From: Variovorax sp. Root318D1
GTDB lineage: Bacteria > Pseudomonadota > Gammaproteobacteria > Burkholderiales > Burkholderiaceae_C
Length of the DNA: 64,000 bases
NCBI RefSeq assembly: GCF_001424835.1
Contig: NZ_LMCQ01000001.1
Coordinates: forward strand, 156,284 to 220,283
Direction: 5' to 3'
Shown: in pieces, positions 1 through 64,000 of the stretch
Layout: each line of letters begins with the position of its first letter
Position numbering within the stretch: the stretch's first letter is position 1
Notes under the pieces: model-generated
What the model saw: only the letters and a program-made list of their open reading frames with translations
The model's database searches: none
Told to the model about the DNA's origin: nothing
Program-made: the position numbers and the translations under genes

Positions 1-2
1 TC

Positions 3-272
3 TTGCCCAACGCCGTCGCGCCCATCGTGGTGGCTGCGACGCTGAACATCGCGCACGCCATCCTGGCCGAGTCGTACATCAGCTTCCTGGGCTTCGGCAT
101 CCAGCCGCCGACGCCGAGCTGGGGAAACATGCTGGAAAACGCGCAGAGCTACCTGACCAACGCGCCTTGGCTCGCCATCGTGCCGGGGGTGGCCATCACG
201 CTCACGGTCACGAGCTTCAATTTCATTGGTGACGGCCTGCGCGACGCGCTGGACGCGAAACTGGATCGTTGA
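3..272 (+). CDS. Dipeptide/oligopeptide ABC transporter permease, C-terminal part (gene starts before the window)
   Basis: This is the last 89 or so residues of an inner-membrane permease of the DppC/OppC type. The visible part has the conserved family stretch [11 protein letters not shown] followed by PSWGNML, which is the coupling region facing the ATPases. It ends with a hydrophobic helix and the typical GDGLRDALD ending. The upstream end is outside the window, so the first ATG seen at position 3 should not be taken as the start. Its stop lies 11 bases before the first ATPase gene, and the whole plus-strand run to 11128 reads as one operon. It would form the membrane channel with a second permease and a binding protein encoded to the left. 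Confidence 0.93.
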
Positions 273-283
273 GGGTGATTGAC

Positions 284-1345
284 ATGAATCTTTACGAACC
301 GATCCGCATCCGCGATGCTCAATCCGCCGCTGAAGCGGGGAACATCCTGGACGTACGCGATCTGAACGTCTCCTTCCGTACAGCGGGCGGAACCGTGCAT
401 GCCGTGCGTGACGTCAGCTTCTCGGTGCGCCGCGGCGAAACACTCGCGCTGGTGGGGGAAACCAGTTCCGGCAAGAGCGTGACCTGCCTGGGCCTGCTCG
501 GCCTCACGCCGCCCGCGCCGTACTGCACGATCACGGGTTCCGCGCGGCTGGCGGCGCGCGATGGCAAGACGTTCGAGCTGGTCGGCACGCCCGAGCGCGT
601 GATGCGCCAGGTGCGCGGCGGCGTCGCTTCGGTGATCTTCCAGGAACCGATGACGTCGCTCAATCCCGTGCACACCGTCGGCGCGCAGATCTGCGAGAGC
701 TTGCGAATCCACCTCGGGATGAGCGCGCGTGCCGCCACGGACCGAGCTGCCGACCTCTTGAACCAGGTCGGCATCTCGGATCCGAAGCGGCGCCTCACGA
801 ACTACCCGCACGAGCTGTCCGGCGGCATGCGGCAGCGCGTGATGATCGCCATGGCGATTGCGTGCGAGCCTTCGCTGCTGATCGCGGATGAGCCCACCAC
901 CGCGCTCGACGTCACCATCCAGGCGCAGATCCTCGAGTTGTTGGAAAAGCTGCAATCGCAGACCCGGATGGCCATGATCTACATCACGCACAACCTCGGC
1001 ACGGTCGCCGAGATCGCAGATCGCGTCATGGTGAAGTATGCGGGCCGGATCGTCGAGCAGGCCGATGTCGTTCCGTTGTTCACGGAGCCGCGGCATCCCT
1101 ACAGCCGTGGCCTGATCCACTCGGTTCCGCGGCTTCATTCGAATCGGGCCCGCAAAACTGCGCTGTTCGCGATTCCGGGCAATGTTCCGGATCCGGCCGC
1201 GCACCCGCCGGGTTGCACCTTCGGGCCGCGCTGCGGCCACTTCGAGCCGGGCCGCTGCGATGCCGCGGTGCCGGACCTGGAGAACGTCACGCCGGGCCAT
1301 CAGGTGCGATGCGTCCGTTGGCCGGAACTTGAAGGAGCCGCATGA
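284..1345 (+). CDS. Dipeptide/oligopeptide ABC transporter ATP-binding protein (DppD/OppD type)
   Basis: This 353-residue cytoplasmic ATPase powers uptake through the preceding permease. Walker A is GETSSGKS at residues 58-65, signature LSGGMRQR begins near 178 and Walker B ends in ADEP near 200. The C-terminal oligopeptide-type extension carries the [10 protein letters not shown] cysteine pattern of DppD/OppD. The ATG at 284 is chosen because GAGGG at 271-275 lies at good distance; in-frame GTG at 275 and TTG at 269 are weaker. Walker A has T-S where most relatives have S-G, which still fits the GxxxxGKS rule. The 3' end overlaps the next ATPase by four bases (ATGA), which suggests translational coupling. 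The substrate cannot be read from the sequence. Confidence 0.93.
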
Positions 1346-2334
1346 TGCAGCAACAACACCTTACGCCCCCCTTGTTGCAAGTCGAGGGTTTGCACAAGTG
1401 GTTTCCGCTGGGTGGCGGCTGGCTGGGAAAGCCGGCGCAGAACGTCAAGGCAGTCAACGGCGTCAGCTTCGAGATTCGCCGAGGCGAGGTGCTGAGTCTC
1501 GTGGGCGAAAGCGGCTCGGGCAAAAGCACAATTGGCCGCGCCATCCTGAACCTGGAACCGCCGACGGCCGGGCAGGTGCACTTCGATGGAGAACCCCTGG
1601 TGGGCCTCACGCGGCGCCAGATGCGACCGCTGCGGCGCGCGATGCAGATGGTGTTCCAGGACCCGTACTCGTCCCTGAACCCGAAACACACGGTTGAGGA
1701 ACTGCTCTCGGCGCCGCTGGAAATCCATATGCCGGAGCTCACGATGCAGGAGCGGCGGGACCGCATCGACGCCGTGCTGAAAACCGTCGGACTGAATCCG
1801 GCGCACCGTTCGCGCTATCCGCACGAGTTCTCCGGCGGGCAGCGCCAGCGGATCGGAATCGCCCGTGCGCTGATGACCGAACCACAACTGCTGGTGGCCG
1901 ACGAGCCCGTGTCTTCCCTCGACGTGTCAGTGCAGGCCCAGGTGATCAATCTGCTGCTGGAGCTGAAGCAAAGGCTCGGCCTCACGATGCTGTTCATCAG
2001 CCACGACCTCGCCGTGGTGGGCCATATTTCGGACCGCATAGCAGTGATGTATCTGGGACGCCTCGTGGAGATCGGCGACGCGGAGTCGTTGCTGAACAAC
2101 CCGCGGCATCCGTATACGCGTGCCCTGATGGCCGCGGTGCCGAACATCGATCCGCGGCAGCGGCGTCCACGCGAACTGCTCAAGGGCGACATCCCCAGCC
2201 CGCTGTCGCCCCCGTCGGGCTGCGCGTTCCGCACGCGCTGCCCCCATGCCCAGTCGGCGTGCGCGAGCGGCGTGCCCGAACTCAGGATCGTCGATCGGAA
2301 CCACGCCACTGCGTGCATCCGCGACGACATCTAA
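1342..2334 (+). CDS. Dipeptide/oligopeptide ABC transporter ATP-binding protein (DppF/OppF type)
   Basis: This 330-residue protein is the second ATPase of the importer and would form a heterodimer with the preceding DppD-like subunit. Walker A is GESGSGKS at residues 55-62, signature FSGGQRQR begins near 163 and Walker B is VADEPVSSLD. The C-terminal CAFRTRC motif is typical of DppF/OppF. The start is ATG 1342 or the adjacent ATG 1345, with AAGGAG at 1332-1337. Only nine bases separate its stop from the oxidoreductase gene, so import and oxidation of the substrate are probably produced together. Confidence 0.94.
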   Translation: MMQQQHLTPPLLQVEGLHKWFPLGGGWLGKPAQNVKAVNGVSFEIRRGEVLSLVGESGSGKSTIGRAILNLEPPTAGQVHFDGEPLVGLTRRQMRPLRRAMQMVFQDPYSSLNPKHTVEELLSAPLEIHMPELTMQERRDRIDAVLKTVGLNPAHRSRYPHEFSGGQRQRIGIARALMTEPQLLVADEPVSSLDVSVQAQVINLLLELKQRLGLTMLFISHDLAVVGHISDRIAVMYLGRLVEIGDAESLLNNPRHPYTRALMAAVPNIDPRQRRPRELLKGDIPSPLSPPSGCAFRTRCPHAQSACASGVPELRIVDRNHATACIRDDI

Positions 2335-2343
2335 CGCAAGCTC

Positions 2344-3672
2344 ATGTCTCCACCCATTCTTCGCATCCGCAGCGACGACAAGCTGCCCGAACGAGCCGAC
2401 GTCGTGGTCATTGGCGGCGGCATCGTCGGCGTTTGCACGGCCTATTTCCTGGCCAAGCGCGGCCTGTCGGTCGCGCTTCTCGAGAAAGGCTACATCGGCG
2501 GCGAACAGTCCAGCCGCAACTGGGGCTGGTGCCGCCAGCAGAACCGCGACGTGCGCGACCTGCCGCTCGCGACGCGGGCGCTGAGCCTCTGGGAGGAGAT
2601 GACGCGCGACATCGGGCGGGACCTGGGGTTTCGTCGCTGCGGCCTGTACTACGCCACCGACAAGCCGCAGCAACTGGCCACGTGGGAGAGCTGGGGCCAA
2701 AACATAGGACGGCCTGGCGGCGTCCGCACCCGCATGCTCACAGCGGGGGAGGCCGCGAGCGTGATGAAGGGCAGCGGTTCGCGAAAGTGGTTGGGCGGTG
2801 TGCACTCGATGGACGACGGCACGGCAGAGCCTGCCCTTGCTGCCCCAGGCATCGCCGAAGGAGCACGGGCGCTTGGCGCCACGGTCCACCAGGATTGCGC
2901 GGCCCGCGGCCTCGACATCAGCAATGGCGCGGTCACCGGCGTGATCACGGAACGCGGCCTGATCAAGACCAGCGCCGTCGTGTGTTCCGGCGGAGCCTGG
3001 GCATCCGCGTTCTGCCGCCGCCACGGCATTTCCTTCCCGCAGGCGAGCGTGCGCGCGTCCGTCCTGCGCACCCGTCCCATCGACGGCCTGCCGGCGGCGC
3101 TCTCTGCGCCGGAGTGCTCGCTGACGCGCCGCCTGGAAGGCGGCTACAACCTGGCGATCAGCGGGAAGGCGAAGCTCGAATTGACGCCGCAGGGGCTGCG
3201 CTACGCACGCGAATTCATGCCGATGTTCATGAAGCGCATCAAGGCCGTGGAATTCGGCATTGGCCGATCCTTCTTCCGGGGCCCTGAAGCGCTCGGCAGC
3301 TGGCGATTCGACGAGGCGTCGCCGTTCGAGCAGATCCGCGTCCTCGATCCCGCGCCGGATCCGCGGGCGATCCGCCACCTGCTCGGCTGCTTCCAGAACC
3401 TGTACCCCGCGCTCAAGGACGTGACGGTGGACCAGGCCTGGGCTTCCTACATTGACAGCACGCCGGACGGCGTGCCGGTCATTTCGCCGGTCGATGCCAT
3501 CAAGGGGTTCGTACTCGCAGCTGGGTTCAGCGGACATGGCTTCGGCACCGGCCCTGCCACGGGGCAACTTGTTGCGAGCCTGGTCACCGGCGAGGAGCCA
3601 CCCGTCGATCCCACGCCCTACCGTTTCTCGCGCTTTGCCGACGGCTCGAAGGTCACGGTCGGCGCCTTCTGA
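2344..3672 (+). CDS. FAD-dependent oxidoreductase of the D-amino-acid oxidase (DAO) family
   Basis: This 442-residue flavoenzyme has an N-terminal FAD-binding Rossmann fold with GGGIVG at residues 24-29, preceded by VVVI and followed by the acidic end of the second strand (LLEKG). The family includes DadA-, sarcosine-oxidase- and PuuB-like enzymes that oxidise a C-N bond in amino acids or N-substituted amino acids to an imine or aldehyde. The stretch EQSSRNWGWCRQQNRD is typical of a subgroup often found beside amino-acid transporters. No signal peptide is seen, so it should act in the cytoplasm. Its place between a peptide-type importer and the threonine genes suggests it makes the first oxidation of the imported compound. 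The substrate is unknown. Confidence 0.9.
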   Translation: MSPPILRIRSDDKLPERADVVVIGGGIVGVCTAYFLAKRGLSVALLEKGYIGGEQSSRNWGWCRQQNRDVRDLPLATRALSLWEEMTRDIGRDLGFRRCGLYYATDKPQQLATWESWGQNIGRPGGVRTRMLTAGEAASVMKGSGSRKWLGGVHSMDDGTAEPALAAPGIAEGARALGATVHQDCAARGLDISNGAVTGVITERGLIKTSAVVCSGGAWASAFCRRHGISFPQASVRASVLRTRPIDGLPAALSAPECSLTRRLEGGYNLAISGKAKLELTPQGLRYAREFMPMFMKRIKAVEFGIGRSFFRGPEALGSWRFDEASPFEQIRVLDPAPDPRAIRHLLGCFQNLYPALKDVTVDQAWASYIDSTPDGVPVISPVDAIKGFVLAAGFSGHGFGTGPATGQLVASLVTGEEPPVDPTPYRFSRFADGSKVTVGAF

Positions 3673-3702
3673 TTTCTTATCTTCCAAAAAGGACCCTCTC
3701 TC

Positions 3703-4056
3703 ATGAGCAATCTCACCTTCTTCAAGTATGACGACCTGGGCACCGCGCGCGAAGGCGGCCCGCTGCCAGAGCGCGTCATCGAAGGCAACGCGGAATTCAA
3801 GAACTGGGACGTCGAACGTTCTGACGATGAAAAAGTGCGCGCCGGGGTCTGGGAGACGACGCCGGGTACCTTCCGGTCCATCAAGGGTGGCACCATGGAG
3901 TTCTGCTACATCCTCTCGGGCATTTCCGAGGTGACCGAAGACGGAAAGCCGCCGGTGCGGGTACAGGCGGGCGACGCGTTCGTGATGAAGCCCGACTTCA
4001 CCGGCGTTTGGCGCTGCATCGAGACCACTCGCAAGATCTGGGTCGTCTACAAGTAA
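3703..4056 (+). CDS. Small cupin protein of the DUF861 (cupin_3) family
   Basis: This 117-residue protein consists of a single cupin barrel. The centre reads GTMEFCYILSG, followed by VQAGDAFVMKPDF and a closing strand ending IWVVYK, the layout of cupin_3/DUF861 proteins related to (S)-ureidoglycine aminohydrolase. A strong AAAAAGGA ribosome site lies at 3685-3692. Such proteins commonly sit beside DAO-family oxidases in catabolic operons, where their role is mostly unproven. A distant paralogue is encoded at 15444-15800. I do not assign a reaction. Confidence 0.87.
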   Translation: MSNLTFFKYDDLGTAREGGPLPERVIEGNAEFKNWDVERSDDEKVRAGVWETTPGTFRSIKGGTMEFCYILSGISEVTEDGKPPVRVQAGDAFVMKPDFTGVWRCIETTRKIWVVYK

Positions 4057-4061
4057 GCGCC

Positions 4062-4988
4062 ATGGCTTTCGTGTACAAGGCAGACCCCGTGCGCGGGGCG
4101 GAGTGGGCGCGTCTGTTCGCCGCCAAGGCGCCCGACATTCCGTTTCATATCTGGCCCGACATCGGAGAGCCGGACCGGGTGCGCTATCTTGCCGCGTGGG
4201 TGCCACCGCAGGACATAGAACGGCAGTTCCCCAACCTGGAGCTCTTCTTCTCCACGGGCGCGGGGATCGACCAGTTCGACCTGACTGTGCTTCCGCCGGA
4301 ACTGCCGGTGGTGCGCATGGCGGAGCCCGGCGTCGTCGCAGGCATGGTGGAGTACGCCACGATGGCTGTGCTCGCGCTTCACCGGGACCTGCCAACGTAC
4401 ATCCGGCAGCAGCGAGAGGCCCGTTGGGCTGCGCACCGCGTCTATCCCGCATCGAAGCGGCGCGTGAGCGTCCTCGGCCTGGGTGTGCTCGGATGCGCTG
4501 TGCTGGACCAGCTGCGCACACTCGGCTTCCAGCTTGCCGGATGGAGCCGAACGCGCCGCCAGATTGACGGCGTGGCGTGCTACGCGGGTCGGGAAGAACT
4601 GGCGGCGATGCTGGCCGGCACCGACATCCTCGTGTGCCTGCTTCCCCTTACCCAGGAGACGCGCGGCATTCTCGACTCCAAACTGTTTCAGCATCTGCCG
4701 CGCGGTGCATCGCTTGTGCATGTCGGCCGAGGGGCGCACCTTGACCACCAGGCGCTGCTCGATGCGCTGGAGAGCGGCGGGCTGTCGAGCGCGGTCGTTG
4801 ATGTCACCGATCCAGAGCCGCTGCCGGCGGGCCACCCCTTCTGGGCGCACCCGAAGATCCTGCTCACGCCGCACATCGCGAGCATGACGCAGCCGGAGAC
4901 GGCCGTGGAACAGGTGCTTGACAACATCCGCTGCCACCAGGCGGGCGCTCCGCTGATGGGGCTCGTCGATCGTTCGCGGGGATATTGA
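4062..4988 (+). CDS. ghrA: Glyoxylate/hydroxypyruvate reductase A-like 2-hydroxyacid dehydrogenase
   Basis: This 308-residue NAD(P)H-dependent reductase of the D-2-hydroxyacid dehydrogenase family reduces glyoxylate, hydroxypyruvate or similar 2-oxo acids. The nucleotide-binding GLGVLG loop lies near residue 138. The catalytic arginine is in GRGAHLD near 222, and the acid-base pair is in TDPEPLP and LTPHIA near 270. The start at 4062 lies five bases after the cupin stop; the in-frame extension upstream to 4008 overlaps the cupin and is not needed. GhrA-type enzymes are cytoplasmic. In this operon it may recycle a 2-oxo acid released by the flavoenzyme. Confidence 0.88.
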   Translation: MAFVYKADPVRGAEWARLFAAKAPDIPFHIWPDIGEPDRVRYLAAWVPPQDIERQFPNLELFFSTGAGIDQFDLTVLPPELPVVRMAEPGVVAGMVEYATMAVLALHRDLPTYIRQQREARWAAHRVYPASKRRVSVLGLGVLGCAVLDQLRTLGFQLAGWSRTRRQIDGVACYAGREELAAMLAGTDILVCLLPLTQETRGILDSKLFQHLPRGASLVHVGRGAHLDHQALLDALESGGLSSAVVDVTDPEPLPAGHPFWAHPKILLTPHIASMTQPETAVEQVLDNIRCHQAGAPLMGLVDRSRGY

Positions 4989-5005
4989 GACCCCCTCGTC
5001 AAGAA

Positions 5006-6433
5006 ATGAAACCCACGATGCTGTACCTGTCCACCCGCGGCCATCCCGACCGCAAGCACTTCTGCGAAATTCTGCTGGAGGGCCTGGCGCCCGACGGCGG
5101 CTTGTATCTGCCAGAGCAATACCCGCAGGTCACAACCGAGCAGTTGTCCAAGTGGCGCGATCTGCCGTATGCGGAGCTCGCCTTTGAAGTCCTCTCGCTC
5201 TATATCGACGACATCCCCGCCGAGGACCTGCGCGCAATTTGCCGCAAGACCTATTCCGAAGAGGTGTTCGGCACGAAGGAGATCGTGCCGCTCAAGCCGC
5301 TGGAAGACGGCGTGTGGCTCGAAGCCCTGTCCAACGGCCCGACGCTGGCCTTCAAGGACATGGCCATGCAGCTGCTGGGTAACCTGTTCGAGTACGAGTT
5401 GGCCCGCCGCGGCGAGGAGCTCAACATTCTGGGTGCCACCTCGGGTGACACGGGCAGCGCTGCCGAATACGCGATGAAGGGCAAGAAGGGTGTGCGCGTG
5501 TTCATGACGTCGCCGCACGGCCGCATGAGTCCGTTCCAGCAGGCGCAAATGTTCAGCCTGCAGGACGCGAACATCCACAACATCGCGATCGAGGGCGTGT
5601 TCGACGACTGCCAGGACATCGTCAAGGCCGTGTCCAACGATCTCGAGTTCAAGCACAAGTACAAGATCGGCACGGTCAACTCCATCAACTGGGCGCGGCT
5701 CGCGGCCCAGGCTGTGTACTACTTTGCCGGCTACTTCCAAGCTACGAAGTCCAACACCGAACAGGTGAGCTTCACCGTGCCGTCGGGCAACTTCGGGAAC
5801 ATCTGCGCCGGCCATGTGGCGCGCATGATGGGCCTGCCCATCGACAAGCTCGTGCTCGCCACGAACGAGAACGACGTGCTGGACGAGTTCTTCCGCACCG
5901 GCATCTACCGGGTCCGCGGCAGCGCCGACACCTACGAGACTTCCAGTCCGTCGATGGACATCTCCAAGGCCAGCAACTTCGAGCGTTTCGTGTTCGACCT
6001 GCTGGGCCGCGACGCGGGCACAGTCAAGCGTCTGTTCGGCGAGGAGCTCGTGACCAAGGGCCTCTTCGACCTCAGCGCCGACCCCGTATTCACGCTGGCT
6101 CATGCGCGCTACGGGTTCCTGAGCGGCAAGAGCACACACGCCGACCGCCTGACGACGATCCGCGACACGCACCAGCGCTTTGGCGTGACGATAGACACCC
6201 ACACGGCCGACGGGCTGAAGGTGGCGCGCCACTTCGTGCAGCCCGATGTACCGATGATCGTGCTGGAGACGGCGCTGCCGATCAAGTTCGCCGCGACCAT
6301 CGTCGAAGCCTTGGGCCACGAGCCCGACCGGCCCGCGCGGTTCCAGGGCATCGAAGATCTGCCCAAGCGCGTGACGGTGCTCCCGGCGGATGCGGTGCAG
6401 GTCAAGGCATTCGTCTCCGCACACCTGTCCTGA
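5006..6433 (+). CDS. thrC: Threonine synthase
   Basis: Threonine synthase is a pyridoxal-phosphate enzyme that converts O-phosphohomoserine to L-threonine plus phosphate. The 475-residue product opens with LYLSTRGHPDRKHFCEILLE, a conserved family start. The PLP lysine lies in TLAFKDM at residue 117. ILGATSGDTGSAAEYA follows it and binds the cofactor phosphate. ATG 5006 is given as the start, but ATG 5018 matches the usual family N-terminus better. The biosynthetic thrC of related bacteria normally sits next to hom; here no hom is present, and thrB and two threonine-breakdown genes follow. This copy may therefore be catabolic. Confidence 0.95.
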   Translation: MKPTMLYLSTRGHPDRKHFCEILLEGLAPDGGLYLPEQYPQVTTEQLSKWRDLPYAELAFEVLSLYIDDIPAEDLRAICRKTYSEEVFGTKEIVPLKPLEDGVWLEALSNGPTLAFKDMAMQLLGNLFEYELARRGEELNILGATSGDTGSAAEYAMKGKKGVRVFMTSPHGRMSPFQQAQMFSLQDANIHNIAIEGVFDDCQDIVKAVSNDLEFKHKYKIGTVNSINWARLAAQAVYYFAGYFQATKSNTEQVSFTVPSGNFGNICAGHVARMMGLPIDKLVLATNENDVLDEFFRTGIYRVRGSADTYETSSPSMDISKASNFERFVFDLLGRDAGTVKRLFGEELVTKGLFDLSADPVFTLAHARYGFLSGKSTHADRLTTIRDTHQRFGVTIDTHTADGLKVARHFVQPDVPMIVLETALPIKFAATIVEALGHEPDRPARFQGIEDLPKRVTVLPADAVQVKAFVSAHLS

Positions 6434-6440
6434 TCGCAGC

Positions 6441-7400
6441 ATGGCTGTCTTCACCGAAGTTCCCTACGACGAGGCTGCAGCTTTCCTCCGGCGGCTGGGC
6501 CTTGGCAACCTGCAGGCCATGGCCGCTTGCAATGGCGGCATCGAGAACACCAACTACTTCGTGGACACGGATAGCGGCGAGTACGTGCTGACGCTGTTCG
6601 AGCGCCTGGCATGGGAGCAATTGCCGTTCTACCTGCACTTGATGCAGCATCTGGCCGATCGCGGCGTTCCGGTGCCGAGGCCGGCGCCAGATGCCGACGG
6701 TCGCATCCTGCACCGTCTCAAGGACAAGCCGGCCGCAGTGGTGGGAAGGTTGCGCGGAAAGAGCGAACTGGCGCCCGATGCGCAGCAATGCAGCGCTGTG
6801 GGCGAAATGCTGGCGCGAATGCACTTGGCCGGCAGGGACTATGCCCGCCATCAGCCCAACCTGCGCGGCCTGCCGTGGTGGAAGGAAACCGTGCCGGTTC
6901 TGCTGCCCTACGTCGACAACGACCAGCGCACGCTGCTGCTGGACGAACTGGCCTTCCAGACACGCATGGCCGCATCGCCCGACTACGCAGCCCTCCCGCG
7001 CGGGCCAATTCATGCCGACCTGTTTCGCGACAACGTGATGTTCGAGGGCGGCTGCTTGAGCGGCTTCCTCGATTTCTACTTCGCGGGTTGCGACACCCTC
7101 CTGTTCGACATCGGGGTCTGTCTCAACGACTGGGGCGTGTGTCTGGACAGCGGACGCGCCGACGCCGTCCGGCGGGCAGCACTTCTGGCAGCTTACGAGT
7201 CGGTGCGCCCGCTCGCGCCTGAGGAACGTCGTCTATTGCCGGCCCTTGAGCGTGCCGCGGCCTTGCGCTTCTGGGTATCGCGGCTGCGGGACTGCTACAT
7301 GCCCCGCGAAGCCGCCGCTCTGAAAGCTCATGACCCCAGCCACTTCGAACGCGTTCTGCGCCAGCGCGTGAGCGATGGCGCGGGCGCCGCCATTTTCTAG
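6441..7400 (+). CDS. thrB: Homoserine kinase, ThrB of the aminoglycoside-phosphotransferase fold
   Basis: This 319-residue kinase phosphorylates L-homoserine to O-phosphohomoserine, the substrate of the preceding enzyme. It belongs to the APH/choline-kinase fold type used by Pseudomonas and beta-proteobacteria, not the GHMP kinase type. The N-terminal signature is ACNGGIENTNYFV. The catalytic loop HADLFRDN has His191, Asp193 and Asn198, followed by the metal-binding FLDFYFAGCD. The start at 6441 is seven bases after the thrC stop. Having thrB right after thrC, with no homoserine dehydrogenase, means that homoserine must come from elsewhere in the cell or from outside. Confidence 0.93.
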   Translation: MAVFTEVPYDEAAAFLRRLGLGNLQAMAACNGGIENTNYFVDTDSGEYVLTLFERLAWEQLPFYLHLMQHLADRGVPVPRPAPDADGRILHRLKDKPAAVVGRLRGKSELAPDAQQCSAVGEMLARMHLAGRDYARHQPNLRGLPWWKETVPVLLPYVDNDQRTLLLDELAFQTRMAASPDYAALPRGPIHADLFRDNVMFEGGCLSGFLDFYFAGCDTLLFDIGVCLNDWGVCLDSGRADAVRRAALLAAYESVRPLAPEERRLLPALERAAALRFWVSRLRDCYMPREAAALKAHDPSHFERVLRQRVSDGAGAAIF

Positions 7401-7410
7401 AAAGGACTTT

Positions 7411-7426
7411 GGGCCGCCCTGGGCCC
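7411..7426 (+). repeat. Short GC-rich hairpin between thrB and kbl
   Basis: GGGCC at 7411-7415 can pair with GGCCC at 7422-7426 around a six-base loop. It is the only sizeable gap within the operon and lies just before the kbl start, which has no clear ribosome site of its own. It could tune kbl translation, or it could be chance in GC-rich DNA. Confidence 0.25.
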
Positions 7427-7438
7427 TGACGATCAATC

Positions 7439-8641
7439 ATGAGAACCACTGCAGATTTCTACGCCTCGCTCCGAACCGAACTCGAGCAAATACGGGCCGC
7501 TGGCCTGTTCAAGCTCGAGCGCACGATCCAATCGCCACAAGGAAGCCAGATCGCCACCGCCGATGGGCGGGAAGTGATCAATCTCTGCGCGAACAACTAT
7601 CTGGGCCTGTCGTCCCATCCTGGCGTCATCGAGGCCGCCCATGACGCACTGGCTGCGCGCGGGTTCGGTCTGAGTTCCGTCCGATTCATCTGCGGAACGC
7701 AGGATGTCCACAAAACGCTCGAAGCCCGGCTCTCGCAATTTCTCGGCACGGAAGACACCATCCTGTACGGGTCGGCATTCGATGCCAATGGCGGGCTGTT
7801 CGAGACGCTGCTGGGCGAGGGCGATGCCGTAATCAGCGACGAGCTCAATCACGCGTCCATCATCGATGGGATCCGGTTGTGCAAGGCCAAGCGATACCGC
7901 TACCGACACAACGACGTGATGGACCTGCGCGAGCAACTGAAAGCGGCGGATGAAGCGGGAGCCCGGTACAAGCTGGTGTTCACCGACGGAGTGTTCTCGA
8001 TGGACGGGACCATCGCCCGCCTGGACGAAATCCGTGATGTCTGCGATGAGTTCGGGGCCTTGCTAGGCGTTGACGATTCACACGCCACCGGTTTTCTCGG
8101 CAAGCGAGGGCGCGGCACCCATGAATACCGCGGTGTCTTCGGCAAGGTGGACATCATCACCGGCACGCTGGGCAAGGCTCTGGGCGGTGCATCCGGAGGG
8201 TTCACGAGCGCCAGGGCGGACGTCGTTCAGTTGCTGCGCCAGCGCTCGCGGCCCTATCTGTTCTCGAACAGCCTGGCACCGGTGATCGTCGGCGCGACCT
8301 TGAAGGTGCTCGACCTGCTGGAGGCCGACACGAACCTGCGCGACAGCCTGGAGGACAACACGCGCTACTTCCGCGCCGGGCTCGCGGCACGCGGTTTCAA
8401 ACTGAAGCCAGGCGAACACCCGATCATCCCGGTGATGCTCCATGACGCGGAGCTCTCTCAGATGTTGGCTCGTCGGTTGCTCGAACTCGGGGTCTACGTG
8501 ACTGGATTCTTCTACCCCGTCGTGCCCAAGGGCCAGGCGCGCATCCGCGTTCAGATCAGCGCGCAGCACACCCGTGCCCAGCTTGACGCTGCGTTGAGCG
8601 CCTTCGCGCAAGCCGGCAAAGAACTGGGGGTGGTCGCATGA
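7439..8641 (+). CDS. kbl: Glycine C-acetyltransferase (2-amino-3-ketobutyrate CoA ligase)
   Basis: Kbl cleaves 2-amino-3-oxobutyrate with CoA to glycine and acetyl-CoA, the second step of threonine breakdown. The 400-residue product matches the family length of about 398. It has the alpha-oxoamine synthase features [23 protein letters not shown] and [11 protein letters not shown], and the PLP lysine in [14 protein letters not shown] at residue 246. The stop overlaps the start of the next gene by four bases (ATGA), so ligase and dehydrogenase should be made together. That is sensible, because the intermediate between them is unstable. Confidence 0.96.
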
Positions 8642-9636
8642 CCGGATTCCCTCGCATTCTGGTCATCGGCGCCAACGGCCAGTTGGGCACGGAGCTTTCC
8701 CTTGCGCTGGCGGACCGCTACGGCGCGGACAACGTGGTGGGCAGTGACCGTCTGGAGGTGGGCCGGCATGCCAATCTCCGCTATGAGATGCTGGACGCCA
8801 CGGACTTCGGCCAACTCACGAAGGTGGTCGAGAAGCATCGAATCACCCAGATCTACCATCTCGCGGCGGCCTTGTCGGCAACCGGCGAGACTGCACCCGA
8901 CTGGGCATGGAAACTCAACATGGGCAGCCTGTTGAACGTCCTGGAGGTCGCGCGGCAGCGCAAGCTGGACAAAGTGTTCTGGCCCAGCTCCATCGCCGCC
9001 TTTGGTCCGACGACACCCGCCGATGCCACACCTCAACGAACGGTCATGGAGCCCAGCACCGTCTACGGCATCTCGAAGCTGGCCGGGGAGGGCTGGTGCC
9101 GCTGGTACTTCGAGAACCATGGCGTCGATGTTCGCGGCCTGCGCTATCCGGGACTGATTTCCTACAAGGCAAGCCCCGGCGGTGGAACGACCGACTACGC
9201 GATCGACATCTTCCACGCGGCCCTTAAAAGAGAACGCTACACCTGCTTTCTTGCCGAGGATGAACCGCTGCCCATGCTCTACATGGACGACGCGGTGCGC
9301 GGGACCCTGGAGTTGATGGAAGCCCCCAGTTCGGCCATCTTCGAACGCGGCAGCTACAACCTCGCCGGCGTGAGCTTCACGCCCCGCGAGATCGCGCAGG
9401 AGATACGCAAGCACCTGCCCGACTTCGAGATCGTGTATCAGCCCGATTTTCGACAGGCGATTGCCAGCGGGTGGCCCGATTCGATCGATGACAGCTGTGC
9501 ACGTCGCGACTGGGGCTGGGCTCCGAAGTACGACCTTGCGGCCACTGTCCGCGACATGCTGAAGAACCTGTCTCCCATGTTGATGCCAAGCGCGGAGCTC
9601 GGTGTGGCAAATGGCGAGCAAGTGGCCGCAAATTGA
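8638..9636 (+). CDS. NAD-dependent L-threonine 3-dehydrogenase of the SDR/epimerase type
   Basis: This 332-residue enzyme oxidises L-threonine to 2-amino-3-oxobutyrate, the Kbl substrate. It is not the zinc-dependent Tdh of E. coli but the extended SDR type related to UDP-galactose 4-epimerase. The NAD loop GANGQLG lies near the N-terminus. The catalytic pair is Tyr143 and Lys147 in [10 protein letters not shown]. The substrate-binding stretch [17 protein letters not shown] is characteristic of short-chain threonine dehydrogenases. It is coupled to kbl by the ATGA overlap. Together with ThrB, ThrC and Kbl it completes a path from homoserine to glycine and acetyl-CoA. Confidence 0.94.
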
Positions 9637-9646
9637 CAACCCCTGA

Positions 9647-11128
9647 ATGACAAACACCATGACACTGACTCTCGAACGCACGGACCTGATGCCCGGACGC
9701 CAGTTGATCGGCGCCGAATGGCGCGAGGCGAGCGACAAACGCCGCCTCGACGTCACCGACCCTGCCACCAACGACATCTTTGCCAGCGTGCCCGACGGCA
9801 GCGCCGCTGATGCGCGCGCGGCCGTCGATGCCGCCCATGCCGCCTTCCCGGCCTGGCGGGCCGTGCCCGCCAAGCAGCGCGCCCAGACCATCAAGCGCTG
9901 GAATGACCTGGTGATGGCGCACCAGGAGGATCTCGGCCGGCTGATCTCGCGCGAGCAGGGCAAACCGCTGGCCGAGGGTCGGGGCGAGGTGGCCTATGCC
10001 GCCAGCTACATCGAATGGTTTGCCGAGGAAGCCACCCGCGCCAACGGCGATGTCATTCCCGCGCCGGTGCCTGGCCGGCGCATGTTCGCGCTGAAGGAGC
10101 CGGTCGGCGTGGTCGCCACCATCACGCCGTGGAATTTCCCGGCCGCCATGATCGCCCGCAAGATCGCGCCCGCGTTGGCTGCGGGCTGCACCGTGGTTTG
10201 CAAGCCGGCCGAGGACACGCCGCTGACCTCCCTCGCCTTGGTCAAGCTGGCCCAGGAGGCTGGGGTGCCGGCGGGCGTGATCAACATCGTTACCGCCTCG
10301 CGCGAACGCACGCCCGAGGTGGTGGACGTGTGGCTGGACGACGCACGCGTGCGCAAGATCAGCTTCACCGGCTCCACGCCGGTGGGCCAGCACCTGGCGC
10401 GCCGTTCGGCCGACACGCTGAAAAAGTTGTCGCTCGAGCTGGGCGGCAACGCGCCCTTCATCGTGTTCGAAGACGCTGACGTCGATGCCGCGGTCGAAGG
10501 CCTGATGGCTGCCAAGTTCCGCAACGGCGGCCAGACCTGCGTCTCCCCGAATCGCGTGTTCGTGCAGGCCAAGGTGCATGACGCCTTCGTCGACAAGTTG
10601 GCGGCGCGCGTGGGTGCGCTCAAGGTTGGACCCGCCACCGATGCTGGTTCGCAAATCGGTCCGATGATCAATGCGCGCGCGGTCGAGAAGATCGAACGCC
10701 ATGTGCAGGACGCGGTCGCCAGGGGCGCCAAAGTGCTGACCGGTGGAAAGCGTCTTGTCGATCTGGGCCCGAACTACTACACGCCCACGGTGCTGGTGAG
10801 CGCCAATGCCACCATGGCCTGCAGCTGCGAGGAAACCTTCGGGCCGGTGGTTCCGATCACGCGCTTCGACACCGAAGCCGAGGTGATCGAGGCAGCCAAC
10901 GACACGCCCTTCGGCCTCGCGGCGTACTTCTACTCGCAGGACGTGCGCCGGATCTGGCGCGTGGCCGAGGCGCTGGAGACAGGCATCGTCGGCATCAACG
11001 AAGGCGCGCTCGCCGCGGAGGCTGCGCCCTTCGGCGGCGTCAAGGCTTCAGGCTACGGACGCGAGGGCTCGGTGCACGGACTCGACGACTACCTGCACAC
11101 CAAGTACGTGTGCCAGGGGCAGCTGTAG
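9647..11128 (+). CDS. Succinate-semialdehyde dehydrogenase-like aldehyde dehydrogenase (GabD family)
   Basis: This 493-residue NAD(P)-dependent aldehyde dehydrogenase is last in the operon. The catalytic cysteine is Cys298 in GGQTCVSPNR and the general-base glutamate is Glu264 in LELGGN. The cofactor-binding TPWNFPAAMIARKIAPAL and the FTGSTPVGQ turn match GabD. The start is ATG 9647, with ATG 9659 as an alternative. The exact substrate is unsure because GabD-like enzymes oxidise several C4-C5 semialdehydes. It probably oxidises an aldehyde produced by the DAO-family flavoenzyme at the front of the operon. Confidence 0.9.
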   Translation: MTNTMTLTLERTDLMPGRQLIGAEWREASDKRRLDVTDPATNDIFASVPDGSAADARAAVDAAHAAFPAWRAVPAKQRAQTIKRWNDLVMAHQEDLGRLISREQGKPLAEGRGEVAYAASYIEWFAEEATRANGDVIPAPVPGRRMFALKEPVGVVATITPWNFPAAMIARKIAPALAAGCTVVCKPAEDTPLTSLALVKLAQEAGVPAGVINIVTASRERTPEVVDVWLDDARVRKISFTGSTPVGQHLARRSADTLKKLSLELGGNAPFIVFEDADVDAAVEGLMAAKFRNGGQTCVSPNRVFVQAKVHDAFVDKLAARVGALKVGPATDAGSQIGPMINARAVEKIERHVQDAVARGAKVLTGGKRLVDLGPNYYTPTVLVSANATMACSCEETFGPVVPITRFDTEAEVIEAANDTPFGLAAYFYSQDVRRIWRVAEALETGIVGINEGALAAEAAPFGGVKASGYGREGSVHGLDDYLHTKYVCQGQL

Positions 11129-11411
11129 CAGCTTACGGTCCCAACCTGGAATGCGGGTGTGCGCGTCCAACGAAGTGGCCGTGCCCTGCGAACTGAACGG
11201 TCTTCGCGGTCCGGCCGCGCTAAAGCGCCCTCGCGCCTGTCTGGCCGCGCTGCATCTTATTCAGTGTATGAGGCTCTGCAGCTCTCGCACGTCGTCTTGC
11301 GTTTCGATGGTCATGCGAGTTTCTTGTGAAGAGAAGATCGCGCTGTAGAGCGCAAAAGGCACGAGTGATCGGGGTGGCCCCGGCGCGCGGTCCGTGCGAA
11401 CATCCGCGCCC

Positions 11412-12347
11412 ATGAGCGACATTCATTTCGGTATCGACCGCTTTTCGCACTTTCAGGGCGTGCTGCGCCTTGCAGGCCATGCCTTCTCGCGCAGCGCCGA
11501 GGTGCAGGCCATCGAATTGCTGCTGGGCGACGGGCAGGTGGCGGTCCTCGCGCGCATCCGGCTGCCGAGCGTGGACCTGGCAGGGCGCCACGGCCGGGTC
11601 GCGGTGGCCTGCCGCTTCGACGAGACGCTGGTGGTGGGCGAGGATATCGCGCCGCTGCTGTCCGCGCGCTTGCGCATCCGTCTGAGCGACGGGCGCGAGC
11701 ACCTGGTCGACGCCCCCGGCTCGCTCGGCCGTGAGAACCGGGTCGAGGCCCTGTTCGATCGCTTCAAGTCGATGGTGTGCACGCGGCCGCCCGGACACCT
11801 GTTGGAGGTGGGCTCGCGTGCGCGAATGGGCGTGACGCGGCGCGATTGGCTGCCGGAGGGCTGGCACTACACGGGAATGGACGTGGTACCGGGACCGAAC
11901 GTGGACGTGGTGGGCGACATCCACCTGGCCAGCAGCTTCCTGCCGGCCGAAGGCTTCGACGCGGTGATGTCGCACGTGGTGTTCGAGCACCTGATGATGC
12001 CCTGGAAGGCGGCGGTCGAGATCAACCGCGTGATGCGCACGGGTGGCGTCGGCGCCATCCTTGCGCCGCAGACCTGGAGCCTGCACGAGGAGCCGTGCGA
12101 CTACTTCCGGTTTTCGCGCCATGCGTGGCAGGCGCTCTTCAATGCCGCCACGGGCTTCGAGATCATCGAAGCGCGGCACGACATGCCGGCCTACATCGTC
12201 GCGCAGCACCTGATGGCGGAGACGGCCTTTCGCGAACTGCCCGGCATGCTGAGCTCGGGCGTGCTCTTTCGCAAGACCGGGCCCAGCACGGTCGACTGGC
12301 CGGTGGATCCGCGCCAGATCAGCGACGACCGCTACCCGGTGGTCTGA
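11412..12347 (+). CDS. SAM-dependent methyltransferase (class I, type 11)
   Basis: The 311-residue product has an N-terminal region of about 125 residues that I do not recognise. A methyltransferase domain follows: LLEVGSRAR around residue 130 for SAM binding, then DVVPGPNVDVVGDIH, VVFEHLMMPWKAA and an EEPCDYFRFS stretch. This pattern is common among glycan-cluster methyltransferases. ATG 11412 is chosen; a GTG at 11394 would add six residues. Its 3' end overlaps the convergent double-methyltransferase gene by 16 bases. The methyl acceptor is unknown, but the neighbours suggest surface polysaccharide modification. Confidence 0.82.
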   Translation: MSDIHFGIDRFSHFQGVLRLAGHAFSRSAEVQAIELLLGDGQVAVLARIRLPSVDLAGRHGRVAVACRFDETLVVGEDIAPLLSARLRIRLSDGREHLVDAPGSLGRENRVEALFDRFKSMVCTRPPGHLLEVGSRARMGVTRRDWLPEGWHYTGMDVVPGPNVDVVGDIHLASSFLPAEGFDAVMSHVVFEHLMMPWKAAVEINRVMRTGGVGAILAPQTWSLHEEPCDYFRFSRHAWQALFNAATGFEIIEARHDMPAYIVAQHLMAETAFRELPGMLSSGVLFRKTGPSTVDWPVDPRQISDDRYPVV

Positions 12348-13957
12348 GCCGCGACACTGCGCCGCGCGAGGATCGACAGCGCGGGCCCGGCCGGGTGGTC
12401 GGGCTCATCATTTGCTATGCGCACGTCGTCGAAGCCGAGCGTGGCCAGCACCTGCAGCAGGGCGTCGCGTTCCATCCAGGCCGGTGCGTGCACGAGCCCG
12501 CCGCAGAAGATCGGGGCCTGCTGCTGGCCCTGGCCGTAGGGCGCGCGCCGGTGGTAGCGCACGGTGCGGCCGCGCCAGGCGATGTTCTCCACGCTGGCGA
12601 CCAGGTCGCGGCGGGCGTCGCCCTGCGGCATTGCGGTGTCGTCGATCACGTGTGTCCAGAGAAACAAGGTGTCCGTGCGCTCGGCCAGCGCCTCCAGCAG
12701 CTGGAGCGGATTGGCCATGTGGTAGAGCACGCCGCTCGCGACGATGAGAGGCCAGCGGCGCGCATCGGCCGCGAAGAAGCCCATGAAGTCGCCCAGCACG
12801 AACGAGGCGTCCCGCAAGCCGCACAGTTCCTTGACGATCAGGCACTTGAGAAAGGCCTGCCTGTTGGCCTCGATCGCAAGCACCGAGCGCGCGCCAGCCT
12901 GCAGCAGCGCTGCGGTGTGCGCGGCCTCCAGCGGACCCAGCTCCAGCACGTCGCGACCCTGCAGCCCGCCGAGCGTTTCGGCCAGCCAGCGCATGCGCAC
13001 GTCGTCCCAGAGGTCGCTGCGCGTGCCGGCGCTCAGGCCGAGCGCGGGTGGCAGGCTGCCGACCCAGCTGCCTCGCATCAGGTCCAGTGCGTTCTGCGGA
13101 TGAGGCGAGCGCAGTTCGTAGGCGGCCTGTTCGGGCGCGCCGCCGTCATGCTCGATGTTTTCGCGCATCGCCTGTTGTGCCAGGGCCAGCCGGTCCAGGC
13201 CGCTGCCGCGCGCCCCGCGCTGCAGCACCATCAGGAACTCGCAACCCAGGCAGTCATGGAAGAAGGTCTCGCCCAGCGAGATCAGCCCGAGCTCGCGCAG
13301 CTCCTGCATGATCAACCGGAAGCTGGAAGCCGTGAACACCCAGGCATGGCAATCGCGGTAGGTGGCAGGGTCGGCGCCCAGCGCGTTGTCGTAGCCTGCG
13401 TGCGCCACGCCGGGCATGCCGAAGGGGCCCGGAGAGCCTGGTCCCCACACGGCCGCGCCGCCGCGCGTGGCGCTGTAGGCCGCCTGGTCGTAGAGCGCGC
13501 CCACGTTGTGCCGGCGGCGCCCGTCGACGAAGGCCTGCAGCACCTGGCCGGTGGTCGAGACCGGGCGGAAGTAGTCGAAGGTGTAGCGGCGATCGGGGAT
13601 CAGCAGGTACAGGCGGCCAGTGTCCGACAGCGCACGCTCGCAGCGTTGCAGGAAATGGATCGGGTCGGTCAGGTGCTCGAACACGTGGCTGGCAACGATG
13701 TGCGCGAAGCGCTCGCCGGACGGCAGCAGCACATCGAGCTCGGCGCCGTCGTCGATGGCATCCACCTCCTCGATCATCGCGACGTCCACGTTCGGATCGT
13801 CCGCGTACTTGCGCCGCAGCTCGTCCGCGTTTGCGTGGTCGACCACCGACACGTTGAATCCAGCGGACTTGCGCAGGATGGGCGAGTAGGAGGCCCCGAA
13901 CTCGAGGGCCCGTTCACCGGGCGCGATGTGGGAACGGATGTGGTCGCGGAAGTTCAT
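12332..13957 (-). CDS. Double-domain SAM-dependent methyltransferase
   Basis: The 541-residue product appears to hold two class I methyltransferase domains in tandem. The first begins with ALEFGASYSPILRKS near residue 20 and has VASHVFEHLTDP and LLIPDRRYTFDYF. The second, from about residue 330, has DVLELGPLEAAHTAALLQAG, VLAIEANRQAFLKC and ASGVLYHMANP. The ATG at 13957 is preferred to a TTG at 13990 because the conserved region follows it directly. It diverges from the rhamnan-synthesis-like gene. Such proteins are found in O-antigen and capsule clusters, but neither acceptor is known. Confidence 0.82.
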   Translation of the reverse strand: MNFRDHIRSHIAPGERALEFGASYSPILRKSAGFNVSVVDHANADELRRKYADDPNVDVAMIEEVDAIDDGAELDVLLPSGERFAHIVASHVFEHLTDPIHFLQRCERALSDTGRLYLLIPDRRYTFDYFRPVSTTGQVLQAFVDGRRRHNVGALYDQAAYSATRGGAAVWGPGSPGPFGMPGVAHAGYDNALGADPATYRDCHAWVFTASSFRLIMQELRELGLISLGETFFHDCLGCEFLMVLQRGARGSGLDRLALAQQAMRENIEHDGGAPEQAAYELRSPHPQNALDLMRGSWVGSLPPALGLSAGTRSDLWDDVRMRWLAETLGGLQGRDVLELGPLEAAHTAALLQAGARSVLAIEANRQAFLKCLIVKELCGLRDASFVLGDFMGFFAADARRWPLIVASGVLYHMANPLQLLEALAERTDTLFLWTHVIDDTAMPQGDARRDLVASVENIAWRGRTVRYHRRAPYGQGQQQAPIFCGGLVHAPAWMERDALLQVLATLGFDDVRIANDEPDHPAGPALSILARRSVAAQTTG

Positions 13958-14055
13958 GGGTGAAGCACGGCTGTGCGCGGGGCGTTTCAAGATGTATAAG
14001 ACCCACAGTGTGGCCCAGAAGGGCCGGCTTTGACCAACCGGTGTGCGGAGACCTC

Positions 14056-15390
14056 ATGCGATTGATCCATTCCCTCTTGTCCTTCGCGCGTCGCCGCAGC
14101 GTCCAGATGGTTCTCGGCTGTTACACCGCGGGTTCGAAGCTGCTGCAGCAGCCGGCCGTGCGCCGCGAGCGCCGGCCGCGCTTCGAATCCGACAAGGTCG
14201 TGGCGCCGCCGCACGGCGAGGTGTATGCGATCGTGGTCAAGTACGCCGGACATGGTGAATCGGCCAACTTGCATGTGCTGCTGGACGCATTGCGGCGCGC
14301 CAAGGTGAACACGGTGCTCGTGTGCAACGGCGAGGTGCCCGCGGAGGAGCTGGGCGCGCTCTCGCAGCGGGTCCACCGGGTGATGGTCCGGCGCAACGTC
14401 GGGCGCGACTTCGGCGCCTACCGCGCCGCCACGCTGAGCCTGCTGTCGCAAGGCGTGAAGCCGGAACGTATGCTGTACTTCAACGACAGCCTGCTCTACA
14501 TCGAGGGCACCGAGTTGGACCGCCTGGTGGCCGAGTTCATCTTCAGCGAGTTCGACGTGGTCGGCCTGGGCGAGAACCAGTACCAGCATCACATCGGCTC
14601 CTTTGCGCTGTCCGTGAGTGGCGCCGCATTCGTACATCCAGAATTCCGCCGGTTCTGGCAGGACTACACGCCCTACGACCTGCGCAAGCACACGATCCAC
14701 GCCGGCGAATTGGGCCTGACGGCCATGCTCAAGAGGCTGGCCTGCTCGATCGACGTGATCTACGACGCGACGCGGCTCGCCCGCAAGCTGCGCGACATGC
14801 CTCTGCACGAAGTGGTGGACGCCACACGATGGCTGCCGTACGGCTTTCGCCGGCATGTGCTGATGACCGTGCTGGGCCAGTCCTTCAGTGCGCGCGAACT
14901 GATCCTCAACGCCGACGTGCCGAGCGGCGGCGTTGCCGCAAGCGACGCGGCGATGGCCGATCCGGGGCCCGCCGGCACGCCGACGCTCGGCGCATTGCGC
15001 AGCCTGCGCGAAGCGGACGGACGCGTCGCCTTGCTGAGCAGGGATGCGCCCGCGCACGCGGCGCCGAAGACGAGCGAAGCGCACGCCATGGCACAAAGCG
15101 CGCAGCGGCTGTCGCGCCAGCTGCTGATCGATCACATCCTGGAGCACGTGACCAACGGCAGCCAGCTGCATTTCGGCTTCGGCCTGTTCTATCGCCTGCT
15201 GGGCTGCCCGGTGGTCAAGCGCGACCTGTTCTCGCGCGGGCTGTATCGCGAGCACGACTGCGCGGACATCCTGGACAACGTGCCCGCACCGACCCGCCAG
15301 CGACTGCTGCGAGACCTCATCAACCGGGGCCGCCTCGACATGCAGTTGGGCTTCTGGCGCGGGCTGCTCTTTCGCAACGGCATGCTCTGA
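14056..15390 (+). CDS. Rhamnan synthesis protein F (RgpF) family protein
   Basis: This 444-residue protein resembles the RgpF family, glycosyltransferase-like proteins of surface rhamnose-polysaccharide assembly. The diagnostic region is RRNVGRDFGAYRAA around residues 110-125, followed by MLYFNDSLLYIEG. The ATG at 14056 is chosen; an open frame extends upstream to 13960 but overlaps the promoter region of the divergent gene. A second conserved block near the C-terminus (SQLHFGFGLFYRLLGCPVVKRD) may be an accessory domain. With the two methyltransferase genes it makes a small glycan-modification group that lacks sugar-nucleotide and export genes. Confidence 0.82.
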   Translation: MRLIHSLLSFARRRSVQMVLGCYTAGSKLLQQPAVRRERRPRFESDKVVAPPHGEVYAIVVKYAGHGESANLHVLLDALRRAKVNTVLVCNGEVPAEELGALSQRVHRVMVRRNVGRDFGAYRAATLSLLSQGVKPERMLYFNDSLLYIEGTELDRLVAEFIFSEFDVVGLGENQYQHHIGSFALSVSGAAFVHPEFRRFWQDYTPYDLRKHTIHAGELGLTAMLKRLACSIDVIYDATRLARKLRDMPLHEVVDATRWLPYGFRRHVLMTVLGQSFSARELILNADVPSGGVAASDAAMADPGPAGTPTLGALRSLREADGRVALLSRDAPAHAAPKTSEAHAMAQSAQRLSRQLLIDHILEHVTNGSQLHFGFGLFYRLLGCPVVKRDLFSRGLYREHDCADILDNVPAPTRQRLLRDLINRGRLDMQLGFWRGLLFRNGML

Positions 15391-15400
15391 GTCGGAGCCC

Positions 15401-15435
15401 GCGCAGCGGTCCTCAAAGCCGCAACCGGTCTGCGC
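15401..15435. terminator. Imperfect hairpin between convergent genes
   Basis: GCGCAG plus CGGT at 15401-15410 can pair with ACCG at 15424-15427 and CTGCGC at 15430-15435, with a two-base bulge. It sits between the stops of the RgpF-like gene and the convergent cupin gene. There is no T-run, so a terminator role is only suggested by position. Confidence 0.3.
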
Positions 15436-15443
15436 AAGAAAAC

Positions 15444-15800
15444 CTACATCGCCATCACGACAAACACCTTGCGCAACCTCTCTTGCACATGCCACTCCCC
15501 AGTGGTATTCGCGGGGAAGAACAGCGTGTCGCCCGCGCGAATTTTCAATGGCTCCTCGCCCGTCGGCGTGAAGGTGCCGACGCCCGCGAGGATGTGCATG
15601 ACCTCGGCATTGGGCAGCTGGCGCTCGAAGCGGCCGGGCTCGCATTCCCAGATGCCGCTGTCGTTGCCGCCCGCTCCCGCGAGTTCGACGTCGATGCCGC
15701 GCAGGCGGCAGGGCGGCTGGGTGAGCGGGCGCGCGGGCGTGCCCTGGTCTTGCAGACCGCCGATGGTGGCGGACTGATGCAGAACGGTGATGCCGGTCAT
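15444..15800 (-). CDS. Small cupin protein of the DUF861 (cupin_3) family
   Basis: This 118-residue single-domain cupin has the core AEVMHILAGVGTFTPTG, then IRAGDTLFFPANTTGEW, and a closing strand KVFVVM. It is in the same broad family as the protein at 3703-4056 but diverged. It starts two bases after the stop of the haloacid dehalogenase gene on the same strand, so the two form an operon. The pairing suggests a catabolic side reaction, but I can name no substrate. It is presumably cytoplasmic because no signal sequence is seen. Confidence 0.85.
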   Translation of the reverse strand: MTGITVLHQSATIGGLQDQGTPARPLTQPPCRLRGIDVELAGAGGNDSGIWECEPGRFERQLPNAEVMHILAGVGTFTPTGEEPLKIRAGDTLFFPANTTGEWHVQERLRKVFVVMAM

Positions 15801-15802
15801 GG

Positions 15803-16501
15803 TCAGCGCCCCGCCTCGACGGCGTCAGCCAGCTCGGCCAGCGTGTGGAAGTGGTAGTCGGGTTCGGTGCGCTTCGACTCGATGGTGCCGCCCGACCCTT
15901 TTTGCGCGTGTCGGCGCTCGATCCAGCAGGTGGCGATGCCCAGCTGTTTGGAGATGCCGATGTCGTGGTACTGGCTCTGCGCCACATGCAGGTTGTCGGT
16001 CTGCTTGTAGCCCCATGCGCCTTCGAAGCGGCCGCGCGCATAGGCGAAGTAGCGCGCGTCGGGCTTCTCGCACAGCGCGTCGTCGCAGCTCAGCAGCATG
16101 TCGAAGGGTGAGCCGAGCGTCTTGTTGAAGTGCGCCAGCGCCCAGTGCTGCGCGTTGGTCATCGTGACCAGCTTGAAGCGCTTCTTCAGCCGCTTCAATG
16201 CTTCGACCGAATCCGGAAACGCCGGCCACTGCGCGACGGAATCGCGCAGGCCTTGTGCGAGCGCATCGTTGTCGGGCAGGCCGAGGGCGGGTGCGATGAC
16301 GTGCCAGCAGCGCTCCAGGTCGTCGGGGTACCAGCCTGCGTTGCCGTCGGCGCGGGCGACGCGGTAGGCGGCCAGAAAGTCGTCGTCGCTCACGGCGGCA
16401 TCGGGCACCGCAGAGCGCAGGTAGGCGAGCATGCCGCCTTCGAAGTCGATCAGCGTGCCGACCACGTCGAAGGTGAGAACCTTGAAATCTTGCAGGGACA
16501 T
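15803..16501 (-). CDS. Haloacid dehalogenase type II (HAD superfamily)
   Basis: This 232-residue HAD hydrolase resembles L-2-haloacid dehalogenases. The nucleophile Asp12 is in TFDVVGTLID, the conserved lysine is in DALCEKPDARYFAYA, and the region DNLHVAQSQYHDIGISKQL matches the C-terminal HAD motif of this subgroup. ATG 16501 is chosen because GGAG lies about eight bases upstream and the protein then begins right at the HAD fold. The open frame further upstream lacks family similarity. It is the first gene of a two-gene unit with the cupin. Many members dehalogenate 2-haloacids; others are phosphatases, so the activity is tentative. Confidence 0.86.
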   Translation of the reverse strand: MSLQDFKVLTFDVVGTLIDFEGGMLAYLRSAVPDAAVSDDDFLAAYRVARADGNAGWYPDDLERCWHVIAPALGLPDNDALAQGLRDSVAQWPAFPDSVEALKRLKKRFKLVTMTNAQHWALAHFNKTLGSPFDMLLSCDDALCEKPDARYFAYARGRFEGAWGYKQTDNLHVAQSQYHDIGISKQLGIATCWIERRHAQKGSGGTIESKRTEPDYHFHTLAELADAVEAGR

Positions 16502-16703
16502 ACGAGGGGAACTCCAGTGAGAAGGGGAGGATGGCGCCGCAGCGGCCACAGGTGAGGAGGTGTCGTGCACTACAAGCATAGAAGCCACCCCAAGCCCGTT
16601 CACACCGAATTGGCCCCGCGATGCAGCACAGGATTTCGCAGTCGCGCCGATGTCAGCATCTTCTTTGGCGCGAGGTCTCAGGTTTGAGCATGAGCGCAGT
16701 GTT

Positions 16704-16729
16704 GCACTGTCCCTTTTCGTGACAGGTGC
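16704..16729 (+). promoter_or_regulatory. Possible enhancer-binding site (inverted repeat)
   Basis: GCACTGTC at 16704-16711 faces GACAGGTGC at 16721-16729, an inverted repeat with one unpaired base. It lies about 90-115 bases upstream of the sigma-54 element, the usual distance for an AcoR-like activator. No such regulator gene is in the window. Confidence 0.35.
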
Positions 16730-16819
16730 TCGCCGCAGCACACGCTTGTGTCGCAGTCTGGCGCAAGAAATTGCTCCGGTCCTCGGCCCAGACACGGCGA
16801 ATCCCAACCAAGCCCACGT

Positions 16820-16835
16820 GGCACGGCAAGTGCAA
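16820..16835 (+). promoter_or_regulatory. Sigma-54 (RpoN) promoter of the aldehyde dehydrogenase gene
   Basis: TGGCACGGCAAGTGCA matches the -24/-12 consensus TGGCACGRNNNTTGCW at 15 of 16 positions. The invariant GG (16821-16822) and GC (16833-16834) are ten bases apart, as required. Transcription should start near 16846, about 67 bases before the ATG at 16913. The match implies control by an enhancer-binding protein. Confidence 0.75.
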
Positions 16836-16912
16836 TGCAGCACACCAGGGGCTGCGCTGCATCTGGTTTGCGCGGTCCCCTTCCACCCCTACCCAACGGA
16901 GACGAAAAGACC

Positions 16913-18433
<1,521 letters not shown>

Positions 18434-18441
18434 GCGCGCAG

Positions 18442-18472
18442 AGGCCGCGCGCGCACGTTTGCCGCGCGGCCT
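18442..18472. terminator. Strong hairpin after the aldehyde dehydrogenase gene
   Basis: AGGCCGCGCG at 18442-18451 is the exact complement of CGCGCGGCCT at 18463-18472, around an 11-base loop. It begins eight bases after the stop at 18433 and ends before the convergent DUF2231 gene. No T-run follows, so it may act as an mRNA-stabilising stem or a bidirectional pause. Confidence 0.45.
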
Positions 18473-18491
18473 GCTGCAGGAAGAGGCGCCG

Positions 18492-18980
18492 CTACTTGCC
18501 CGGTGCCGTGTGCGGCTTGCGCAACGAACTGGGCGCGTTCAAGTCGGCATCCTCGTCGACGCCGACCGCGAGCCGGTCCACCAGTTCACCACCGAGCCAG
18601 GCCGTGACCAGCGCGAGGGCGGCGCCTGCAAAGGCCCAGACCATCTGGCTTGGCACCGGCGCATAGTCCTGGTCGCGCAGCAGGAAGCTCAAGGCGAAGA
18701 GAAGCAGCACCACTGCGTTGCCGGCGCCGTGCATGGCGCCGATGCGCTTGGCGCGCGTGCCAGCCGGAATGCTCAGCCAATCGATGGTGCCGAACGGCGC
18801 GGCCAAAACACCGCCCACCAGGCCGGCCGCGATCATCCAATACGACACGGCCGCCATGACCTGGCTCCGCCCGGCGAGATATATCAAGTCAAAGACCACT
18901 GCCGTGGCCAGCAGCCCGAGCGGAAAAACCACGAGCATCTGGTGCACGGAATGGCCGAGGAAACGAGCTTTTGCATGCAT
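18492..18980 (-). CDS. DUF2231 family integral membrane protein
   Basis: This 162-residue protein has about four hydrophobic segments and the DUF2231 start HAKARFLGHSVHQMLVVFPLG, a cytoplasmic-membrane fold related to cytochrome-b561-like bundles but of unknown function. The histidines at the beginning of helix 1 and in the AMHGAGN segment are conserved in the family. ATG 18980 is chosen because a clear GGAGGT ribosome site lies seven bases upstream; the frame continues to 19034 without need. It stands alone on the minus strand, divergent from the copper operon. Confidence 0.85.
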   Translation of the reverse strand: MHAKARFLGHSVHQMLVVFPLGLLATAVVFDLIYLAGRSQVMAAVSYWMIAAGLVGGVLAAPFGTIDWLSIPAGTRAKRIGAMHGAGNAVVLLLFALSFLLRDQDYAPVPSQMVWAFAGAALALVTAWLGGELVDRLAVGVDEDADLNAPSSLRKPHTAPGK

Positions 18981-19118
18981 AGGATTACCTCCGTTGCCTG
19001 ACTGAGCCTTCATCTGAGCCACAACCACCGACATCCCGCGCGGGCCGGGGCCGCCAGTCGGGGTCGGTACTTTCCTACTAACGATGGCGCCGGCCGCCGA
19101 CTGGATAGACCCACAGGC

Positions 19119-19146
19119 TAGACGGATGCACCGCTCTATCTACAAT
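19119..19146 (+). promoter_or_regulatory. Probable sigma-70 promoter of the copper operon
   Basis: TAGACG at 19119-19124 and TACAAT at 19141-19146 are separated by 16 bases, a reasonable -35/-10 pair with a five-of-six -10. The expected start point is 19152-19154, right at the ATG of the first gene, so the message would be leaderless or nearly so. No CueR or CopR box is evident. Confidence 0.45.
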
Positions 19147-19153
19147 CGGGCCG

Positions 19154-19573
19154 ATGCACCGGGTTCGCCTTTTCGTCCTTTGGATCATGATGTTTGCCGT
19201 GCCTTTCCAGGCTTACGCGGCGGCAGCCATGGTCTTTTGCGGACCGGGTCATGAGAGTGCGGTGGCCGCGGCGCCGGCCACAGCGGCGGTGCACGGCGAT
19301 GGGCACGCAGACCATGGTCACCACCATGAGGCTGCCGCGCAAGATGCCAGGCAGCCCGCGCACGACAGTGCCGACACCACCGCCCATGCAGCGCCCGATG
19401 CCATGCACAAGTGCAGCACCTGCGGCACATGCGGCGCCTGCCACGCCACCGCTCTGACCAGCACGCTGGAACTCGCGGTGTTCCAGGGCCTGCCCCGCGC
19501 CGACCTGGCCGAGCCCGCCACCGCCGTGACCACGGCCGTGCCGCGCCTTCTCGACAAACCTCCTCGCGCCTGA
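19154..19573 (+). CDS. Secreted His- and Cys-rich probable metal-binding protein
   Basis: The 139-residue product begins with a signal peptide (about residues 1-22, ending FQAYA). The mature part has a histidine cluster (HGDGHADHGHHHE) and a cysteine cluster (KCSTCGTCGACHA), suited to binding copper or a similar soft metal in the periplasm. It may be related to the DUF2946 proteins seen in copper clusters, but I am not certain. ATG 19154 is needed for a full signal peptide, although the likely promoter leaves almost no leader. It is the first gene of a plus-strand operon that ends with CusF. Confidence 0.72.
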   Translation: MHRVRLFVLWIMMFAVPFQAYAAAAMVFCGPGHESAVAAAPATAAVHGDGHADHGHHHEAAAQDARQPAHDSADTTAHAAPDAMHKCSTCGTCGACHATALTSTLELAVFQGLPRADLAEPATAVTTAVPRLLDKPPRA

Positions 19574-19691
19574 AGCGTTCGTGCGCCTGCGTGCGGCCCG
19601 GCCACGGGCTGCCGCGAGCGCGCATGCATCGCCTGCGTCATGCCCCGTTGGGCAGCTTCGACGCACTCGTTCATGAACACGCGAGGACGCC

Positions 19692-20015
19692 ATGTTCCAT
19701 TCATCGCCGGCCGGTTGGCTGGCTCTACTTTCCGCTTTCGCGGCATTGTCTGCAGCGGCGCAGCCCGCGCCGACGGTCCTGAATTACAAGTCCGCGCTCG
19801 AGGGCTACCGGCCCTTCGCCGACGAAAAACCAATTCCGTGGAAGGAGGCCAACGAAACGGTCTACCGCCGCGGCGGCTGGCAGGCCTACGCCAAGGAGGC
19901 TGCTGAGGGCACGCCGCCGGCGGCCGCCGAATCGTCCAAGGGCGCAGCAGCGGATGCACCCGCCGCACACCAGGGCCATGCGATGCCGATGCCGGCGAAG
20001 AAGGAGCAGCCATGA
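19692..20015 (+). CDS. Small secreted protein of the copper operon
   Basis: This 107-residue protein has a signal peptide (residues 1-23, ending LSAAAQ). A central block, VLNYKSALEGYRPFADEKPIPWKEANE, is often found in proteins encoded just before TolC-like genes in copper clusters. The C-terminal tail is Ala/Lys-rich with a HQGHAMPMP metal-binding-like end (His and Met). The stop overlaps the next start by four bases (ATGA), which indicates translational coupling with the outer-membrane protein. Function is not established; a periplasmic accessory role in copper export is likely. Confidence 0.8.
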   Translation: MFHSSPAGWLALLSAFAALSAAAQPAPTVLNYKSALEGYRPFADEKPIPWKEANETVYRRGGWQAYAKEAAEGTPPAAAESSKGAAADAPAAHQGHAMPMPAKKEQP

Positions 20016-21436
20016 AGCGCGCGTTGCGCCTTTCGGCTGTCGCCGTCGCGGCCGCCTTTCTTGCCGGCTGCGCTTCGGTGGGCATCGACGACGCCCTGCA
20101 GGACACGAATACGCAGGCACAGCGGTTCACCGGCGGCAAGCTCGAACTCAGCCGCACGCAAGAGCAGCGGGACCGCCGCGCAGCGCTGGCGCAGGAGCTG
20201 CTGTCCAAGCCGCTGTCGCAAGGCGACGCGGTGCAGCTCGCGCTGGCCAACAGCCCGGCGGTGCAGGCCCTGGTCGCGCAGAGCTGGGGTGAGATGGCCG
20301 CGGCCAACCAGACGGGCCGGATGCCCAACCCGATGTTCACCTTCGAGCGCATGCGCCTTGGCAGCGAACTCGAGATCGGGCGGCTGCTGTCCTTCGGCCT
20401 CGTCGATCTCATCCTGCTGCCGCAGCGCCTGTCCATCTCGCGCAGCCAGTCCGCGCAGGCCAAGGTGCAGCTCACCGGCGCCGTGGTGGATCAGGTCACG
20501 CAAGTGCGGCAGGCGTGGGTGCGCGCCGTTGCCACGCAGCAGATGCTGCAATACGCGGAGCAGGTCAACCGCTCGGCCCAAGCCAGCGCGGAACTTGCGC
20601 GCCGCATGCAGCAGATCGGCAACTTCAGCAAGCTCCAGCGCGCGCGCCAGCAGGTGTTCTATGCCGACGCGACCACGCAGCTGGCGTCCGCGCAGCATGC
20701 CGCCACCGCCGCGCGCGAGGAGCTGGTGCGTGCGTTGGGCCTGGACGATGCGCAGGCCGCACAACTGGCCTTGCCCGATCGGCTGCCCGATCTGCCCAAG
20801 GCGCCGCGCGAGCCCAAGGAAGTGGCCGCCACCGCGACCGAGCAGCGCCTGGACGTGCAGCTGGCGCGTGCGCAGCTGGACGTGGCGGGCAAGTCGCAAG
20901 GCATCAACCTGCTGTCGACCTTCATCGACGTGGAGGTGGGCGGCCGGCGCGACACGGTGTTCGACAACGCCGAAGGCACGAAGAGCACGCGGCGCGGCTT
21001 CGAGCTCGACATCCGGCTGCCGCTGTTCGACTGGGGCTCGGCGCAGCGCGATGCGCTGAACGCGCAGTCGCTGGCCGCGGCCAACCGCTACGACGCGGCG
21101 GTGCGCGGCGCCTCGTCGCAATTGCGCGAAGGCTACTCGGCGTACCGCACGGCCTACGACATTGCGCGGCACTACCGCGACGAGATCGTGCCGCTGCGCC
21201 AGTCCATGGCCGACGAGAACGTGCTTCGTTACAACGGCATGCTGATCGGCGTGTTCGAACTCTTGGCCGAAGCGCGCGACCAGATCGCCAGCGTGAGCAA
21301 CGCCATCAACGCGCAGCAGCAGTTCTGGCTGGCCGACGCCGCATTGGCTGCGTCGGAGATCGGCAAGCCGACGGCCGTGGGGGCCTCGACGGCCAGTGCG
21401 GCTGGTGAAGCCGCCTCTGCCGGTGCGGCCCACTGA
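20012..21436 (+). CDS. TolC-family outer-membrane efflux lipoprotein (CusC-like)
   Basis: This 474-residue outer-membrane factor has a lipoprotein signal with the lipobox LAGC (Cys near residue 22). It then shows the long heptad-rich helices of TolC proteins (for example the LAQELLSKPLSQGDAVQLAL and VRQAWVRAVATQQMLQYAEQ regions), present twice. It should form a trimeric channel for periplasmic copper removal. The usual partners CusA and CusB are not in this operon. It must therefore work with a pump encoded elsewhere, or serve the multicopper oxidase system differently. Confidence 0.9.
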   Translation: MKRALRLSAVAVAAAFLAGCASVGIDDALQDTNTQAQRFTGGKLELSRTQEQRDRRAALAQELLSKPLSQGDAVQLALANSPAVQALVAQSWGEMAAANQTGRMPNPMFTFERMRLGSELEIGRLLSFGLVDLILLPQRLSISRSQSAQAKVQLTGAVVDQVTQVRQAWVRAVATQQMLQYAEQVNRSAQASAELARRMQQIGNFSKLQRARQQVFYADATTQLASAQHAATAAREELVRALGLDDAQAAQLALPDRLPDLPKAPREPKEVAATATEQRLDVQLARAQLDVAGKSQGINLLSTFIDVEVGGRRDTVFDNAEGTKSTRRGFELDIRLPLFDWGSAQRDALNAQSLAAANRYDAAVRGASSQLREGYSAYRTAYDIARHYRDEIVPLRQSMADENVLRYNGMLIGVFELLAEARDQIASVSNAINAQQQFWLADAALAASEIGKPTAVGASTASAAGEAASAGAAH

Positions 21437-21474
21437 GCGCTGCGTCCGGTCCACAAAAAGACATTCGAAACGAC

Positions 21475-22890
21475 ATGACAAACAGACGCAATTTCCTGAG
21501 CGGTGCGGGTGCCATCACGGGCGCCATCGCTGCCGCGAGCGTGAGCAAGGTGGCCATGGCCGCGTTGCCCGAGCCCGTCACCCAGACGACGCCCAACACC
21601 ATGCCCCCGTTCGTGCCTTCGAGCGGACGGTCCTACAACCCCGTGGTCACGCTCAACGGATGGACGCTGCCCTGGCGCATGAACAACGGTGTGAAGGAGT
21701 TCCATCTGGTGGCCGAACCCGTGGTGCGCGAAATGGCCCCCGGCTTCAAGGCCAACCTGTGGGGCTACAACGGCCAGTCGCCCGGCCCGACCATCGAAGT
21801 GGTGGAAGGCGACAGGGTGCGGATCTTCGTGACCAACAAGCTGCCCGAGCACACCAGCGTGCATTGGCACGGCCAGCGCCTGCCCAACGGCATGGACGGC
21901 GTCTCCGGCCTCACGCAGCCGCCGATCAAGCCCGGCAAGACTTTCGTCTACGAGTTCGTCGCGCGCCGGCCCGGCACCTTCATGTACCACCCGCATGCCG
22001 ACGAGATGACGCAGATGGCGATGGGCATGATGGGTTTCTGGGTGACGCATCCGAAGGCCGAGCATCCGCTGATCGACAAGGTGGACCGCGACTTCGTGTT
22101 TCTGCTCAACGCCTACGACGTGGAGCCCGGGAGCGCCACGCCCAAGATCATGACGATGCTGGACTTCAACCTCTGGTCCTGGAACAGCCGGATCTTTCCA
22201 GGCATCGATTCGCTCAACGTCAGGTTGAACGACAAGGTGCGCATCCGCATCGGCAACCTGACGATGACGAACCACCCGATGCATCTGCACGGGCATGAAT
22301 TTCTCGTCACCGGCACTGACGGCGGGCCCACGCCCAAGAGCACGCGCCACTACGAGGTGACCACCGACGTGGCGGTTGGCCAGATGCGCCAGCTCGAATT
22401 CGTGGCCGACGAGGAGGGCGACTGGGCCTTTCATTGCCACAAGAGCCATCACACCATGAACGCGATGGGCCACGACGTGCCCACGCTGATCGGCCTCGAC
22501 CACAAGGACATGGTCAAGCAGATCACGAACCTGGTGCCCGACTACATGGTGATGGGCGAACGCGGCATGGCCGACATGGGCGAGATGGAGATGCCGATTC
22601 CCGACAACACCGCGCGAATGATGACCGGCGAAGGGCCGTTCGGATCGGTCGAGATGGGCGGCATGTTCAGCGTGGTGAAGGTGCGAAAGAACCAGAAGGC
22701 CGGGGACTATTCGAACCCCGGCTGGTTCAAGCATCCCAAAGGCACCGTCGCCTACGAATTCGATGGTTCGCTGCCCGAAACCTCGCGCCGGCGCGATGCC
22801 GGCCCAGCCGCAATGCCGGCCCAGAACATGCCCGCCAAGAACATCGAAGTGAAGGTTCGCAAGCCCGGCAGCGGCCACGCGGGGCACTGA
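21475..22890 (+). CDS. Multicopper oxidase, periplasmic (CopA/CueO-like)
   Basis: The 471-residue product has a Tat signal (RRNFLSG at residues 4-10, cleavage near AMA at 27-29), as expected for export of a folded copper enzyme. All four copper-ligand motifs are visible: HWHGQRLPNGMDG, MYHPHADEM, HPMHLHGHEF and HCHKSHH. It probably oxidises Cu(I) to the less toxic Cu(II) in the periplasm. Methionine-rich stretches (EMTQMAMGMMG and MGERGMADMGEMEMP) resemble copper-scavenging regions of CueO and CopA. It sits between the TolC-like and cupredoxin genes in the same operon. Confidence 0.93.
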   Translation: MTNRRNFLSGAGAITGAIAAASVSKVAMAALPEPVTQTTPNTMPPFVPSSGRSYNPVVTLNGWTLPWRMNNGVKEFHLVAEPVVREMAPGFKANLWGYNGQSPGPTIEVVEGDRVRIFVTNKLPEHTSVHWHGQRLPNGMDGVSGLTQPPIKPGKTFVYEFVARRPGTFMYHPHADEMTQMAMGMMGFWVTHPKAEHPLIDKVDRDFVFLLNAYDVEPGSATPKIMTMLDFNLWSWNSRIFPGIDSLNVRLNDKVRIRIGNLTMTNHPMHLHGHEFLVTGTDGGPTPKSTRHYEVTTDVAVGQMRQLEFVADEEGDWAFHCHKSHHTMNAMGHDVPTLIGLDHKDMVKQITNLVPDYMVMGERGMADMGEMEMPIPDNTARMMTGEGPFGSVEMGGMFSVVKVRKNQKAGDYSNPGWFKHPKGTVAYEFDGSLPETSRRRDAGPAAMPAQNMPAKNIEVKVRKPGSGHAGH

Positions 22891-22936
22891 GTTCACCGAC
22901 CTCTTTTTCACAACCTCCAACCCTCAGAAGGAAATC

Positions 22937-23416
22937 ATGAAACACACGTTCCGCAACACCGCCTTCGTCGCGCTTCTGGCCCTTGCGGCCGTTGGCGCCT
23001 CCGCTGCCGGCAATCACGCCGGTGGCCATGGCGACGCCGATGAAGCCATCGGCAAACCCGGCGCGGCCGCCAAGGCCACGCGAACCATCAACGTCGACAT
23101 GACCGACGGCATGCGCTTCACGCCCGCAGACGTCCGCGTGAAGCAGGGCGAGACCGTTCGCTTCGTCGTCAAGAACTCGGGGCAGCTGAAGCACGAGCTC
23201 GTGCTCGGCACCCAGAAAGAGCTCAAGGAGCACTACGAAGCCATGAAGAAGAACCCCGAGATGGAACATGCCGACCCGAACATGGTGACCCTGGCTGCCG
23301 GCAAGAGCGGCGAGATCGTGTGGCAGTTCACCAAGGCCGGCAAGGTCGATTTCGCATGCCTGCAGCCCGGCCACTACGACGCCGGCATGAAGGGCGCCGT
23401 GACGGTGGCCAAGTAA
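22937..23416 (+). CDS. Periplasmic cupredoxin (plastocyanin/azurin-like blue copper protein)
   Basis: The 159-residue product has a signal peptide (cleavage near SAA at 22-24), a His-rich linker (NHAGGHGDAD) and a cupredoxin domain. The type 1 copper ligands are visible as His86 in LKHELV and Cys141, His146 and Met151 in FACLQPGHYDAGM, with normal spacing. It would shuttle electrons or copper in the periplasm, probably partnered with the multicopper oxidase encoded just upstream. A GAAGGAAATC ribosome site precedes the ATG. Confidence 0.92.
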   Translation: MKHTFRNTAFVALLALAAVGASAAGNHAGGHGDADEAIGKPGAAAKATRTINVDMTDGMRFTPADVRVKQGETVRFVVKNSGQLKHELVLGTQKELKEHYEAMKKNPEMEHADPNMVTLAAGKSGEIVWQFTKAGKVDFACLQPGHYDAGMKGAVTVAK

Positions 23417-23446
23417 ACCCGACAAGCTTTCAGGAGATACACACCT

Positions 23447-23785
23447 ATGTCGAAGATTCGCATTTCATTCATGGCCGCCGTGGCCGCTTTGGCCTTTGCA
23501 GGCGCTGCCGTGGCGCAATCGGCCAACGCAGACGTGCCCGCCGCCAGGCAATCAGCGGCCTCTGATCTCACCGATGGCGAGATCCGCAAGGTCGACAAGG
23601 ACAACAAGAAGCTCACCATCAAGCACGGCCCGCTGAAGAGCCTGGACATGCCCAGCATGACCATGGTCTTTGCAGTGAGCGACGAGAGCGTGCTCGACAA
23701 GTTCCAGGCCGGCGACAAGGTGCGATTCGATGCTGGAAAGATGGACGGCAAGATCGTCGTCACGCGCATCGAACCCGCGCGCTGA
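23447..23785 (+). CDS. CusF-like periplasmic copper-binding protein
   Basis: This 112-residue protein has a signal peptide (ending AVAQ near residue 24) and a CusF-type OB fold. The copper ligands His60, Met71 and Met73 are present in IKHGPLKSL and MPSMTMVF. In E. coli CusF a tryptophan caps the copper site; the matching position here is Met68. This occurs in other CusF-like proteins and would give a more solvent-exposed or all-sulfur site. It is last in the operon and likely buffers Cu(I) or hands it on in the periplasm. Confidence 0.9.
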   Translation: MSKIRISFMAAVAALAFAGAAVAQSANADVPAARQSAASDLTDGEIRKVDKDNKKLTIKHGPLKSLDMPSMTMVFAVSDESVLDKFQAGDKVRFDAGKMDGKIVVTRIEPAR

Positions 23786-23816
23786 GCTTCAGTAGGTAGT
23801 CGCGCCCGCCGATGAG

Positions 23817-23850
23817 TCAAGGGTAGGGCGATTTGTGGGCCGTCCCTTGA
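23817..23850 (+). repeat. Inverted repeat after the copper operon
   Basis: TCAAGGG at 23817-23823 and CCCTTGA at 23844-23850 are exact complements around a 20-base loop. It lies 32 bases past the cusF-like stop and before the next gene. It may be a weak terminator or an operator for the following gene. Confidence 0.3.
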
Positions 23851-23925
23851 TCCTGCGCAAGCCCGCGCGCACCGGGCGCCGCCAAGATGGGCCATCGGCA
23901 CAACAGATCCTGGAGGCACTCGATC

Positions 23926-24351
23926 ATGGGCAACGACTTCACCTTCCCGTTGGCACTTTGCAAGGCGCAGTGGAGCATCGGGCTGCACGCGCTGGCAGCG
24001 CTCGAGACCTGTGGTGCGCAGAGCCTGGCGCTCGGCGCGCAATTGCTGGAGGACGCCAGCGCGAGCCGCCGCGCCGATGCCGATGCCGCATCGCGCGCCG
24101 CGGATTGGCGGGCATTGGGAATGCTGCCGACGAGCATGTTCTGGCGCGCCGTGGCGGACTGGGCGCCGCCTCTCGCGCAGGCGCCGGATCGTCGCGGTGA
24201 CGCCGTCGTTCAAGCTTTTCGCACGGCTGGCACCGACCCGCCGCGACAGGTCGTGGTGCGCGATGCCTTGCGCACGCTGGACGAAGTGCTGAATGCCCCC
24301 GGGCACCCGAGGAGGTCCGCTATCCCGCCAACGCACGCATCTCCGCAATGA
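23926..24351 (+). CDS. Uncharacterised helical protein, faintly phasin-like
   Basis: The 141-residue product is not recognised. It looks alpha-helical and amphipathic, with a segment PLALCKAQWSIGLHALAALE that resembles the start of phasin-family proteins, but the similarity is too weak for an assignment. A good GGAGG lies at 23912-23916, ten bases before ATG 23926. The C-terminal 30 residues become Pro/Ser-rich where the gene runs over the end of the convergent tartrate-dehydratase-like gene by 32 bases. It has no obvious partner. Confidence 0.55.
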   Translation: MGNDFTFPLALCKAQWSIGLHALAALETCGAQSLALGAQLLEDASASRRADADAASRAADWRALGMLPTSMFWRAVADWAPPLAQAPDRRGDAVVQAFRTAGTDPPRQVVVRDALRTLDEVLNAPGHPRRSAIPPTHASPQ

Positions 24352-25486
24352 GATCGGCCTTGCCCTCGAAGCCGATGCCCGGCAGCGGCGGCAGCGTGAC
24401 GTAGCCGTTCTGTACCTTCACGCCGTCGGGGAAGCCGCCGTAGGGCTGAAACAGGTCGGGGTAGCTCTCGTTGCCGCCGAGGCCCAGGCCTGCGGCAATG
24501 GCCAGCGACATCTGGTGGCCGCCGTGCGGGATGCAGCGCGAGGGCGACCAGCCGTTCGCTTTCAGCATGTCGAGCGTGCGCAGGTATTCGACGAGGCCGT
24601 AGCTCAGCGCGCAGTCGAACTGCAGCCAGTCGCGGTCGGGTCGCATGCCGCCGTGGCGGATGAGGTTGCGCGCGTCCTGCATCGAGAACAGGTTCTCTCC
24701 AGTGGCCATGGGGCCGGCGTACACCTCGCCGAGCTTGGCCTGCAGTTCGTAGTCGAGCGGGTCGCCGGCTTCCTCGTACCAGAAGAGCGGGTACTGCGAT
24801 AGCGCGCGGCCGTAGTCGATGGCGGTGGGCAGATCGAAGCGGCCATTGGCGTCCACGGCGAGCTGCTGGCCCGGGCCGAGGATCTTGAGCACTGACTCGA
24901 TGCGTTCGCAGTCTTCGGCGAGCGTGGCGCCGCCGATCTTCATCTTCACGACCGAGTACCCGCGCTCGAGGTAGCTGGTCATTTCGCGCTGCAGGCCTTC
25001 GACGCCCTTGCCGGGGTAGTAGTAGCCGCCCGCGGCATAGACGAATACGCGCGGGTCGGGCGTGCCGCTGCCGTAGCGCTCGGCCAGCAGCTGGTACAGC
25101 GGCTTGCCGGCGATCTTGGCGACCGCGTCCCACACGGCCATGTCGATGGTTCCCACGGCCACCGAGCGCTCGCCGTGGCCGCCGGGCTTCTCGTTGATCA
25201 TCATGCGGGCCCAGATCTTGTGCGGATCGAGGTTGTCGCCAGTTTCGTCGAGGAGCGACGCGGGCTCGGCCTCGAGAATGCGCGGCAGGAAGCGTTCACG
25301 GATCAGGCCGCCCTGGCCGTAGCGTCCGTTGGAGTTGAAGCCGTAGCCCACCACCGGCCGGCCATCGCGGATCACGTCGGTGACCACCGCAACCAGGCTC
25401 AGGGTCATCTTCGAGAAGTCGATGTAGGCGTTGCGGATGTCCGACTTGATGGGACGCGTGGACTCGAGGACGTTGACGATTTTCAT
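24320..25486 (-). CDS. tarD: D(-)-tartrate dehydratase-like enolase-superfamily enzyme
   Basis: This 388-residue member of the mandelate-racemase branch of the enolase superfamily looks very close to D-tartrate dehydratase, which turns D-tartrate into oxaloacetate. Expected catalytic residues are all present: Lys181 and Lys183 in VKMKIGG, metal ligands Asp212 (VDANGRF), Glu238 (WYEE) and Glu264 (TGEN), and His321 in CIPHGGHQM. The segments GYGFNSNGRYGQGGLIRERF and INEKPGGHGERSVAVGTIDM are family hallmarks. ATG 25486 is used. It is last in a four-gene minus-strand operon with an SDR, a Bug protein and a DapA-like enzyme. The true substrate could be another sugar acid. Confidence 0.85.
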   Translation of the reverse strand: MKIVNVLESTRPIKSDIRNAYIDFSKMTLSLVAVVTDVIRDGRPVVGYGFNSNGRYGQGGLIRERFLPRILEAEPASLLDETGDNLDPHKIWARMMINEKPGGHGERSVAVGTIDMAVWDAVAKIAGKPLYQLLAERYGSGTPDPRVFVYAAGGYYYPGKGVEGLQREMTSYLERGYSVVKMKIGGATLAEDCERIESVLKILGPGQQLAVDANGRFDLPTAIDYGRALSQYPLFWYEEAGDPLDYELQAKLGEVYAGPMATGENLFSMQDARNLIRHGGMRPDRDWLQFDCALSYGLVEYLRTLDMLKANGWSPSRCIPHGGHQMSLAIAAGLGLGGNESYPDLFQPYGGFPDGVKVQNGYVTLPPLPGIGFEGKADLIAEMRALAG

Positions 25487-25518
25487 GGTCGTTTGCAAAA
25501 AGAAGATGAGGGAAACAG

Positions 25519-26220
25519 TCAGAGGTGCAGCGACGATCCGCCGCAGATGGCGATGTCCTGGCCCGTGATGGCCGCGGCCGGCGCAGAAAGAAGGAAGGCG
25601 ACCAGCGCGGCGATCTCCGCGGGCTCGATGAGCCGGCCGATGGGCGGCAGGCGCGGTGCGCTGCCTGCGCGCGCCGGGTCCTGCAGCATCGCGGTCTGTG
25701 TTGCGCCGGGCGACACCACGTTGACGGTGACGCCGCTTGCCGCCACCTCGGCCGCCCAACTGCGCGCGAGCGCGATCAGCGCTGCCTTGGTGGCGGCGTA
25801 CTGGCCGCGGCCCGGAAGGCCTTGCGCCACACGGCTGCCGATGAACACCACGCGGCCTCGGCCGCGCGCAGCCATCGCGGGCACGATGGCATTGGCCAGC
25901 CGCGTGGCGGCGTCCACATGCAGGCGCCACATCAGTTCGCCCCCCGCATGGTCGAGCTGCCCGAGCGGTCCCACGCGCAGCACGCCGGCTGCGTGCACGA
26001 GCGCGTCGGCGTCTTGCAGTTCGGCTGCGGCACGCGCGATGGCGTCGGCCTCAGACAGGTCGACCGCCACGTGCGCGAAGCGATCGTGCGAGAGCGTCGG
26101 CGCCGCAAGGTCAAGTCCGCTCACGCGCCAGCCGCCTTCGAGCAAGTGCGATGCGATGGCGCGGCCGATGCCGCCGCTGCTGCCCGTCACGACGGCGAGC
26201 GGGGCTGTTTCATTCGACAC
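25519..26220 (-). CDS. Short-chain dehydrogenase/reductase
   Basis: This 233-residue classical SDR has the cofactor loop GSSGGIGRA, AAG near the middle, a serine in GSRVAQ and the catalytic YAATK pair. It likely oxidises or reduces a hydroxyl group of the operon's sugar-acid substrate. The start is probably GTG 26220: GAGGG lies eight bases upstream, and the gene then overlaps the Bug gene's stop by 11 bases. A TTG at 26238 is possible but lacks a good ribosome site. It sits between the transport protein and dehydratase genes. Confidence 0.87.
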   Translation of the reverse strand: MSNETAPLAVVTGSSGGIGRAIASHLLEGGWRVSGLDLAAPTLSHDRFAHVAVDLSEADAIARAAAELQDADALVHAAGVLRVGPLGQLDHAGGELMWRLHVDAATRLANAIVPAMAARGRGRVVFIGSRVAQGLPGRGQYAATKAALIALARSWAAEVAASGVTVNVVSPGATQTAMLQDPARAGSAPRLPPIGRLIEPAEIAALVAFLLSAPAAAITGQDIAICGGSSLHL

Positions 26221-27181
26221 GGATGTTGCCCTCGACAATGATCTTCTTCGAGCGCTCCATGTCGGCCTGCTGGAACTTCACGAAGTCGTCGACGCTGCCC
26301 GGCGTGAGCAGCAGCCCCTGTGCGTTCAGCGTCTCGCGCATGTCGGTGGCCAGCGCCTTGTTCACTTCGGCATTGAGCCGTTGCGTGATCGCGGCCGGCA
26401 ACTTGGCCGGGCCCCACAGGCCATACCAGCTATAGAACTCGTAGCCTGGAATGCTCTCGCCTACCGTGGGCACGTTCGGCAGGCTGGTGGCGCGCGCGGC
26501 CGAGGTGACGGCCACCACGCGCAGCATGCCGCTCTTGTGGTACTGCAGCGAGCCGAGGATCGGGTCGATGAAGCCGTCGATCTGCCCGCCGATCAAGTCC
26601 TGGAAGGCCGGTGCCGTGCCCTTGTACGGCACGATCAGGTAGTCGAGCTGGCCCGCGCGCTTGAGCAGTTCCGTCGACAGGTGGCCCGCCGAGCCGATCG
26701 AACCAACTGCGAAGGTCATCTTGCCCGGGTTCGCCTTCGCGTACGCGATGAGCGACTTGACGTCGGTGATCGGCAGGTTCTTGTTGATGGCGACCGACAG
26801 CGGCGCCTTGGCGACCAATGCCACCGGCGTGAAGTCCCTCACGATCTCGTAGGGTACCGACTTCATGGTCATGGGCGCCGTCGTGAAGGTCGAGGCGTTG
26901 AACAGCAGCGTGTAGCCGTCCGCCGGTGCCTTCGACACCACGTCGGCGCCGATCACGCCGTTGCCGCCGGGCTTGTTCTCCACGATGAAGGGTTGGCCCG
27001 TCTGGTCGCCGAGCTTCTGCGCGAGCAGGCGGCCGACGGTGTCGAGCGTGCCGCCGGGCGGAAACGGGATCACCACGCGCACCGGCCGGCTCGGCCAGGG
27101 CTGCGCCTGTGCAAAGCCTGGGGCTGCCGCGGCAAGCGCGAGGGCGGCGAACGTCGCGCGCAGGAAATGGTTGCGTTGCAT
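26210..27181 (-). CDS. Bug/TctC-family tripartite tricarboxylate transporter solute-binding protein
   Basis: The 323-residue product is a periplasmic solute receptor with a cleavable signal (about residues 1-26, ending FAQA). The Bug signatures are PWPSRPVRVVIPFPPGG at the mature N-terminus and IVENKPGGNGVIGADVV, followed by APADGYTLL. These receptors bind carboxylic acids such as tartrate, citrate or glutamate and pass them to TctA/TctB, whose genes are not in the window. The context makes a hydroxy-dicarboxylate such as tartrate a sensible ligand, by inference. Confidence 0.93.
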   Translation of the reverse strand: MQRNHFLRATFAALALAAAAPGFAQAQPWPSRPVRVVIPFPPGGTLDTVGRLLAQKLGDQTGQPFIVENKPGGNGVIGADVVSKAPADGYTLLFNASTFTTAPMTMKSVPYEIVRDFTPVALVAKAPLSVAINKNLPITDVKSLIAYAKANPGKMTFAVGSIGSAGHLSTELLKRAGQLDYLIVPYKGTAPAFQDLIGGQIDGFIDPILGSLQYHKSGMLRVVAVTSAARATSLPNVPTVGESIPGYEFYSWYGLWGPAKLPAAITQRLNAEVNKALATDMRETLNAQGLLLTPGSVDDFVKFQQADMERSKKIIVEGNIRVE

Positions 27182-27246
27182 GTCTCTTGTCTCCTTCTGG
27201 TTGTTCGGGCGAGGCACAGGCCACGCTGGGCCGTGCGCTTTTTCTC

Positions 27247-28185
27247 TCAGCGCTTCGACAGGCCGGCCTGCGCGACCGCGGCGCGCAGCGCGTCCATCTC
27301 TTGCGCATTCGGCGCTTCGGTCGGCGGGCGCACCGTGGCGTTGGCGAGCACGCCGGCCAGGTACATGCCGCCCTTCATGCGCGCATGCGCCTCGCCCGTG
27401 GGTTCGCCGCCGCCGTACACGGCGTCCTTCAGCGGCGTGATGAGGGCCTGCACCGCCATGGCCTTCTTCAGGTCGCCGGCCTTGACCGCGTTCCACAGGT
27501 CGATGATCAGTTGCGGAATGAAGGTCGCAAAACCGACCAGCGCGCCATCCACACCCTGCACCATCGAAGCCAGCAGGTACTCGTCGTGGCAGGTGAGGAT
27601 GGCCTTGGACGCGTCGGCCTCGCGGATCGCCTGAATGTCGCGGGCGTACTTGTTCATGTCGCGCTGGCCGACCTTGAAGGCCTGCAGGTAGGGCAGGCGA
27701 GCCAGCTCGGCCAGCAGCTGCGACGAATATGAAGCGCGGGTCCAGGCCGGGTACACGTGGCAGACCAGGTCCAGTTCCGGCGCGGCGCGGTGAATGGCCT
27801 CGAAGTACTGCAGCGCATGGCCCGGCGTGAAGCCGAAGCGCAGCCAATGGTGCGGCGGCATCACGTCGAGCGCCACGGCGCCGGCGGCTGCAGCGGCACG
27901 CGCATGCTCGGCGGCTTCGGCCAGGCCCTCGCACACGATCGACGAGATCACCGGCGTGCGGCCGCGCAGCTCGTCGGCCACGATGCGGGTCACCTCGGCG
28001 CGCTCGGCCGGGGTGAGCGAGAACACCTCGCCGGTGTGGCCGTTGGTCATGATCGCCACCACGCCGTCATGGCCGGCGAGCCAGGAAGCGAGCTTGCGCA
28101 GCGCCGGCTCGTCGATGCGGTGATCGGTGGTGAACGGGCAGGAAATGGCGGGGATGATCCCGCGATAATTCGCGATGGAAGGCAT
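27247..28185 (-). CDS. Dihydrodipicolinate synthase/N-acetylneuraminate lyase (DapA/NAL) family protein
   Basis: This 312-residue class I aldolase-family enzyme has the Schiff-base Lys171 in LQAFKVGQRD and the conserved Tyr145 in CHVYPAWTR. GHTGEVFSLTPAERAEV is the usual N-terminal signature. ATG 28185 is chosen because GGAG lies upstream at good distance. The family includes lysine-biosynthetic DapA and many catabolic aldolases and dehydratases; linkage to a tartrate-dehydratase-like gene and a Bug receptor points to the catabolic type. It is the promoter-proximal gene of the minus-strand operon and faces its probable LysR regulator. Confidence 0.88.
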   Translation of the reverse strand: MPSIANYRGIIPAISCPFTTDHRIDEPALRKLASWLAGHDGVVAIMTNGHTGEVFSLTPAERAEVTRIVADELRGRTPVISSIVCEGLAEAAEHARAAAAAGAVALDVMPPHHWLRFGFTPGHALQYFEAIHRAAPELDLVCHVYPAWTRASYSSQLLAELARLPYLQAFKVGQRDMNKYARDIQAIREADASKAILTCHDEYLLASMVQGVDGALVGFATFIPQLIIDLWNAVKAGDLKKAMAVQALITPLKDAVYGGGEPTGEAHARMKGGMYLAGVLANATVRPPTEAPNAQEMDALRAAVAQAGLSKR

Positions 28186-28231
28186 GCAGTGTCTCCGTTG
28201 TGGTTCAAGGTGCAGGAATGGGTGCATCTTT

Positions 28232-28244
28232 TGCCGACGGGGCA
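28232..28244. promoter_or_regulatory. LysR-type T-N11-A box
   Basis: TGCCGACGGGGCA is a T-N11-A motif with TGCC/GGCA arms. It sits in the 112-base gap between the divergent DapA-like and LysR genes, about where such regulators bind. The assignment rests on motif and position only. Confidence 0.4.
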
Positions 28245-28297
28245 GGCGCCGTCCAATACTCGAATCGCATACAACTATTCAACCGATCGCGCAGCGC

Positions 28298-29260
28298 ATG
28301 GGCCCCGGCAACCGACCTCTCGATCTCGAATGGCTGGAAGATTTCATCGCCCTGGCCGAGAGCGGCAATTTCTCGCGCGCGGCGCTGGCGCGCTCCATCG
28401 CCCAGCCCGCGTTCAGCCGGCACATCCGCGCGCTCGAGGAATGGGTGGGTGTCGACCTGTTCGACCGCAGCGCGCACCCGGCGGCGCTCACCGCGGCGGG
28501 CAGGCGCCTCCAGCCGCTGCTGCAGGAGGTGCTGGCCGCCCTGGAGGCCGCCCGCATCAAGGCGCGCGCCGCACACGACATGGCTGCCGCGAGCCTGAGC
28601 TTTGCCGCCACGCACGTGCTCTCTCTGACCTTCTTTCCGCGCTGGCTGGGCAGCGTTGAGGCGCGGCTGAGCCTGGGGCCGATTCAGACCATTTCCGACA
28701 GCTCGCAGGCCTGCGAAGACCTGATGCTGCAGCGACGCGTGCAGTTCGTGCTGTGCCACGGCCATGCCGGCGTGCCGGGCCGGCTCGACGAGGCGCAATA
28801 CCCCATGCAGCGCCTGAGCGAGGACGTGCTGCTACCTGTGGCAGCGCCGGATGCGAGCGGTGCGCCCTTGCATGCGCTGGGCGCGGATCAGGCGCCTTCG
28901 GTGCTGGCGTACAGCGAGGCGTCCGGCCTCGGCCGGATCATGCGGGCGATCCAGGACAGCGAGTTCGGCAAGGACTTCGCGCCTTCGCTGCCGGTGGTCT
29001 TTACGGCTCACCATGCCGTGCTGCTGCGCACCATGGCACTCGAAGGGCGTGGCCTGGCGTGGCTGCCCATGAGCCTGGTCGCGGACGACCTGCGCAGCGG
29101 CGCGCTGGTGGACGCGGGAGCGGGCGGCTGGCGCGTGCCGGTGGACATCCGGCTGTACCGGCAGGCCGCGCACATGGCACCCGTGGCCGAGGCGCTGTGG
29201 CAACTGGTGGCCGATGGCACCGAAGCCGGCCCGACGGAGGTCAGCGCCCGAGCGCCCTGA
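28298..29260 (+). CDS. LysR-family transcriptional regulator
   Basis: The 320-residue protein has an N-terminal winged helix-turn-helix (LDLEWLEDFIALAESGNFSRAALARS and QPAFSRHIRALEEWVG) and a C-terminal effector domain. ATG 28298 is chosen because it places the HTH at the usual distance from the start; the frame is open to 28175 but that part is not LysR-like. It is divergent from the tartrate-type operon and so is its likely activator, with the pathway substrate or a product as co-inducer. Confidence 0.92.
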   Translation: MGPGNRPLDLEWLEDFIALAESGNFSRAALARSIAQPAFSRHIRALEEWVGVDLFDRSAHPAALTAAGRRLQPLLQEVLAALEAARIKARAAHDMAAASLSFAATHVLSLTFFPRWLGSVEARLSLGPIQTISDSSQACEDLMLQRRVQFVLCHGHAGVPGRLDEAQYPMQRLSEDVLLPVAAPDASGAPLHALGADQAPSVLAYSEASGLGRIMRAIQDSEFGKDFAPSLPVVFTAHHAVLLRTMALEGRGLAWLPMSLVADDLRSGALVDAGAGGWRVPVDIRLYRQAAHMAPVAEALWQLVADGTEAGPTEVSARAP

Positions 29261-29302
29261 ACACGCCGCCGGTGTCACCGAAGGCATCCGGTGCGGCCGC
29301 AG

Positions 29303-29776
29303 TCATGGCACGGGCTCCGGCACCGTGGAGATGGCGCTTCGGCGGTCGATCTTCTGGCTCAGCACGATGGAGGTCTGCGTCTGGTGGATGCCGTCGAGCT
29401 GGCCGAGCTGGTCCAGCAGCACGTCCAGTTTCTCGGGCGTCTCGCAGCGCAGGAAGACCATGTAGTCGAACTGTCCGCTCACGGCCGAGAGCTCTTCCAC
29501 CTCCGGCAAGCGCTCGAGCGCCCGGATCACGGCCGGGGCGCTCTTCGCATTGACGCTGATGCCGCAGATCGCCCGCACCGCGGCTTGCTCGAGCCTTTGC
29601 CCGAGGCGCACGCCGTAGCCCGCGACCACGCCTTCGCGCTCGAGCCGGGCAATGCGCGCGACCACCGTGGTGCGCGCGATCTTGAGCTTTCGCGCCAGGT
29701 TGGCCGCGGGCTCGCGGGCGTTGGCCTGCAGCAGGCTCAGCAGGTGTCGGTCGAGATCATCCAGTCTTCCATCCAT
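29303..29776 (-). CDS. Lrp/AsnC-family transcriptional regulator
   Basis: This 157-residue regulator has an N-terminal HTH (LDRHLLSLLQANAREP, then LARKLKIARTTVVARIARLE) and a C-terminal RAM/AsnC ligand domain. Members respond to amino acids. It lies 130 bases downstream of a saccharopine-dehydrogenase-family gene on the same strand. A role in controlling that gene, perhaps with lysine or a related amino acid as effector, is plausible but not shown. Confidence 0.92.
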   Translation of the reverse strand: MDGRLDDLDRHLLSLLQANAREPAANLARKLKIARTTVVARIARLEREGVVAGYGVRLGQRLEQAAVRAICGISVNAKSAPAVIRALERLPEVEELSAVSGQFDYMVFLRCETPEKLDVLLDQLGQLDGIHQTQTSIVLSQKIDRRSAISTVPEPVP

Positions 29777-29905
29777 CGCACGGTCTCCTCGAATTCGAGT
29801 GATTTGACCGGGATGCTAAGGCAGTGCACGAAGGGACGCCCACGCGGTCGAGCCGCGGCGGTGCCGGGGATGTGCGTGCCCCGGCGGCGGGCGCGTGCGA
29901 AGTGC

Positions 29906-31039
29906 TCAGGCTTCGGCCGCCTCTTTGTGTGCGGGGCTCGAAGCGCTTGCGCCTAGGCCCTGGTAGTAGTGGCCCACGCGCGTCGAGAGAAACTCTTCGA
30001 GCCGTGCCTGCTCCTGCCCGACGAAACCGGCGCTCGGCAGCTTTCCCTGCAGAAGAAGCTCCAGCACGCCGACCACGCCGGCGGCCGTGGTGAGCTCGAT
30101 GGCGGTGCGCTCCTTGCCGCGAAGCGTGGCGCCGAAGACGCGGCCCACGCGGGTTTCCTGTTCGAAGCGGCCCTCGCGCAGGCCCGAGGCCGAAGCGAAC
30201 ACGATGACGACGTCCTCGCGGCTGTGCGGCACGGCGTGCTCCAGCACTTGGCGCAGCAGGTCGCGCCGCTCGATCAAGCGCAGGTCATGGAGCAGGAAGT
30301 TCATCGCATCGCGATGTCCCGGATAGCGGATGGTCTTGTAGTCGAGATTGCGCACCTTGCCGCGCAAGGTCTCGCACAGCGTGCCCAGACCGCCCGAAGT
30401 GTTGAAGGCCTCGAAGGCCTCGGCATCCAGCGTGAAGGTCTCATGGCCTTCGAGCGGCTGCACCGAAACGAGCTGGCCGTTGACGATCGCGTCGCAAGCA
30501 TTGCAGTACTCGTTGATGACGCCGTCGATGCTCCAGGTGAAGTTGTAGCGAAGGCTGTTGGTGGCGTTGCGCGTCAGCGCACCGACGCGAAGGCGCAGGT
30601 CGTACAGCTCGTCGAAGTCTCCCGCCAGATGGCCGCCGAGCATCCCGATCACGCCGGGCGCCAGGCCGCTTTGCGGCATCAGCACCGAGGTGGCATCGCT
30701 GGACAGCTGGCGGATGGCGTGGGTCGCGGCCACATCCTCGGTGAGGTCGAAGTAGTGCACGCCCAGCCTGGCCGCCTGCGTGGCGACGCGCGCGGCGAGG
30801 AAGAAAGGCAATGCATTGATGACCACGGTGTGCGCGGCCAACTCGCCGGCGAGCGCGGTGTCGTCTTCCACGTTCAACGTGATCCGCCGGACCAGCGGAT
30901 CGCTGGACGGTTTGCCCGCAAGTTGGTCGGCCAGCGTCACGGGCACACGGTGGTATTCGGCCACCATGTCGGCCACCGTACTGCCCACCTTTCCTGCGCC
31001 AAGAACCAGAACGTTCCTGAGTTGTAGCTGCTTCGACAT
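29906..31039 (-). CDS. Saccharopine dehydrogenase-family NAD(P)-dependent oxidoreductase
   Basis: This 377-residue protein has an N-terminal Rossmann fold with LVLGAGKVGS at residues 12-20, then HTVVINALPFF and VHYFDLTED, and a saccharopine-dehydrogenase C-terminal domain (GLAPGVIGMLGGHL, GLGTLCETLRGKVRNLDYKTIRYPGH). Relatives include lysine 6-dehydrogenase and saccharopine reductase, so an L-lysine or amino-acid oxidation role is possible. ATG 31039 is used, with GGAG seven bases upstream. The Lrp gene follows. No partner enzyme is nearby to identify the substrate. Confidence 0.85.
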   Translation of the reverse strand: MSKQLQLRNVLVLGAGKVGSTVADMVAEYHRVPVTLADQLAGKPSSDPLVRRITLNVEDDTALAGELAAHTVVINALPFFLAARVATQAARLGVHYFDLTEDVAATHAIRQLSSDATSVLMPQSGLAPGVIGMLGGHLAGDFDELYDLRLRVGALTRNATNSLRYNFTWSIDGVINEYCNACDAIVNGQLVSVQPLEGHETFTLDAEAFEAFNTSGGLGTLCETLRGKVRNLDYKTIRYPGHRDAMNFLLHDLRLIERRDLLRQVLEHAVPHSREDVVIVFASASGLREGRFEQETRVGRVFGATLRGKERTAIELTTAAGVVGVLELLLQGKLPSAGFVGQEQARLEEFLSTRVGHYYQGLGASASSPAHKEAAEA

Positions 31040-31204
31040 TTTGTTCTCCAAGGAGCAATGGCTCCGTGAAGAAAAATGTAGAAGCAATGGCTGGCAGCCG
31101 CCAGAGAGCAGAACGTCGAAAGCGCCAGCCGTTTCGTCGCTTCGACCAACTCAGGTGACGATTCGAAGCGCTGCCGTTGTGGATCTAGGAACTTGGCCGT
31201 GCCG

Positions 31205-31987
31205 TCATTCGCGTTGGGCCCGGAACGCGGCTTCTCCGGCATCCGACACCTCGACCCATTTCTTGTCGGGCACGGCTTCCACCGTGTAGTTGTCGTGCCA
31301 GTTCCACCACTTGTAGGTCGGCGTTTGCGGATAGCCCTCGGGCGAATCTTCCCAGACCTCCTGCCGGCCCAGCGGCGTGATGTCGAGGTAGTTCCAGGTG
31401 TTGCCCATCTGCTCGTCGCCGCGGTTGTTGAGAAAGTAGGTGCGGAACACGCGGCCGCCATCGCGGAAGAACACGTTGGTGCCGTGCCACTCGTCGACGC
31501 CGAAGTCGGCATCGAAACTGTCGGTGAGGGTGAACCACGGGATCTCCCATCCCATGCGCGCCTTGAGCCGCGCGATGTCTGTCTGCGGCGCACGCGAAAC
31601 GAAGATAAGCGTGGTGTCGCGCGCATTGAGGTGGGCGACGTGGGCAACCTGGTCGGCCACCATGGAGCAGCCCCGGCAGGCGTGGTCGGGCCAGCCGAAC
31701 ACGCCGGGCTCGAAGAAGGCGCGGTAGACGATCAACTGGCGCCGGCCGTCGAACAGGTCGAGCAGGCTGGCCTTGCCTGCGGGTCCCTCGAATGCATACG
31801 CTTTATCCACTGCCATCCAAGGCATTCGCCGGCGTTCGGCGGCCAGCGCATCGCGTGCGCGGGTCTGGGCCTTTTCCTTCACGAGCAGTTGTTCGCGCGC
31901 AGCCTCCCACGCCTGGGGCGATACGACGGGCGGCGTCTGCATGGCGGGCTGGCCGCCTCCGGGGCCGTTCTCGGTTGAGGTACTCAT
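31205..31987 (-). CDS. DUF899 family thioredoxin-fold protein
   Basis: The 260-residue product matches the DUF899 family, predicted to have a thioredoxin-like fold. It has WMAVDKAYAFEGPAGKASLLDLFDGR, an ACRGCSM motif resembling a redox CxxC site (Cys-Arg-Gly-Cys), and NTWNYLDITPLGRQE. There is no signal peptide. An AGGAG site precedes ATG 31987. The function is unknown; a thiol or peroxide-related role is only a guess from the fold and CxxC. It appears monocistronic. Confidence 0.85.
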   Translation of the reverse strand: MSTSTENGPGGGQPAMQTPPVVSPQAWEAAREQLLVKEKAQTRARDALAAERRRMPWMAVDKAYAFEGPAGKASLLDLFDGRRQLIVYRAFFEPGVFGWPDHACRGCSMVADQVAHVAHLNARDTTLIFVSRAPQTDIARLKARMGWEIPWFTLTDSFDADFGVDEWHGTNVFFRDGGRVFRTYFLNNRGDEQMGNTWNYLDITPLGRQEVWEDSPEGYPQTPTYKWWNWHDNYTVEAVPDKKWVEVSDAGEAAFRAQRE

Positions 31988-32440
31988 CCTGGAATCTCCT
32001 GGTTGGGCGAATGTCCGTACCTCAAGTGAAGCGCGATGCCATCCGCGGCTTGCTCGTCGCTCGTGGTCGAGCCCGGAGAGACAGTTTGGCGCGGCCGCTC
32101 GAAAATTGGGAGTAACAAGTGTGGCGGGATTGCAGGTGCGACGCCGATCGCAACAGGGGTGCGAACGAGTGTCGCCGCGGACAGCAGCGCAAGCGACTCG
32201 GCACAGCCCGCTCTGCTACGATCTGCCCACGGGAAAACAGCCTCCCGTTCTGCAAAGTCAGACGGTGTTCCGTCCAAGTGCTGGTGACCCAACGGAGCTT
32301 TTCGTGGACACCGCCTTGCCTGACACACCTCCTGCGCTTTCTGCGCGCCTGCACACCGTTTTCTTCACCGGAGCTCCGCGCTTCTGGCCCAAACGAGGGT
32401 TCGCGAGCCTTCACGGAATTGCCTCCATGAAGGAGGCGCG
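31988..32440. other. 453-base intergenic region without a supported gene
   Basis: This gap separates the divergent DUF899 and MFS genes. The third-position GC bias of the neighbours is absent and no open frame here resembles a protein. I see no repeat or clear operator. Just before the MFS start, ATGAAGGAGGCGCGATGA (32427-32444) is a five-codon minicistron, MKEAR, whose codons include the AAGGAGG ribosome site and whose stop overlaps the MFS ATG; this may be accidental. Confidence 0.6.
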
Positions 32441-33703
32441 ATGAGTGCGACTCGCTTCTCCTTTCCCGGGATCTTGCTGGCGCGCCTGCTGCCTCCCGGC
32501 GTCGATCCCGGTGCCTTGCCCTTGCTTGCCGCACGCGGGCTGCGCGCCTTCGGAGACGGCTACATGGCGGTGCTGCTGCCAGCCTATCTGCTGTCGATCG
32601 GGCTCGGCACGCTCGAGGTGGGTATCGTCAGCACGGCGACGATGCTGGGCTCCGCGCTCGCCACGCTCGGGGTCGGCGCCTGGGGGTATCGATTCGCGGG
32701 CGGGCGACTGCTTCGCTGGGCGGCGTTGCTGATGGCGGCCACGGGCCTCGGCTTTGCGGGGCTGACGTCGTTCTGGCCGCTGCTGGTCGTCGCGCTGGTC
32801 GGCACACTCAATCCCAGTTCAGGCGATGTCAGCGTGTTTCTCCCGCTCGAGCATGCCCGCCTGGCCGCAGCGGCACAAGGCCACGCGCGCACGGCGCTGT
32901 TCGCGCGCTACAGCCTCACGGGTGCGTTGTGTGCAGCCCTGGGTGCGCTGGCGGCCGCCGTGCCGGACTGGCTCGTTCGGCACAGCGAGTTCGCGCGGCT
33001 CGATGCACTGCGCGGCATGTTCGTCTTCTACGGCGCGATCGGGCTCGCTGTCTTCTGGCTCTACCGAAATCTGCCGGCACATGCTGGCGCCGGCAACGCG
33101 GACAGCATGTCTGTCGCACCGGCTCCGCTCGGGCCGTCGCGCCGGGTTGTGATGCGGTTGGCGGCGCTCTTCAGCGTCGATTCGTTTGCCGGTGGACTGG
33201 CGATCAACGCCCTGATGTCACTGTGGCTGCTGGAGCGATTCGGCTTTTCGTTGACACAGGCCGGCGTGTTCTTCTTCTGGACCGGCCTGCTCGGTGCGGC
33301 GTCGCAGCTCGCGGCACCGGTGGTCGCCCAGCGCATCGGCTTGCTCAACACCATGGTCTTCACGCACCTGCCGGCCAACGTCTGCCTCGTGCTGGCCGCG
33401 TTGGCGCCCAGCCTGCCGGTCGCGCTCGGACTGCTGATGGTTCGCAGCGCACTGTCGTCGATGGACGTGCCCACGCGAACGGCCTACGTGATGGCGGTCG
33501 TCACGCCCGCGGAGCGCAGCGCCGCCGCGAGCTTCACTGCCGTGCCGCGCAGCCTCGCCGCGGCCATCAGCCCGACGATCAGCGGGGCGCTGTTTGCAGC
33601 CGGATGGATCTCGTTGCCGCTGATCGCCTGCGGGCTGCTCAAGATCTCCTACGACCTCGCGCTCTGGCGTGCCATGCGGCGGGACCGGGTCGACGGGGAG
33701 TGA
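32441..33703 (+). CDS. Major facilitator superfamily transporter
   Basis: This 420-residue integral membrane protein has about 11-12 hydrophobic helices and the two-halved MFS layout. The first half shows RGLRAFGDGYMAVLLPAYL and a short basic loop after helix 2-3; the second shows DVPTRTAYVMAVV and SAAASFTAVPRSL, typical of an MFS subgroup annotated as sugar or drug transporters. Ribosome site AAGGAGG at 32430-32436 supports the start. The substrate is unknown and there are no linked genes. Confidence 0.88.
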   Translation: MSATRFSFPGILLARLLPPGVDPGALPLLAARGLRAFGDGYMAVLLPAYLLSIGLGTLEVGIVSTATMLGSALATLGVGAWGYRFAGGRLLRWAALLMAATGLGFAGLTSFWPLLVVALVGTLNPSSGDVSVFLPLEHARLAAAAQGHARTALFARYSLTGALCAALGALAAAVPDWLVRHSEFARLDALRGMFVFYGAIGLAVFWLYRNLPAHAGAGNADSMSVAPAPLGPSRRVVMRLAALFSVDSFAGGLAINALMSLWLLERFGFSLTQAGVFFFWTGLLGAASQLAAPVVAQRIGLLNTMVFTHLPANVCLVLAALAPSLPVALGLLMVRSALSSMDVPTRTAYVMAVVTPAERSAAASFTAVPRSLAAAISPTISGALFAAGWISLPLIACGLLKISYDLALWRAMRRDRVDGE

Positions 33704-33831
33704 CCTGCCGCGTCCGATCTGCGGTCCCGATCCGACATGGCGGTGGTCACGGCCGCGACTGATGCAACGCCGAAGCTGCGTTACACCCCGGCAGAAGGGC
33801 GCACATTCGCGCATCTTTCAAGGAACCTCGA

Positions 33832-34128
33832 ATGAAATACTACCTGTGCAAGTTCTTGCCTCCGCGCGCCGATTTTCTTGCGACGATGACGCCCGAGGAG
33901 GTCGACCTGATGAAGCGTCATGGCGCCTTCTTGAATGATTTGCTCGACAAGGGCATCGTGGTCGCGCACGGACCTGTGGATGATCCGGCGGGCGGGTGGG
34001 GCTTGTCGCTCTACCAGGTCGGCGACGACGTGGACGTCAAGGCCTTGGCCGCGCAAGACCCGATGGTGGCAGTTGGCGGTGCACGCTACGACGTTCTTCC
34101 GATGCGCCACTTGCGTTCACGCGGCTGA
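33832..34128 (+). CDS. YciI/YCII-domain protein
   Basis: This 98-residue protein matches the YCII fold, a ferredoxin-like barrel with a conserved histidine-aspartate pair. It shows MKRHGAFLNDLLDKGIVVAHGPV, with the usual His, and the closing DPMVAVGGARYDVLPM. AAGGA lies eight bases before the ATG at 33832. Family members are small dimers of mostly unknown function, some linked to hydrolytic dechlorination or peroxide use. It is cytoplasmic and apparently transcribed alone. Confidence 0.85.
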   Translation: MKYYLCKFLPPRADFLATMTPEEVDLMKRHGAFLNDLLDKGIVVAHGPVDDPAGGWGLSLYQVGDDVDVKALAAQDPMVAVGGARYDVLPMRHLRSRG

Positions 34129-34267
34129 TTCTCCTGGTCTGCATTTCGCGCTTCGATGGACTTGCAGTGCCTCCCGCAACGGCGTAGAACCATGGTGTTA
34201 TTGGTTCGACCTCGCAGCAATTTGAGCATCTGAAATAGGCAAGTCGCTGGTTCAAAGGAGATGAAGC

Positions 34268-34825
34268 ATGTTGGCAGCCGAATGCGCGTGGGCCATCCTG
34301 CGCGCCGAGCACGCTCGCACCCGGGAGTTGTTGGCGCGACTTCATACCGTGATGAAAGCAGAGGAGGACGAGGCGTGCGGAAGGCGGCGGGCGGCGTCCG
34401 CCATCAGGATCATCGAACGTCTCGAAGCCTTCGAAGAAGCGACGCATCGCCCCAAGGGCGTCGTCATGCTGAACATGCTGCGTGGCAGGTCTGGCGAAGC
34501 CGACGAGCTTCTGGGTGAGCTCGACGCGGAAAGCGAGCGCTGCAGCAGCCTTCTCTCGCAGGCCAAGGCTGCCTTGAAGCTTGCCGAAGCCGGCGACATG
34601 GGCGCGGCTGCAAAAGCCGAGGCTTTGTTGCAGCAGCACCGCAAGCTCATGTCCGTGCACCTGGACAAGGAGGACACGCTCCTGCATTCGCACACGGCGC
34701 TGCTCCTCACCGCAGAAGAATGGGCTGCCGTGGTGTCGTCCATTTCGAAGGAGGTGCGGGCCGCAAGGGAGCGTGAACGTCGGCGTCCACAAATGCACAG
34801 GCAGGTTTCTAGATTTGCGTCGTGA
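34268..34825 (+). CDS. Hemerythrin HHE-domain-like protein
   Basis: The 185-residue product looks like a four-helix hemerythrin/HHE domain. Candidate iron ligands are His near residue 15 (RAEHARTRELL), His near 60 (EEATHRPKG) and a cluster LLQQHRKLMSVHLDKEDTLLHSH around 121-143. Such domains bind a diiron centre and oxygen or nitric oxide. GGAG at 34257-34260 supports ATG 34268 rather than the out-of-frame ATG at 34261. The C-terminal tail is Arg-rich. It stands alone, convergent with the next gene. Confidence 0.8.
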   Translation: MLAAECAWAILRAEHARTRELLARLHTVMKAEEDEACGRRRAASAIRIIERLEAFEEATHRPKGVVMLNMLRGRSGEADELLGELDAESERCSSLLSQAKAALKLAEAGDMGAAAKAEALLQQHRKLMSVHLDKEDTLLHSHTALLLTAEEWAAVVSSISKEVRAARERERRRPQMHRQVSRFAS

Positions 34826-34872
34826 GAAAACAAGACCAAGACGCAAGCCCGGCCGAGGCGCGAAGGCGTCGC

Positions 34873-35220
34873 CTACGCTGATCCGATCTGGACGAATTCG
34901 CTGACCGACTCGAAGTGGTCGGCCGCCCAGGCACGCATCGATTCGAGCACCTCGGCTTCCGAGGGCCCGAAGGTCTGGTGGTGCTCCAGCGGCGTGGAGT
35001 TGACCTCGTCCGGGGCTTTCGGCGATCGGCGCTGGGGCATCCAGTACAGCGTCGCGGTGTAGCAGACGAGGTCCTGGGCAACCTGGACCAAGCCCGTTTG
35101 GTGGCCAATCTTCAGTTCGTAGTAGGGCACAGCGGAACCTGGGTTGATTGATGAAATGCGAACTTTAGTACTGTAATCGAGGAATGCGGTCGGCGAGCGT
35201 TCATAGGTGAAACCGGGCAT
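34873..35220 (-). CDS. Uncharacterised protein
   Basis: The 115-residue product, starting MPGFTYERSPTAFLDYSTKV, is not recognised. It contains PYYELKIGHQTGLVQVAQDLVCY and a C-terminal acidic helix (SEAEVLESMRAWAADHFE), and looks like a folded, soluble protein. The start is uncertain: ATG 35220 has no strong ribosome site and the frame is open to 35280. It diverges from the toxin-antitoxin pair and may share its regulatory region. It could be a recently acquired accessory gene. Confidence 0.5.
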   Translation of the reverse strand: MPGFTYERSPTAFLDYSTKVRISSINPGSAVPYYELKIGHQTGLVQVAQDLVCYTATLYWMPQRRSPKAPDEVNSTPLEHHQTFGPSEAEVLESMRAWAADHFESVSEFVQIGSA

Positions 35221-35240
35221 TCGGGAGTTTCCCGGGTCTC

Positions 35241-35278
35241 GGTTGCGTCCACGGTTGCAGTTTGCCCCTTGCGGTTGC
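35241..35278 (+). repeat. Three GGTTGC direct repeats upstream of the ParD-like gene
   Basis: GGTTGC occurs at 35241-35246, 35253-35258 and 35273-35278. They lie 26-63 bases before the antitoxin start at 35304, where an autoregulating antitoxin would bind. Confidence 0.4.
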
Positions 35279-35303
35279 AAAATGGAACCCTGATGGAGTT
35301 TCT

Positions 35304-35660
35304 ATGAGCCAGGCAGTCAAGATTTCAGACATGGAAATGAAGGCGCTGCGTGATGCGGCGCGGGTTAATAGCCGGTCGATTTCCGGCCAGGCCGAGCACT
35401 GGCTACGCATTGGGCGCGCCATGGAACGCGATCCGCAAGTCGGCTATTCCCGGGTCGAGATGGCTTTGCGCGGCCTGGAGCCGCTGACGCTCGATTCCCT
35501 CGCCGAAGCCGGGCAGGACGACTTCATCCAGGCCATGGCCGATGCACCCGCCACCGCCGTGGAAGAAGACTTCTGGCGCAACCGTCGGCGCCGGGGTGTG
35601 GGTGTGGGGCTCGATGACAAGGATCGATTGGTGTTTGGCACTCCCGCGGTGAAGCGTTGA
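35304..35660 (+). CDS. ParD-like antitoxin
   Basis: The 118-residue protein has an N-terminal ribbon-helix-helix-like region (AVKISDMEMKALRDAARVNSRSISGQAEHWLRIGRAME) as in ParD-like antitoxins that bind DNA as dimers. The C-terminal half carries no clear domain and could be the toxin-binding part. GGAG at 35295-35298 supports ATG 35304. The toxin gene begins seven bases later, so the two are co-transcribed. It should repress its own promoter, perhaps at the GGTTGC repeats. Confidence 0.8.
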   Translation: MSQAVKISDMEMKALRDAARVNSRSISGQAEHWLRIGRAMERDPQVGYSRVEMALRGLEPLTLDSLAEAGQDDFIQAMADAPATAVEEDFWRNRRRRGVGVGLDDKDRLVFGTPAVKR

Positions 35661-35667
35661 GCGCCGT

Positions 35668-36261
35668 GTGAGCCGTCCGACGATGATCATGTTGGCCGGC
35701 CCGAATGGCGCCGGCAAGACGACCTTCCATGAACTCGTCATACGTCCGCGGATCAAGGCGCTGTTCATCAATGCCGACCTGATCCAGCGCGAGGAACTCG
35801 GCGATTCTTCGATGGGCGCAGCCTACCGGGCGGCCGCCATTGCCGAAAGCCGCCGCAGGCAGGCCCTGGAGAAGGGCATCAGCTTCGTCTCCGAATCCAC
35901 GTTCTCCCATCCATCCAAGCTGGAACTGATCCGCGATGCGCAAGCCGCGGGGTTCCGGGTCGTGGTCTATCACATCAACGTGCGCCGGCCGGAGCTCTCG
36001 GTCAGCCGCGTGGCGCAGCGGGTGGACGAGGGCGGACACGACGTGCCCGAAGACAAGATCAGGGAGCGGTTCGAGCGCAACCAGCCGCTGATCCGCGAAG
36101 CCGTGCTGCTGGCCGACCATGCCTTCGTGTACGACAACTCCGGGCTCAACATGCCGGCGCGGCGCGTCATCGCCTTCACGAAGGGCCGGGTGACCGCTGC
36201 CTCTGAGGACCTCCCGGACTGGGCCAGGGCGCTCTACGGCCGGGAGCTCGGGCTGGTTTGA
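35668..36261 (+). CDS. Zeta-toxin family ATP-binding protein
   Basis: The 197-residue protein has Walker A GPNGAGKT near residues 11-18, INADLIQREELG and SESTFSHPSKLELIRDAQAAGF, the pattern of zeta/PezT toxins. Those kinases phosphorylate UDP-N-acetylglucosamine and block peptidoglycan synthesis. The start is GTG 35668, seven bases after the antitoxin stop; no ATG is nearby. Classic zeta toxins pair with epsilon or PezA, whereas here the partner looks ParD-like. Whether it is toxic or a housekeeping kinase is untested. Confidence 0.87.
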   Translation: MSRPTMIMLAGPNGAGKTTFHELVIRPRIKALFINADLIQREELGDSSMGAAYRAAAIAESRRRQALEKGISFVSESTFSHPSKLELIRDAQAAGFRVVVYHINVRRPELSVSRVAQRVDEGGHDVPEDKIRERFERNQPLIREAVLLADHAFVYDNSGLNMPARRVIAFTKGRVTAASEDLPDWARALYGRELGLV

Positions 36262-36381
36262 GGCGGCCCTCGCGTGCGCGTGCGCCCTCGGCCTACGCGG
36301 ATCTTCGTTGCCGGCTGTGCGGGTTTGGCAAGAATGTGGCCGAAGCTTGCAAAACTCCAACCGCCCGATGAAAGGTCTTCC

Positions 36382-36666
36382 ATGAGCGCCAACGAGCCAT
36401 CTCTCTCCGGACCCATTGCCGATGAACTGACGCCGCTGGAAATTTCCAAGGCGATGCTCGAGAGCGAAGAAGATCCGAACGTCGCGCGGCCACTCACGCC
36501 GCTGGGGCAGGCCGCTTCGGGCCTGGCGCCAAGACGCGCCCGCTCGTCATGGGCGCTCGCCTTGCGCAGCCCTGCGACGGCGTGGTGCGCCATCGCGGGG
36601 GTCGGTCTGATCGCGGCGCTGGTCTATGTGGCGCGGGAGCCTCGCCGGTCCCGGCGGGCGGGTTGA
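36382..36666 (+). CDS. Small single-pass membrane protein, unknown function
   Basis: The 94-residue product starts MSANEPSLSGPIADELTPLE. It has a soluble acidic N-terminal part of about 60 residues, a single hydrophobic helix near residues 68-86 (AWCAIAGVGLIAALVYVA) and a basic end (RRSRRAG), so it is probably anchored with its N-terminus in the cytoplasm or periplasm. ATG 36382 is preferred over upstream in-frame starts because the preceding sequence is not protein-like. It is not recognised as a known family. Confidence 0.55.
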   Translation: MSANEPSLSGPIADELTPLEISKAMLESEEDPNVARPLTPLGQAASGLAPRRARSSWALALRSPATAWCAIAGVGLIAALVYVAREPRRSRRAG

Positions 36667-36720
36667 CCGGCCTGAGGTAGCTCTCGTGGGCCCATTCAGC
36701 GCAGCAGGCCCTCCGGCCGC

Positions 36721-37095
36721 TCAGTACCGGTCGTCGCCGTAGCGGCGGTAATGCTCGCGTCGCTCCCACTCGCGGCGGCGCCATTCGCGGCGCTCGGCGC
36801 GGCGTTCCTCCCAGCTCGGACCCGGCTCGTAGTAGACCGGCGCTGGCGCCACGTAAGCGGGCGCCGGCTGGTAGCGCACTGGCGGGGCTGGCTGGTAGTA
36901 GACAGGGGGCGGCGGCGAATAAGCGGGCGCGGGTTCGTAGTAGACCGGCGCCGGCTCGCTGCTCACCACCACGCCTGGCACGGACACGCCCACGGACCAG
37001 CTCGTGCCCGCGGTGGCCGAGGCCACCCCGAAAAGAGCGCCGGCGGCCAACGCGCCAGAGAGGGCCAGCTTGAGGCCAGTTCGGGTCAAATTCAT
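36721..37095 (-). CDS. Secreted Pro/Tyr-rich repeat protein
   Basis: The 124-residue product has a signal peptide (residues 1-29, KLALSGALAAGALFGVASATA). A repetitive middle follows, built of PAPVYYEPAP-like units (about five copies), then a charged Arg/Glu-rich tail (ERRAERREWRRREWERRE). Similar short proteins with YYXPAP repeats are common in Burkholderiales and may sit in the periplasm or envelope; function is unknown. AGGAG lies just upstream of ATG 37095. Confidence 0.7.
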   Translation of the reverse strand: MNLTRTGLKLALSGALAAGALFGVASATAGTSWSVGVSVPGVVVSSEPAPVYYEPAPAYSPPPPVYYQPAPPVRYQPAPAYVAPAPVYYEPGPSWEERRAERREWRRREWERREHYRRYGDDRY

Positions 37096-37256
37096 CTCGT
37101 CTCCTGAAGATCCGGGAACAGTCCCGATGTACATCCAACGTTTGGCCTCCCCAAGCTGCGCACATCAGGGCGGTGAAGAACGTTCCAAGATGTCACGAGA
37201 CGGGACACCCGGACCCCAGGTGATCGATCATGCGTCCTCCCAGGAGGCAGGAACAG

Positions 37257-37634
37257 ATGGCAGGCCAGCAACATCCGGCAACGATCGACGACTACATCCG
37301 CGCTGCGCCGCGCGAGGCCCAGCCACATTTGCGGCGGCTCTACGCGCTGCTCAAGAGCATTGCGCCGGAAGCCGAAGAAGCGATCAAGTGGGGAACCCCG
37401 TTCTTCGTCGAGCCGCGGTTCCTGTTCGCCTTTTCCGCGCACAAGGCGCATCTCAACTTCACGCCGACAGCGGCGGGGCTGGAGCCGTTCAGCAAGGAAC
37501 TGGAAGCGCACAAGACGACCAAGGGCATGCTGCAGGTTCCCTACGGCAAGCCGCTGCCCGAAGAGCTCATCCGCAAGATTGCCGAGCAGCGTGTGCGCGC
37601 GGTGCGTGAACGCGAAGACGATGCCTTCTGGTGA
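37257..37634 (+). CDS. DUF1801 (YdhG-like) family protein
   Basis: The 125-residue protein matches DUF1801: TIDDYIRAAPREAQPHLRRLYALLKSIAPEAEEAIKWGTPFFV, with the IKWGTPFF motif, and an internal FSAHKAHLNF. The fold resembles a small alpha/beta domain of unknown function. AGGAGG at 37242-37247 supports ATG 37257. It converges, 24 bases apart, on a second and different DUF1801 gene. Confidence 0.83.
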   Translation: MAGQQHPATIDDYIRAAPREAQPHLRRLYALLKSIAPEAEEAIKWGTPFFVEPRFLFAFSAHKAHLNFTPTAAGLEPFSKELEAHKTTKGMLQVPYGKPLPEELIRKIAEQRVRAVREREDDAFW

Positions 37635-37658
37635 TGCCGCTGCATCCACGGCTTCTGC

Positions 37659-38084
37659 TCAGGCCTTCGTCTTCCTTGCAGTTTTTTTCGACGCTTTGCC
37701 CGCCGTGTTGTGGGCGATTGCCTCGCCCACGAGCACCTTGAAGGCCGGCCCGTCGACCTTCTCGCCTTCATGGATGTCGATGGCGCGGCGCATGTTGCCG
37801 TCGAGGCTCGCGTTGAAGAGGCCGGCCGGATCCTCCAGGAACGCGCCCTTGGCAAAGGTAAGCTTCACCTTGTCCTTGTAGGATTCGCCGGTGCAGAGGA
37901 TGCCGTCGTGCGACCACACCGGCGTGCCCATCCACTTCCATTCCTCGACCACTTGCGGGTCTGCTTCCTTGATGAGCTTGCGCATTCTGCCGAGGGTTTC
38001 GCCGCGCCAGTCCGCGAGGTCGGCAATTCTTTGGGAGATGAGTTCCGATGCCGGCAGGCCGGGGCTCGCATCCGATTTTTTCAT
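37659..38084 (-). CDS. DUF1801 family protein, diverged paralogue
   Basis: The 141-residue product is of the DUF1801 type: LADWRGETLGRMRKLIKEADPQVVEEWKWMGTPVWSHDGILC contains the WKWMGTPVW motif that corresponds to IKWGTPFF in the neighbour. It continues KDKVKLTFAKGAFLEDP. The C-terminus has a Lys-rich tail (KASKKTARKTKA). It lies divergent from the SbcD-like gene, with 85 bases between. Function is unknown. Confidence 0.83.
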   Translation of the reverse strand: MKKSDASPGLPASELISQRIADLADWRGETLGRMRKLIKEADPQVVEEWKWMGTPVWSHDGILCTGESYKDKVKLTFAKGAFLEDPAGLFNASLDGNMRRAIDIHEGEKVDGPAFKVLVGEAIAHNTAGKASKKTARKTKA

Positions 38085-38169
38085 GTTCTGATCCTGGAAG
38101 TTCCGCGGCTCGACTTTGACGTCGAGGATCCGCTGGCCGTCTGAATCTGCGGAATTTAACCGACCCTTG

Positions 38170-39318
38170 ATGACACGTTTTCTTCACTCCGCCGACTGGC
38201 AGATCGGCCGCCAGTTCGCAACCTTCGATCCCGAGCACGCGCCGATCCTGGCCGAGGCGCGCATCAGCGTGGTCGAGCGGCTCGCGGCACTGGCCACCGA
38301 GCACCGGGTGGACGCGGTGCTCGTCGCCGGCGACGTGTTCGACGTGCAGACTGTTTCCGAGCGCACGCTGCGCCGGCTGTTCAATGCGCTGGCGGGCTAC
38401 GCGGGTCCCTGGCTCATGATTCCCGGCAACCACGACGCCGCCTTGGCAGAAAGCGTGTGGACGCGCGCAGAGCGGCTGGGCGTGGTGCCGCCGAACGTCC
38501 ATGCGCTGCTGGTACCCGAGGTGCGCGCGTTCGAGTTGCAGGGCTTTGCCGTGCTGCCCGCGCCGCTCACGCAGCGCCACACCTACAACGACCTCACGGC
38601 CTGGTTCGACACGGCCGAGACGCCCGCGGGCATGCTGCGCATCGGCCTGGCGCACGGCAGCGTGCAGGGCCTGCTCGCGGAAGACATCGATTCGGCCAAC
38701 CCCATTGCGCCTGAGCGTGCATCGAGCGCTCGGCTCGACTACCTTGCGCTCGGCGACTGGCACGGCTGCAAGCGCATCGACGCGCGCACCTGGTATGCCG
38801 GCACACCCGAGCCGGATCGCTTCAAGGACAACGGAGCGGGTCAGGCGCTGCTGGTGGACATTGCCGCGCCGGGCGCCGAGCCGCAGGTCACTCCGCTTGC
38901 GGTCGCCAGTTTTCGCTGGCAATCGATCGCCGCGGTGCTGCAGGTTCCGAGCGACACAGAGGCCTTGATGGCGCAACTGGAGCACTTGAATTCGCAGGAC
39001 GTGGCCGACCTGCACGTACGGGGTCAGATCGACATTGCGGGGCTGCAGCGCCTGCAGGCAGCCATCGGCCGCGCCGAGGCCCGGGCGCGTCATCTGCAGG
39101 TCGACCTGTCGGCGCTGCGGCTCGTACCCACCGACGAAGACATTGCCGGCATGCAGGCCGACGGCTACCTGGGCGAGGTGGTGCAGGAACTGCGCGATGC
39201 GCAGGTCCGCGCCGATTCACCCGAGGCACGCGTGGCGCAGGATGCGCTGGCGCTGCTGGCGGCCGAGCTCGCGCAGCGCGCACCGGCTGCGGACTTCGCA
39301 CAGGCGCGCAAGCCATGA
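38170..39318 (+). CDS. SbcD/Mre11-like metallophosphoesterase (DNA repair exonuclease)
   Basis: This 382-residue calcineurin-like phosphoesterase has motifs HSADWQIG near residue 8, AGDVFD near 60, PGNHD near 83 and AHGSVQG near 165, the layout of SbcD/Mre11-type nucleases. The first motif reads D-W-Q where many Mre11 proteins have D-x-H, a variant common in this bacterial subgroup. It should cut DNA ends together with the SbcC-like ATPase encoded next, coupled by the ATGA overlap. ATG 38170 is chosen. It opens the DNA-repair island that also holds two Ku genes. Confidence 0.87.
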   Translation: MTRFLHSADWQIGRQFATFDPEHAPILAEARISVVERLAALATEHRVDAVLVAGDVFDVQTVSERTLRRLFNALAGYAGPWLMIPGNHDAALAESVWTRAERLGVVPPNVHALLVPEVRAFELQGFAVLPAPLTQRHTYNDLTAWFDTAETPAGMLRIGLAHGSVQGLLAEDIDSANPIAPERASSARLDYLALGDWHGCKRIDARTWYAGTPEPDRFKDNGAGQALLVDIAAPGAEPQVTPLAVASFRWQSIAAVLQVPSDTEALMAQLEHLNSQDVADLHVRGQIDIAGLQRLQAAIGRAEARARHLQVDLSALRLVPTDEDIAGMQADGYLGEVVQELRDAQVRADSPEARVAQDALALLAAELAQRAPAADFAQARKP

Positions 39319-41975
39319 AGCTGCAGATCACCCGACTGCGGGTCGAGCAGCTGCGGCGCTTTCGCTCACCGCTCGAGCTCGGCGGCTTCGAGCCCGGCCT
39401 CAACATCCTGGCCGCGCCCAACGAGGCGGGCAAGAGCACGCTGGTGCGCGCCATCCGCGCGGCCTTCTTCGAGCGCCACCGCTCCACGGCCGTCGAAGAC
39501 CTGCGGCCGTGGGGCGAGGGCAGCGGCGCGGCACCGCTGGTCGAGCTCGATTTTCTGCTCGACGGGCAGGACCACCGGCTCGTGAAGAGCTTTCTCGGCA
39601 AGAAGCGCTGCACCTTGGCCGCCGGCGCGCGCTCGTTCGACGGCACCGACGCAGAAGACCACCTGGCCCATCTGTTCGGCTTCTCCTTTGCCAGCAAGGG
39701 CGCGAGCAAACCGGAGAACTGGGGCATCCCAGGCCTGCTCTGGGTGGAGCAGGGGCGCGGGCAGGAGCTGGACGTGAGCCACGCGCGCGACCATCTGCAC
39801 GACGCGCTTCGCGACCCCGACGGCGACTCGGCCGCGGCATTGGCCGCGAGCGGCGGCGACGCGATCCTCGACAGCCTGCGCGCCCAGCGCGACGAGCTTC
39901 TGACCTCGACCGGCAAGCCACGCGCCGCCCATGCCGAGGCCATTGCGCAGGTGGCGGCGCTGGAGGCGGAGCTCGGCGCCATCGACGCGCAGGTCGCCAC
40001 CTACCGACAGCAGGTCGACCAGCTCGCGCAGATGCGACAGCAGCACCAGGCTGACGAAATGGCCAAACCCTGGGAAACGCTGCGCGAGGAGCTGCTCGCC
40101 GCGCAACGCCGCAACGGCGCACTGCAGGCCGGCCAAGAGCAATTGCGCAACGACCGCGCAAGATGGCGACAGCTGCAGGAGACCCGCGAGCTGCTCGCGA
40201 AAGAACTCGCCGGGCTCGCGCATCAGCAGGCCGAAGCGCAAACGCGCGAGCGTGCGTGCGAAGAGGCGGCCACGCAGCTGCAGGACAGCGACGCCGCCGT
40301 GGCTCACGCGCGCCAGAACGCGGCAGACGCCCAGCGCCGCGTCGACGGTGCCCGCGACGCCTGGCGCAGCGCCAGCCAGGAGGCGCAGCGCCGCAATCTC
40401 GGGCAGCTGCTGCAACAGGCACAGGCCGATGCGGCGCGAAGCGCCGAGAGCCTCGCGCGTGCGGAGGAGGCGCACGCGCGGCTGGCAACGTTGCTAGCCG
40501 CCGCCGCAGTGGCGCCAAAAATCCGCGCCGGCGATGTCGAGCAATTGCAGAAGCTCGAGCGTGCCGCGCACGATGCCGATCTGCGCCGACAGGCCGTGGC
40601 CACGCGGCTGCAGTTCGTGCTGCCCGAGGGCCAGACGCTCGAATTGCAGGCACGCGACCAGATCCACGGCCTGCGCGGCGAGGGCGAACGGCTCATCGAC
40701 GCACCCGCCACGCTGCATCTGCCGGGCGGCGGTCAGCTGGTCATCACGCCGGGCGGCGACGACCTCGTGGCGCTTGCGCGGTCGCACGCCGATGCGCGCG
40801 ATGCGTTGCACGCGGCGCTGCTGTCTTTGGGCGTGGACGGCATCGCGCAGGCACGATCGCGGCTCGGCGCCTCGGCCGACCTCGATGCGCAGATCAAACT
40901 CGCGCAACAGGCTCTCGGCATCGTCGCGCCGCGCGGGCTGGAGGCGCTGCGCGGCGAGCTCGCACAGGCGCAATCGCGCATCGCCACCGCGCAAGCGGCC
41001 TGCGAGCGCCTGCCTGCGGCGGCGGCCGAATCCGCTTTGTCGATCGAAGAGGCCGAGTCCGCGCAGCAAGCTGCGGTGGCAGCCGAGCAGGCGGCGCAGA
41101 AATCCCTCGCCGAAGCGCTGCGCCGGCAATCGGCGGCGCAGGAGGCGAGCGCATCGGCGCTGCGCGAACTCGCGGCGGCACGGGCTGCGCTCGCGGACCC
41201 CGGCCGGCAGCAGCGCCACGCCCAGGCGACGCAGCAATGGCTGGCCGTGGGCGCCGAGGCCGAGGCGCTGACCGCGCGCATCGACCAGACGAATGCCGAC
41301 GTGCAGGCCGCGCGGCCGGACATCGTGTTGCAGGACATCGATCGCCTGCAACGCAGCATCGAGCAGCTCACGCGCAGCCATCAGCTGCGCCGCGAGCAAT
41401 TGCTGTTGCTGGAAAACACGCTGCAGCAGGCCGGCGCGCAGGGCCTCGAGGAACAGAGGGAGGCCTTGGCCGGCCAGCTCATGCAGGCACGGCGCCGGCA
41501 CGCCGAGCTGCAGCGCCGCGCCGATGCGCTCGCGCTGCTGTGCCAAAAGCTGGAGCAAAAGCGCCAAGCCACGTTGGCCCGGCTGCAGGCGCCCCTGCAA
41601 TCGCGCATGCAGCACTACCTGCCTTTGCTGATGCCCGGCGCCACCGTGCAGATGGATGCGGAGCTTGCGCCCGCCACGCTCACGCGCATCAACGGCGGCG
41701 GCGCCGCCGAGAGCGGCCAGTTGCAGGAACTGAGCTTCGGTGCGCGCGAGCAGCTGCGGCTCATCAGCCGCTTCGCGTATGCCGACCTGCTGCAGGAGGC
41801 GGGTCGGCCGACGCTGCTGATCCTCGACGATGCGCTGGTCCACAGCGATGCGCCCCGCCTCGCGCAGATGAAGCGCGCGCTGTTCGACGCGGCGCAGCGG
41901 CACCAGGTGCTGCTGTTCACCTGCCATCCGGAGCACTGGCGCGACATGGGCGTTGCGCTGCGGCCACTGGCCTGA
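39315..41975 (+). CDS. SbcC/Rad50-like coiled-coil ATPase
   Basis: The 886-residue product has a split ATPase: Walker A APNEAGKS at residues 34-41 and, at the C-terminus, the signature SFGAREQLRL followed by Walker B LLILDDALVH near 835. Between them run about 600 residues of Ala/Gln/Arg-rich coiled coil, as in Rad50/SbcC. I see no CxxC zinc hook in the middle, so its apex would differ from classic Rad50. It overlaps the SbcD-like gene by four bases, implying an MR-type complex that processes DNA ends before Ku-dependent joining. Confidence 0.88.
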   Translation: MKLQITRLRVEQLRRFRSPLELGGFEPGLNILAAPNEAGKSTLVRAIRAAFFERHRSTAVEDLRPWGEGSGAAPLVELDFLLDGQDHRLVKSFLGKKRCTLAAGARSFDGTDAEDHLAHLFGFSFASKGASKPENWGIPGLLWVEQGRGQELDVSHARDHLHDALRDPDGDSAAALAASGGDAILDSLRAQRDELLTSTGKPRAAHAEAIAQVAALEAELGAIDAQVATYRQQVDQLAQMRQQHQADEMAKPWETLREELLAAQRRNGALQAGQEQLRNDRARWRQLQETRELLAKELAGLAHQQAEAQTRERACEEAATQLQDSDAAVAHARQNAADAQRRVDGARDAWRSASQEAQRRNLGQLLQQAQADAARSAESLARAEEAHARLATLLAAAAVAPKIRAGDVEQLQKLERAAHDADLRRQAVATRLQFVLPEGQTLELQARDQIHGLRGEGERLIDAPATLHLPGGGQLVITPGGDDLVALARSHADARDALHAALLSLGVDGIAQARSRLGASADLDAQIKLAQQALGIVAPRGLEALRGELAQAQSRIATAQAACERLPAAAAESALSIEEAESAQQAAVAAEQAAQKSLAEALRRQSAAQEASASALRELAAARAALADPGRQQRHAQATQQWLAVGAEAEALTARIDQTNADVQAARPDIVLQDIDRLQRSIEQLTRSHQLRREQLLLLENTLQQAGAQGLEEQREALAGQLMQARRRHAELQRRADALALLCQKLEQKRQATLARLQAPLQSRMQHYLPLLMPGATVQMDAELAPATLTRINGGGAAESGQLQELSFGAREQLRLISRFAYADLLQEAGRPTLLILDDALVHSDAPRLAQMKRALFDAAQRHQVLLFTCHPEHWRDMGVALRPLA

Positions 41976-42097
41976 AGGGGCTTGGCAGGCCGTCCCTTGG
42001 CGACTTGCACGGCCGCCGACACGCATCCGGCGAAACGCGCCTCTTTTCTCGAGCCGCGAAAAGTGGCATCTTGTGTGCTCGTTCCGAGGAGCATCAG

Positions 42098-43039
42098 ATG
42101 GCCACTGCCCGTTCTATCGCTTCACTGTCGCTCGGCTTCGGCCTGGTTTCGATTCCGGTCCGGCTCTACTCGGCCACGGAAGGGTCGGCGACGGTTCATT
42201 TCAACCTGCTGTCCAAGGAGGGCGAGCGCGTCAAGCAGCAGTATGTTTCCGCGAGCGACCCCCAGAAGGTGGTTCCGCGCGCCGAGATGGTCAAGGGCTA
42301 CGAATTCGAGAAAGACCGCTTCGTGATCTTCAAGCCCGAGGAGCTCAAGGCGCTGGAGGAGGGCGGTAGCCACCTGATCGACATCGTCGCCTTCATCCCG
42401 GCGGATGCGGTGGACCCGATCTACTACGACAAGCCCTACTACCTTGCGCCCGACAAGCGCGGCGGCAAGCCCTACAACCTGCTGAAAAAGGCCATGCTCG
42501 AGAGTGGCCGCTGCGCGCTCGCCAAGTGGGCCTGGAAGTCGAAGCAGTACGTGGTGCAGGTGCGCGCAAAGGAAGAGGGGCTGATCCTCCAGCAGCTGCT
42601 CTATGCGGACGAGGTGCGGTCGCTGGAGGACCTGGAGATCGAGCAGCTGGAGCCGAGCGCCTCGGAGCTCAAGCTCGCGCTGCAGCTGATCGACCAGATC
42701 TCGCAGGAAAGCTACGAGCCGGCGATGTTCGAGGACGAGGAAAAGAAGCGCATCCTCGCCGCCATCGACGCGAAGATTGCGGGTGAAGAGATTGTGGCCG
42801 CGGAGCATCCGGAGGATGCGGCGAGCGGGCAGGTGATCGACCTTGCCGAGATGCTCAAGGCCAGCCTGGTGCGCAACGCGACCTCGGGCCCGCAGGTGCG
42901 CCCGGCTGCGGCAAAGCGCAGTGCCAGTCCGCCGGCGGTGGCGCCCTTGCGCAGTGTCTCGAGCAAGGCCAAGCGCGCCCCCAAGGTTGCTGAAAAGGCT
43001 GTTGCTCCGGCCCCGTCACGCGCGCGCATGAAGAAGTGA
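42098..43039 (+). CDS. ku: Ku DNA end-binding protein (first copy)
   Basis: This 313-residue protein is a bacterial Ku homologue for non-homologous end joining. It has SIASLSLGFGLVSIPVRLYSATE, VKGYEFEKDRFVIF, DPIYYDKPYYLAPDKRGGKPYNLL and LLYADEVRSLEDL, the ring-forming core. The C-terminal ~60 residues form an Ala/Lys/Pro-rich tail that may bind DNA. ATG 42098 has GAGGA at 42086-42090. It overlaps the MerR-TPR gene by four bases (GTGA). A LigD ligase gene is expected elsewhere. Confidence 0.95.
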   Translation: MATARSIASLSLGFGLVSIPVRLYSATEGSATVHFNLLSKEGERVKQQYVSASDPQKVVPRAEMVKGYEFEKDRFVIFKPEELKALEEGGSHLIDIVAFIPADAVDPIYYDKPYYLAPDKRGGKPYNLLKKAMLESGRCALAKWAWKSKQYVVQVRAKEEGLILQQLLYADEVRSLEDLEIEQLEPSASELKLALQLIDQISQESYEPAMFEDEEKKRILAAIDAKIAGEEIVAAEHPEDAASGQVIDLAEMLKASLVRNATSGPQVRPAAAKRSASPPAVAPLRSVSSKAKRAPKVAEKAVAPAPSRARMKK

Positions 43040-43878
43040 AAGCCTCGAACGGGTTCTCGTCGCCCTACACCCTGCGCGGCGTGGTCCAGCTGCTGGGCCT
43101 GTCCCGGCATGCCGTGAGCAAGCTCATCGAGCTCGGCTTCGTCGCGCCGGTCAAGACGCCGGCGGGAGCGTGGCAGTTCTCGTTCCAGGATGTGGTCCTC
43201 TTGCGCTCCGCCCACGAGCTGCGTGCGGCGCGCATCCCGACGCGGCAGATTCTGCGGTCCCTGCGGCAGCTGAGGTCCACGCTGCCCGCGGAGATGCCGC
43301 TGGCCGGCATCCGCATCAAGGCCGAGGGCGACCGCGTGACCGTGCGCTCGCCCCATGCGCACTGGGAGCCGGACACCGGCCAGCTGCTGCTCGACCTGAG
43401 CGTGCAGCCCGGCACGGGTTCGGTCAGTTTGCTGTTCTCCCAGCAAGCCCGGGCTTCCACCGCCGCCGACCTCGACGCGCTCTTCGAACAAGCCGAGGCG
43501 CTGGAGGCCACCACCCCCCAGGCTGCCGAAGCCATCTACCGGCAGATCCTGAAGGAGGAGCCCCGCTACGCCCATGCCTATCTCAACCTCGGCTTCATGC
43601 TCTGCGAATCCGGACGCTGCGACGAAGCCGCAGACCTGTACGACCTGGGCGTGCGGCACTGCGGCGACGATCCACTGATGCACTACAACCACGCGGTGGC
43701 GCTGGAGGGTGCCGGGCGCATCCACGACGCGCTGACCAGCTACGAAAAGGCCCTGCAGCTGCAGCCCGACCTGGCCGATGCCCACCAGAATGCCGCCCTG
43801 CTGTACGCCGAACTGGGACAAAAGCAGCTCGCAATCCGGCATTTCAGCGCCTTCAGGCGTCTTCAGGGGAAGACGTAG
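43036..43878 (+). CDS. MerR-type HTH protein fused to TPR repeats
   Basis: The 280-residue protein begins with a MerR-like HTH (YTLRGVVQLLGLSRHAVSKLIELGFVAP and WQFSFQDVVLLRSAHELRAARIPTRQILRSLRQL). After a linker it ends in about three TPR units (residues ~165-275; for example HAYLNLGFMLCESGRCDEAADLY and MHYNHAVALEGAGRIHDALTSYEKAL). The start is GTG 43036, overlapping the first Ku stop. It probably both binds DNA and docks a partner protein. Lying between two Ku genes, it is a candidate regulator or adaptor of this repair system. Confidence 0.88.
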   Translation: MKASNGFSSPYTLRGVVQLLGLSRHAVSKLIELGFVAPVKTPAGAWQFSFQDVVLLRSAHELRAARIPTRQILRSLRQLRSTLPAEMPLAGIRIKAEGDRVTVRSPHAHWEPDTGQLLLDLSVQPGTGSVSLLFSQQARASTAADLDALFEQAEALEATTPQAAEAIYRQILKEEPRYAHAYLNLGFMLCESGRCDEAADLYDLGVRHCGDDPLMHYNHAVALEGAGRIHDALTSYEKALQLQPDLADAHQNAALLYAELGQKQLAIRHFSAFRRLQGKT

Positions 43879-43969
43879 GGCGCAGGTGGCTTCCTCCTAC
43901 GCCGAACGCGGCCGCTTCGCGCTAGGGTCGGCCAATGGACCCGTTGAGAGGTCGCAAGGAGAGAGCATC

Positions 43970-44908
43970 TTGGCAACTGCAAGCAGAACCCTCTGGAAAG
44001 GCGCAATCACGTTCGGGCTGGTGCACATTCCGGTGGGCCTGCACACCGCGAGCATCGAGCAGGGCATCGATTTCGACTGGCTCGACAAGCGCAGCATGGA
44101 CCCGATAGGCTACAGGCGCATCAACAAGCGCACCGGCAAGGAGATCGACAAAGACGACATCGTGAAGGGCTTCGAGTACGAGGACGGCAAGTACGTCGTC
44201 ATCTCGCCCGACGAGATCGAGGCCATCTATCCGCGCACGACGCAGACCATCGAGATCCAGCGCTTCATCGACGCCAACGAGATTCCGTTCGTTTACCTGG
44301 AGCGGCCCTACTACGTTGCACCGATCAACAAAGGGCAAAAAGTCTATGCGCTCTTGCGCGAAGTCCTGGTCAAGACCGGCAAGGTGGGCCTGGCCAAGGT
44401 CGTGATCGCCACCAAGCAGCACCTGGCTGCGCTGGTGCCGGCGGGCGAGGTGCTCGTGCTTAATCTGCTTCGCTGGGGCGACGAGGTGAAGTCGCTCGCG
44501 GGGCTGGACCTGCCAGCAGCCGGAGTCAAGGGAGCCAAGGTGACGGCCTCGGAAATGAAGATGGCCGAGCAGCTCGTGAAGGACATGAGCGGCAAGTGGA
44601 ACCCCGACGAGTTCAAGGACGAGTTCAAGCACGCCGTGATGAAGGTCGTCGAGAAGAAGGTCAAGGCCGGGGACACCGAAACGGTGATCGAGCCGGAAGA
44701 GGAGGCGCCGACCGAAGGCGCCAAGATCATCGACCTGACGGAGCTCCTGACGCGCAGCCTCAAGGGCGGCAAGGCCGCCAAGCCGGCCGGAACGACGGCG
44801 AAGAAGGCGGCGGCTACCAAGAAAGGCGCGAGCGCGAAGAAGGCCGGCGGCGCTGCGAAGAAGGCCCCGCGAAAGAAGGCGTCGAGCGCTCGCCGCAAGG
44901 CGGCGTAG
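43970..44908 (+). CDS. ku: Ku DNA end-binding protein (second copy)
   Basis: The 312-residue protein is a second Ku: TLWKGAITFGLVHIPVGLHTA, IVKGFEYEDGKYVVISPDEIEA, IPFVYLERPYYVAPINKGQKVYALLREVL and LNLLRWGDEVKSL. The last ~50 residues are a Lys/Ala tail (repeats of KKA and AAK) like histone H1, expected to bind DNA. The start is TTG 43970, supported by AAGGAG at 43956-43961; no in-frame ATG or GTG fits. It lies 91 bases after the MerR-TPR gene. The two Ku copies are clearly diverged and may form homo- or heterodimers. Confidence 0.94.
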   Translation: MATASRTLWKGAITFGLVHIPVGLHTASIEQGIDFDWLDKRSMDPIGYRRINKRTGKEIDKDDIVKGFEYEDGKYVVISPDEIEAIYPRTTQTIEIQRFIDANEIPFVYLERPYYVAPINKGQKVYALLREVLVKTGKVGLAKVVIATKQHLAALVPAGEVLVLNLLRWGDEVKSLAGLDLPAAGVKGAKVTASEMKMAEQLVKDMSGKWNPDEFKDEFKHAVMKVVEKKVKAGDTETVIEPEEEAPTEGAKIIDLTELLTRSLKGGKAAKPAGTTAKKAAATKKGASAKKAGGAAKKAPRKKASSARRKAA

Positions 44909-44920
44909 GCCGCCTTGCGG
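44893..44920. terminator. Perfect 12-bp hairpin over the Ku stop codon
   Basis: CCGCAAGGCGGC at 44893-44904 pairs exactly with GCCGCCTTGCGG at 44909-44920, with the loop GTAG. The Ku stop codon TAG (44906-44908) is in the loop, and the convergent aminotransferase stop lies at 44924. It is likely a bidirectional terminator or a barrier between the two converging units, though there is no T-run. Confidence 0.6.
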
Positions 44921-44923
44921 GGG

Positions 44924-46096
44924 CTATCTGCCGCCGACCTGCGTGGCCTCGGTCAGCGCGACCGACACGCACTCCAGCGCGATGGCCAGTTGGGTGAGCG
45001 TGGGCAATCCGAAGCCCAGCCGGAACACCAGCGGGTCGTCACCGAACCACGGACCGGGTGCCACGCGCGTGCTGTACTTGGCCAGCGCCGCGTAGAAGCG
45101 TTCGACGGCCGCGGCATCGAAGACCGCAGGCTTGAGCCGCATGCAGCACAGCGCCCCGGCATCGGGGCGCACCCACTCGATGTGGGTGCCATGGCGCGAA
45201 ACCCAGTCCTCTGTGAACTGCAGGTGATGTGCGAGCAGCTTGCGCCTCTCGCCGATGATCCTGTCGCGCTGCCTGAAGACGGCGAGCGCAAGCGCCTCGT
45301 CGACCGGCGAGCACGAGATCACCGTGCTGAACTTGGCCGTCACCAGAGCCTGGCGCAGTGCCGCGTCGCGCGTGATGGCCCAGCCGATGCGCAGGCCCGC
45401 CGAGCCGTGGCACTTGGACAGTGAGGACACCGAGATGACCCTCGGTCCGAGGCATGCGGCGCTAGGTGCAGCCGCGTCGTCGCCATAGGCCGCCTCGCGG
45501 TAGGTCTCGTCGATCACCAGCCAGGCCTCGGGCGCATGCTCGGCCAGCATCGCCACGATCTCGCGCAAGGTGTGCTCGGGAATTGCGACACCCGAGGGAT
45601 TCTGCGGCGAGGCCAGGCTCACCACCTTGGTCTTCGGCGACAGCAGCTCGCGGAGTGCATCCAGGTCGACCCGGTACCCCGTGTCGAAGCGCAGCGGCAG
45701 CGCGCGCGTGGTTGCGCCGACGGCGGCGAGCGCATTGCGCGCCAGCGGAAACACCGGTTCGGCCACGACCGCTTCGTCGCCTGAAGAACAGAGCGTGAAA
45801 GCGATGAGGAAGAGGGCGTGCATGCCGCCCACCGTGACCACGACGTCATCGGCATCGACGCCGTTGTCGTTCGCGATTTCCTGGCGCAGCGCCGGGTTGC
45901 CCGCCGCCGTACCGTAGTCCAGCGAGAAGTCGGCACCGTCGCCGAAAGCCATGTCGACCAGTTCCGCGAGCCGCACGCTCGGACCCACGCTTTCCGCGAG
46001 GTCGAAGCGGGGCGCCTTGCTGACCAGGGAGATGATCTCGTTGTCCGGAAACCGTGCCATGTCCTGCTGCTCGATCCATTTAGTGATGGCATCCAT
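44924..46096 (-). CDS. PLP-dependent aminotransferase, class I/II
   Basis: This 390-residue fold-type I enzyme has the PLP lysine Lys228 in SSLSKCHGSAGLRIGW, the tyrosine/aspartate stretch WLVIDETYREAAYG and the SPQNPSGV loop. It may act on aspartate or another amino acid, though related proteins include C-S lyases. It diverges from a MocR-type regulator whose own C-terminal domain is an aminotransferase homologue. Together they are a typical regulator/target pair, so its expression is probably controlled by that regulator through the 97-base gap. The substrate is unknown. Confidence 0.88.
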   Translation of the reverse strand: MDAITKWIEQQDMARFPDNEIISLVSKAPRFDLAESVGPSVRLAELVDMAFGDGADFSLDYGTAAGNPALRQEIANDNGVDADDVVVTVGGMHALFLIAFTLCSSGDEAVVAEPVFPLARNALAAVGATTRALPLRFDTGYRVDLDALRELLSPKTKVVSLASPQNPSGVAIPEHTLREIVAMLAEHAPEAWLVIDETYREAAYGDDAAAPSAACLGPRVISVSSLSKCHGSAGLRIGWAITRDAALRQALVTAKFSTVISCSPVDEALALAVFRQRDRIIGERRKLLAHHLQFTEDWVSRHGTHIEWVRPDAGALCCMRLKPAVFDAAAVERFYAALAKYSTRVAPGPWFGDDPLVFRLGFGLPTLTQLAIALECVSVALTEATQVGGR

Positions 46097-46144
46097 GTTG
46101 CCGTTTTATGGCCAGCGATAACAGCCACAATTTGCCGAAATCTG

Positions 46145-46161
46145 ATGCAGTACAGTTGCAT
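46145..46161. promoter_or_regulatory. Dyad in the aminotransferase-MocR gap
   Basis: ATGCA at 46145-46149 and TGCAT at 46157-46161 form an inverted repeat with a seven-base spacer, GTACAGT. It sits between the divergent starts at 46096 and 46194, and is a candidate site for the MocR-like regulator. Confidence 0.35.
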
Positions 46162-46193
46162 GCCGTGCCGTCCATGCAAAGAGGAGTCCATCC

Positions 46194-47639
46194 GTGTCGC
46201 AGCCTTCCCGGTTTCGCTATGAAGAAGTCGCCGATTTCGTCGCCGGCCTGGCAGGCCGCGGCACGCTGCAGCCCGGAACGCGCGCGCCGTCGCTGCGCGA
46301 GATCAGCACGCAGCAACGCACCAGCCTCAGCACCGCGGTGCAAGCCTACCGCCTGCTCGAAGACCGCGGCATTCTCGAAGTGCGGCCGCAGTCGGGCTAC
46401 TACGTTGCCAAGGCGCCGCCTGCGTTGCCCGTGCCCACGACCACACGCCATTCGGTTCGGCCCGCCAAGGTGGAACTGTCGGGCCTCATGCTCGACCTGC
46501 TGGAGCACGCCTCCAACGACGCCCTGGTGCCGCTCGGCTGCGCGATTCCCAACCAGCGGCTGCTGTCATCTTCGAAGCTCGACCTCGTTCTTGCCCGCAC
46601 GGCGCGCGTGAAGGGCGCGCAGTGCAACACCTACTCGCCGCCGCGCGGCGAGATGTCGCTTCGCCTGGAGATCGCGCGGCGCGCACTGCGCTTCGGGCAG
46701 GCGCTGTCGCCGGACGACATCGCCATCACCTGCGGCTGTACCGAGGCGCTGGCGCTCGCGCTCGAGGCCGTCACGGAGCCGGGCGACACGGTCGCGATCG
46801 AATCCCCCACCTACTTCGGGCTGCTGCAGGTCCTGCGCGCAAAGAAGCTGAAGGTGGTCGAGTTGCCGACCCACGCGGTCACCGGCGTGGACGTTCAAGC
46901 GCTTGGCGATGTCGTGGCCTCTGGCAAGGTGCGCGCCTGCGTGCTGGCATCGAGCTTCAGCAATCCGCTCGGCTGCACCATGCCCGAAGACAACAAGCGC
47001 GCCGTGCTTCGCCTGCTCGCCCAACATCGCGTGCCGCTGATCGAGGACGACGTCTACGGCGACGTTCATTTTGGCGAAGAGCGGCCCCTGCCTTTCAGCG
47101 CGCTCGACAAGCACGACAACGTCATCTATTGCGGCTCATTCTCCAAGACGCTCGCGCCCGGCTACCGCATCGGCTGGATCGCGACCGGCCGCCACATGGC
47201 GCGCGTGCTCGAAACCAAGTTCGCCACGAGCCTTGCCACGCCGGTGCTGACGCAAGTGGCGCTCGCCACCTTCCTGTCGAACGGCGACTATGACCGCCAC
47301 CTGCGCCGCATCCGGCGCGAATTTGCCGACACGCTGGGCCGCATGACGCGGGTGATCGAGCAGGCGTTTCCGCCGGGCACGAAGGTGTCGCGGCCCGAAG
47401 GAAACTTCGTGCTGTGGGTCGAGCTGCCCGAGCCCGCGGACACGCGGCTGCTGTTTGCAGAGGCGCTGGCGCATGGCATCTGCTTTGCGCCCGGCGTCGT
47501 GTTCTCGGCGAGCGGAAAGTACGCCCACTGCCTGCGGCTGAGCGGCGGCCATGGCTGGGATGCGCGGATCGAGAAGGGCCTGCGCAAGCTCGGCGCCATG
47601 GCCTCGAAGGCGTTTGCCGCTCACAATCGCCGACCATGA
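46194..47639 (+). CDS. MocR-family transcriptional regulator (GntR HTH plus aminotransferase-like domain)
   Basis: This 481-residue protein has an N-terminal GntR winged HTH (PGTRAPSLREISTQQRTSLSTAVQAYRLLEDRGILEVRPQSGYYV) and a C-terminal fold-type I PLP domain. Lys318 in GSFSKTLAPGYRIGW is the expected PLP site. Such regulators use PLP and an amino compound as effectors. GTG 46194 is the only sensible start. It faces the aminotransferase gene and overlaps the following Nudix gene by four bases (ATGA). Confidence 0.93.
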   Translation: MSQPSRFRYEEVADFVAGLAGRGTLQPGTRAPSLREISTQQRTSLSTAVQAYRLLEDRGILEVRPQSGYYVAKAPPALPVPTTTRHSVRPAKVELSGLMLDLLEHASNDALVPLGCAIPNQRLLSSSKLDLVLARTARVKGAQCNTYSPPRGEMSLRLEIARRALRFGQALSPDDIAITCGCTEALALALEAVTEPGDTVAIESPTYFGLLQVLRAKKLKVVELPTHAVTGVDVQALGDVVASGKVRACVLASSFSNPLGCTMPEDNKRAVLRLLAQHRVPLIEDDVYGDVHFGEERPLPFSALDKHDNVIYCGSFSKTLAPGYRIGWIATGRHMARVLETKFATSLATPVLTQVALATFLSNGDYDRHLRRIRREFADTLGRMTRVIEQAFPPGTKVSRPEGNFVLWVELPEPADTRLLFAEALAHGICFAPGVVFSASGKYAHCLRLSGGHGWDARIEKGLRKLGAMASKAFAAHNRRP

Positions 47640-48112
47640 TTTCAGTCCATCTTCAAGGCCAGCGCTTCCAGGTGCGCGCCGCGGCCATCGTCCTTCACGA
47701 GGGCCAGTTGCTGGTGCACCGGGCCCCGGGCGACGCCTACTGGGCCTTGCCCGGCGGGCGCGTCGAAGTGGGCGAAGCGGCATCGGCCACCATCGTGCGC
47801 GAGATGAAGGAGGAGCTCGGAGAAGACGTGGCCTGCGGTCCGCTGCTGCACATTGCCGAGAATTTTTTCGACCTGGCGGGGCAGCGGAATCACGAGATCG
47901 GGTTCTACTTTCTCGTCTCGCTGGCCGAGGACTCGGCCCATCTCGACAAGGGGCGGATCTACCGCGGGATCGAGAGCCACCTGGAACTGGAGTTCCGCTG
48001 GTTCCCGATCGCGGAGCTTGCGTCGGTCAACCTGCGGCCCACCTTCCTGCATGCTTCCCTGGCGGCCGATCCGCCGGCCTTCTCGCATGCGGTGCAGCGC
48101 GAGTACGAATAG
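47636..48112 (+). CDS. Nudix hydrolase
   Basis: The 158-residue protein has a complete Nudix box at residues 41-62 (GRVEVGEAASATIVREMKEELG), whose glutamates bind the metal needed to cleave nucleoside-diphosphate linkages. WALPGGRVEVGE precedes it as usual. ATG 47636 overlaps the end of the MocR gene, so the two are co-translated. The substrate is unknown; the pairing with a PLP-type regulator is unusual and does not itself identify it. Confidence 0.92.
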   Translation: MISVHLQGQRFQVRAAAIVLHEGQLLVHRAPGDAYWALPGGRVEVGEAASATIVREMKEELGEDVACGPLLHIAENFFDLAGQRNHEIGFYFLVSLAEDSAHLDKGRIYRGIESHLELEFRWFPIAELASVNLRPTFLHASLAADPPAFSHAVQREYE

Positions 48113-48122
48113 GGATCTTCGG

Positions 48123-48911
48123 CTAGACCACCATCGGCGTCAGGGCACCGTCCATCGTGATCATTGCGCCCGTGACGTAGCTGGCGCAGTCCGATGCGAG
48201 AAAGACAGCCGTGTTGGCAATCTCTGCGGGATGCGCGTAGCGACCCAGCGGGATCCGCGCTTCGTTGGCCTTCAGCAGTTCTTCCTCGGGCTTGCCAGTC
48301 AGGCGCGATTCCGTTTCGAGCGAGTTCTTCACGCGGTCGGTATACGTCGCGCCTGGATTGATGGCATTCACGCGAATCCCGTGGCTGCCCCATGCATTGG
48401 CCAGGCCCGCCGATACCAGCATCAAGGCTGCATTGGCGGCTCCGCCCGGCAGATGCATGGCGCTCGCGACCTTGCCGCCCGTTCCGATGATGTTGACGAT
48501 CGATCCTGCGCGCCGTGCGACCATCGATTGCAGCGCCGCGTCCATCGCGTGCACGTAGCTGAAGTACTTCGCGTCCATGGCGGTTCGCCACGCCTGTGCG
48601 TTCAAATCTGCCGGCACCACGCGCTTTGCGCCGCCGGCCGAGTTGACGAGCACGTCGATTGGGCCGAGCGTCTCTTCCACCCGCGCGACGGCCGCGAAGG
48701 CGCTGCGCGGGTCGATGAAGTCCGCCACGGCGATGAGGACGTCGAAGCCGTCCCTGGCCAGTTCGGCTGCGGCGGCACGCAGATTTTCCTCGCTGCGCGA
48801 TGCAATCGCCACGCGGGCGCCCTCGGCTGCGAAAGCCTTGGCGCAGGCCAGGCCGATGCCCTTGCTGCCGCCCGTCACCAGGACCACCTTGCCTTGCAAA
48901 TTCAGATTCAT
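48123..48911 (-). CDS. SDR-fold oxidoreductase with an apparently altered active site
   Basis: This 262-residue SDR has an intact cofactor loop (VTGGSKGIGLA), NSAGG and IRVNAINPGATYTD, so the fold and NAD(P) site look normal. The region that normally carries the catalytic YxxxK reads SAMHLPGGAANAALML, with no Tyr or Lys at the expected places. AAAGGAG precedes ATG 48911. It is last in a six-gene minus-strand operon. It may use other residues, or act on a substrate that needs no general acid. This is from inspection, not an alignment. Confidence 0.85.
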   Translation of the reverse strand: MNLNLQGKVVLVTGGSKGIGLACAKAFAAEGARVAIASRSEENLRAAAAELARDGFDVLIAVADFIDPRSAFAAVARVEETLGPIDVLVNSAGGAKRVVPADLNAQAWRTAMDAKYFSYVHAMDAALQSMVARRAGSIVNIIGTGGKVASAMHLPGGAANAALMLVSAGLANAWGSHGIRVNAINPGATYTDRVKNSLETESRLTGKPEEELLKANEARIPLGRYAHPAEIANTAVFLASDCASYVTGAMITMDGALTPMVV

Positions 48912-48962
48912 CTCGATTCTCCTTTTTAGAACGCGTCGCATCGGCGCCGCACTGCGGCGACC

Positions 48963-49931
48963 TCACTCGGCCTTGATGTTTGCCTCTTTGACCACGCGGG
49001 ACCAGCTCTTCAGGTCGGATTCAATGACGGCCGCCATCGCTTCCGGCGTGCTCGAGCGAACCTCGATACCCTGCTTGGCGAAAATTGCCTGGACGTCCGG
49101 CATGGCAAGGACGCGCACGACGTCGGCATTCGCCTTGCGGATCACGTCGGCGGGCGTCTTCGCCGGCGCCACGAAGCCCGACCAGATGTCGACGGAAAAG
49201 CCGGGCAGGGACTCGCCGACCGTCGGCACCTGCGGCAGCGACGCATAGCGCTGTGCGCCCGTACCGGCCAGGAGCCGCAGGCGCCCCGATTCGATATGCG
49301 GCAGCAATGCGTTCGCCTGGCCGAGGAACATGTCCACGCGCCCCGCGAGCAGATCGGGAAGCGCTGCCTGTGCGCCCTTGTAGGGAACATGCTGGATCGA
49401 TGTGCCGCTCATGCTCTTGAGCAGTTCGATCGAGAAGTTCTGCGGCGAGCCCGGTCCGCCGGACGCGTAGGTGAGTTGCCCCGGCCGCGCCTTCGCGAGC
49501 GCCAGCAGTTCCTTGACGTCCTTGGCCGGGAGTGCGGGCCGGACCACGAGCAGGTTCTGCACCGAGATCGCGAGTCCGATGGGGGCGAAGTCTTTGACCG
49601 GATCGTAGGAGACAGTGCTGAGCAAGGGCGCGAAGACCAGCACGCTGTTCGGGGCCACCAGCCAGGTGTAGCCGTCCGCCGGCGCGTGCGCCACCGCCTT
49701 GGCCGCAATCGCACCGCCGGCGCCCGGCTGGTTCTCCACGATCACCGGTTGCCCCCAGATCTCCTGGAGCTTTTGCGCCACGGTACGGGCGAGCACGTCG
49801 GGGCTGCCGCCAGGTGTGAATGGCACAACGATCCGGACGGGCTTGTTCGGATAGGCCTGCGCAACGGCAAGCCCCGGAATGAGGCTCGACAGAGCCAACG
49901 CCACGAAGGCGCAGAAACGCCATGCGTACAT
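48963..49931 (-). CDS. Bug/TctC-family solute-binding protein
   Basis: This 322-residue secreted receptor has a signal peptide (residues 1-25, ending AVAQA) and the Bug signatures QAYPNKPVRIVVPFTPGG, QPVIVENQPGAGGAIAA and APADGYTWLVA, ending with an Ile-Lys-Ala-Glu tail. It should bind a carboxylate in the periplasm. No TctA/TctB genes are in the window, so it is an orphan receptor. GGGAG lies before ATG 49931. It lies between the SDR and hydroxyacid dehydrogenase genes of the operon. Confidence 0.92.
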   Translation of the reverse strand: MYAWRFCAFVALALSSLIPGLAVAQAYPNKPVRIVVPFTPGGSPDVLARTVAQKLQEIWGQPVIVENQPGAGGAIAAKAVAHAPADGYTWLVAPNSVLVFAPLLSTVSYDPVKDFAPIGLAISVQNLLVVRPALPAKDVKELLALAKARPGQLTYASGGPGSPQNFSIELLKSMSGTSIQHVPYKGAQAALPDLLAGRVDMFLGQANALLPHIESGRLRLLAGTGAQRYASLPQVPTVGESLPGFSVDIWSGFVAPAKTPADVIRKANADVVRVLAMPDVQAIFAKQGIEVRSSTPEAMAAVIESDLKSWSRVVKEANIKAE

Positions 49932-49975
49932 GTGTTTGTCTCCCAGGTGAACGCGGCGAGGCGACCGGCCCGCCA

Positions 49976-50956
49976 TCAAGCCCGCAAGGTGCGCAGCACC
50001 TCGGGGTTGTGAACGGCGATCGGCTCACCGGCCTCGAAGGCCAGGATCTGCCGGAACGCATTGCCGTACGCGATTTCGTGGTTGTCGATTTCCACGTAGC
50101 CGATGTGCGGGGTGCACACCGCGTTCGGCAGCGACAGCAGCGGATGGGCAGCGCCGAACACGGGTTCGTGTTCCAGCACGTCGACCGCTGCCATGCCGGG
50201 CCTGCCTGCCTTCAACGCCGCCGCCAGCGCGCCAGGCGCGATCAGCTCGGCGCGGCTGGTGTTGACCAGCAGCGACGTGGGCTTCATGAGCGCCAGGTCG
50301 CTGGCCGTGACGCCGCCGCGTGTGTCGTCGTTGAGTCGCAAGTGCAGCGAGATCACGTCGCAGCGCCGGAAGAAGTCGGCCCGGTCGCTTGCCATCGCGA
50401 GCCCATCGGCCTCGGCCGCGATGCGGCTGCCTTCGCGGCCCCACACGAGCACCGGCATCTCGAAGGCCCTGGCGTAACCGGCGATCACCTTTCCGATGCG
50501 GCCGTAGCCGAGGATGCCGAGCGTGCGGCCGCGCAGCCCGCGTCCTATCGTGCTCTGCCAGCGCCCCTGCTTCAGCGCTTCGACTTCAAAGGGAATGTGG
50601 CGCAGGGCCGCAATCATCAAGCCCCATGTCAGTTCCGCCGCCGCGTAGGAAGGGCGCGACGTCAAGGTCGCGCTGACAAGCACGCCATGGCGCGTGCATG
50701 CCGCAAGATCGATGTGCGGAACGTGGCCGTTCTGGCTGATCAGCTTGAGCTTGGGCAGGCGCTGCAGCAGCGCCTCGCCGATCGGCGTTCTCTCGCGCAG
50801 GAGCACGATCGCTTCCACGTCCCGGAGCCGATGGGCGAGCACGTCGAGGTCGCTCACGCAGTCGGTGTAGGTGGTGACGGATTTGCCCGCCATGAGGCTG
50901 AAGCAGTCCAGCTTGCGGACAACGTCCGCGTAGTCGTCGAGGATGGCGATGTTCAT
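49976..50956 (-). CDS. D-2-hydroxyacid dehydrogenase family protein
   Basis: This 326-residue NAD-dependent enzyme of the SerA/D-isomer family has TLGILGYGRIGKVIAG for nucleotide binding, the arginine in NTSRAELI, the glutamate in EHEPVFG and the catalytic histidine in TPHIGYVEI. It may oxidise a 2-hydroxy acid, or reduce a 2-oxo acid produced by the RraA-like enzyme encoded upstream. It is not obviously SerA, which is normally longer or has an ACT domain. ATG 50956 is used. Confidence 0.9.
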   Translation of the reverse strand: MNIAILDDYADVVRKLDCFSLMAGKSVTTYTDCVSDLDVLAHRLRDVEAIVLLRERTPIGEALLQRLPKLKLISQNGHVPHIDLAACTRHGVLVSATLTSRPSYAAAELTWGLMIAALRHIPFEVEALKQGRWQSTIGRGLRGRTLGILGYGRIGKVIAGYARAFEMPVLVWGREGSRIAAEADGLAMASDRADFFRRCDVISLHLRLNDDTRGGVTASDLALMKPTSLLVNTSRAELIAPGALAAALKAGRPGMAAVDVLEHEPVFGAAHPLLSLPNAVCTPHIGYVEIDNHEIAYGNAFRQILAFEAGEPIAVHNPEVLRTLRA

Positions 50957-50968
50957 GGATGTTCAACT

Positions 50969-51694
50969 TCAGGCGTTCGTCGGCAGGTCCGCGACGGCCA
51001 GGCCTTCGTCGATGAGCCGGCATTTGCGCTCCTCGGCTGCGGCCTTCTTCAGGGCGAGTTCCAGCACTTCGCGCGCCCGGGTGCGAGGAATAAAGCACAC
51101 GCCGGTGTCGTCGGCAAATGCGATGTCGCCCGGAGAAACACGAACGCCGCCGATGTTCACGTCGCCGTTGATCTCGACGGTCTCGATGCGCCACTTGCCG
51201 GTCATTGGCGTCACTTCGGTGGCCCACACCGGGTAGCCGACGTTTTGCGAGTGCGGCACGTCACGGATGCCGCCGCTGACGATGGCGCCTGCCTCGCCCT
51301 GGCGCTTGCCGGTTTGCGCCGAGATGCCTCCCATGTTCGAGACACCCGCCACGCCGTCGATCACGATGACGTCGCCCGGCTCGGCCAGGTTGTGCGCTTC
51401 GAACTCCGCCATCTTGTTGACCTTGGCGCGGGCCGCTTCGTACGGGTGCTGGCGCAACGCGATGTTGCGCACCGTCAATGCAGGGCCAACGATGCAGGCG
51501 CCTGGCATGGTCGGCCTGAACTGGCTGGCGGCCAGCACGCCCGTGATGCCGAGCTCGTCCATGATGTCCGACAGGATGCCGCTCGCATCGCCGAGCGAGC
51601 GGAAGCCGGCGATCAGATCCGGCTCGGGCCGGGGGAGTGTCGTCATGAGGATGCGCTCGGGCGCGATCTTTCCGGTGAGTTTCCGTTCTGCCAT
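50969..51694 (-). CDS. RraA/4-hydroxy-4-methyl-2-oxoglutarate aldolase family protein
   Basis: The 241-residue protein belongs to the RraA-like family that includes class II pyruvate aldolases (HMG/CHA aldolase) of protocatechuate and gallate 4,5-cleavage, and the RNase E inhibitor RraA. The conserved GGIRD with Arg-Asp and the upstream PGDVIVIDG are visible. The operon context, with a hydroxyacid dehydrogenase and a carboxylate receptor, points to the aldolase or decarboxylase role. Start ATG 51694 with AGGA upstream; the gene ends 12 bases before the dehydrogenase start. Confidence 0.9.
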   Translation of the reverse strand: MAERKLTGKIAPERILMTTLPRPEPDLIAGFRSLGDASGILSDIMDELGITGVLAASQFRPTMPGACIVGPALTVRNIALRQHPYEAARAKVNKMAEFEAHNLAEPGDVIVIDGVAGVSNMGGISAQTGKRQGEAGAIVSGGIRDVPHSQNVGYPVWATEVTPMTGKWRIETVEINGDVNIGGVRVSPGDIAFADDTGVCFIPRTRAREVLELALKKAAAEERKCRLIDEGLAVADLPTNA

Positions 51695-51702
51695 TGCGAG
51701 TC

Positions 51703-52278
51703 CTATCGGGTGAGGGTGCTTGCGTCTTGCTGGAGCGATTCGCTGCCGGCCTTGGCAACCTGTCCGTCCTGGACCGACGTGCCGCCGCCGACACCGATCG
51801 AACCCACGATCTTTCCGTCCACGAGGAGCGGCAGGCCGCCCTGGACTGGCATGGCGTCCCGGAATGCCAGGTAGCGCAAGCCGATCCCGCCTCGCGCCAG
51901 AACCTCCTCGAGGTCCTTGGTGGGGCGCTTGAAATGAAGCGCGCTGCGTGCCTTGTCTTCGGCGCCTGCCAATGCGCTGTATTGGGTGTTGTCCAGCTTC
52001 TCTTGCATGACGACGTGGTCGGCGCTGTCCATCACGACGATCACCATGCTCCAGCCGTTCTTGACCGCTTCGGCCTCGGCGGCAGCCATCACCTTCTTGG
52101 CCTGGGCAAGGCCGATGGGTGCGCCATAGGCCGTGTTGGGCGGCGGCGGTGGAGGAGGCGGGGGGGTCTGCGCGGACGCCACGACGGCCGCCATGGCGAG
52201 GGCGAGGGCAAGCGGTGCGGCAAGAGCCTGTCGTTTCGGCCGCACGATGGATCGCAGAGAGCGGGGCTGCTGGAGCAT
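51703..52278 (-). CDS. GlcG/HbpS family secreted protein
   Basis: The 191-residue product has a signal peptide (ending VVASAQ near residue 37) and a run of nine prolines immediately after it. A GlcG/HbpS domain follows: IGLAQAKKVMAAAEAEAVKNGWSMVIVVMDS and GKIVGSIGVGGGT. HbpS binds heme in Streptomyces, and GlcG proteins occur with hydroxyacid genes; the role is uncertain. ATG 52278 is preferred because AAAGG lies seven bases upstream. ATG 52293 is the alternative. Confidence 0.85.
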   Translation of the reverse strand: MLQQPRSLRSIVRPKRQALAAPLALALAMAAVVASAQTPPPPPPPPPNTAYGAPIGLAQAKKVMAAAEAEAVKNGWSMVIVVMDSADHVVMQEKLDNTQYSALAGAEDKARSALHFKRPTKDLEEVLARGGIGLRYLAFRDAMPVQGGLPLLVDGKIVGSIGVGGGTSVQDGQVAKAGSESLQQDASTLTR

Positions 52279-52320
52279 GGAATCGCCTTTCATGTCATTT
52301 GGAACAGAGAGTGCGGCGGG

Positions 52321-53115
52321 TCAGCGGCCGCGCGGTTCGGCCGGTGCGACGTCGAGTCCATCCACGCCGCTGCGCATCACCGCATCCGCCAGGAAGCCAC
52401 TGGCGCGCAGGTCGTCCAGCGCCGCGTTGATCCACTTCAATCGATCACCGTGGCCCAGAGGAACTGCGATGGCTTGCGGTACGCCATAGAAGTTGTCGGG
52501 CAGCAGCCGAAGACCCGTTGCGTCTCGCGTATTGGCTGCCAGCCGCTGCCGGTTTCCGGCAAAGGCAACCACCGTTCCGTCCGTGAGCCATTGAACGGCC
52601 TCTCGCAAGGTGTAGTCCGGCGTTGCACGAATGCGCGCAGCGCCCAGCCGCTCGTGCAGCCAGACGCCCACGCTGTCGTCCGTGTTCACTCCGACTGCTT
52701 GCGTGGCATGGTCCAGGTCCCGGACCGACTGCACCTTCGAGTCGGTGCGCACCAGCGCGCTTTGCTGCACCAGCATGTAGGTCTGGGAGTAGAGCACCGT
52801 GCCTTTTCGCTGCGGATTCGGGGCGACGAATCCGATGTCGGCCGATCCGCTTCGCACGGCCTCTAGCACGTCCGCCGCCGTCGCCAGGGGTGCAATGGAC
52901 GTCGGCACGCCCGCCCTGCGACCCAGCTCACGGGTGAGATCGGCCACCACGCCCGAGACGACGCCGGTAGCTGGATCTCGTCGCGCCTGTGCCAGGTTGG
53001 CGACGATGTATGCAGCGCGCAGCTGGCCCGTGGGCGCCAAGGCCGGTTCAGCAGCCACGACGGTTCCAGCGAGCAGCGACATCAACAATGGTGAGTAAGT
53101 AACCAGCCTGGTCAT
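52321..53115 (-). CDS. Periplasmic solute-binding protein, family 3-like
   Basis: The 264-residue product begins with a signal peptide (MTRLVTYSPLLMSLLAGTVVAAEPA) and matches bacterial extracellular solute-binding family 3: GQLRAAYIVANLAQA, then GVVADLTRELGRRAGVP, SGSADIGFVAPNPQRKG, and a two-lobed ending. It probably binds an amino acid or small carboxylate, but no ABC permease genes adjoin it. ATG 53115 is chosen for the signal peptide; ATG 53157 is also in frame. It is the promoter-proximal gene of the six-gene operon and diverges from a LysR gene. Confidence 0.82.
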   Translation of the reverse strand: MTRLVTYSPLLMSLLAGTVVAAEPALAPTGQLRAAYIVANLAQARRDPATGVVSGVVADLTRELGRRAGVPTSIAPLATAADVLEAVRSGSADIGFVAPNPQRKGTVLYSQTYMLVQQSALVRTDSKVQSVRDLDHATQAVGVNTDDSVGVWLHERLGAARIRATPDYTLREAVQWLTDGTVVAFAGNRQRLAANTRDATGLRLLPDNFYGVPQAIAVPLGHGDRLKWINAALDDLRASGFLADAVMRSGVDGLDVAPAEPRGR

Positions 53116-53163
53116 GCGACATCGCGATCTCAGCGTCTCCGTATTTCTTGCATGCATCTTCAC

Positions 53164-53180
53164 TCGCGTGATTGCACGCG
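53164..53180. promoter_or_regulatory. LysR-type binding site with CGCGTG/CACGCG dyad
   Basis: CGCGTG-ATTG-CACGCG at 53165-53180 is a perfect inverted repeat, and TCGCGTGATTGCA at 53164-53176 fits T-N11-A. It lies between the divergent solute-binding-protein and LysR starts. A -10-like TAGAAT at 53188-53193 agrees with a LysR start near 53217. Confidence 0.5.
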
Positions 53181-53216
53181 TCCAATTTAGAATTCGCCGG
53201 TACCGTCATCATTTCA

Positions 53217-54140
53217 GTGAATAACGTGCGGCTGGATCTCAATCTGGTTTCCATCCTGGAAGCCGTCATGCTCGAACGCAACGTGACGCGCGCGGCGGCC
53301 AGTCTTGCGATGACGCAGCCCGCCGTCAGCAATGCGCTTCGGCGCGCGCGGCAACTGACCAACGACGACCTGTTCATCAAGGTGGCCAATGGCGTTCGGC
53401 CGACCGCGCGGATGATGGCGATGTGGCCCGAGATCCATCGCTCGCTTGCCGTCTTGCGCGCCTCCATCGCCCCGCAGCACTTCGATCCGCGTGCGGACGC
53501 CACCACCTTTCGCATCGCAGTGACCGACAGCCTTGCGTCCCAGGCGGTCTCCGGCATCACGCTCAAGCTGGGCGAAGCCTCTCCTTTCGGACGCGTCGCG
53601 TTCTCCCACCACACGAACGCCAGTTCGCTCGAAGCGATCGAACGCGGCACGCTGGACTGTGCGGTCGGCATGTTCCCAACGCTGCCCCACAGCGTGCACG
53701 TGCACAGCCTTCGCACGGACCACTACGTGTGCGTGATGAGGCGGGGGCATGAACTCGGCCGCGCGATGTCGCTGGATGCGTTTGCCGAGGCGCGGCATGT
53801 GCTGGTCTCGCCCTCGGGCCAGGACATGGGCATCGTCGACAGCTGGCTCAGCCTGCATGGGCGCAGCCGCAGCGTGGTCGCGGTCGTCAACCGCTTTGCC
53901 GACGCGCTGCGGATCGTGGCCGACAGCGACCTGCTGGTCTGCGTTCCCGGCGACCTTCTGCATGGGCCTTCGCACAAGCTCATGGCCAAGAACAAGCTGG
54001 TGGCACGCGAGCTGCCGTTCGAGGTGGAGAAGCTGTTGTACAAGTTGATCTGGCACGAGCGGCTGAATGCCCACCCCGCCCATCAGTGGTTCCGCTCGCT
54101 CGTCGCGGAGGTCTGTGGCGCAACGCTGCGCGACAGTTGA
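53217..54140 (+). CDS. LysR-family transcriptional regulator
   Basis: This 307-residue regulator has a winged HTH near the N-terminus (LNLVSILEAVMLERNVTRAAASLAMTQPAVSNALRRAR) and a LysR substrate domain. It resembles the NodD/DntR-type subgroup that starts LDLNLV. The start is uncertain: GTG 53217 places the HTH as in that subgroup, GTG 53226 is close, and TTG 53172 would run over the operator. It probably controls the divergent six-gene operon and perhaps the hydrolase gene that follows. Confidence 0.9.
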   Translation: MNNVRLDLNLVSILEAVMLERNVTRAAASLAMTQPAVSNALRRARQLTNDDLFIKVANGVRPTARMMAMWPEIHRSLAVLRASIAPQHFDPRADATTFRIAVTDSLASQAVSGITLKLGEASPFGRVAFSHHTNASSLEAIERGTLDCAVGMFPTLPHSVHVHSLRTDHYVCVMRRGHELGRAMSLDAFAEARHVLVSPSGQDMGIVDSWLSLHGRSRSVVAVVNRFADALRIVADSDLLVCVPGDLLHGPSHKLMAKNKLVARELPFEVEKLLYKLIWHERLNAHPAHQWFRSLVAEVCGATLRDS

Positions 54141-54181
54141 TCCGATTCTGGGCGCCGTGCGCGCGTCACCAATGAGCGCAT

Positions 54182-54197
54182 CCAATGAATTCATTGG
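54182..54197. promoter_or_regulatory. Perfect 16-bp palindrome upstream of the hydrolase gene
   Basis: CCAATGAATTCATTGG reads the same on both strands. A half-site CCAATGA occurs at 54169-54175. It lies ten bases upstream of a probable -35 box, the position expected for an activator or repressor site. Confidence 0.5.
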
Positions 54198-54206
54198 CTT
54201 TCCTCG

Positions 54207-54236
54207 TTGGACGCGGCTCATTCGAAGACCTCTAAT
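54207..54236 (+). promoter_or_regulatory. Probable promoter of the alpha/beta hydrolase gene
   Basis: TTGGAC at 54207-54212 and TCTAAT at 54231-54236 are 18 bases apart; the -10 matches TATAAT in five of six positions. The start point would be near 54243, inside the second palindrome. Confidence 0.4.
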
Positions 54237-54253
54237 TCGTGGACACCACGAAT
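54235..54253 (+). promoter_or_regulatory. Perfect 8-3-8 inverted repeat before the hydrolase gene
   Basis: ATTCGTGG-ACA-CCACGAAT overlaps the probable -10 and start point and ends five bases before the ribosome site CGGAGA. As DNA it could be a repressor operator; as RNA it would form an eight-pair stem with a three-base loop near the ribosome site. Confidence 0.5.
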
Positions 54254-54269
54254 ACAACGGAGACTCTTC

Positions 54270-55334
54270 ATGCTTCACATCTTTGGAAAGATCGCGGCCG
54301 CGGCCTGCGCCCTCTTGGTCGGATGCGGCAGCATCGGGCCGGCCGCAACTGCAACCGCGGCTTCGATCGGCGGGCCGCTGAGCCTGGCCGACGAGGGCAT
54401 GTTCTTCGTCAACGCAAAGCCATCCGCTTCCAAGTACCCGGGCGTTTCGCCGGCCGGCCCGGCGCGGCCGGGAACGGTGGCGGTCAACCAGATGTACGTG
54501 CACTACCGTATTCCCGCCCAGCGGACCGGCGCCGTTCCCATCGTCCTGGTGCACGGCGGCGGATTGAGCGGCATGAGCTACGAGACCACGCCCGACGGCC
54601 GCGAGGGCTGGGCGACCTACTTCGTGCGCAAGGGGCATGCCGTCTACGTCGTCGACACGCCCGGGCGTGGGCGCTCCGGCTTCAATGCCACGGCCATCAA
54701 CGAAGCCAAGGCCGAGGGGAACGTTTCCGCGCTGCCGCCCAGCGTGCTGATGGTGACGGCCGAGCTGGCTTGGCCGCTCTTTCGCTTCGGGCCGTCGCAC
54801 GGAACGGCATACCCCGACACCCAGTTCCCGGTCGAGGCCTTCGCCAGTTTCGCTTCGCAGGGCGTGCCTTTTGCGGAGGCTCTGCTCGAGGGCGGTGGCA
54901 TGGCCACGGGCCCGCAGGCACTCGCGGCGCTGCTCGACAAAATCGGGCCCGCGATCGTCGTGGTGCACTCGCTCGCGGGACCCTTTGCCGATGCCTTGGT
55001 CGGACTGCGTCCGGCCTTGGTCAAGGCGGTCGTGAACATCGAGGGCGCGCAGTCGGTCGTTCCCACCGATGCACAGATCGCGGCCTACCGGGGCGTTCCC
55101 GTGCTCGAACTGTTCGGCGACCATCTGGACGCGCCTGTGTTCACGGGCCGGCCGCGCTATGAGGCGCGCAAGGCCGTGGTCGAGCGGATCAACCGCGTCG
55201 AAGGCGGCAGGGCGACCCTGGTGCGGCTTCCCGACGTGGGCCTGAAGGGCAACTCGCACATGATGATGCAGGACAGGAACAACCTGCAGGTGGCCGACTT
55301 CATCCTGGGCTGGATCACGGACAAGGCGCGCTGA
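54270..55334 (+). CDS. Alpha/beta hydrolase, probable lipoprotein
   Basis: This 354-residue protein has a lipoprotein-like signal ending LLVGC (Cys near residue 17) and an alpha/beta hydrolase core. The oxyanion region is VLVHGGG, and the nucleophile is probably Ser234 in VVVHSLAG, where the usual first Gly of GxSxG is replaced. NSHMMMQD near the C-terminus should supply the catalytic histidine. ATG 54270 is chosen. It stands just downstream of the LysR gene behind two palindromic sites, so it may be induced by the same signal as the operon. It probably cleaves an ester or lactone outside the inner membrane. Confidence 0.85.
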   Translation: MLHIFGKIAAAACALLVGCGSIGPAATATAASIGGPLSLADEGMFFVNAKPSASKYPGVSPAGPARPGTVAVNQMYVHYRIPAQRTGAVPIVLVHGGGLSGMSYETTPDGREGWATYFVRKGHAVYVVDTPGRGRSGFNATAINEAKAEGNVSALPPSVLMVTAELAWPLFRFGPSHGTAYPDTQFPVEAFASFASQGVPFAEALLEGGGMATGPQALAALLDKIGPAIVVVHSLAGPFADALVGLRPALVKAVVNIEGAQSVVPTDAQIAAYRGVPVLELFGDHLDAPVFTGRPRYEARKAVVERINRVEGGRATLVRLPDVGLKGNSHMMMQDRNNLQVADFILGWITDKAR

Positions 55335-55389
55335 GTCGTCCTCCAGTGGCACGGTGGTGGGCATGGCGATGGCGAAGCCGCACACGCTC

Positions 55390-55413
55390 ATGGCCGGCCT
55401 CGACGCCGGCCAT
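55390..55413. terminator. 9-bp hairpin next to the FAH gene stop
   Basis: ATGGCCGGC at 55390-55398 pairs exactly with GCCGGCCAT at 55405-55413 around CTCGAC. It lies just past the FAH-family stop (55417) and after the convergent hydrolase stop (55334). It is a likely terminator for the FAH gene, but lacks a T-run. Confidence 0.45.
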
Positions 55414-55416
55414 TCG

Positions 55417-56211
55417 CTACAGGCGCGACGCGTTGCCGCGATCCTCGGCCACGACATCGTTGCGCAGGATGCCGATGCCCTCGATCTCGACTTCAATGGT
55501 GTCGCCCACCTGGATCGGGCCCACGCCCGCGGGGGTGCCGGTCATGATCATGTCGCCCGGCAGCAGGGTCATGTATCGGCTCAGGTACGCAATGATTTCC
55601 GGTACCGAAAAGAGCAGGTCCGCGGTCGTGCCGTTCTGGCGCACGGCGCCGTTGACCCGCGTGATGATGCCGAGCTTCGACGGGTCCAGTCCGGTGGCGA
55701 CCACCGGCCCCATCGGCGCGAAGGTGTCGTAGCCCTTGCCCGCCAGCAGGCAGCCGAACTCGCTTTCGCGGCGCTGCAGCACCCGGTCGCTCACGTCGTT
55801 GCCGCAGGTGTAGCCGAGCACATGGTTCAGCGCATTGGCCGCGGACACGTGGCGCGCCTTCTTGCCGATCACGACAGTGAGCTCGCCTTCGAAGTGGATG
55901 TTCTGCCCGTCGTCGGGATAGACGATCGATTCGTCCGGACCGATCACGCTCGTGCTTGGCTTCATGAACAGCACGGGCAACTGCGGCACCGCCTTGCCGA
56001 CCTCGTTGGAATGCGCGACGTAGTTGTAGCCGAGCCCGAACACGCGCGGGCGCTCGATGGGCGCGAGCAGGCGCACGGCGGAGGGCGCATCGATCGCGCC
56101 GCCGCGCTTCAGGCCCTCGAGCGGCGAGCTCTGCAGCCGAGCGATCGAGCCGTCGTTTTCGATGATTCCGTAGTGGACGCATTCGTCCAACGCGTATCTG
56201 GCGATGTGCAT
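55417..56211 (-). CDS. Fumarylacetoacetate hydrolase (FAH) family protein
   Basis: This 264-residue FAH-fold enzyme has the metal-binding glutamates in IHFEGELTVVIGKKA, an aspartate in TCGNDVSDR and the late motif LLPGDMIMTGTPAGVGPI. The family includes hydratases, isomerases and decarboxylases that act after meta-cleavage of aromatic rings (HpaG and others) as well as fumarylpyruvate hydrolases. It diverges from the transporter/extradiol operon and shares its operator pattern, so it probably belongs to the same pathway. Its exact reaction is unknown. Confidence 0.88.
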   Translation of the reverse strand: MHIARYALDECVHYGIIENDGSIARLQSSPLEGLKRGGAIDAPSAVRLLAPIERPRVFGLGYNYVAHSNEVGKAVPQLPVLFMKPSTSVIGPDESIVYPDDGQNIHFEGELTVVIGKKARHVSAANALNHVLGYTCGNDVSDRVLQRRESEFGCLLAGKGYDTFAPMGPVVATGLDPSKLGIITRVNGAVRQNGTTADLLFSVPEIIAYLSRYMTLLPGDMIMTGTPAGVGPIQVGDTIEVEIEGIGILRNDVVAEDRGNASRL

Positions 56212-56249
56212 GGTGGTTCCGATTTCTTCCGTTGTAGCCGATGTCTGAT

Positions 56250-56282
56250 GCTAACGTTAGCTCTCAAACAACCGGTTGTCAA
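56250..56282 (-). promoter_or_regulatory. FAH promoter with a 12-bp operator palindrome over the -10 box
   Basis: On the minus strand TTGACA (56282-56277) is 17 bases from TAACGT (56259-56254). The -10 lies inside the perfect palindrome GCTAACGTTAGC (56250-56261). A second palindrome, ACAACCGGTTGT (56268-56279), overlaps the -35; the two centres are 18 bases apart. The centre AACGTT and the position over the promoter resemble LacI-type operators. Confidence 0.65.
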
Positions 56283-56316
56283 CGAAGGCGCTACAAGTGG
56301 TTTCTTCTGAAAGCCG

Positions 56317-56362
56317 TTGACAAGCAGGATGAGCGTTTGCCAGAATATGCGCAAACGTTAGC
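56317..56362 (+). promoter_or_regulatory. Promoter of the livH operon with matching operator at the start point
   Basis: TTGACA at 56317-56322 is 18 bases from CAGAAT at 56341-56346, giving a start near 56353. GCAAACGTTAGC at 56351-56362 covers that start and differs by one base from the operator at 56250. The two operators are 101 bases apart centre to centre, suitable for loop formation by a tetramer. One repressor would silence both directions. Confidence 0.65.
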
Positions 56363-56383
56363 ACAAACAAGGAGACATACTTC

Positions 56384-56434
56384 ATGAACAAAGCTGGACC
56401 GCATCGGCGGCTCGGGACCAGGAGCTGGCCATGA
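56384..56434 (+). CDS. 16-codon leader peptide coupled to livH (candidate)
   Basis: A short frame starts at ATG 56384 and encodes MNKAGPHRRLGTRSWP. GGAGA at 56371-56375 provides a ribosome site, and its stop TGA overlaps the permease ATG at 56431 (ATGA). The coupling could set translation of the operon. It may be a remnant of a lost gene, since the binding-protein gene that often precedes livH is absent here. It is too short to test by codon use. Confidence 0.4.
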   Translation: MNKAGPHRRLGTRSWP

Positions 56435-57279
56435 GCGCGACCCTGCTCGCCCAATCGGCCATCGGCGGCTTGCTGCTAGGTGGCATCTACGGATTGCTCG
56501 CACTCGGCCTCAGCGTGAGCTGGGGTTTGCTGCGCCTGGTGAACCTGAGCCACTTCGCCCTGGCCTTCCTTGGCGCCTATCTCACCTACCAGCTCGGAAC
56601 GCAGTTCGGCATTGCGCCGTGGCTGTCGGCGCTGGTCGTGGTGCCGGCCTTCTTCGTCGCCGGCATTGCCTTGCACGCGCTGTTCGTGCGCTTCCAGGTC
56701 AGCGAGTTCGCGTCGATGCTGGTCACCTTCGGCATCACCATCCTGATCGAGTCGCTGATCCAGTGGCTCTGGTCCGCGGACTACCGCAGGTTCGAGTCCG
56801 GCTATGCGCAGGCGTCGCTGCGGATCGGACCGCTGTTCGTGCCGGTGCTGGAACTCGCCGCCTTCGCTTGCGCGGCGCTTCTCGCGGTCGCCGCATGGGC
56901 CGGACTGAACCGGACCCTGCTCGGCAAGGCGCTGCGCGCAGCCGCGCATGATGGCCCGATTGCAGCGGCCTTCGGCATCAACGCCAAGCGCCTTTCGTAC
57001 CTGCTGGCCGGCCTGTGCGCGGCCTCGGCCGGCATTGCCGGTGTGTTCATCGCGCTGACCTCGACGCTCGCGCCTTCGCAGATCGAAGCGTGGATCGGGG
57101 TGGTGTTTGCGGTGGTGATCATCGGCGGGCTTGCGCGTCCGCTCGGTGCGCTGGCGGCCGGCTGCCTGATTGGCGTTTCGGAGTCGGTGACCATGGCGGC
57201 GGTCAACCCCGCATGGGCACCGCTGGTGGCTTTCTCGATCCTGATCGTCCTGCTGCTGTGGAGGCCCAGATGGCTCTGA
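56431..57279 (+). CDS. Branched-chain amino acid-type ABC transporter permease (LivH family)
   Basis: This 282-residue inner-membrane protein has about eight hydrophobic helices. The start GGLLLGGIYGLLALGLSVSWGLLRLVNLSHFALAFLGAY is typical of LivH, and SYLLAGLCAASAGIAGV is in the coupling region. GGAG at 56421-56424 supports ATG 56431. It pairs with the LivM half of the next protein. In catabolic clusters such HAAT transporters often import aromatic acids, which fits the neighbours here. Confidence 0.92.
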   Translation: MSATLLAQSAIGGLLLGGIYGLLALGLSVSWGLLRLVNLSHFALAFLGAYLTYQLGTQFGIAPWLSALVVVPAFFVAGIALHALFVRFQVSEFASMLVTFGITILIESLIQWLWSADYRRFESGYAQASLRIGPLFVPVLELAAFACAALLAVAAWAGLNRTLLGKALRAAAHDGPIAAAFGINAKRLSYLLAGLCAASAGIAGVFIALTSTLAPSQIEAWIGVVFAVVIIGGLARPLGALAAGCLIGVSESVTMAAVNPAWAPLVAFSILIVLLLWRPRWL

Positions 57280-59057
57280 CCTCACGACATGCACGCGCTG
57301 CGGCGGTGGCGGCCGTGGCCGGCCTGATCGCGCTGCCCTTTGCAGGCGTTGCCGACTTCTACCTCTCGTACCTCTATGTCATCTTCTTCTGGATCGCGCT
57401 GGCTACCAGCTGGGGCATCCTGAGCGGCTACTCGGGCTACTGGAGTTTCGGCCACGCGGCGTTCTTCGGTACCGGCGCCTACACGACGGCCACGCTGGCC
57501 GGCAAATGGGGCGTGCCCTTTCTGCTGACCATTCCGGCGGCGGCCGGAATCGCGGCGGCGCTCGCACTCGGCATCGGGTGGGTGGTGTTCCGCATCAACA
57601 CGCTGCGCGCCGAGTTCTTCGCGCTGCTCACGCTCTCCGTGACCTACGTGCTCGCGGCCGTCATTTCCAATACGCCGATCGACGGTGGTGGCGGGGTCTA
57701 CCTGAGCAACGTCTCCATCCCCCAGCTCGGCACCACGGTGCCGGGGGCCATCTATCTGCTGGGGCTCGTGCTGGCGTTCACCGCGCTCGCGGTCTCGCGC
57801 CGAATTCTTCGCTCGCGCCTGGGAGCCGGCTTGCTGGCCATCCATGACGACGAGGACGTGGCGGAGGTCAAGGGCGTGCCCACCCTGCATTACAAGCTCG
57901 TCGCCTTCGCCATCTCTTCGGCAATTGCCGGCGCGGCCGGCGCGATCCAGGCCGCCTACGTGGGCTACGTCACCGTCGGCGAGACCTTCTCGATCACGGT
58001 GCCGCTGTACGTCGTGCTCATGAGCATCCTCGGTGGCGCGCGCCACTGGGCGGGGCCGGCCATCGGCGCCACCTTGATCACCGTTGCGCTGAGCCTTTTC
58101 GTTGGCGGCGGGCATGCCGAGCTCGGCCGCGCCGGGGTCGCGCTCGCACTTGTGGTCGTGATCCTGGTCCTGCCCGAGGGCATCGCACCCAGCCTGTTCC
58201 GCCGCTTCGCTCGAGGAAAGAACGCGGCGCCCGTAACTGCACCGGCACCCGCACCTGCGACCGCGAGCGAGCCGGGCAACGTCGTCGCCATGAAGCCGCC
58301 GGCCGTCCATGTCGCCGCGACCGCAAGGCCCTTGCTGACATGCCGCGCGGTCGTGAAGTCCTTCGGCGGCATCCGGGCGCTGCAGGGCGTCGACCTGCAG
58401 GTCGAGGAAGGCGAGATCCTCGCGCTCGTCGGACCCAACGGCTCCGGCAAGTCGACCCTGATCAACATGATCAGCGGGCACTTTCCGCTCAGCTCCGGCA
58501 GCATCGAGCTGCAGGGCGCATCGATCGACGGCCTGGCGCCGCACGAGGTCGCGCGCCGCGGTATCGCGCGCACCTACCAGATCCCGCGCCTCTTCAATCA
58601 CCTGACGGTGCTGGAGAACGTGCGGCTGTGCGCCTTCTTCGGCGGCGCGCAGGACGCGGCCGGCGAGAGCCCCGATGAGCTGGCACTACGCTGGCTCGCG
58701 TTCACCGGCCTCGAAGCCAAGGCAGACGTGTTGCCGCCCGCACTCAACCTGCACGAGCGCAAGTTCGTCGAACTCGCGCGCGCCCTGGCGGCGCGGCCGC
58801 GCCTCTTGTTGCTGGACGAGGTGCTTTGCGGATTGACCCCGACCGAAGTCGACCACGCCATCGCAATGATCCGCAAGATCAGGGCGGGCGGCACCACCAT
58901 CGTCTTCGTTGAGCACCTGATGCGCGCCGTGGTCGCGCTTGCCGATCGCATCGCGGTGCTCGACCAGGGCACGCTGCTCGCCCTCGGGCTTCCGCGCGAA
59001 ACGATGCAGGACCCCCGCGTCGTCGGCGCCTACCTGGGGACCGCCCATGCTGCTTGA
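57270..59057 (+). CDS. LivM-LivG fusion: branched-chain-type ABC permease joined to its ATPase
   Basis: The 595-residue protein joins two subunits normally encoded separately. Residues ~1-310 form a LivM permease (YSGYWSFGHAAFFGTGAYTTA, then LRAEFFALLTLSV). A Pro/Ala-rich linker runs to about 350, and a LivG-type ATPase follows with Walker A GPNGSGKS at 388-395 and Walker B LLLDEVLCGLTPTE. The ABC signature is degenerate (LNLHERKFVEL instead of LSYGxQ). ATG 57270 overlaps the livH end by ten bases; GGAGG precedes it. The second ATPase, LivF, follows. Confidence 0.92.
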   Translation: MALTSRHARAAAVAAVAGLIALPFAGVADFYLSYLYVIFFWIALATSWGILSGYSGYWSFGHAAFFGTGAYTTATLAGKWGVPFLLTIPAAAGIAAALALGIGWVVFRINTLRAEFFALLTLSVTYVLAAVISNTPIDGGGGVYLSNVSIPQLGTTVPGAIYLLGLVLAFTALAVSRRILRSRLGAGLLAIHDDEDVAEVKGVPTLHYKLVAFAISSAIAGAAGAIQAAYVGYVTVGETFSITVPLYVVLMSILGGARHWAGPAIGATLITVALSLFVGGGHAELGRAGVALALVVVILVLPEGIAPSLFRRFARGKNAAPVTAPAPAPATASEPGNVVAMKPPAVHVAATARPLLTCRAVVKSFGGIRALQGVDLQVEEGEILALVGPNGSGKSTLINMISGHFPLSSGSIELQGASIDGLAPHEVARRGIARTYQIPRLFNHLTVLENVRLCAFFGGAQDAAGESPDELALRWLAFTGLEAKADVLPPALNLHERKFVELARALAARPRLLLLDEVLCGLTPTEVDHAIAMIRKIRAGGTTIVFVEHLMRAVVALADRIAVLDQGTLLALGLPRETMQDPRVVGAYLGTAHAA

Positions 59058-59754
59058 AGTCAGAAACCTCCACGTCTCCCATGGCGACGCGCCCGCGCTC
59101 TGGGATGTATCGCTCGACGTGGCCGCGGGCCAGATCGTCGCCGTGGTCGGGCCCAACGGCGCGGGCAAGAGCACGCTGATCAACACCATCGCCGGCATCC
59201 TGCGTGCGCGACAGGGCGAGATCCGCATCGATGGCAAGGACATCGCGAAGATCCCGAGCCACCGCGTGTGCGATCACGGCATCGCCATTGTTCCGGAAGG
59301 GCGGCGCCTGTTCACGCACATGACTGTGCTCGACAACCTCGAACTCGGGGGCTGGCGAGCCGACGCGCGCGGCTCGGCAGAAGGCTCTCTCGAAAGGGTG
59401 TTCTCGCTCTTTCCGATCCTCAGCGAACGCCGCCACCAGATCGCCGGCTCGATGTCTGGCGGCCAGCAGCAGATGGTGGCCATCGGCCGCGCGCTGATGT
59501 CACGTCCCCGGCTGCTTTTGATGGACGAGCCCTCGCTCGGCCTTTCGCCGGCGGTGGTCGAGGACATGTTCCGGATCATCCGGACGATCAACGAGCGCGG
59601 CGTGGCCGTGCTGCTGGTCGAGCAGAACATCCACAAGGCGCTCGAGATGGCGCACCACGCCTATGTCATCGAGCAGGGCCGCATCGTGGCTTCGGGAAAA
59701 GCGGACACGCTGCTCAGCAACCCTCGCATCCGGGAGGCCTATCTTGGCGTCTGA
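59047..59754 (+). CDS. Branched-chain-type ABC transporter ATP-binding protein (LivF family)
   Basis: This 235-residue ATPase has Walker A GPNGAGKS near residue 36, IVPEGRRLFTHMTVLDNL (Q-loop region), signature MSGGQQQMVAIGRAL and Walker B LLLMDEPSLGLSP. Unlike the fused LivG half, it has a clean signature. It would form the ATPase pair with that half to power the importer. ATG 59047 overlaps the preceding stop by 11 bases, and its own stop overlaps the cupin gene start. Confidence 0.94.
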   Translation: MLLEVRNLHVSHGDAPALWDVSLDVAAGQIVAVVGPNGAGKSTLINTIAGILRARQGEIRIDGKDIAKIPSHRVCDHGIAIVPEGRRLFTHMTVLDNLELGGWRADARGSAEGSLERVFSLFPILSERRHQIAGSMSGGQQQMVAIGRALMSRPRLLLMDEPSLGLSPAVVEDMFRIIRTINERGVAVLLVEQNIHKALEMAHHAYVIEQGRIVASGKADTLLSNPRIREAYLGV

Positions 59755-60355
59755 TCTTTCATCGGGCGAGGGCATGCCCCTGACCATCCGCCGCGTTGTC
59801 ACGGGCCACGACACAACGGGCGCATCCGAGGTCGCGCTCGACACCGGCGTGCCGCGTTCCCACGCCTTCCAGCATGTTCCGGGCATGGTGTCGCGCCTGG
59901 TGTGGGTGAGTGCGCCGGTGCCAGGGCTGCCGTTCGACGGACTCGATCCGACACCCTCCGTTGCCAGCTTCGTTCCCGCAGCGGGTGCCACGCGCTTCCT
60001 GATCGTCACGTTTCCGCCGGACAGCGTGTTCGCGGCGCGGGAGTTCGATCCGGCTGCTGCGGCTGCGGAGAACTTTGCCGTGAGCCCCGGTCTGGCCGAG
60101 TGCTTCGAGCCTGATGGCATGCACGCGACGCCCACCATGGACTACGCCGTCGTGCTCGACGGCGAGATCTGGATCGAGCTCGACGAGGGGCGCTCCACCC
60201 ATCTTCGGCGCCATGACGTGGTGGTGCAGCACGGCACCCGCCACGCATGGCGCAACAAGAGCGAGCGGCCGGCGACGCTCGCCTTCGTGCTGATCGGCGC
60301 TTCCGCCGCGACACGCAACGACACCCCATTCGACACAGGGAATATTCATGAATGA
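59744..60355 (+). CDS. Cupin-domain protein of the transporter operon
   Basis: The 203-residue protein has a C-terminal cupin (about residues 125-200): HATPTMDYAVVLDGEIWIELDEG, then RRHDVVVQHGTRHAWRN, resembling cupins that occur beside gentisate- or extradiol-type genes. The N-terminal part (TIRRVVTGHDTTG...) is characteristic of the same group. The start is TTG 59744, with GGAGG at 59732-59736; ATG 59774 is an alternative. Metal binding is likely through the HxT...H pattern, but the reaction is unknown. It overlaps the enolase-like gene by eight bases. Confidence 0.82.
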   Translation: MASDLSSGEGMPLTIRRVVTGHDTTGASEVALDTGVPRSHAFQHVPGMVSRLVWVSAPVPGLPFDGLDPTPSVASFVPAAGATRFLIVTFPPDSVFAAREFDPAAAAAENFAVSPGLAECFEPDGMHATPTMDYAVVLDGEIWIELDEGRSTHLRRHDVVVQHGTRHAWRNKSERPATLAFVLIGASAATRNDTPFDTGNIHE

Positions 60356-61640
60356 CACAAGGATCACGCGGCTGCATGGGCGGCGCGTGTGGGATTCACG
60401 CGGACGGCCGACGGTGGAGGCCGAGGTCACGCTGGCCTGCGGCACCGTGGCGCGCGCCATCGCGCCCGCCGGTGCCTCCACCGGCAGCGGCGAGGCACTC
60501 GAGCTGCGCGACGGCGGCTCTCGCTTCGGCGGCCTGGATGTGGCGAAGGCGCTCGGCTCGATGCGCGAGATCGCGGCTTTGCTCGTCGGGCTCGATGCAC
60601 GCGACCAGGTCGGAATCGACGCACGCATGGTGGCGCTCGACGGCACGCCGAACCGCAGCCGCCTGGGCGGCAATGCGATCGTGGCCGCATCGATGGCGGT
60701 GCTGCACGCCGCGGCGTCGGCGGCGCAGCAACCCCTGTGGCGTTATCTGGCTGGCGAGCAGCCGGTGCGCATGCCGCTGCCCGAAGTGCAGATCTTCGGC
60801 GGCGGCGCGCATGCCGCGCGGCGCGTCGATGTGCAGGACTTCATGGTGATGTGTCCGGCCGCCGGCAGCTTCAGCGAGGCGCTCGAATGGACCGCGGAGA
60901 TCTATCTTGCCGCCGGTGCATTGATGAAGAAGCAAGGCAAGCTGCAAGGGGTTGCCGACGAGGGCGGCTACTGGCCGGCCTTCGATTCGAACGAACAGGC
61001 GCTCGACACGCTGATGCAGGCGATTGCCGATGCGGGCCTGCGCGCGGGCGAGCAGGTCGGCATCTCGCTCGACATCGCGGCCTCCGAATTCGGCCGTGAC
61101 GGGCGCTACACGCTGGCGCTGGAAGACCGTAGCCTCGACACCGGCGAGATGATCGCGATGCTCGGCCGTTGGCTCGACGCCTACCCGATCCTGTCGATCG
61201 AAGACCCGCTTGCCGAAGACGACGCGGCCGGCTTCCGGCAGTTCACCGCAGCCTATGGCGGCCGCTGCCAGGTGATCGGCGACGATTTTCTGGTGACCAA
61301 CGCGGCGCGCGTGGCGGCTTCCGCCGCCGATGGCTGCACGAACGCGGTGCTGATCAAACCCAACCAGGCGGGCACGGTCAGCGAGACGCATGCGGCGCTC
61401 AAGGCCGGCAAGCAGGCGGGTTTTGGAACCATCGTTTCGGCGCGCTCGGGCGAGACCGAGGACGTGACCATCGCGCATCTCTCCGTCGGCTGGGACGCGG
61501 GCCAGCTCAAGGTCGGTTCCTTCTCGCGCTCCGAGCGCATGGCGAAGTGGAACGAGGTCCTGCGCATCGAAGAGTCGCTGGGCCGCGACGCCGTGTTCAG
61601 CGGTTGGTCCGCCTTGCCGTTTCGACATCACGCGCAGTGA
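60348..61640 (+). CDS. Enolase paralogue with altered active site
   Basis: This 430-residue protein is clearly of the enolase (phosphopyruvate hydratase) family: VWDSRGRPTVEAEV, GASTGS, ADEGGYWPAF, SLDIAASEF, SIEDPLAEDD, IGDDFLVTN, LIKPNQAGT and RSERMAKWNE are intact, including metal ligands and the lysines. Two catalytic positions differ: the glutamate of QEFM is Asp164 in VQDFMV, and the histidine of SHRSGETED is Ala365 in VSARSGETED. The loop GGEHADNN reads GGAHAARR, with His155 kept. It lies inside a transport/catabolic operon, so it probably handles another 2-hydroxy acid rather than 2-phosphoglycerate. Confidence 0.9.
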   Translation: MNDTRITRLHGRRVWDSRGRPTVEAEVTLACGTVARAIAPAGASTGSGEALELRDGGSRFGGLDVAKALGSMREIAALLVGLDARDQVGIDARMVALDGTPNRSRLGGNAIVAASMAVLHAAASAAQQPLWRYLAGEQPVRMPLPEVQIFGGGAHAARRVDVQDFMVMCPAAGSFSEALEWTAEIYLAAGALMKKQGKLQGVADEGGYWPAFDSNEQALDTLMQAIADAGLRAGEQVGISLDIAASEFGRDGRYTLALEDRSLDTGEMIAMLGRWLDAYPILSIEDPLAEDDAAGFRQFTAAYGGRCQVIGDDFLVTNAARVAASAADGCTNAVLIKPNQAGTVSETHAALKAGKQAGFGTIVSARSGETEDVTIAHLSVGWDAGQLKVGSFSRSERMAKWNEVLRIEESLGRDAVFSGWSALPFRHHAQ

Positions 61641-61680
61641 ACGCCGCGCATCACTTCATCTCATCAGGAAAGACATCCCC

Positions 61681-62268
61681 ATGAATACGATCAGGCTGGC
61701 AGGCATTTCAGGAAGCCTGCGAAAAGCATCCAGCAACACGGCCATTCTCCGTACGCTTCAGGCATCGCTGCCAGCGGGCGTGGAGATGGCGCTGCTGCCC
61801 CTCGACGGCATTCCTTCGTACAACCAGGATCTCGATGGGCCCGGGCTTCCGGATGCCGTGCGGGAGTTCAAGGCGACGCTCGACGCGAGCGACGGCGTCG
61901 TGCTGTGCTCTCCCGAATACAACTTCGGAATGCCCGGCGTCTTGAAGAACGCACTCGACTGGGCGTCGCGGCCGGCGTTCGCCTCTCCGCTGAAGGGTAA
62001 GCCGGTGCTGGTGATGACCAGTTCGCCTGCATTCACCGGCGGCGTGCGCGCGCAAGCCCAGTTGCGCGACACGCTCGGCGGCACCTTGTCGCGCGTGATC
62101 TCCAGGCCCCAGATCGTCATCGCGGGCGTCAATACAAAGATCGAAGACGGGCGGCTGGCAGACGCCACGAGCCTGGCCTTCGCGCTCGAAGCCATCAATG
62201 ACCTGATCGCCGAGATCGGTTTGCTTCGCGCGGCGCGAGCCTTGTCAGCGCAGCCAGCCCTGGGCTGA
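61681..62268 (+). CDS. NADPH-dependent FMN reductase (flavodoxin-like)
   Basis: This 195-residue protein has GISGSLRKASSNTAIL for FMN phosphate, SPEYNFGMPGVLKNALDW with the family PEYN motif, and a closing TSSPAFTGGVRAQ. Relatives include chromate and quinone reductases and FMN reductases supplying monooxygenases. In this operon it could reduce a quinone intermediate or provide reduced flavin. No monooxygenase is visible in the window, though the operon continues beyond it. ATG 61681 follows 40 bases after the enolase-like stop. Confidence 0.9.
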   Translation: MNTIRLAGISGSLRKASSNTAILRTLQASLPAGVEMALLPLDGIPSYNQDLDGPGLPDAVREFKATLDASDGVVLCSPEYNFGMPGVLKNALDWASRPAFASPLKGKPVLVMTSSPAFTGGVRAQAQLRDTLGGTLSRVISRPQIVIAGVNTKIEDGRLADATSLAFALEAINDLIAEIGLLRAARALSAQPALG

Positions 62269-62314
62269 GCGGCAAGTCCTTTCCCTCTCAATCCAACCCT
62301 CCGCGAGGTTCCTC

Positions 62315-63322
62315 ATGCTGCCCGCAGTCAATCTTCGTCCGCCGTTCAACATCACGCGTGCCAGCCACGTCGTCCTCCATGTCGCCGATCTCGCAAGGAG
62401 CCGCGACTTCTACGTCAACATCGTCGGGCTCGTCATCTCGCAGGAGGGCGAAGGCGTCTGCTACCTGCGCGGGCTGGCCGAAGCCTGCCATCACAGCCTG
62501 GTGCTGGTGCAGTCGCAGGGCGGCGAGCAGACCTGCAAGCGAATCGGCTTTCGCGTCTTCTTCGAGGAAGACCTGGACAGCGCCTACGCGTTCTTCAAGG
62601 CCGAGGGGCTCGCTGCCGAATGGGTCGATGTTCCGCATCAGGGGCGCACGCTCCACGTGGAGGACCCGATCGGCACAAAGATCGAACTCTGCGCGCAGAT
62701 GGAGACGCTGCCGCGCATGTACCTGAAGGTCGAGAGCTTCACCGGTGCCCATGCGCAGCGTCTCGACCACTACCAGCTGCTGGCGCCGGACACCTACGCG
62801 CTGTGCGAGTTCTACAGCCGGCTGGGCTTTCGCAACTCCGAGTACATCGCCCATGGCGACAAGCTGCTGGGTGCATTCATGTACCGCAAGGGCACCTGCC
62901 TGGACCTGGCCATCGTCCAGGGCCAGGGGCCCCGCCTGCACCACTTCGCCTACACCGTCTCGGAGTCGCACAACATCTTCACGGCGTGCGACCTGGCGGG
63001 CAACTACGGCTACGCCGCTTCGGTGGAACGCGGGCCCGGGCGCCATGGGCCGGGCGGGATGCTGTTCGTCTATCTGCGTGATCCGGACGGTCATCGCGTG
63101 GAACTCTTCAACAGCCACTACCAGACCATCGACATCGAGATCGAACCCGTCAGGTGGGAGGCAGCCTCGCTGAGCACCAATGTGCGCTGGGGGATTCCTG
63201 CCCCCGCCCGCTGGTACTTCGAGGCCACCGCCTTCGCTAGCGCCGCGCTCATCGAGCCGGCCGAGAAACCCAATCCCCAAACGCTGGAGAGCTATGCGCT
63301 GGCGCTCTCCATGCAGAAATAA
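62315..63322 (+). CDS. Type I extradiol dioxygenase-like (VOC) protein, related to homoprotocatechuate 2,3-dioxygenase
   Basis: The 335-residue protein has two VOC domain pairs. In the C-terminal half the metal ligands of extradiol enzymes are present: His152 in RLDHYQLL, His210 in RLHHFAY and Glu263 in RVELFN. The overall pattern resembles homoprotocatechuate 2,3-dioxygenases, with SVERGPGRHG and RDPDGHRVE. The active-site histidine that family enzymes have in T-V-H-D appears as leucine here (GTCLDLAIV, Leu196). So either the substrate or the chemistry differs. It fits downstream of an aromatic-acid-type importer. Confidence 0.88.
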   Translation: MLPAVNLRPPFNITRASHVVLHVADLARSRDFYVNIVGLVISQEGEGVCYLRGLAEACHHSLVLVQSQGGEQTCKRIGFRVFFEEDLDSAYAFFKAEGLAAEWVDVPHQGRTLHVEDPIGTKIELCAQMETLPRMYLKVESFTGAHAQRLDHYQLLAPDTYALCEFYSRLGFRNSEYIAHGDKLLGAFMYRKGTCLDLAIVQGQGPRLHHFAYTVSESHNIFTACDLAGNYGYAASVERGPGRHGPGGMLFVYLRDPDGHRVELFNSHYQTIDIEIEPVRWEAASLSTNVRWGIPAPARWYFEATAFASAALIEPAEKPNPQTLESYALALSMQK

Positions 63323-63342
63323 AGACGAGAAAGGTCACTGCC

Positions 63343-63873
63343 ATGGCACGAGTCAAATATCTCCAACGTTCGGACACCGACGCCGACCAAGCCCTGTTCG
63401 ACAGGCTGGAACGCGAACGCAAGGTGCCCACCGCCAACATCTTCAGTGCGCTGGCGCACGCGCCGCAGGTGCTGGATGGGTTCATCTCCTATGCCAACAC
63501 GCTGCGCGGCTCCAAGCTGAGCCCCAAGCTTCGCGAGCTGGCGATCCTCACCGTGGGCCACTGCACCGCGTCGGCGTACGAAATTGCGCATCACCAGTCG
63601 CATGGTCTCAAGGCGGGCATCAGCGCGGGACAGCTCAAGTCCGTGCCCGACTTCGAAAGCTCTGCGCTCTTCGACGACGAGGAGCGCGCTGTCATGGCGC
63701 TGGCGCGCGAGTCGACGCTGAAGGTCGACGTGAGCGAACCCACGTGGCGCAAGGCCGCGGCCTTCCTGTCGGAGCGCGAGCTGGTCGAACTGGTGCTCAC
63801 GATCGGTTGGTACAACTCCGGCGTTCGCATCATGGGTGCGCTCGCCATCGAGCTCGAGGACGGATACCGCTGA
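63343..63873 (+). CDS. Carboxymuconolactone decarboxylase-family protein
   Basis: This 176-residue protein matches the CMD/AhpD fold: PTANIFSALAHAPQVLDGFISY, then LSPKLRELAILTVGHCTASAYEIAHH. The cysteine/histidine arrangement C-x5-E-x2-H resembles CMD-like proteins but is not the AhpD CxxC redox pair. Members act in protocatechuate degradation or as peroxidase-like helpers. Its position after the extradiol-like gene supports a part in the same pathway. ATG 63343 is used. Confidence 0.88.
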   Translation: MARVKYLQRSDTDADQALFDRLERERKVPTANIFSALAHAPQVLDGFISYANTLRGSKLSPKLRELAILTVGHCTASAYEIAHHQSHGLKAGISAGQLKSVPDFESSALFDDEERAVMALARESTLKVDVSEPTWRKAAAFLSERELVELVLTIGWYNSGVRIMGALAIELEDGYR

Positions 63874-63934
63874 CAGCCGCCGCACGCCCGGCCGGCGCCG
63901 TCCGGCCGGTCTTCCGAAATTCCAGGAGACAACG

Positions 63935-64000
63935 ATGAGCATCACCAGATTTCAACCACAGCGCCGAGTCCTTCTTGCCGCGGCCGGCACACTGATGCTG
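63935..64000 (+). CDS. Start of a secreted protein, cut off by the window end
   Basis: Only the first 22 residues are in the window. They form the start of a signal sequence: MSITRFQPQRRVLLAAAGTL, with a basic stretch (QRR) and then hydrophobic residues. AGGAG at 63924-63928 gives a clear ribosome site. It is probably the periplasmic binding protein missing from the Liv-type transporter operon, or a Bug receptor, but the type cannot be told from this fragment. Confidence 0.7.
   Translation, partial: MSITRFQPQRRVLLAAAGTLML

Follow-up and report, generated by a model that had tools for sequence, protein, structure and literature searches.

What would a single regulon achieve by joining a Liv-type importer to an enolase paralogue and an extradiol-dioxygenase-like protein, each of which seems to lack a histidine of its family? 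The question is raised by the last genes of the window, a 64,000-nucleotide stretch of the genome of Variovorax sp. Root318D1. A FAH-superfamily protein similar to HpaG/HpcE (55417..56211, minus strand; PF01557, 222.9 bits; closest solved sequence 1gtt, HpaG) is transcribed divergently from the importer operon. Between it and the LivH gene lie two unstranded operators, the perfect palindrome GCTAACGTTAGC (56250..56261) and a second operator, GCAAACGTTAGC (56351..56362). The remaining genes are all on the plus strand. They encode a LivH-type permease (56431..57279), an ORF with homologues in other loci; a fused LivM-LivG permease and ATPase in a single 595-aa frame (57270..59057); a LivF-type ATPase (59047..59754); a cupin with a weak PF07883 match below the curated cut-off (59774..60355); the altered enolase (60348..61640); an NAD(P)H:FMN reductase or flavodoxin-fold protein (61681..62268; PF03358, 122 bits); a protein resembling homoprotocatechuate 2,3-dioxygenase (HPCD) (62315..63322; TIGR02295); a CMD-family protein with a YE[IV]xHH motif (63343..63873; PF02627); and the 5' part of a periplasmic binding protein gene (63935..64000, continuing beyond the window). 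The binding protein was assigned by Pfam, and the two permeases and two ATPases of the importer were named by reading their translations. The cluster is truncated by the window boundary, and its other genes follow just outside on the same contig: the rest of the binding protein gene, a Zn dehydrogenase, an APH-type kinase, a D-2-hydroxyacid dehydrogenase of the phosphoglycerate dehydrogenase/glyoxylate reductase type, a LacI regulator and a porin. Genes resembling those of a lower meta pathway, with no operator, were seen approximately 2.6 kb beyond the porin.

The gene order and the families listed in the initial annotation were thus upheld, and the same gene set recurs in other genomes, including those of distant Streptomyces. 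Among 80 loci with a homologue of the altered enolase, 41 carry the extradiol gene and are referred to here as full loci, and the other 39 have no ring-cleavage genes. The CMD gene, with its PF02627 match and YE[IV]xHH motif, is present in every full locus, the FAH gene in 40 and the D-2-hydroxyacid dehydrogenase gene in 36; the cupin residues His117, Asp123 and His157 are retained in 36/36 sequences. The claim of a single regulon is likewise sustained by operator counts. Allowing at most one mismatch, GCTAACGTTAGC occurs at three places in the whole genome, all of them inside the cluster, whereas a reversed control pattern occurs at 13 places in the same genome. Across the 41 full loci, 145 operator sites were counted at this stringency, compared to 0–1 in five shuffles. 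A looser count with up to two mismatches gave 210 sites versus 31 in single-base shuffles. The operator recurs in Burkholderiales, rhizobia and Streptomyces. The cluster is likely to be a LacI-controlled catabolic regulon, in which the LacI protein would bind these operators. A phosphoenolpyruvate (PEP) carboxylase gene (PF00311, 1038 bits in locus L052) begins at or near a perfect copy of the operator in five loci from Rhizobium, and this gene is single copy in 6/6 Rhizobium genomes; Rhizobium is the only genus in which this arrangement was seen.

Both missing histidines proved to be genuine. In the enolase, the canonical His is substituted by Ala365 (61440..61442), and is not merely shifted, while the catalytic Glu is replaced by Asp164 (60837..60839), positions that we take to be His373 and Glu168 in yeast numbering. 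Ala and Asp are each found in 79/80 homologues, whereas Glu and His are present in 15/15 canonical enolases. The homologue in locus L110 departs from the pattern, its key positions being occupied by Glu, Gln and Gly. Alignment of the window's enolase with two solved enolases gave the same substitutions. The protein shares with phosphopyruvate hydratase its family, its length, the metal ligands, the base Lys, the general-acid Glu, the phosphate Arg/Ser and the carboxylate Lys (Lys337, Glu205, His155, Asp242/Glu285/Asp312, Arg366, Ser367 and Lys388 are all kept), and the base Lys, metal Asp/Glu/Asp and phosphate Arg/Ser are conserved in 79–80 of the 80 homologues (one Lys could not be read). It differs in the two replacements, in a new Trp209 and Arg159 (each in 80/80) and in its usual kinase partner. 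Loss of the histidine by chance or misalignment, in this protein or in the extradiol-type protein, was ruled out by alignments with homologues and canonical relatives.

The altered enolases form a subfamily of their own, marked by changes at two catalytic positions and found in Pseudomonadota and Streptomyces, and in a tree the group with the Trp is set off by a 100/100 branch. An E-value of 1e-135 is too loose to delimit the subfamily, as canonical enolases pass it, and only matches above 500 bits were counted. By this threshold it is present in 20 of 399 genomes of the family and in 9 of 398 of the phylum, the latter count leaving out genome G381 (510 bits), whose enolase keeps the His. The subfamily does not replace the housekeeping enolase: a canonical-type enolase, 43–48% identical to the window's protein, is also present in 27/28 genomes, and was not found in the 28th, a metagenome bin. 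Nor is the subfamily confined to the operon described here.

In the extradiol-type protein, alignment to HPCD places Leu196 (62900..62902) at the position of the acid-base His200, and Leu is found there in 41/41 full loci. Like HpaD/HPCD, it is a two-domain VOC protein that retains the metal ligands (His152, His209 or 210, and Glu263; the His/His/Glu triad is present in 41/41) and the equivalents of Tyr253 and His244. It differs in the leucine and in its score of 291.3 bits against the HpaD model TIGR02295, below the cut-off of 321.4. His200 is kept by two cousins at 54–55% identity and by two HpaD-type proteins, and the two nearest His-keeping cousins adjoin genes that by eye resemble aromatic hydroxylases. 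The active-site changes in both the enolase and the extradiol-type protein are thus fixed across two phyla. A passage in PMC10760822 calls the rate of HPCD without His200 vanishingly small, and ring opening by the His-less protein is therefore doubtful.

The initial annotation had placed the enolase in the pathway with the kinase outside its view. The enolase does belong to the regulon; it is not specific to that pathway, as 39/80 loci have it without ring-cleavage genes. Its usual companion is the kinase, which at a threshold of at least 45% identity is present in 73/80 loci, including 36/41 with the extradiol gene and 37/39 without it. The 37/39 are loci in which the pair occurs with none of the extradiol, CMD, cupin and dehydrogenase genes in its vicinity. 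The kinase is directly upstream of the enolase on the same strand in 33 of the 39 loci without the extradiol gene, and in the 41 full loci it is elsewhere within the cluster. In a second draw, 23/26 altered enolases had the kinase nearby, or 23/25 without L139, which duplicates a genome of the first set. The kinase has the APH fold (PF01636, 54.7 bits against a cut-off of 23.2) with the HGD..K / D.E motif, whose residues are kept in 71–73 of 73 sequences. Methylthioribose kinase, the name given to some homologues, was ruled out by a score of 51.6 bits against a model cut-off of 275. The protein thus resembles the corramycin and methylthioribose APH-fold kinases in a weak sequence match and the catalytic motif, and differs from them in falling far below the methylthioribose cut-off and in having an enolase as its usual neighbour.

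The surroundings of the pair vary. A second Streptomyces cluster brings together the kinase, an Ala/Asp enolase, a D-2-hydroxyacid dehydrogenase, a FAH protein, a Zn dehydrogenase and a ring hydroxylase, and some other loci resemble sugar-acid catabolism, with UxuA, MR-type dehydratases and SDR proteins. By eye, several pairs lie among housekeeping-like genes, and sulfite-exporter-like or sulfite-oxidase-like genes are near the pairs in L050, L056, L057 and L081.

With a kinase in the cluster, the enolase is better read as an enzyme for a 2-hydroxy acid that has been phosphorylated. Based on gene families and conserved residues, we give an about even chance to a meta-cleavage-like route in which the regulon would take in a ring-shaped acid and open it, with the kinase and altered enolase ending in PEP. 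An aromatic or cyclic hydroxy acid would enter through the Liv importer. Its ring may be prepared or processed by the FMN reductase, Zn dehydrogenase and cupin, and would be opened by the HPCD-like protein at a metal site devoid of the His; the CMD and FAH proteins may decarboxylate, isomerise or split the chain. The released 2-keto acid would be reduced by the D-2-hydroxyacid dehydrogenase, the resulting 2-hydroxy acid phosphorylated on its 2-hydroxyl by the kinase, and its 3-substituent eliminated by the enolase, with PEP or a substituted form of it as the product. This last step is suggested by the intact base, phosphate, carboxylate and metal residues and the changed leaving-group surroundings. 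Support for the route comes from the operator-linked PEP carboxylase gene of Rhizobium and from the association of the kinase with the altered enolase in genome after genome. The TIGR01060 score of the enolase (476.4 bits, cut-off 300), which is that of an ordinary phosphopyruvate hydratase, argues against it, and an aromatic-only reading does not predict the sugar-acid-like loci. A further objection is that, were ordinary 2-phospho-D-glycerate the kinase product, the housekeeping enolase would be enough and the altered one would have no explanation. Of the neofunctionalised aromatic or cyclic-acid route proposed at the outset, the altered active sites stand, as does the aromatic flavour (the HpaG/HpcE-like FAH protein, the HpaD/HPCD-like extradiol protein and the cousins beside hydroxylases); the route itself is one that we infer.

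A bolder version, which is tentative and on balance rather improbable, is that the substrate of the kinase is a 3-substituted lactate, X-CH2-CH(OH)-COO-, and that the enolase, its leaving-group pocket rebuilt, expels X in place of water to yield PEP directly. The His-less extradiol protein would then activate O2 via the substrate and not via a protein acid-base group, and kinase and enolase would be a portable module that turns unusual hydroxy acids into PEP and is used in two phyla by pathways of aromatic, sugar-acid and further kinds. Sulfolactate was rejected as the general substrate, since genes of the sulfite type were not noticed in most loci other than those named above; it is kept only as a case in which X is not OH.

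Several features could be explained differently. If the cluster instead degrades a sugar acid or another non-aromatic cyclic acid, then the FAH protein would cleave a 2,4-diketo acid to pyruvate and glycerate (most simply the L form), the kinase would make 2-phospho-L-glycerate, the enolase, adapted to the opposite configuration at C2, would yield PEP, and the HPCD-like protein would be a non-oxygenase metal enzyme. Such a scheme is possible, if somewhat unlikely. It is consistent with the genes of the UxuA family close to the pair in L086 and L114 (by Pfam) and L091 (by similarity), the MR-type dehydratases, SDR and FAH genes in L088 and L196, the match of the FAH protein also to diketo-rhamnonate hydrolase, the operator-linked PEP carboxylase and an extradiol site devoid of its acid-base His. 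However, 36/41 full loci encode a dehydrogenase of a D-acid-making family, the FAH protein scores better with HpaG, and the extradiol cousins adjoin hydroxylase-like genes. The D-2-hydroxyacid dehydrogenase, whose type fits hydroxypyruvate reductase, could instead point to D-glycerate as the kinase substrate, with the enolase either a phosphopyruvate hydratase of ordinary or weak activity or a relic without catalysis, and the pair a unit for glycerate salvage that many operons have recruited. The enolase score above the curated cut-off agrees with this, but two catalytic positions have changed and then become fixed in nearly all homologues, and a canonical-type enolase is already present in almost every genome. 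We regard glycerate salvage as unlikely.

It is less probable still that the cluster is a known aromatic pathway, either hpa (4-hydroxyphenylacetate meta-cleavage) or flavonoid fde/ifc, with reshuffled genes. As in hpa, homologues of HpaD and HpaG co-occur, although both are below equivalog cut-offs. Where hpa has its further steps, this cluster has genes for a CMD protein, a cupin, a Zn dehydrogenase, a D-2-hydroxyacid dehydrogenase, a kinase and an enolase. Inspection of the operator-linked genes, partly by eye, recognised no semialdehyde dehydrogenase, hydratase or aldolase of the hpa type, and the extradiol protein has lost His200. VOC dioxygenase and cupin gene classes, which PMC11069340 names, are shared with fde/ifc flavonoid A-ring cleavage, and the same genome has an fde/ifc-like sister cluster (L115) with homologous dehydrogenase (52%), cupin (49%) and FAH (35%) genes. 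The cluster described here differs in that no ring or FAD hydroxylase was recognised among its ORFs and in the added kinase-enolase module; the terms 'kinase', 'enolase' and 'phosphotransferase' are absent from the main text of PMC11069340. One FAD hydroxylase was seen by eye in L115. A literature search, with subscription journals mostly outside its coverage, found no paper on this enolase, kinase or gene set, and no known pathway with the same gene order.

Among the matches listed, named homologues of the altered enolase are labelled enolase or phosphopyruvate hydratase. If the preferred reading, a ring-shaped acid degraded to PEP by way of the kinase and altered enolase, is true, then these names are misleading for the subfamily, and the cluster would offer a candidate, open to immediate testing, both for a second reaction catalysed by an enolase and for catabolism that delivers PEP directly. 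In the extradiol-type enzyme of the same operon, a residue that is reported as critical in the best-studied relative has been lost, and evolution has fixed that loss.

The part of the gene set that lies inside the window (55417-63873) consists of a divergent FAH gene and an operon in the order LivH, fused LivM-LivG, LivF, cupin, enolase paralogue, FMN reductase, extradiol-like protein and CMD, the Liv permease and ATPase names being readings of the translations. The source genome is 5.75 Mb and the window corresponds to G000:C1:156284-220283 of the source contig, along which the cluster runs on beyond the window edge with a binding protein (G000:C1:220218-221441), a Zn-type dehydrogenase (G000:C1:221463-222590) and an APH-family kinase (G000:C1:222587-223591). 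These are followed, on the strand opposite to the kinase, by a D-2-hydroxyacid dehydrogenase (HADH; G000:C1:223617-224582) and a LacI-type regulator (G000:C1:224604-225650), and then by a porin-like gene (G000:C1:225867-227156), the latter two named by reading. The closest named relatives of the enolase locus are from Variovorax. By eye, lower meta-cleavage-like genes (two hydratase/decarboxylase-like, one acetaldehyde dehydrogenase-like and one 4-hydroxy-2-oxovalerate aldolase-like) lie without the operator about 2.6 kb beyond the porin (G000:C1:229739-233664; L002:839-4764), and a separate catabolic-looking group with TctC-like, D-2-hydroxyacid dehydrogenase-like and RraA-like genes occupies the minus strand of the window at 48963-51694.

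The initial annotation proposed that the cluster is one regulon, and the distribution of its palindromic candidate operator, GCTAACGTTAGC, bears this out. Allowing at most one mismatch, the genome as a whole contains the operator three times, always in the cluster: two between FAH and LivH, and one between LacI and the porin. A reversed control pattern is found at 13 places in the same genome. Eighty loci were gathered around members of the enolase subfamily, and the 41 that carry the extradiol gene hold 145 operator sites, compared with 0, 0, 1, 0 and 0 in five order-1 shuffles, and a perfect copy is present in 36 of them; the 39 loci without the extradiol gene hold 2 sites, compared with 0 in three shuffles. 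Over all 80 loci, the genes adjoining operators (a gene counts if it starts no more than 250 bases ahead of a site or 450 bases past it, so that both of two divergent neighbours are included) are FAH (37), HADH (28), LacI (27), enolase (18) and LivH (12). The identical operator occurs in Variovorax, Paraburkholderia, Bradyrhizobium, Rhizobium and Streptomyces, and we infer that the cluster's own LacI protein binds it. In Streptomyces loci (for instance, L051:9172-9642), a protein that by eye resembles an FMN reductase is divergent from the enolase and beside the operator; it is not matched by the Burkholderiales FMN reductase.

The enolase paralogue is 47% identical to the source genome's own canonical enolase and, as initially suggested, lacks the family histidine. 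This position is Ala in 79 of 80 subfamily members (Gly in one), and the catalytic Glu is likewise replaced by Asp in 79 (Glu in one), whereas both Glu and His are present in 15 of 15 canonical enolases compared. We take the changed positions to be E168 and H373 of the yeast enzyme, in which H373 is placed near the leaving group. The base Lys is present in 79 of 80 members (the remaining one was unread), as is the general-acid Glu (Gln in one); all 80 keep the residues that bind metal, phosphate and carboxylate, and all 80 carry Trp209 and Arg159. Matched by motif and spacing, Glu163, Glu204, Lys335, Arg364 and Lys386 are the counterparts in the M. tuberculosis enzyme, where Glu163 is reported to touch the substrate carboxylate and was one of the residues mutated (PMC10619443). 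The pattern is thus one in which the machinery for binding and deprotonation is retained while its surroundings have changed.

An unrooted tree built from 39 sequences places the subfamily on one side of a 100/100 branch; 13 of its 36 inner branches have weak support, and the software gave a warning that long branches meet. At hits above 500 bits the subfamily is scarce (20 of 399 family genomes and 9 of 398 phylum genomes), and among five listed same-genus genomes it is present in the source genome only; a canonical-type enolase is also present in 27 of 28 genomes checked. Two Streptomyces enolases of about 43% identity have both the Ala and Asp changes and lack the Trp; one (L204) adjoins a kinase, HADH, an FAH protein and a ring hydroxylase. 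On the tree, these changes may have arisen either once or twice. The two clusters of Streptomyces sp. LUP47B with enolases of this second group (L121:6483-15244 and L204:5023-15405) also carry HADH, LacI, FAH and a polysaccharide-deacetylase-like gene, with a kinase in L204 and both enolase groups side by side in L121. A Bradyrhizobium subfamily enolase (L110:10001-11311) has Glu, Gln and Gly at three key positions, in a locus with no kinase match of at least 45%, and is perhaps drifting or serving another function.

The extradiol-like protein, also suggested to lack a family histidine, does so consistently: the position of His200 in homoprotocatechuate 2,3-dioxygenase is Leu in 41 of 41 full-cluster homologues, all of which keep the metal ligands, Tyr253 and His244. 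The alignment covers residues 8-306 of 335, and the HpaD model score is 291 bits, below the cut-off of 321. Because His is retained in two Bradyrhizobium cousins (54-55%) and in two HpaD-type proteins, its loss looks, from these comparisons, to be derived within the lineage of this operon. Both Bradyrhizobium cousins adjoin FAD-hydroxylase-like genes (by eye). For homoprotocatechuate 2,3-dioxygenase itself, the rate in the absence of His200 is reported to be vanishingly small (PMC10760822).

The same gene set does recur in other genomes. All 41 extradiol-bearing loci contain CMD and the dehydrogenase, and most contain FAH (40), the kinase (36), HADH (36), the cupin (35) and LacI (31); the five without kinase and HADH are L047, L048, L060, L072 and L079, the last three being cut by contig ends. 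The kinase is directly upstream of the enolase in none of the 41 loci, lying elsewhere in the cluster instead. The other 39 loci lack matches to the extradiol protein, CMD, cupin and dehydrogenase within the locus, yet 37 contain the kinase (the exceptions are L092 and L110), in 33 cases directly upstream and on the same strand. In a second draw at family and phylum level, the kinase is near 23 of 26 altered enolases. Two of the remaining three carry the full set but were available as short stretches, and of these L139 duplicates L064 from the first set; the third is truncated at a contig end. In 25 of the 26 enolases the residue was read as Ala, compared with His in three of three canonical-scoring loci. 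In a sample of 28 genomes, extradiol matches of at least 60% are confined to the four full-set genomes, the other 24 having none.

The initial suggestion of an aromatic or cyclic hydroxy acid route stands in so far as the nearest relatives of both the FAH and the extradiol protein are found among hpa proteins; an exclusively aromatic reading is opposed by the contexts of the kinase-enolase pair. Members of the UxuA family are encoded close to the pair in L086 and L114 (by Pfam) and in L091 (by similarity). Other pairs lie with MR-type dehydratases, SDR and FAH (L088 and L196), with an HpcH aldolase (L104) and, by eye, with TRAP-type transporters or among housekeeping-like genes. Given these varied contexts, the module itself probably acts on some small 2-hydroxy acid, with the ring-cleavage genes being one of several feeders. 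L-glycerate or a 3-substituted lactate may be the substrate; D-glycerate would not alone explain why the enolase is altered. In five Rhizobium loci (L052, L065, L074, L075 and L077), one more gene has a perfect operator at its start or close to it; in L052 (L052:17718-20495) this gene encodes PEP carboxylase (PF00311, 1038 bits), and in the other four it matches that enzyme. All six Rhizobium genomes compared have exactly one PEP carboxylase match, at the cluster; in the sixth, L064, it is at the locus end, and a perfect operator was not seen beside it in the stretch examined. Having a PEP consumer behind the shared operator is consistent with PEP as the product of the enolase, although the proximity may be due to chance in this one genus.

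About 145 kb upstream on the same contig and outside the window is a cluster resembling flavonoid fde/ifc clusters (G000:C1:60770-71920; L115:767-11923; partly by eye). It includes FAD-hydroxylase-like, dehydrogenase, cupin, VOC protein, FAH, and IclR- and TRAP-like genes, and its dehydrogenase, cupin and FAH are 52%, 49% and 35% identical, respectively, to those studied here. Work on the ifc cluster of Variovorax reports that one monooxygenase, one glyoxalase-type dioxygenase and two cupins are active in isoflavone breakdown (PMC11069340), and the words kinase, enolase and phosphotransferase are absent from the main text of that paper. Searches aimed at the enolase, the kinase or the gene set found no publication on a kinase-paired enolase. 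The enzyme families are known; neither their combination nor the pair of fixed active-site changes is described in the literature that was searched. The cluster may also harbour a novel reaction. The cluster is real, conserved and testable, and its annotation probably misnames it.
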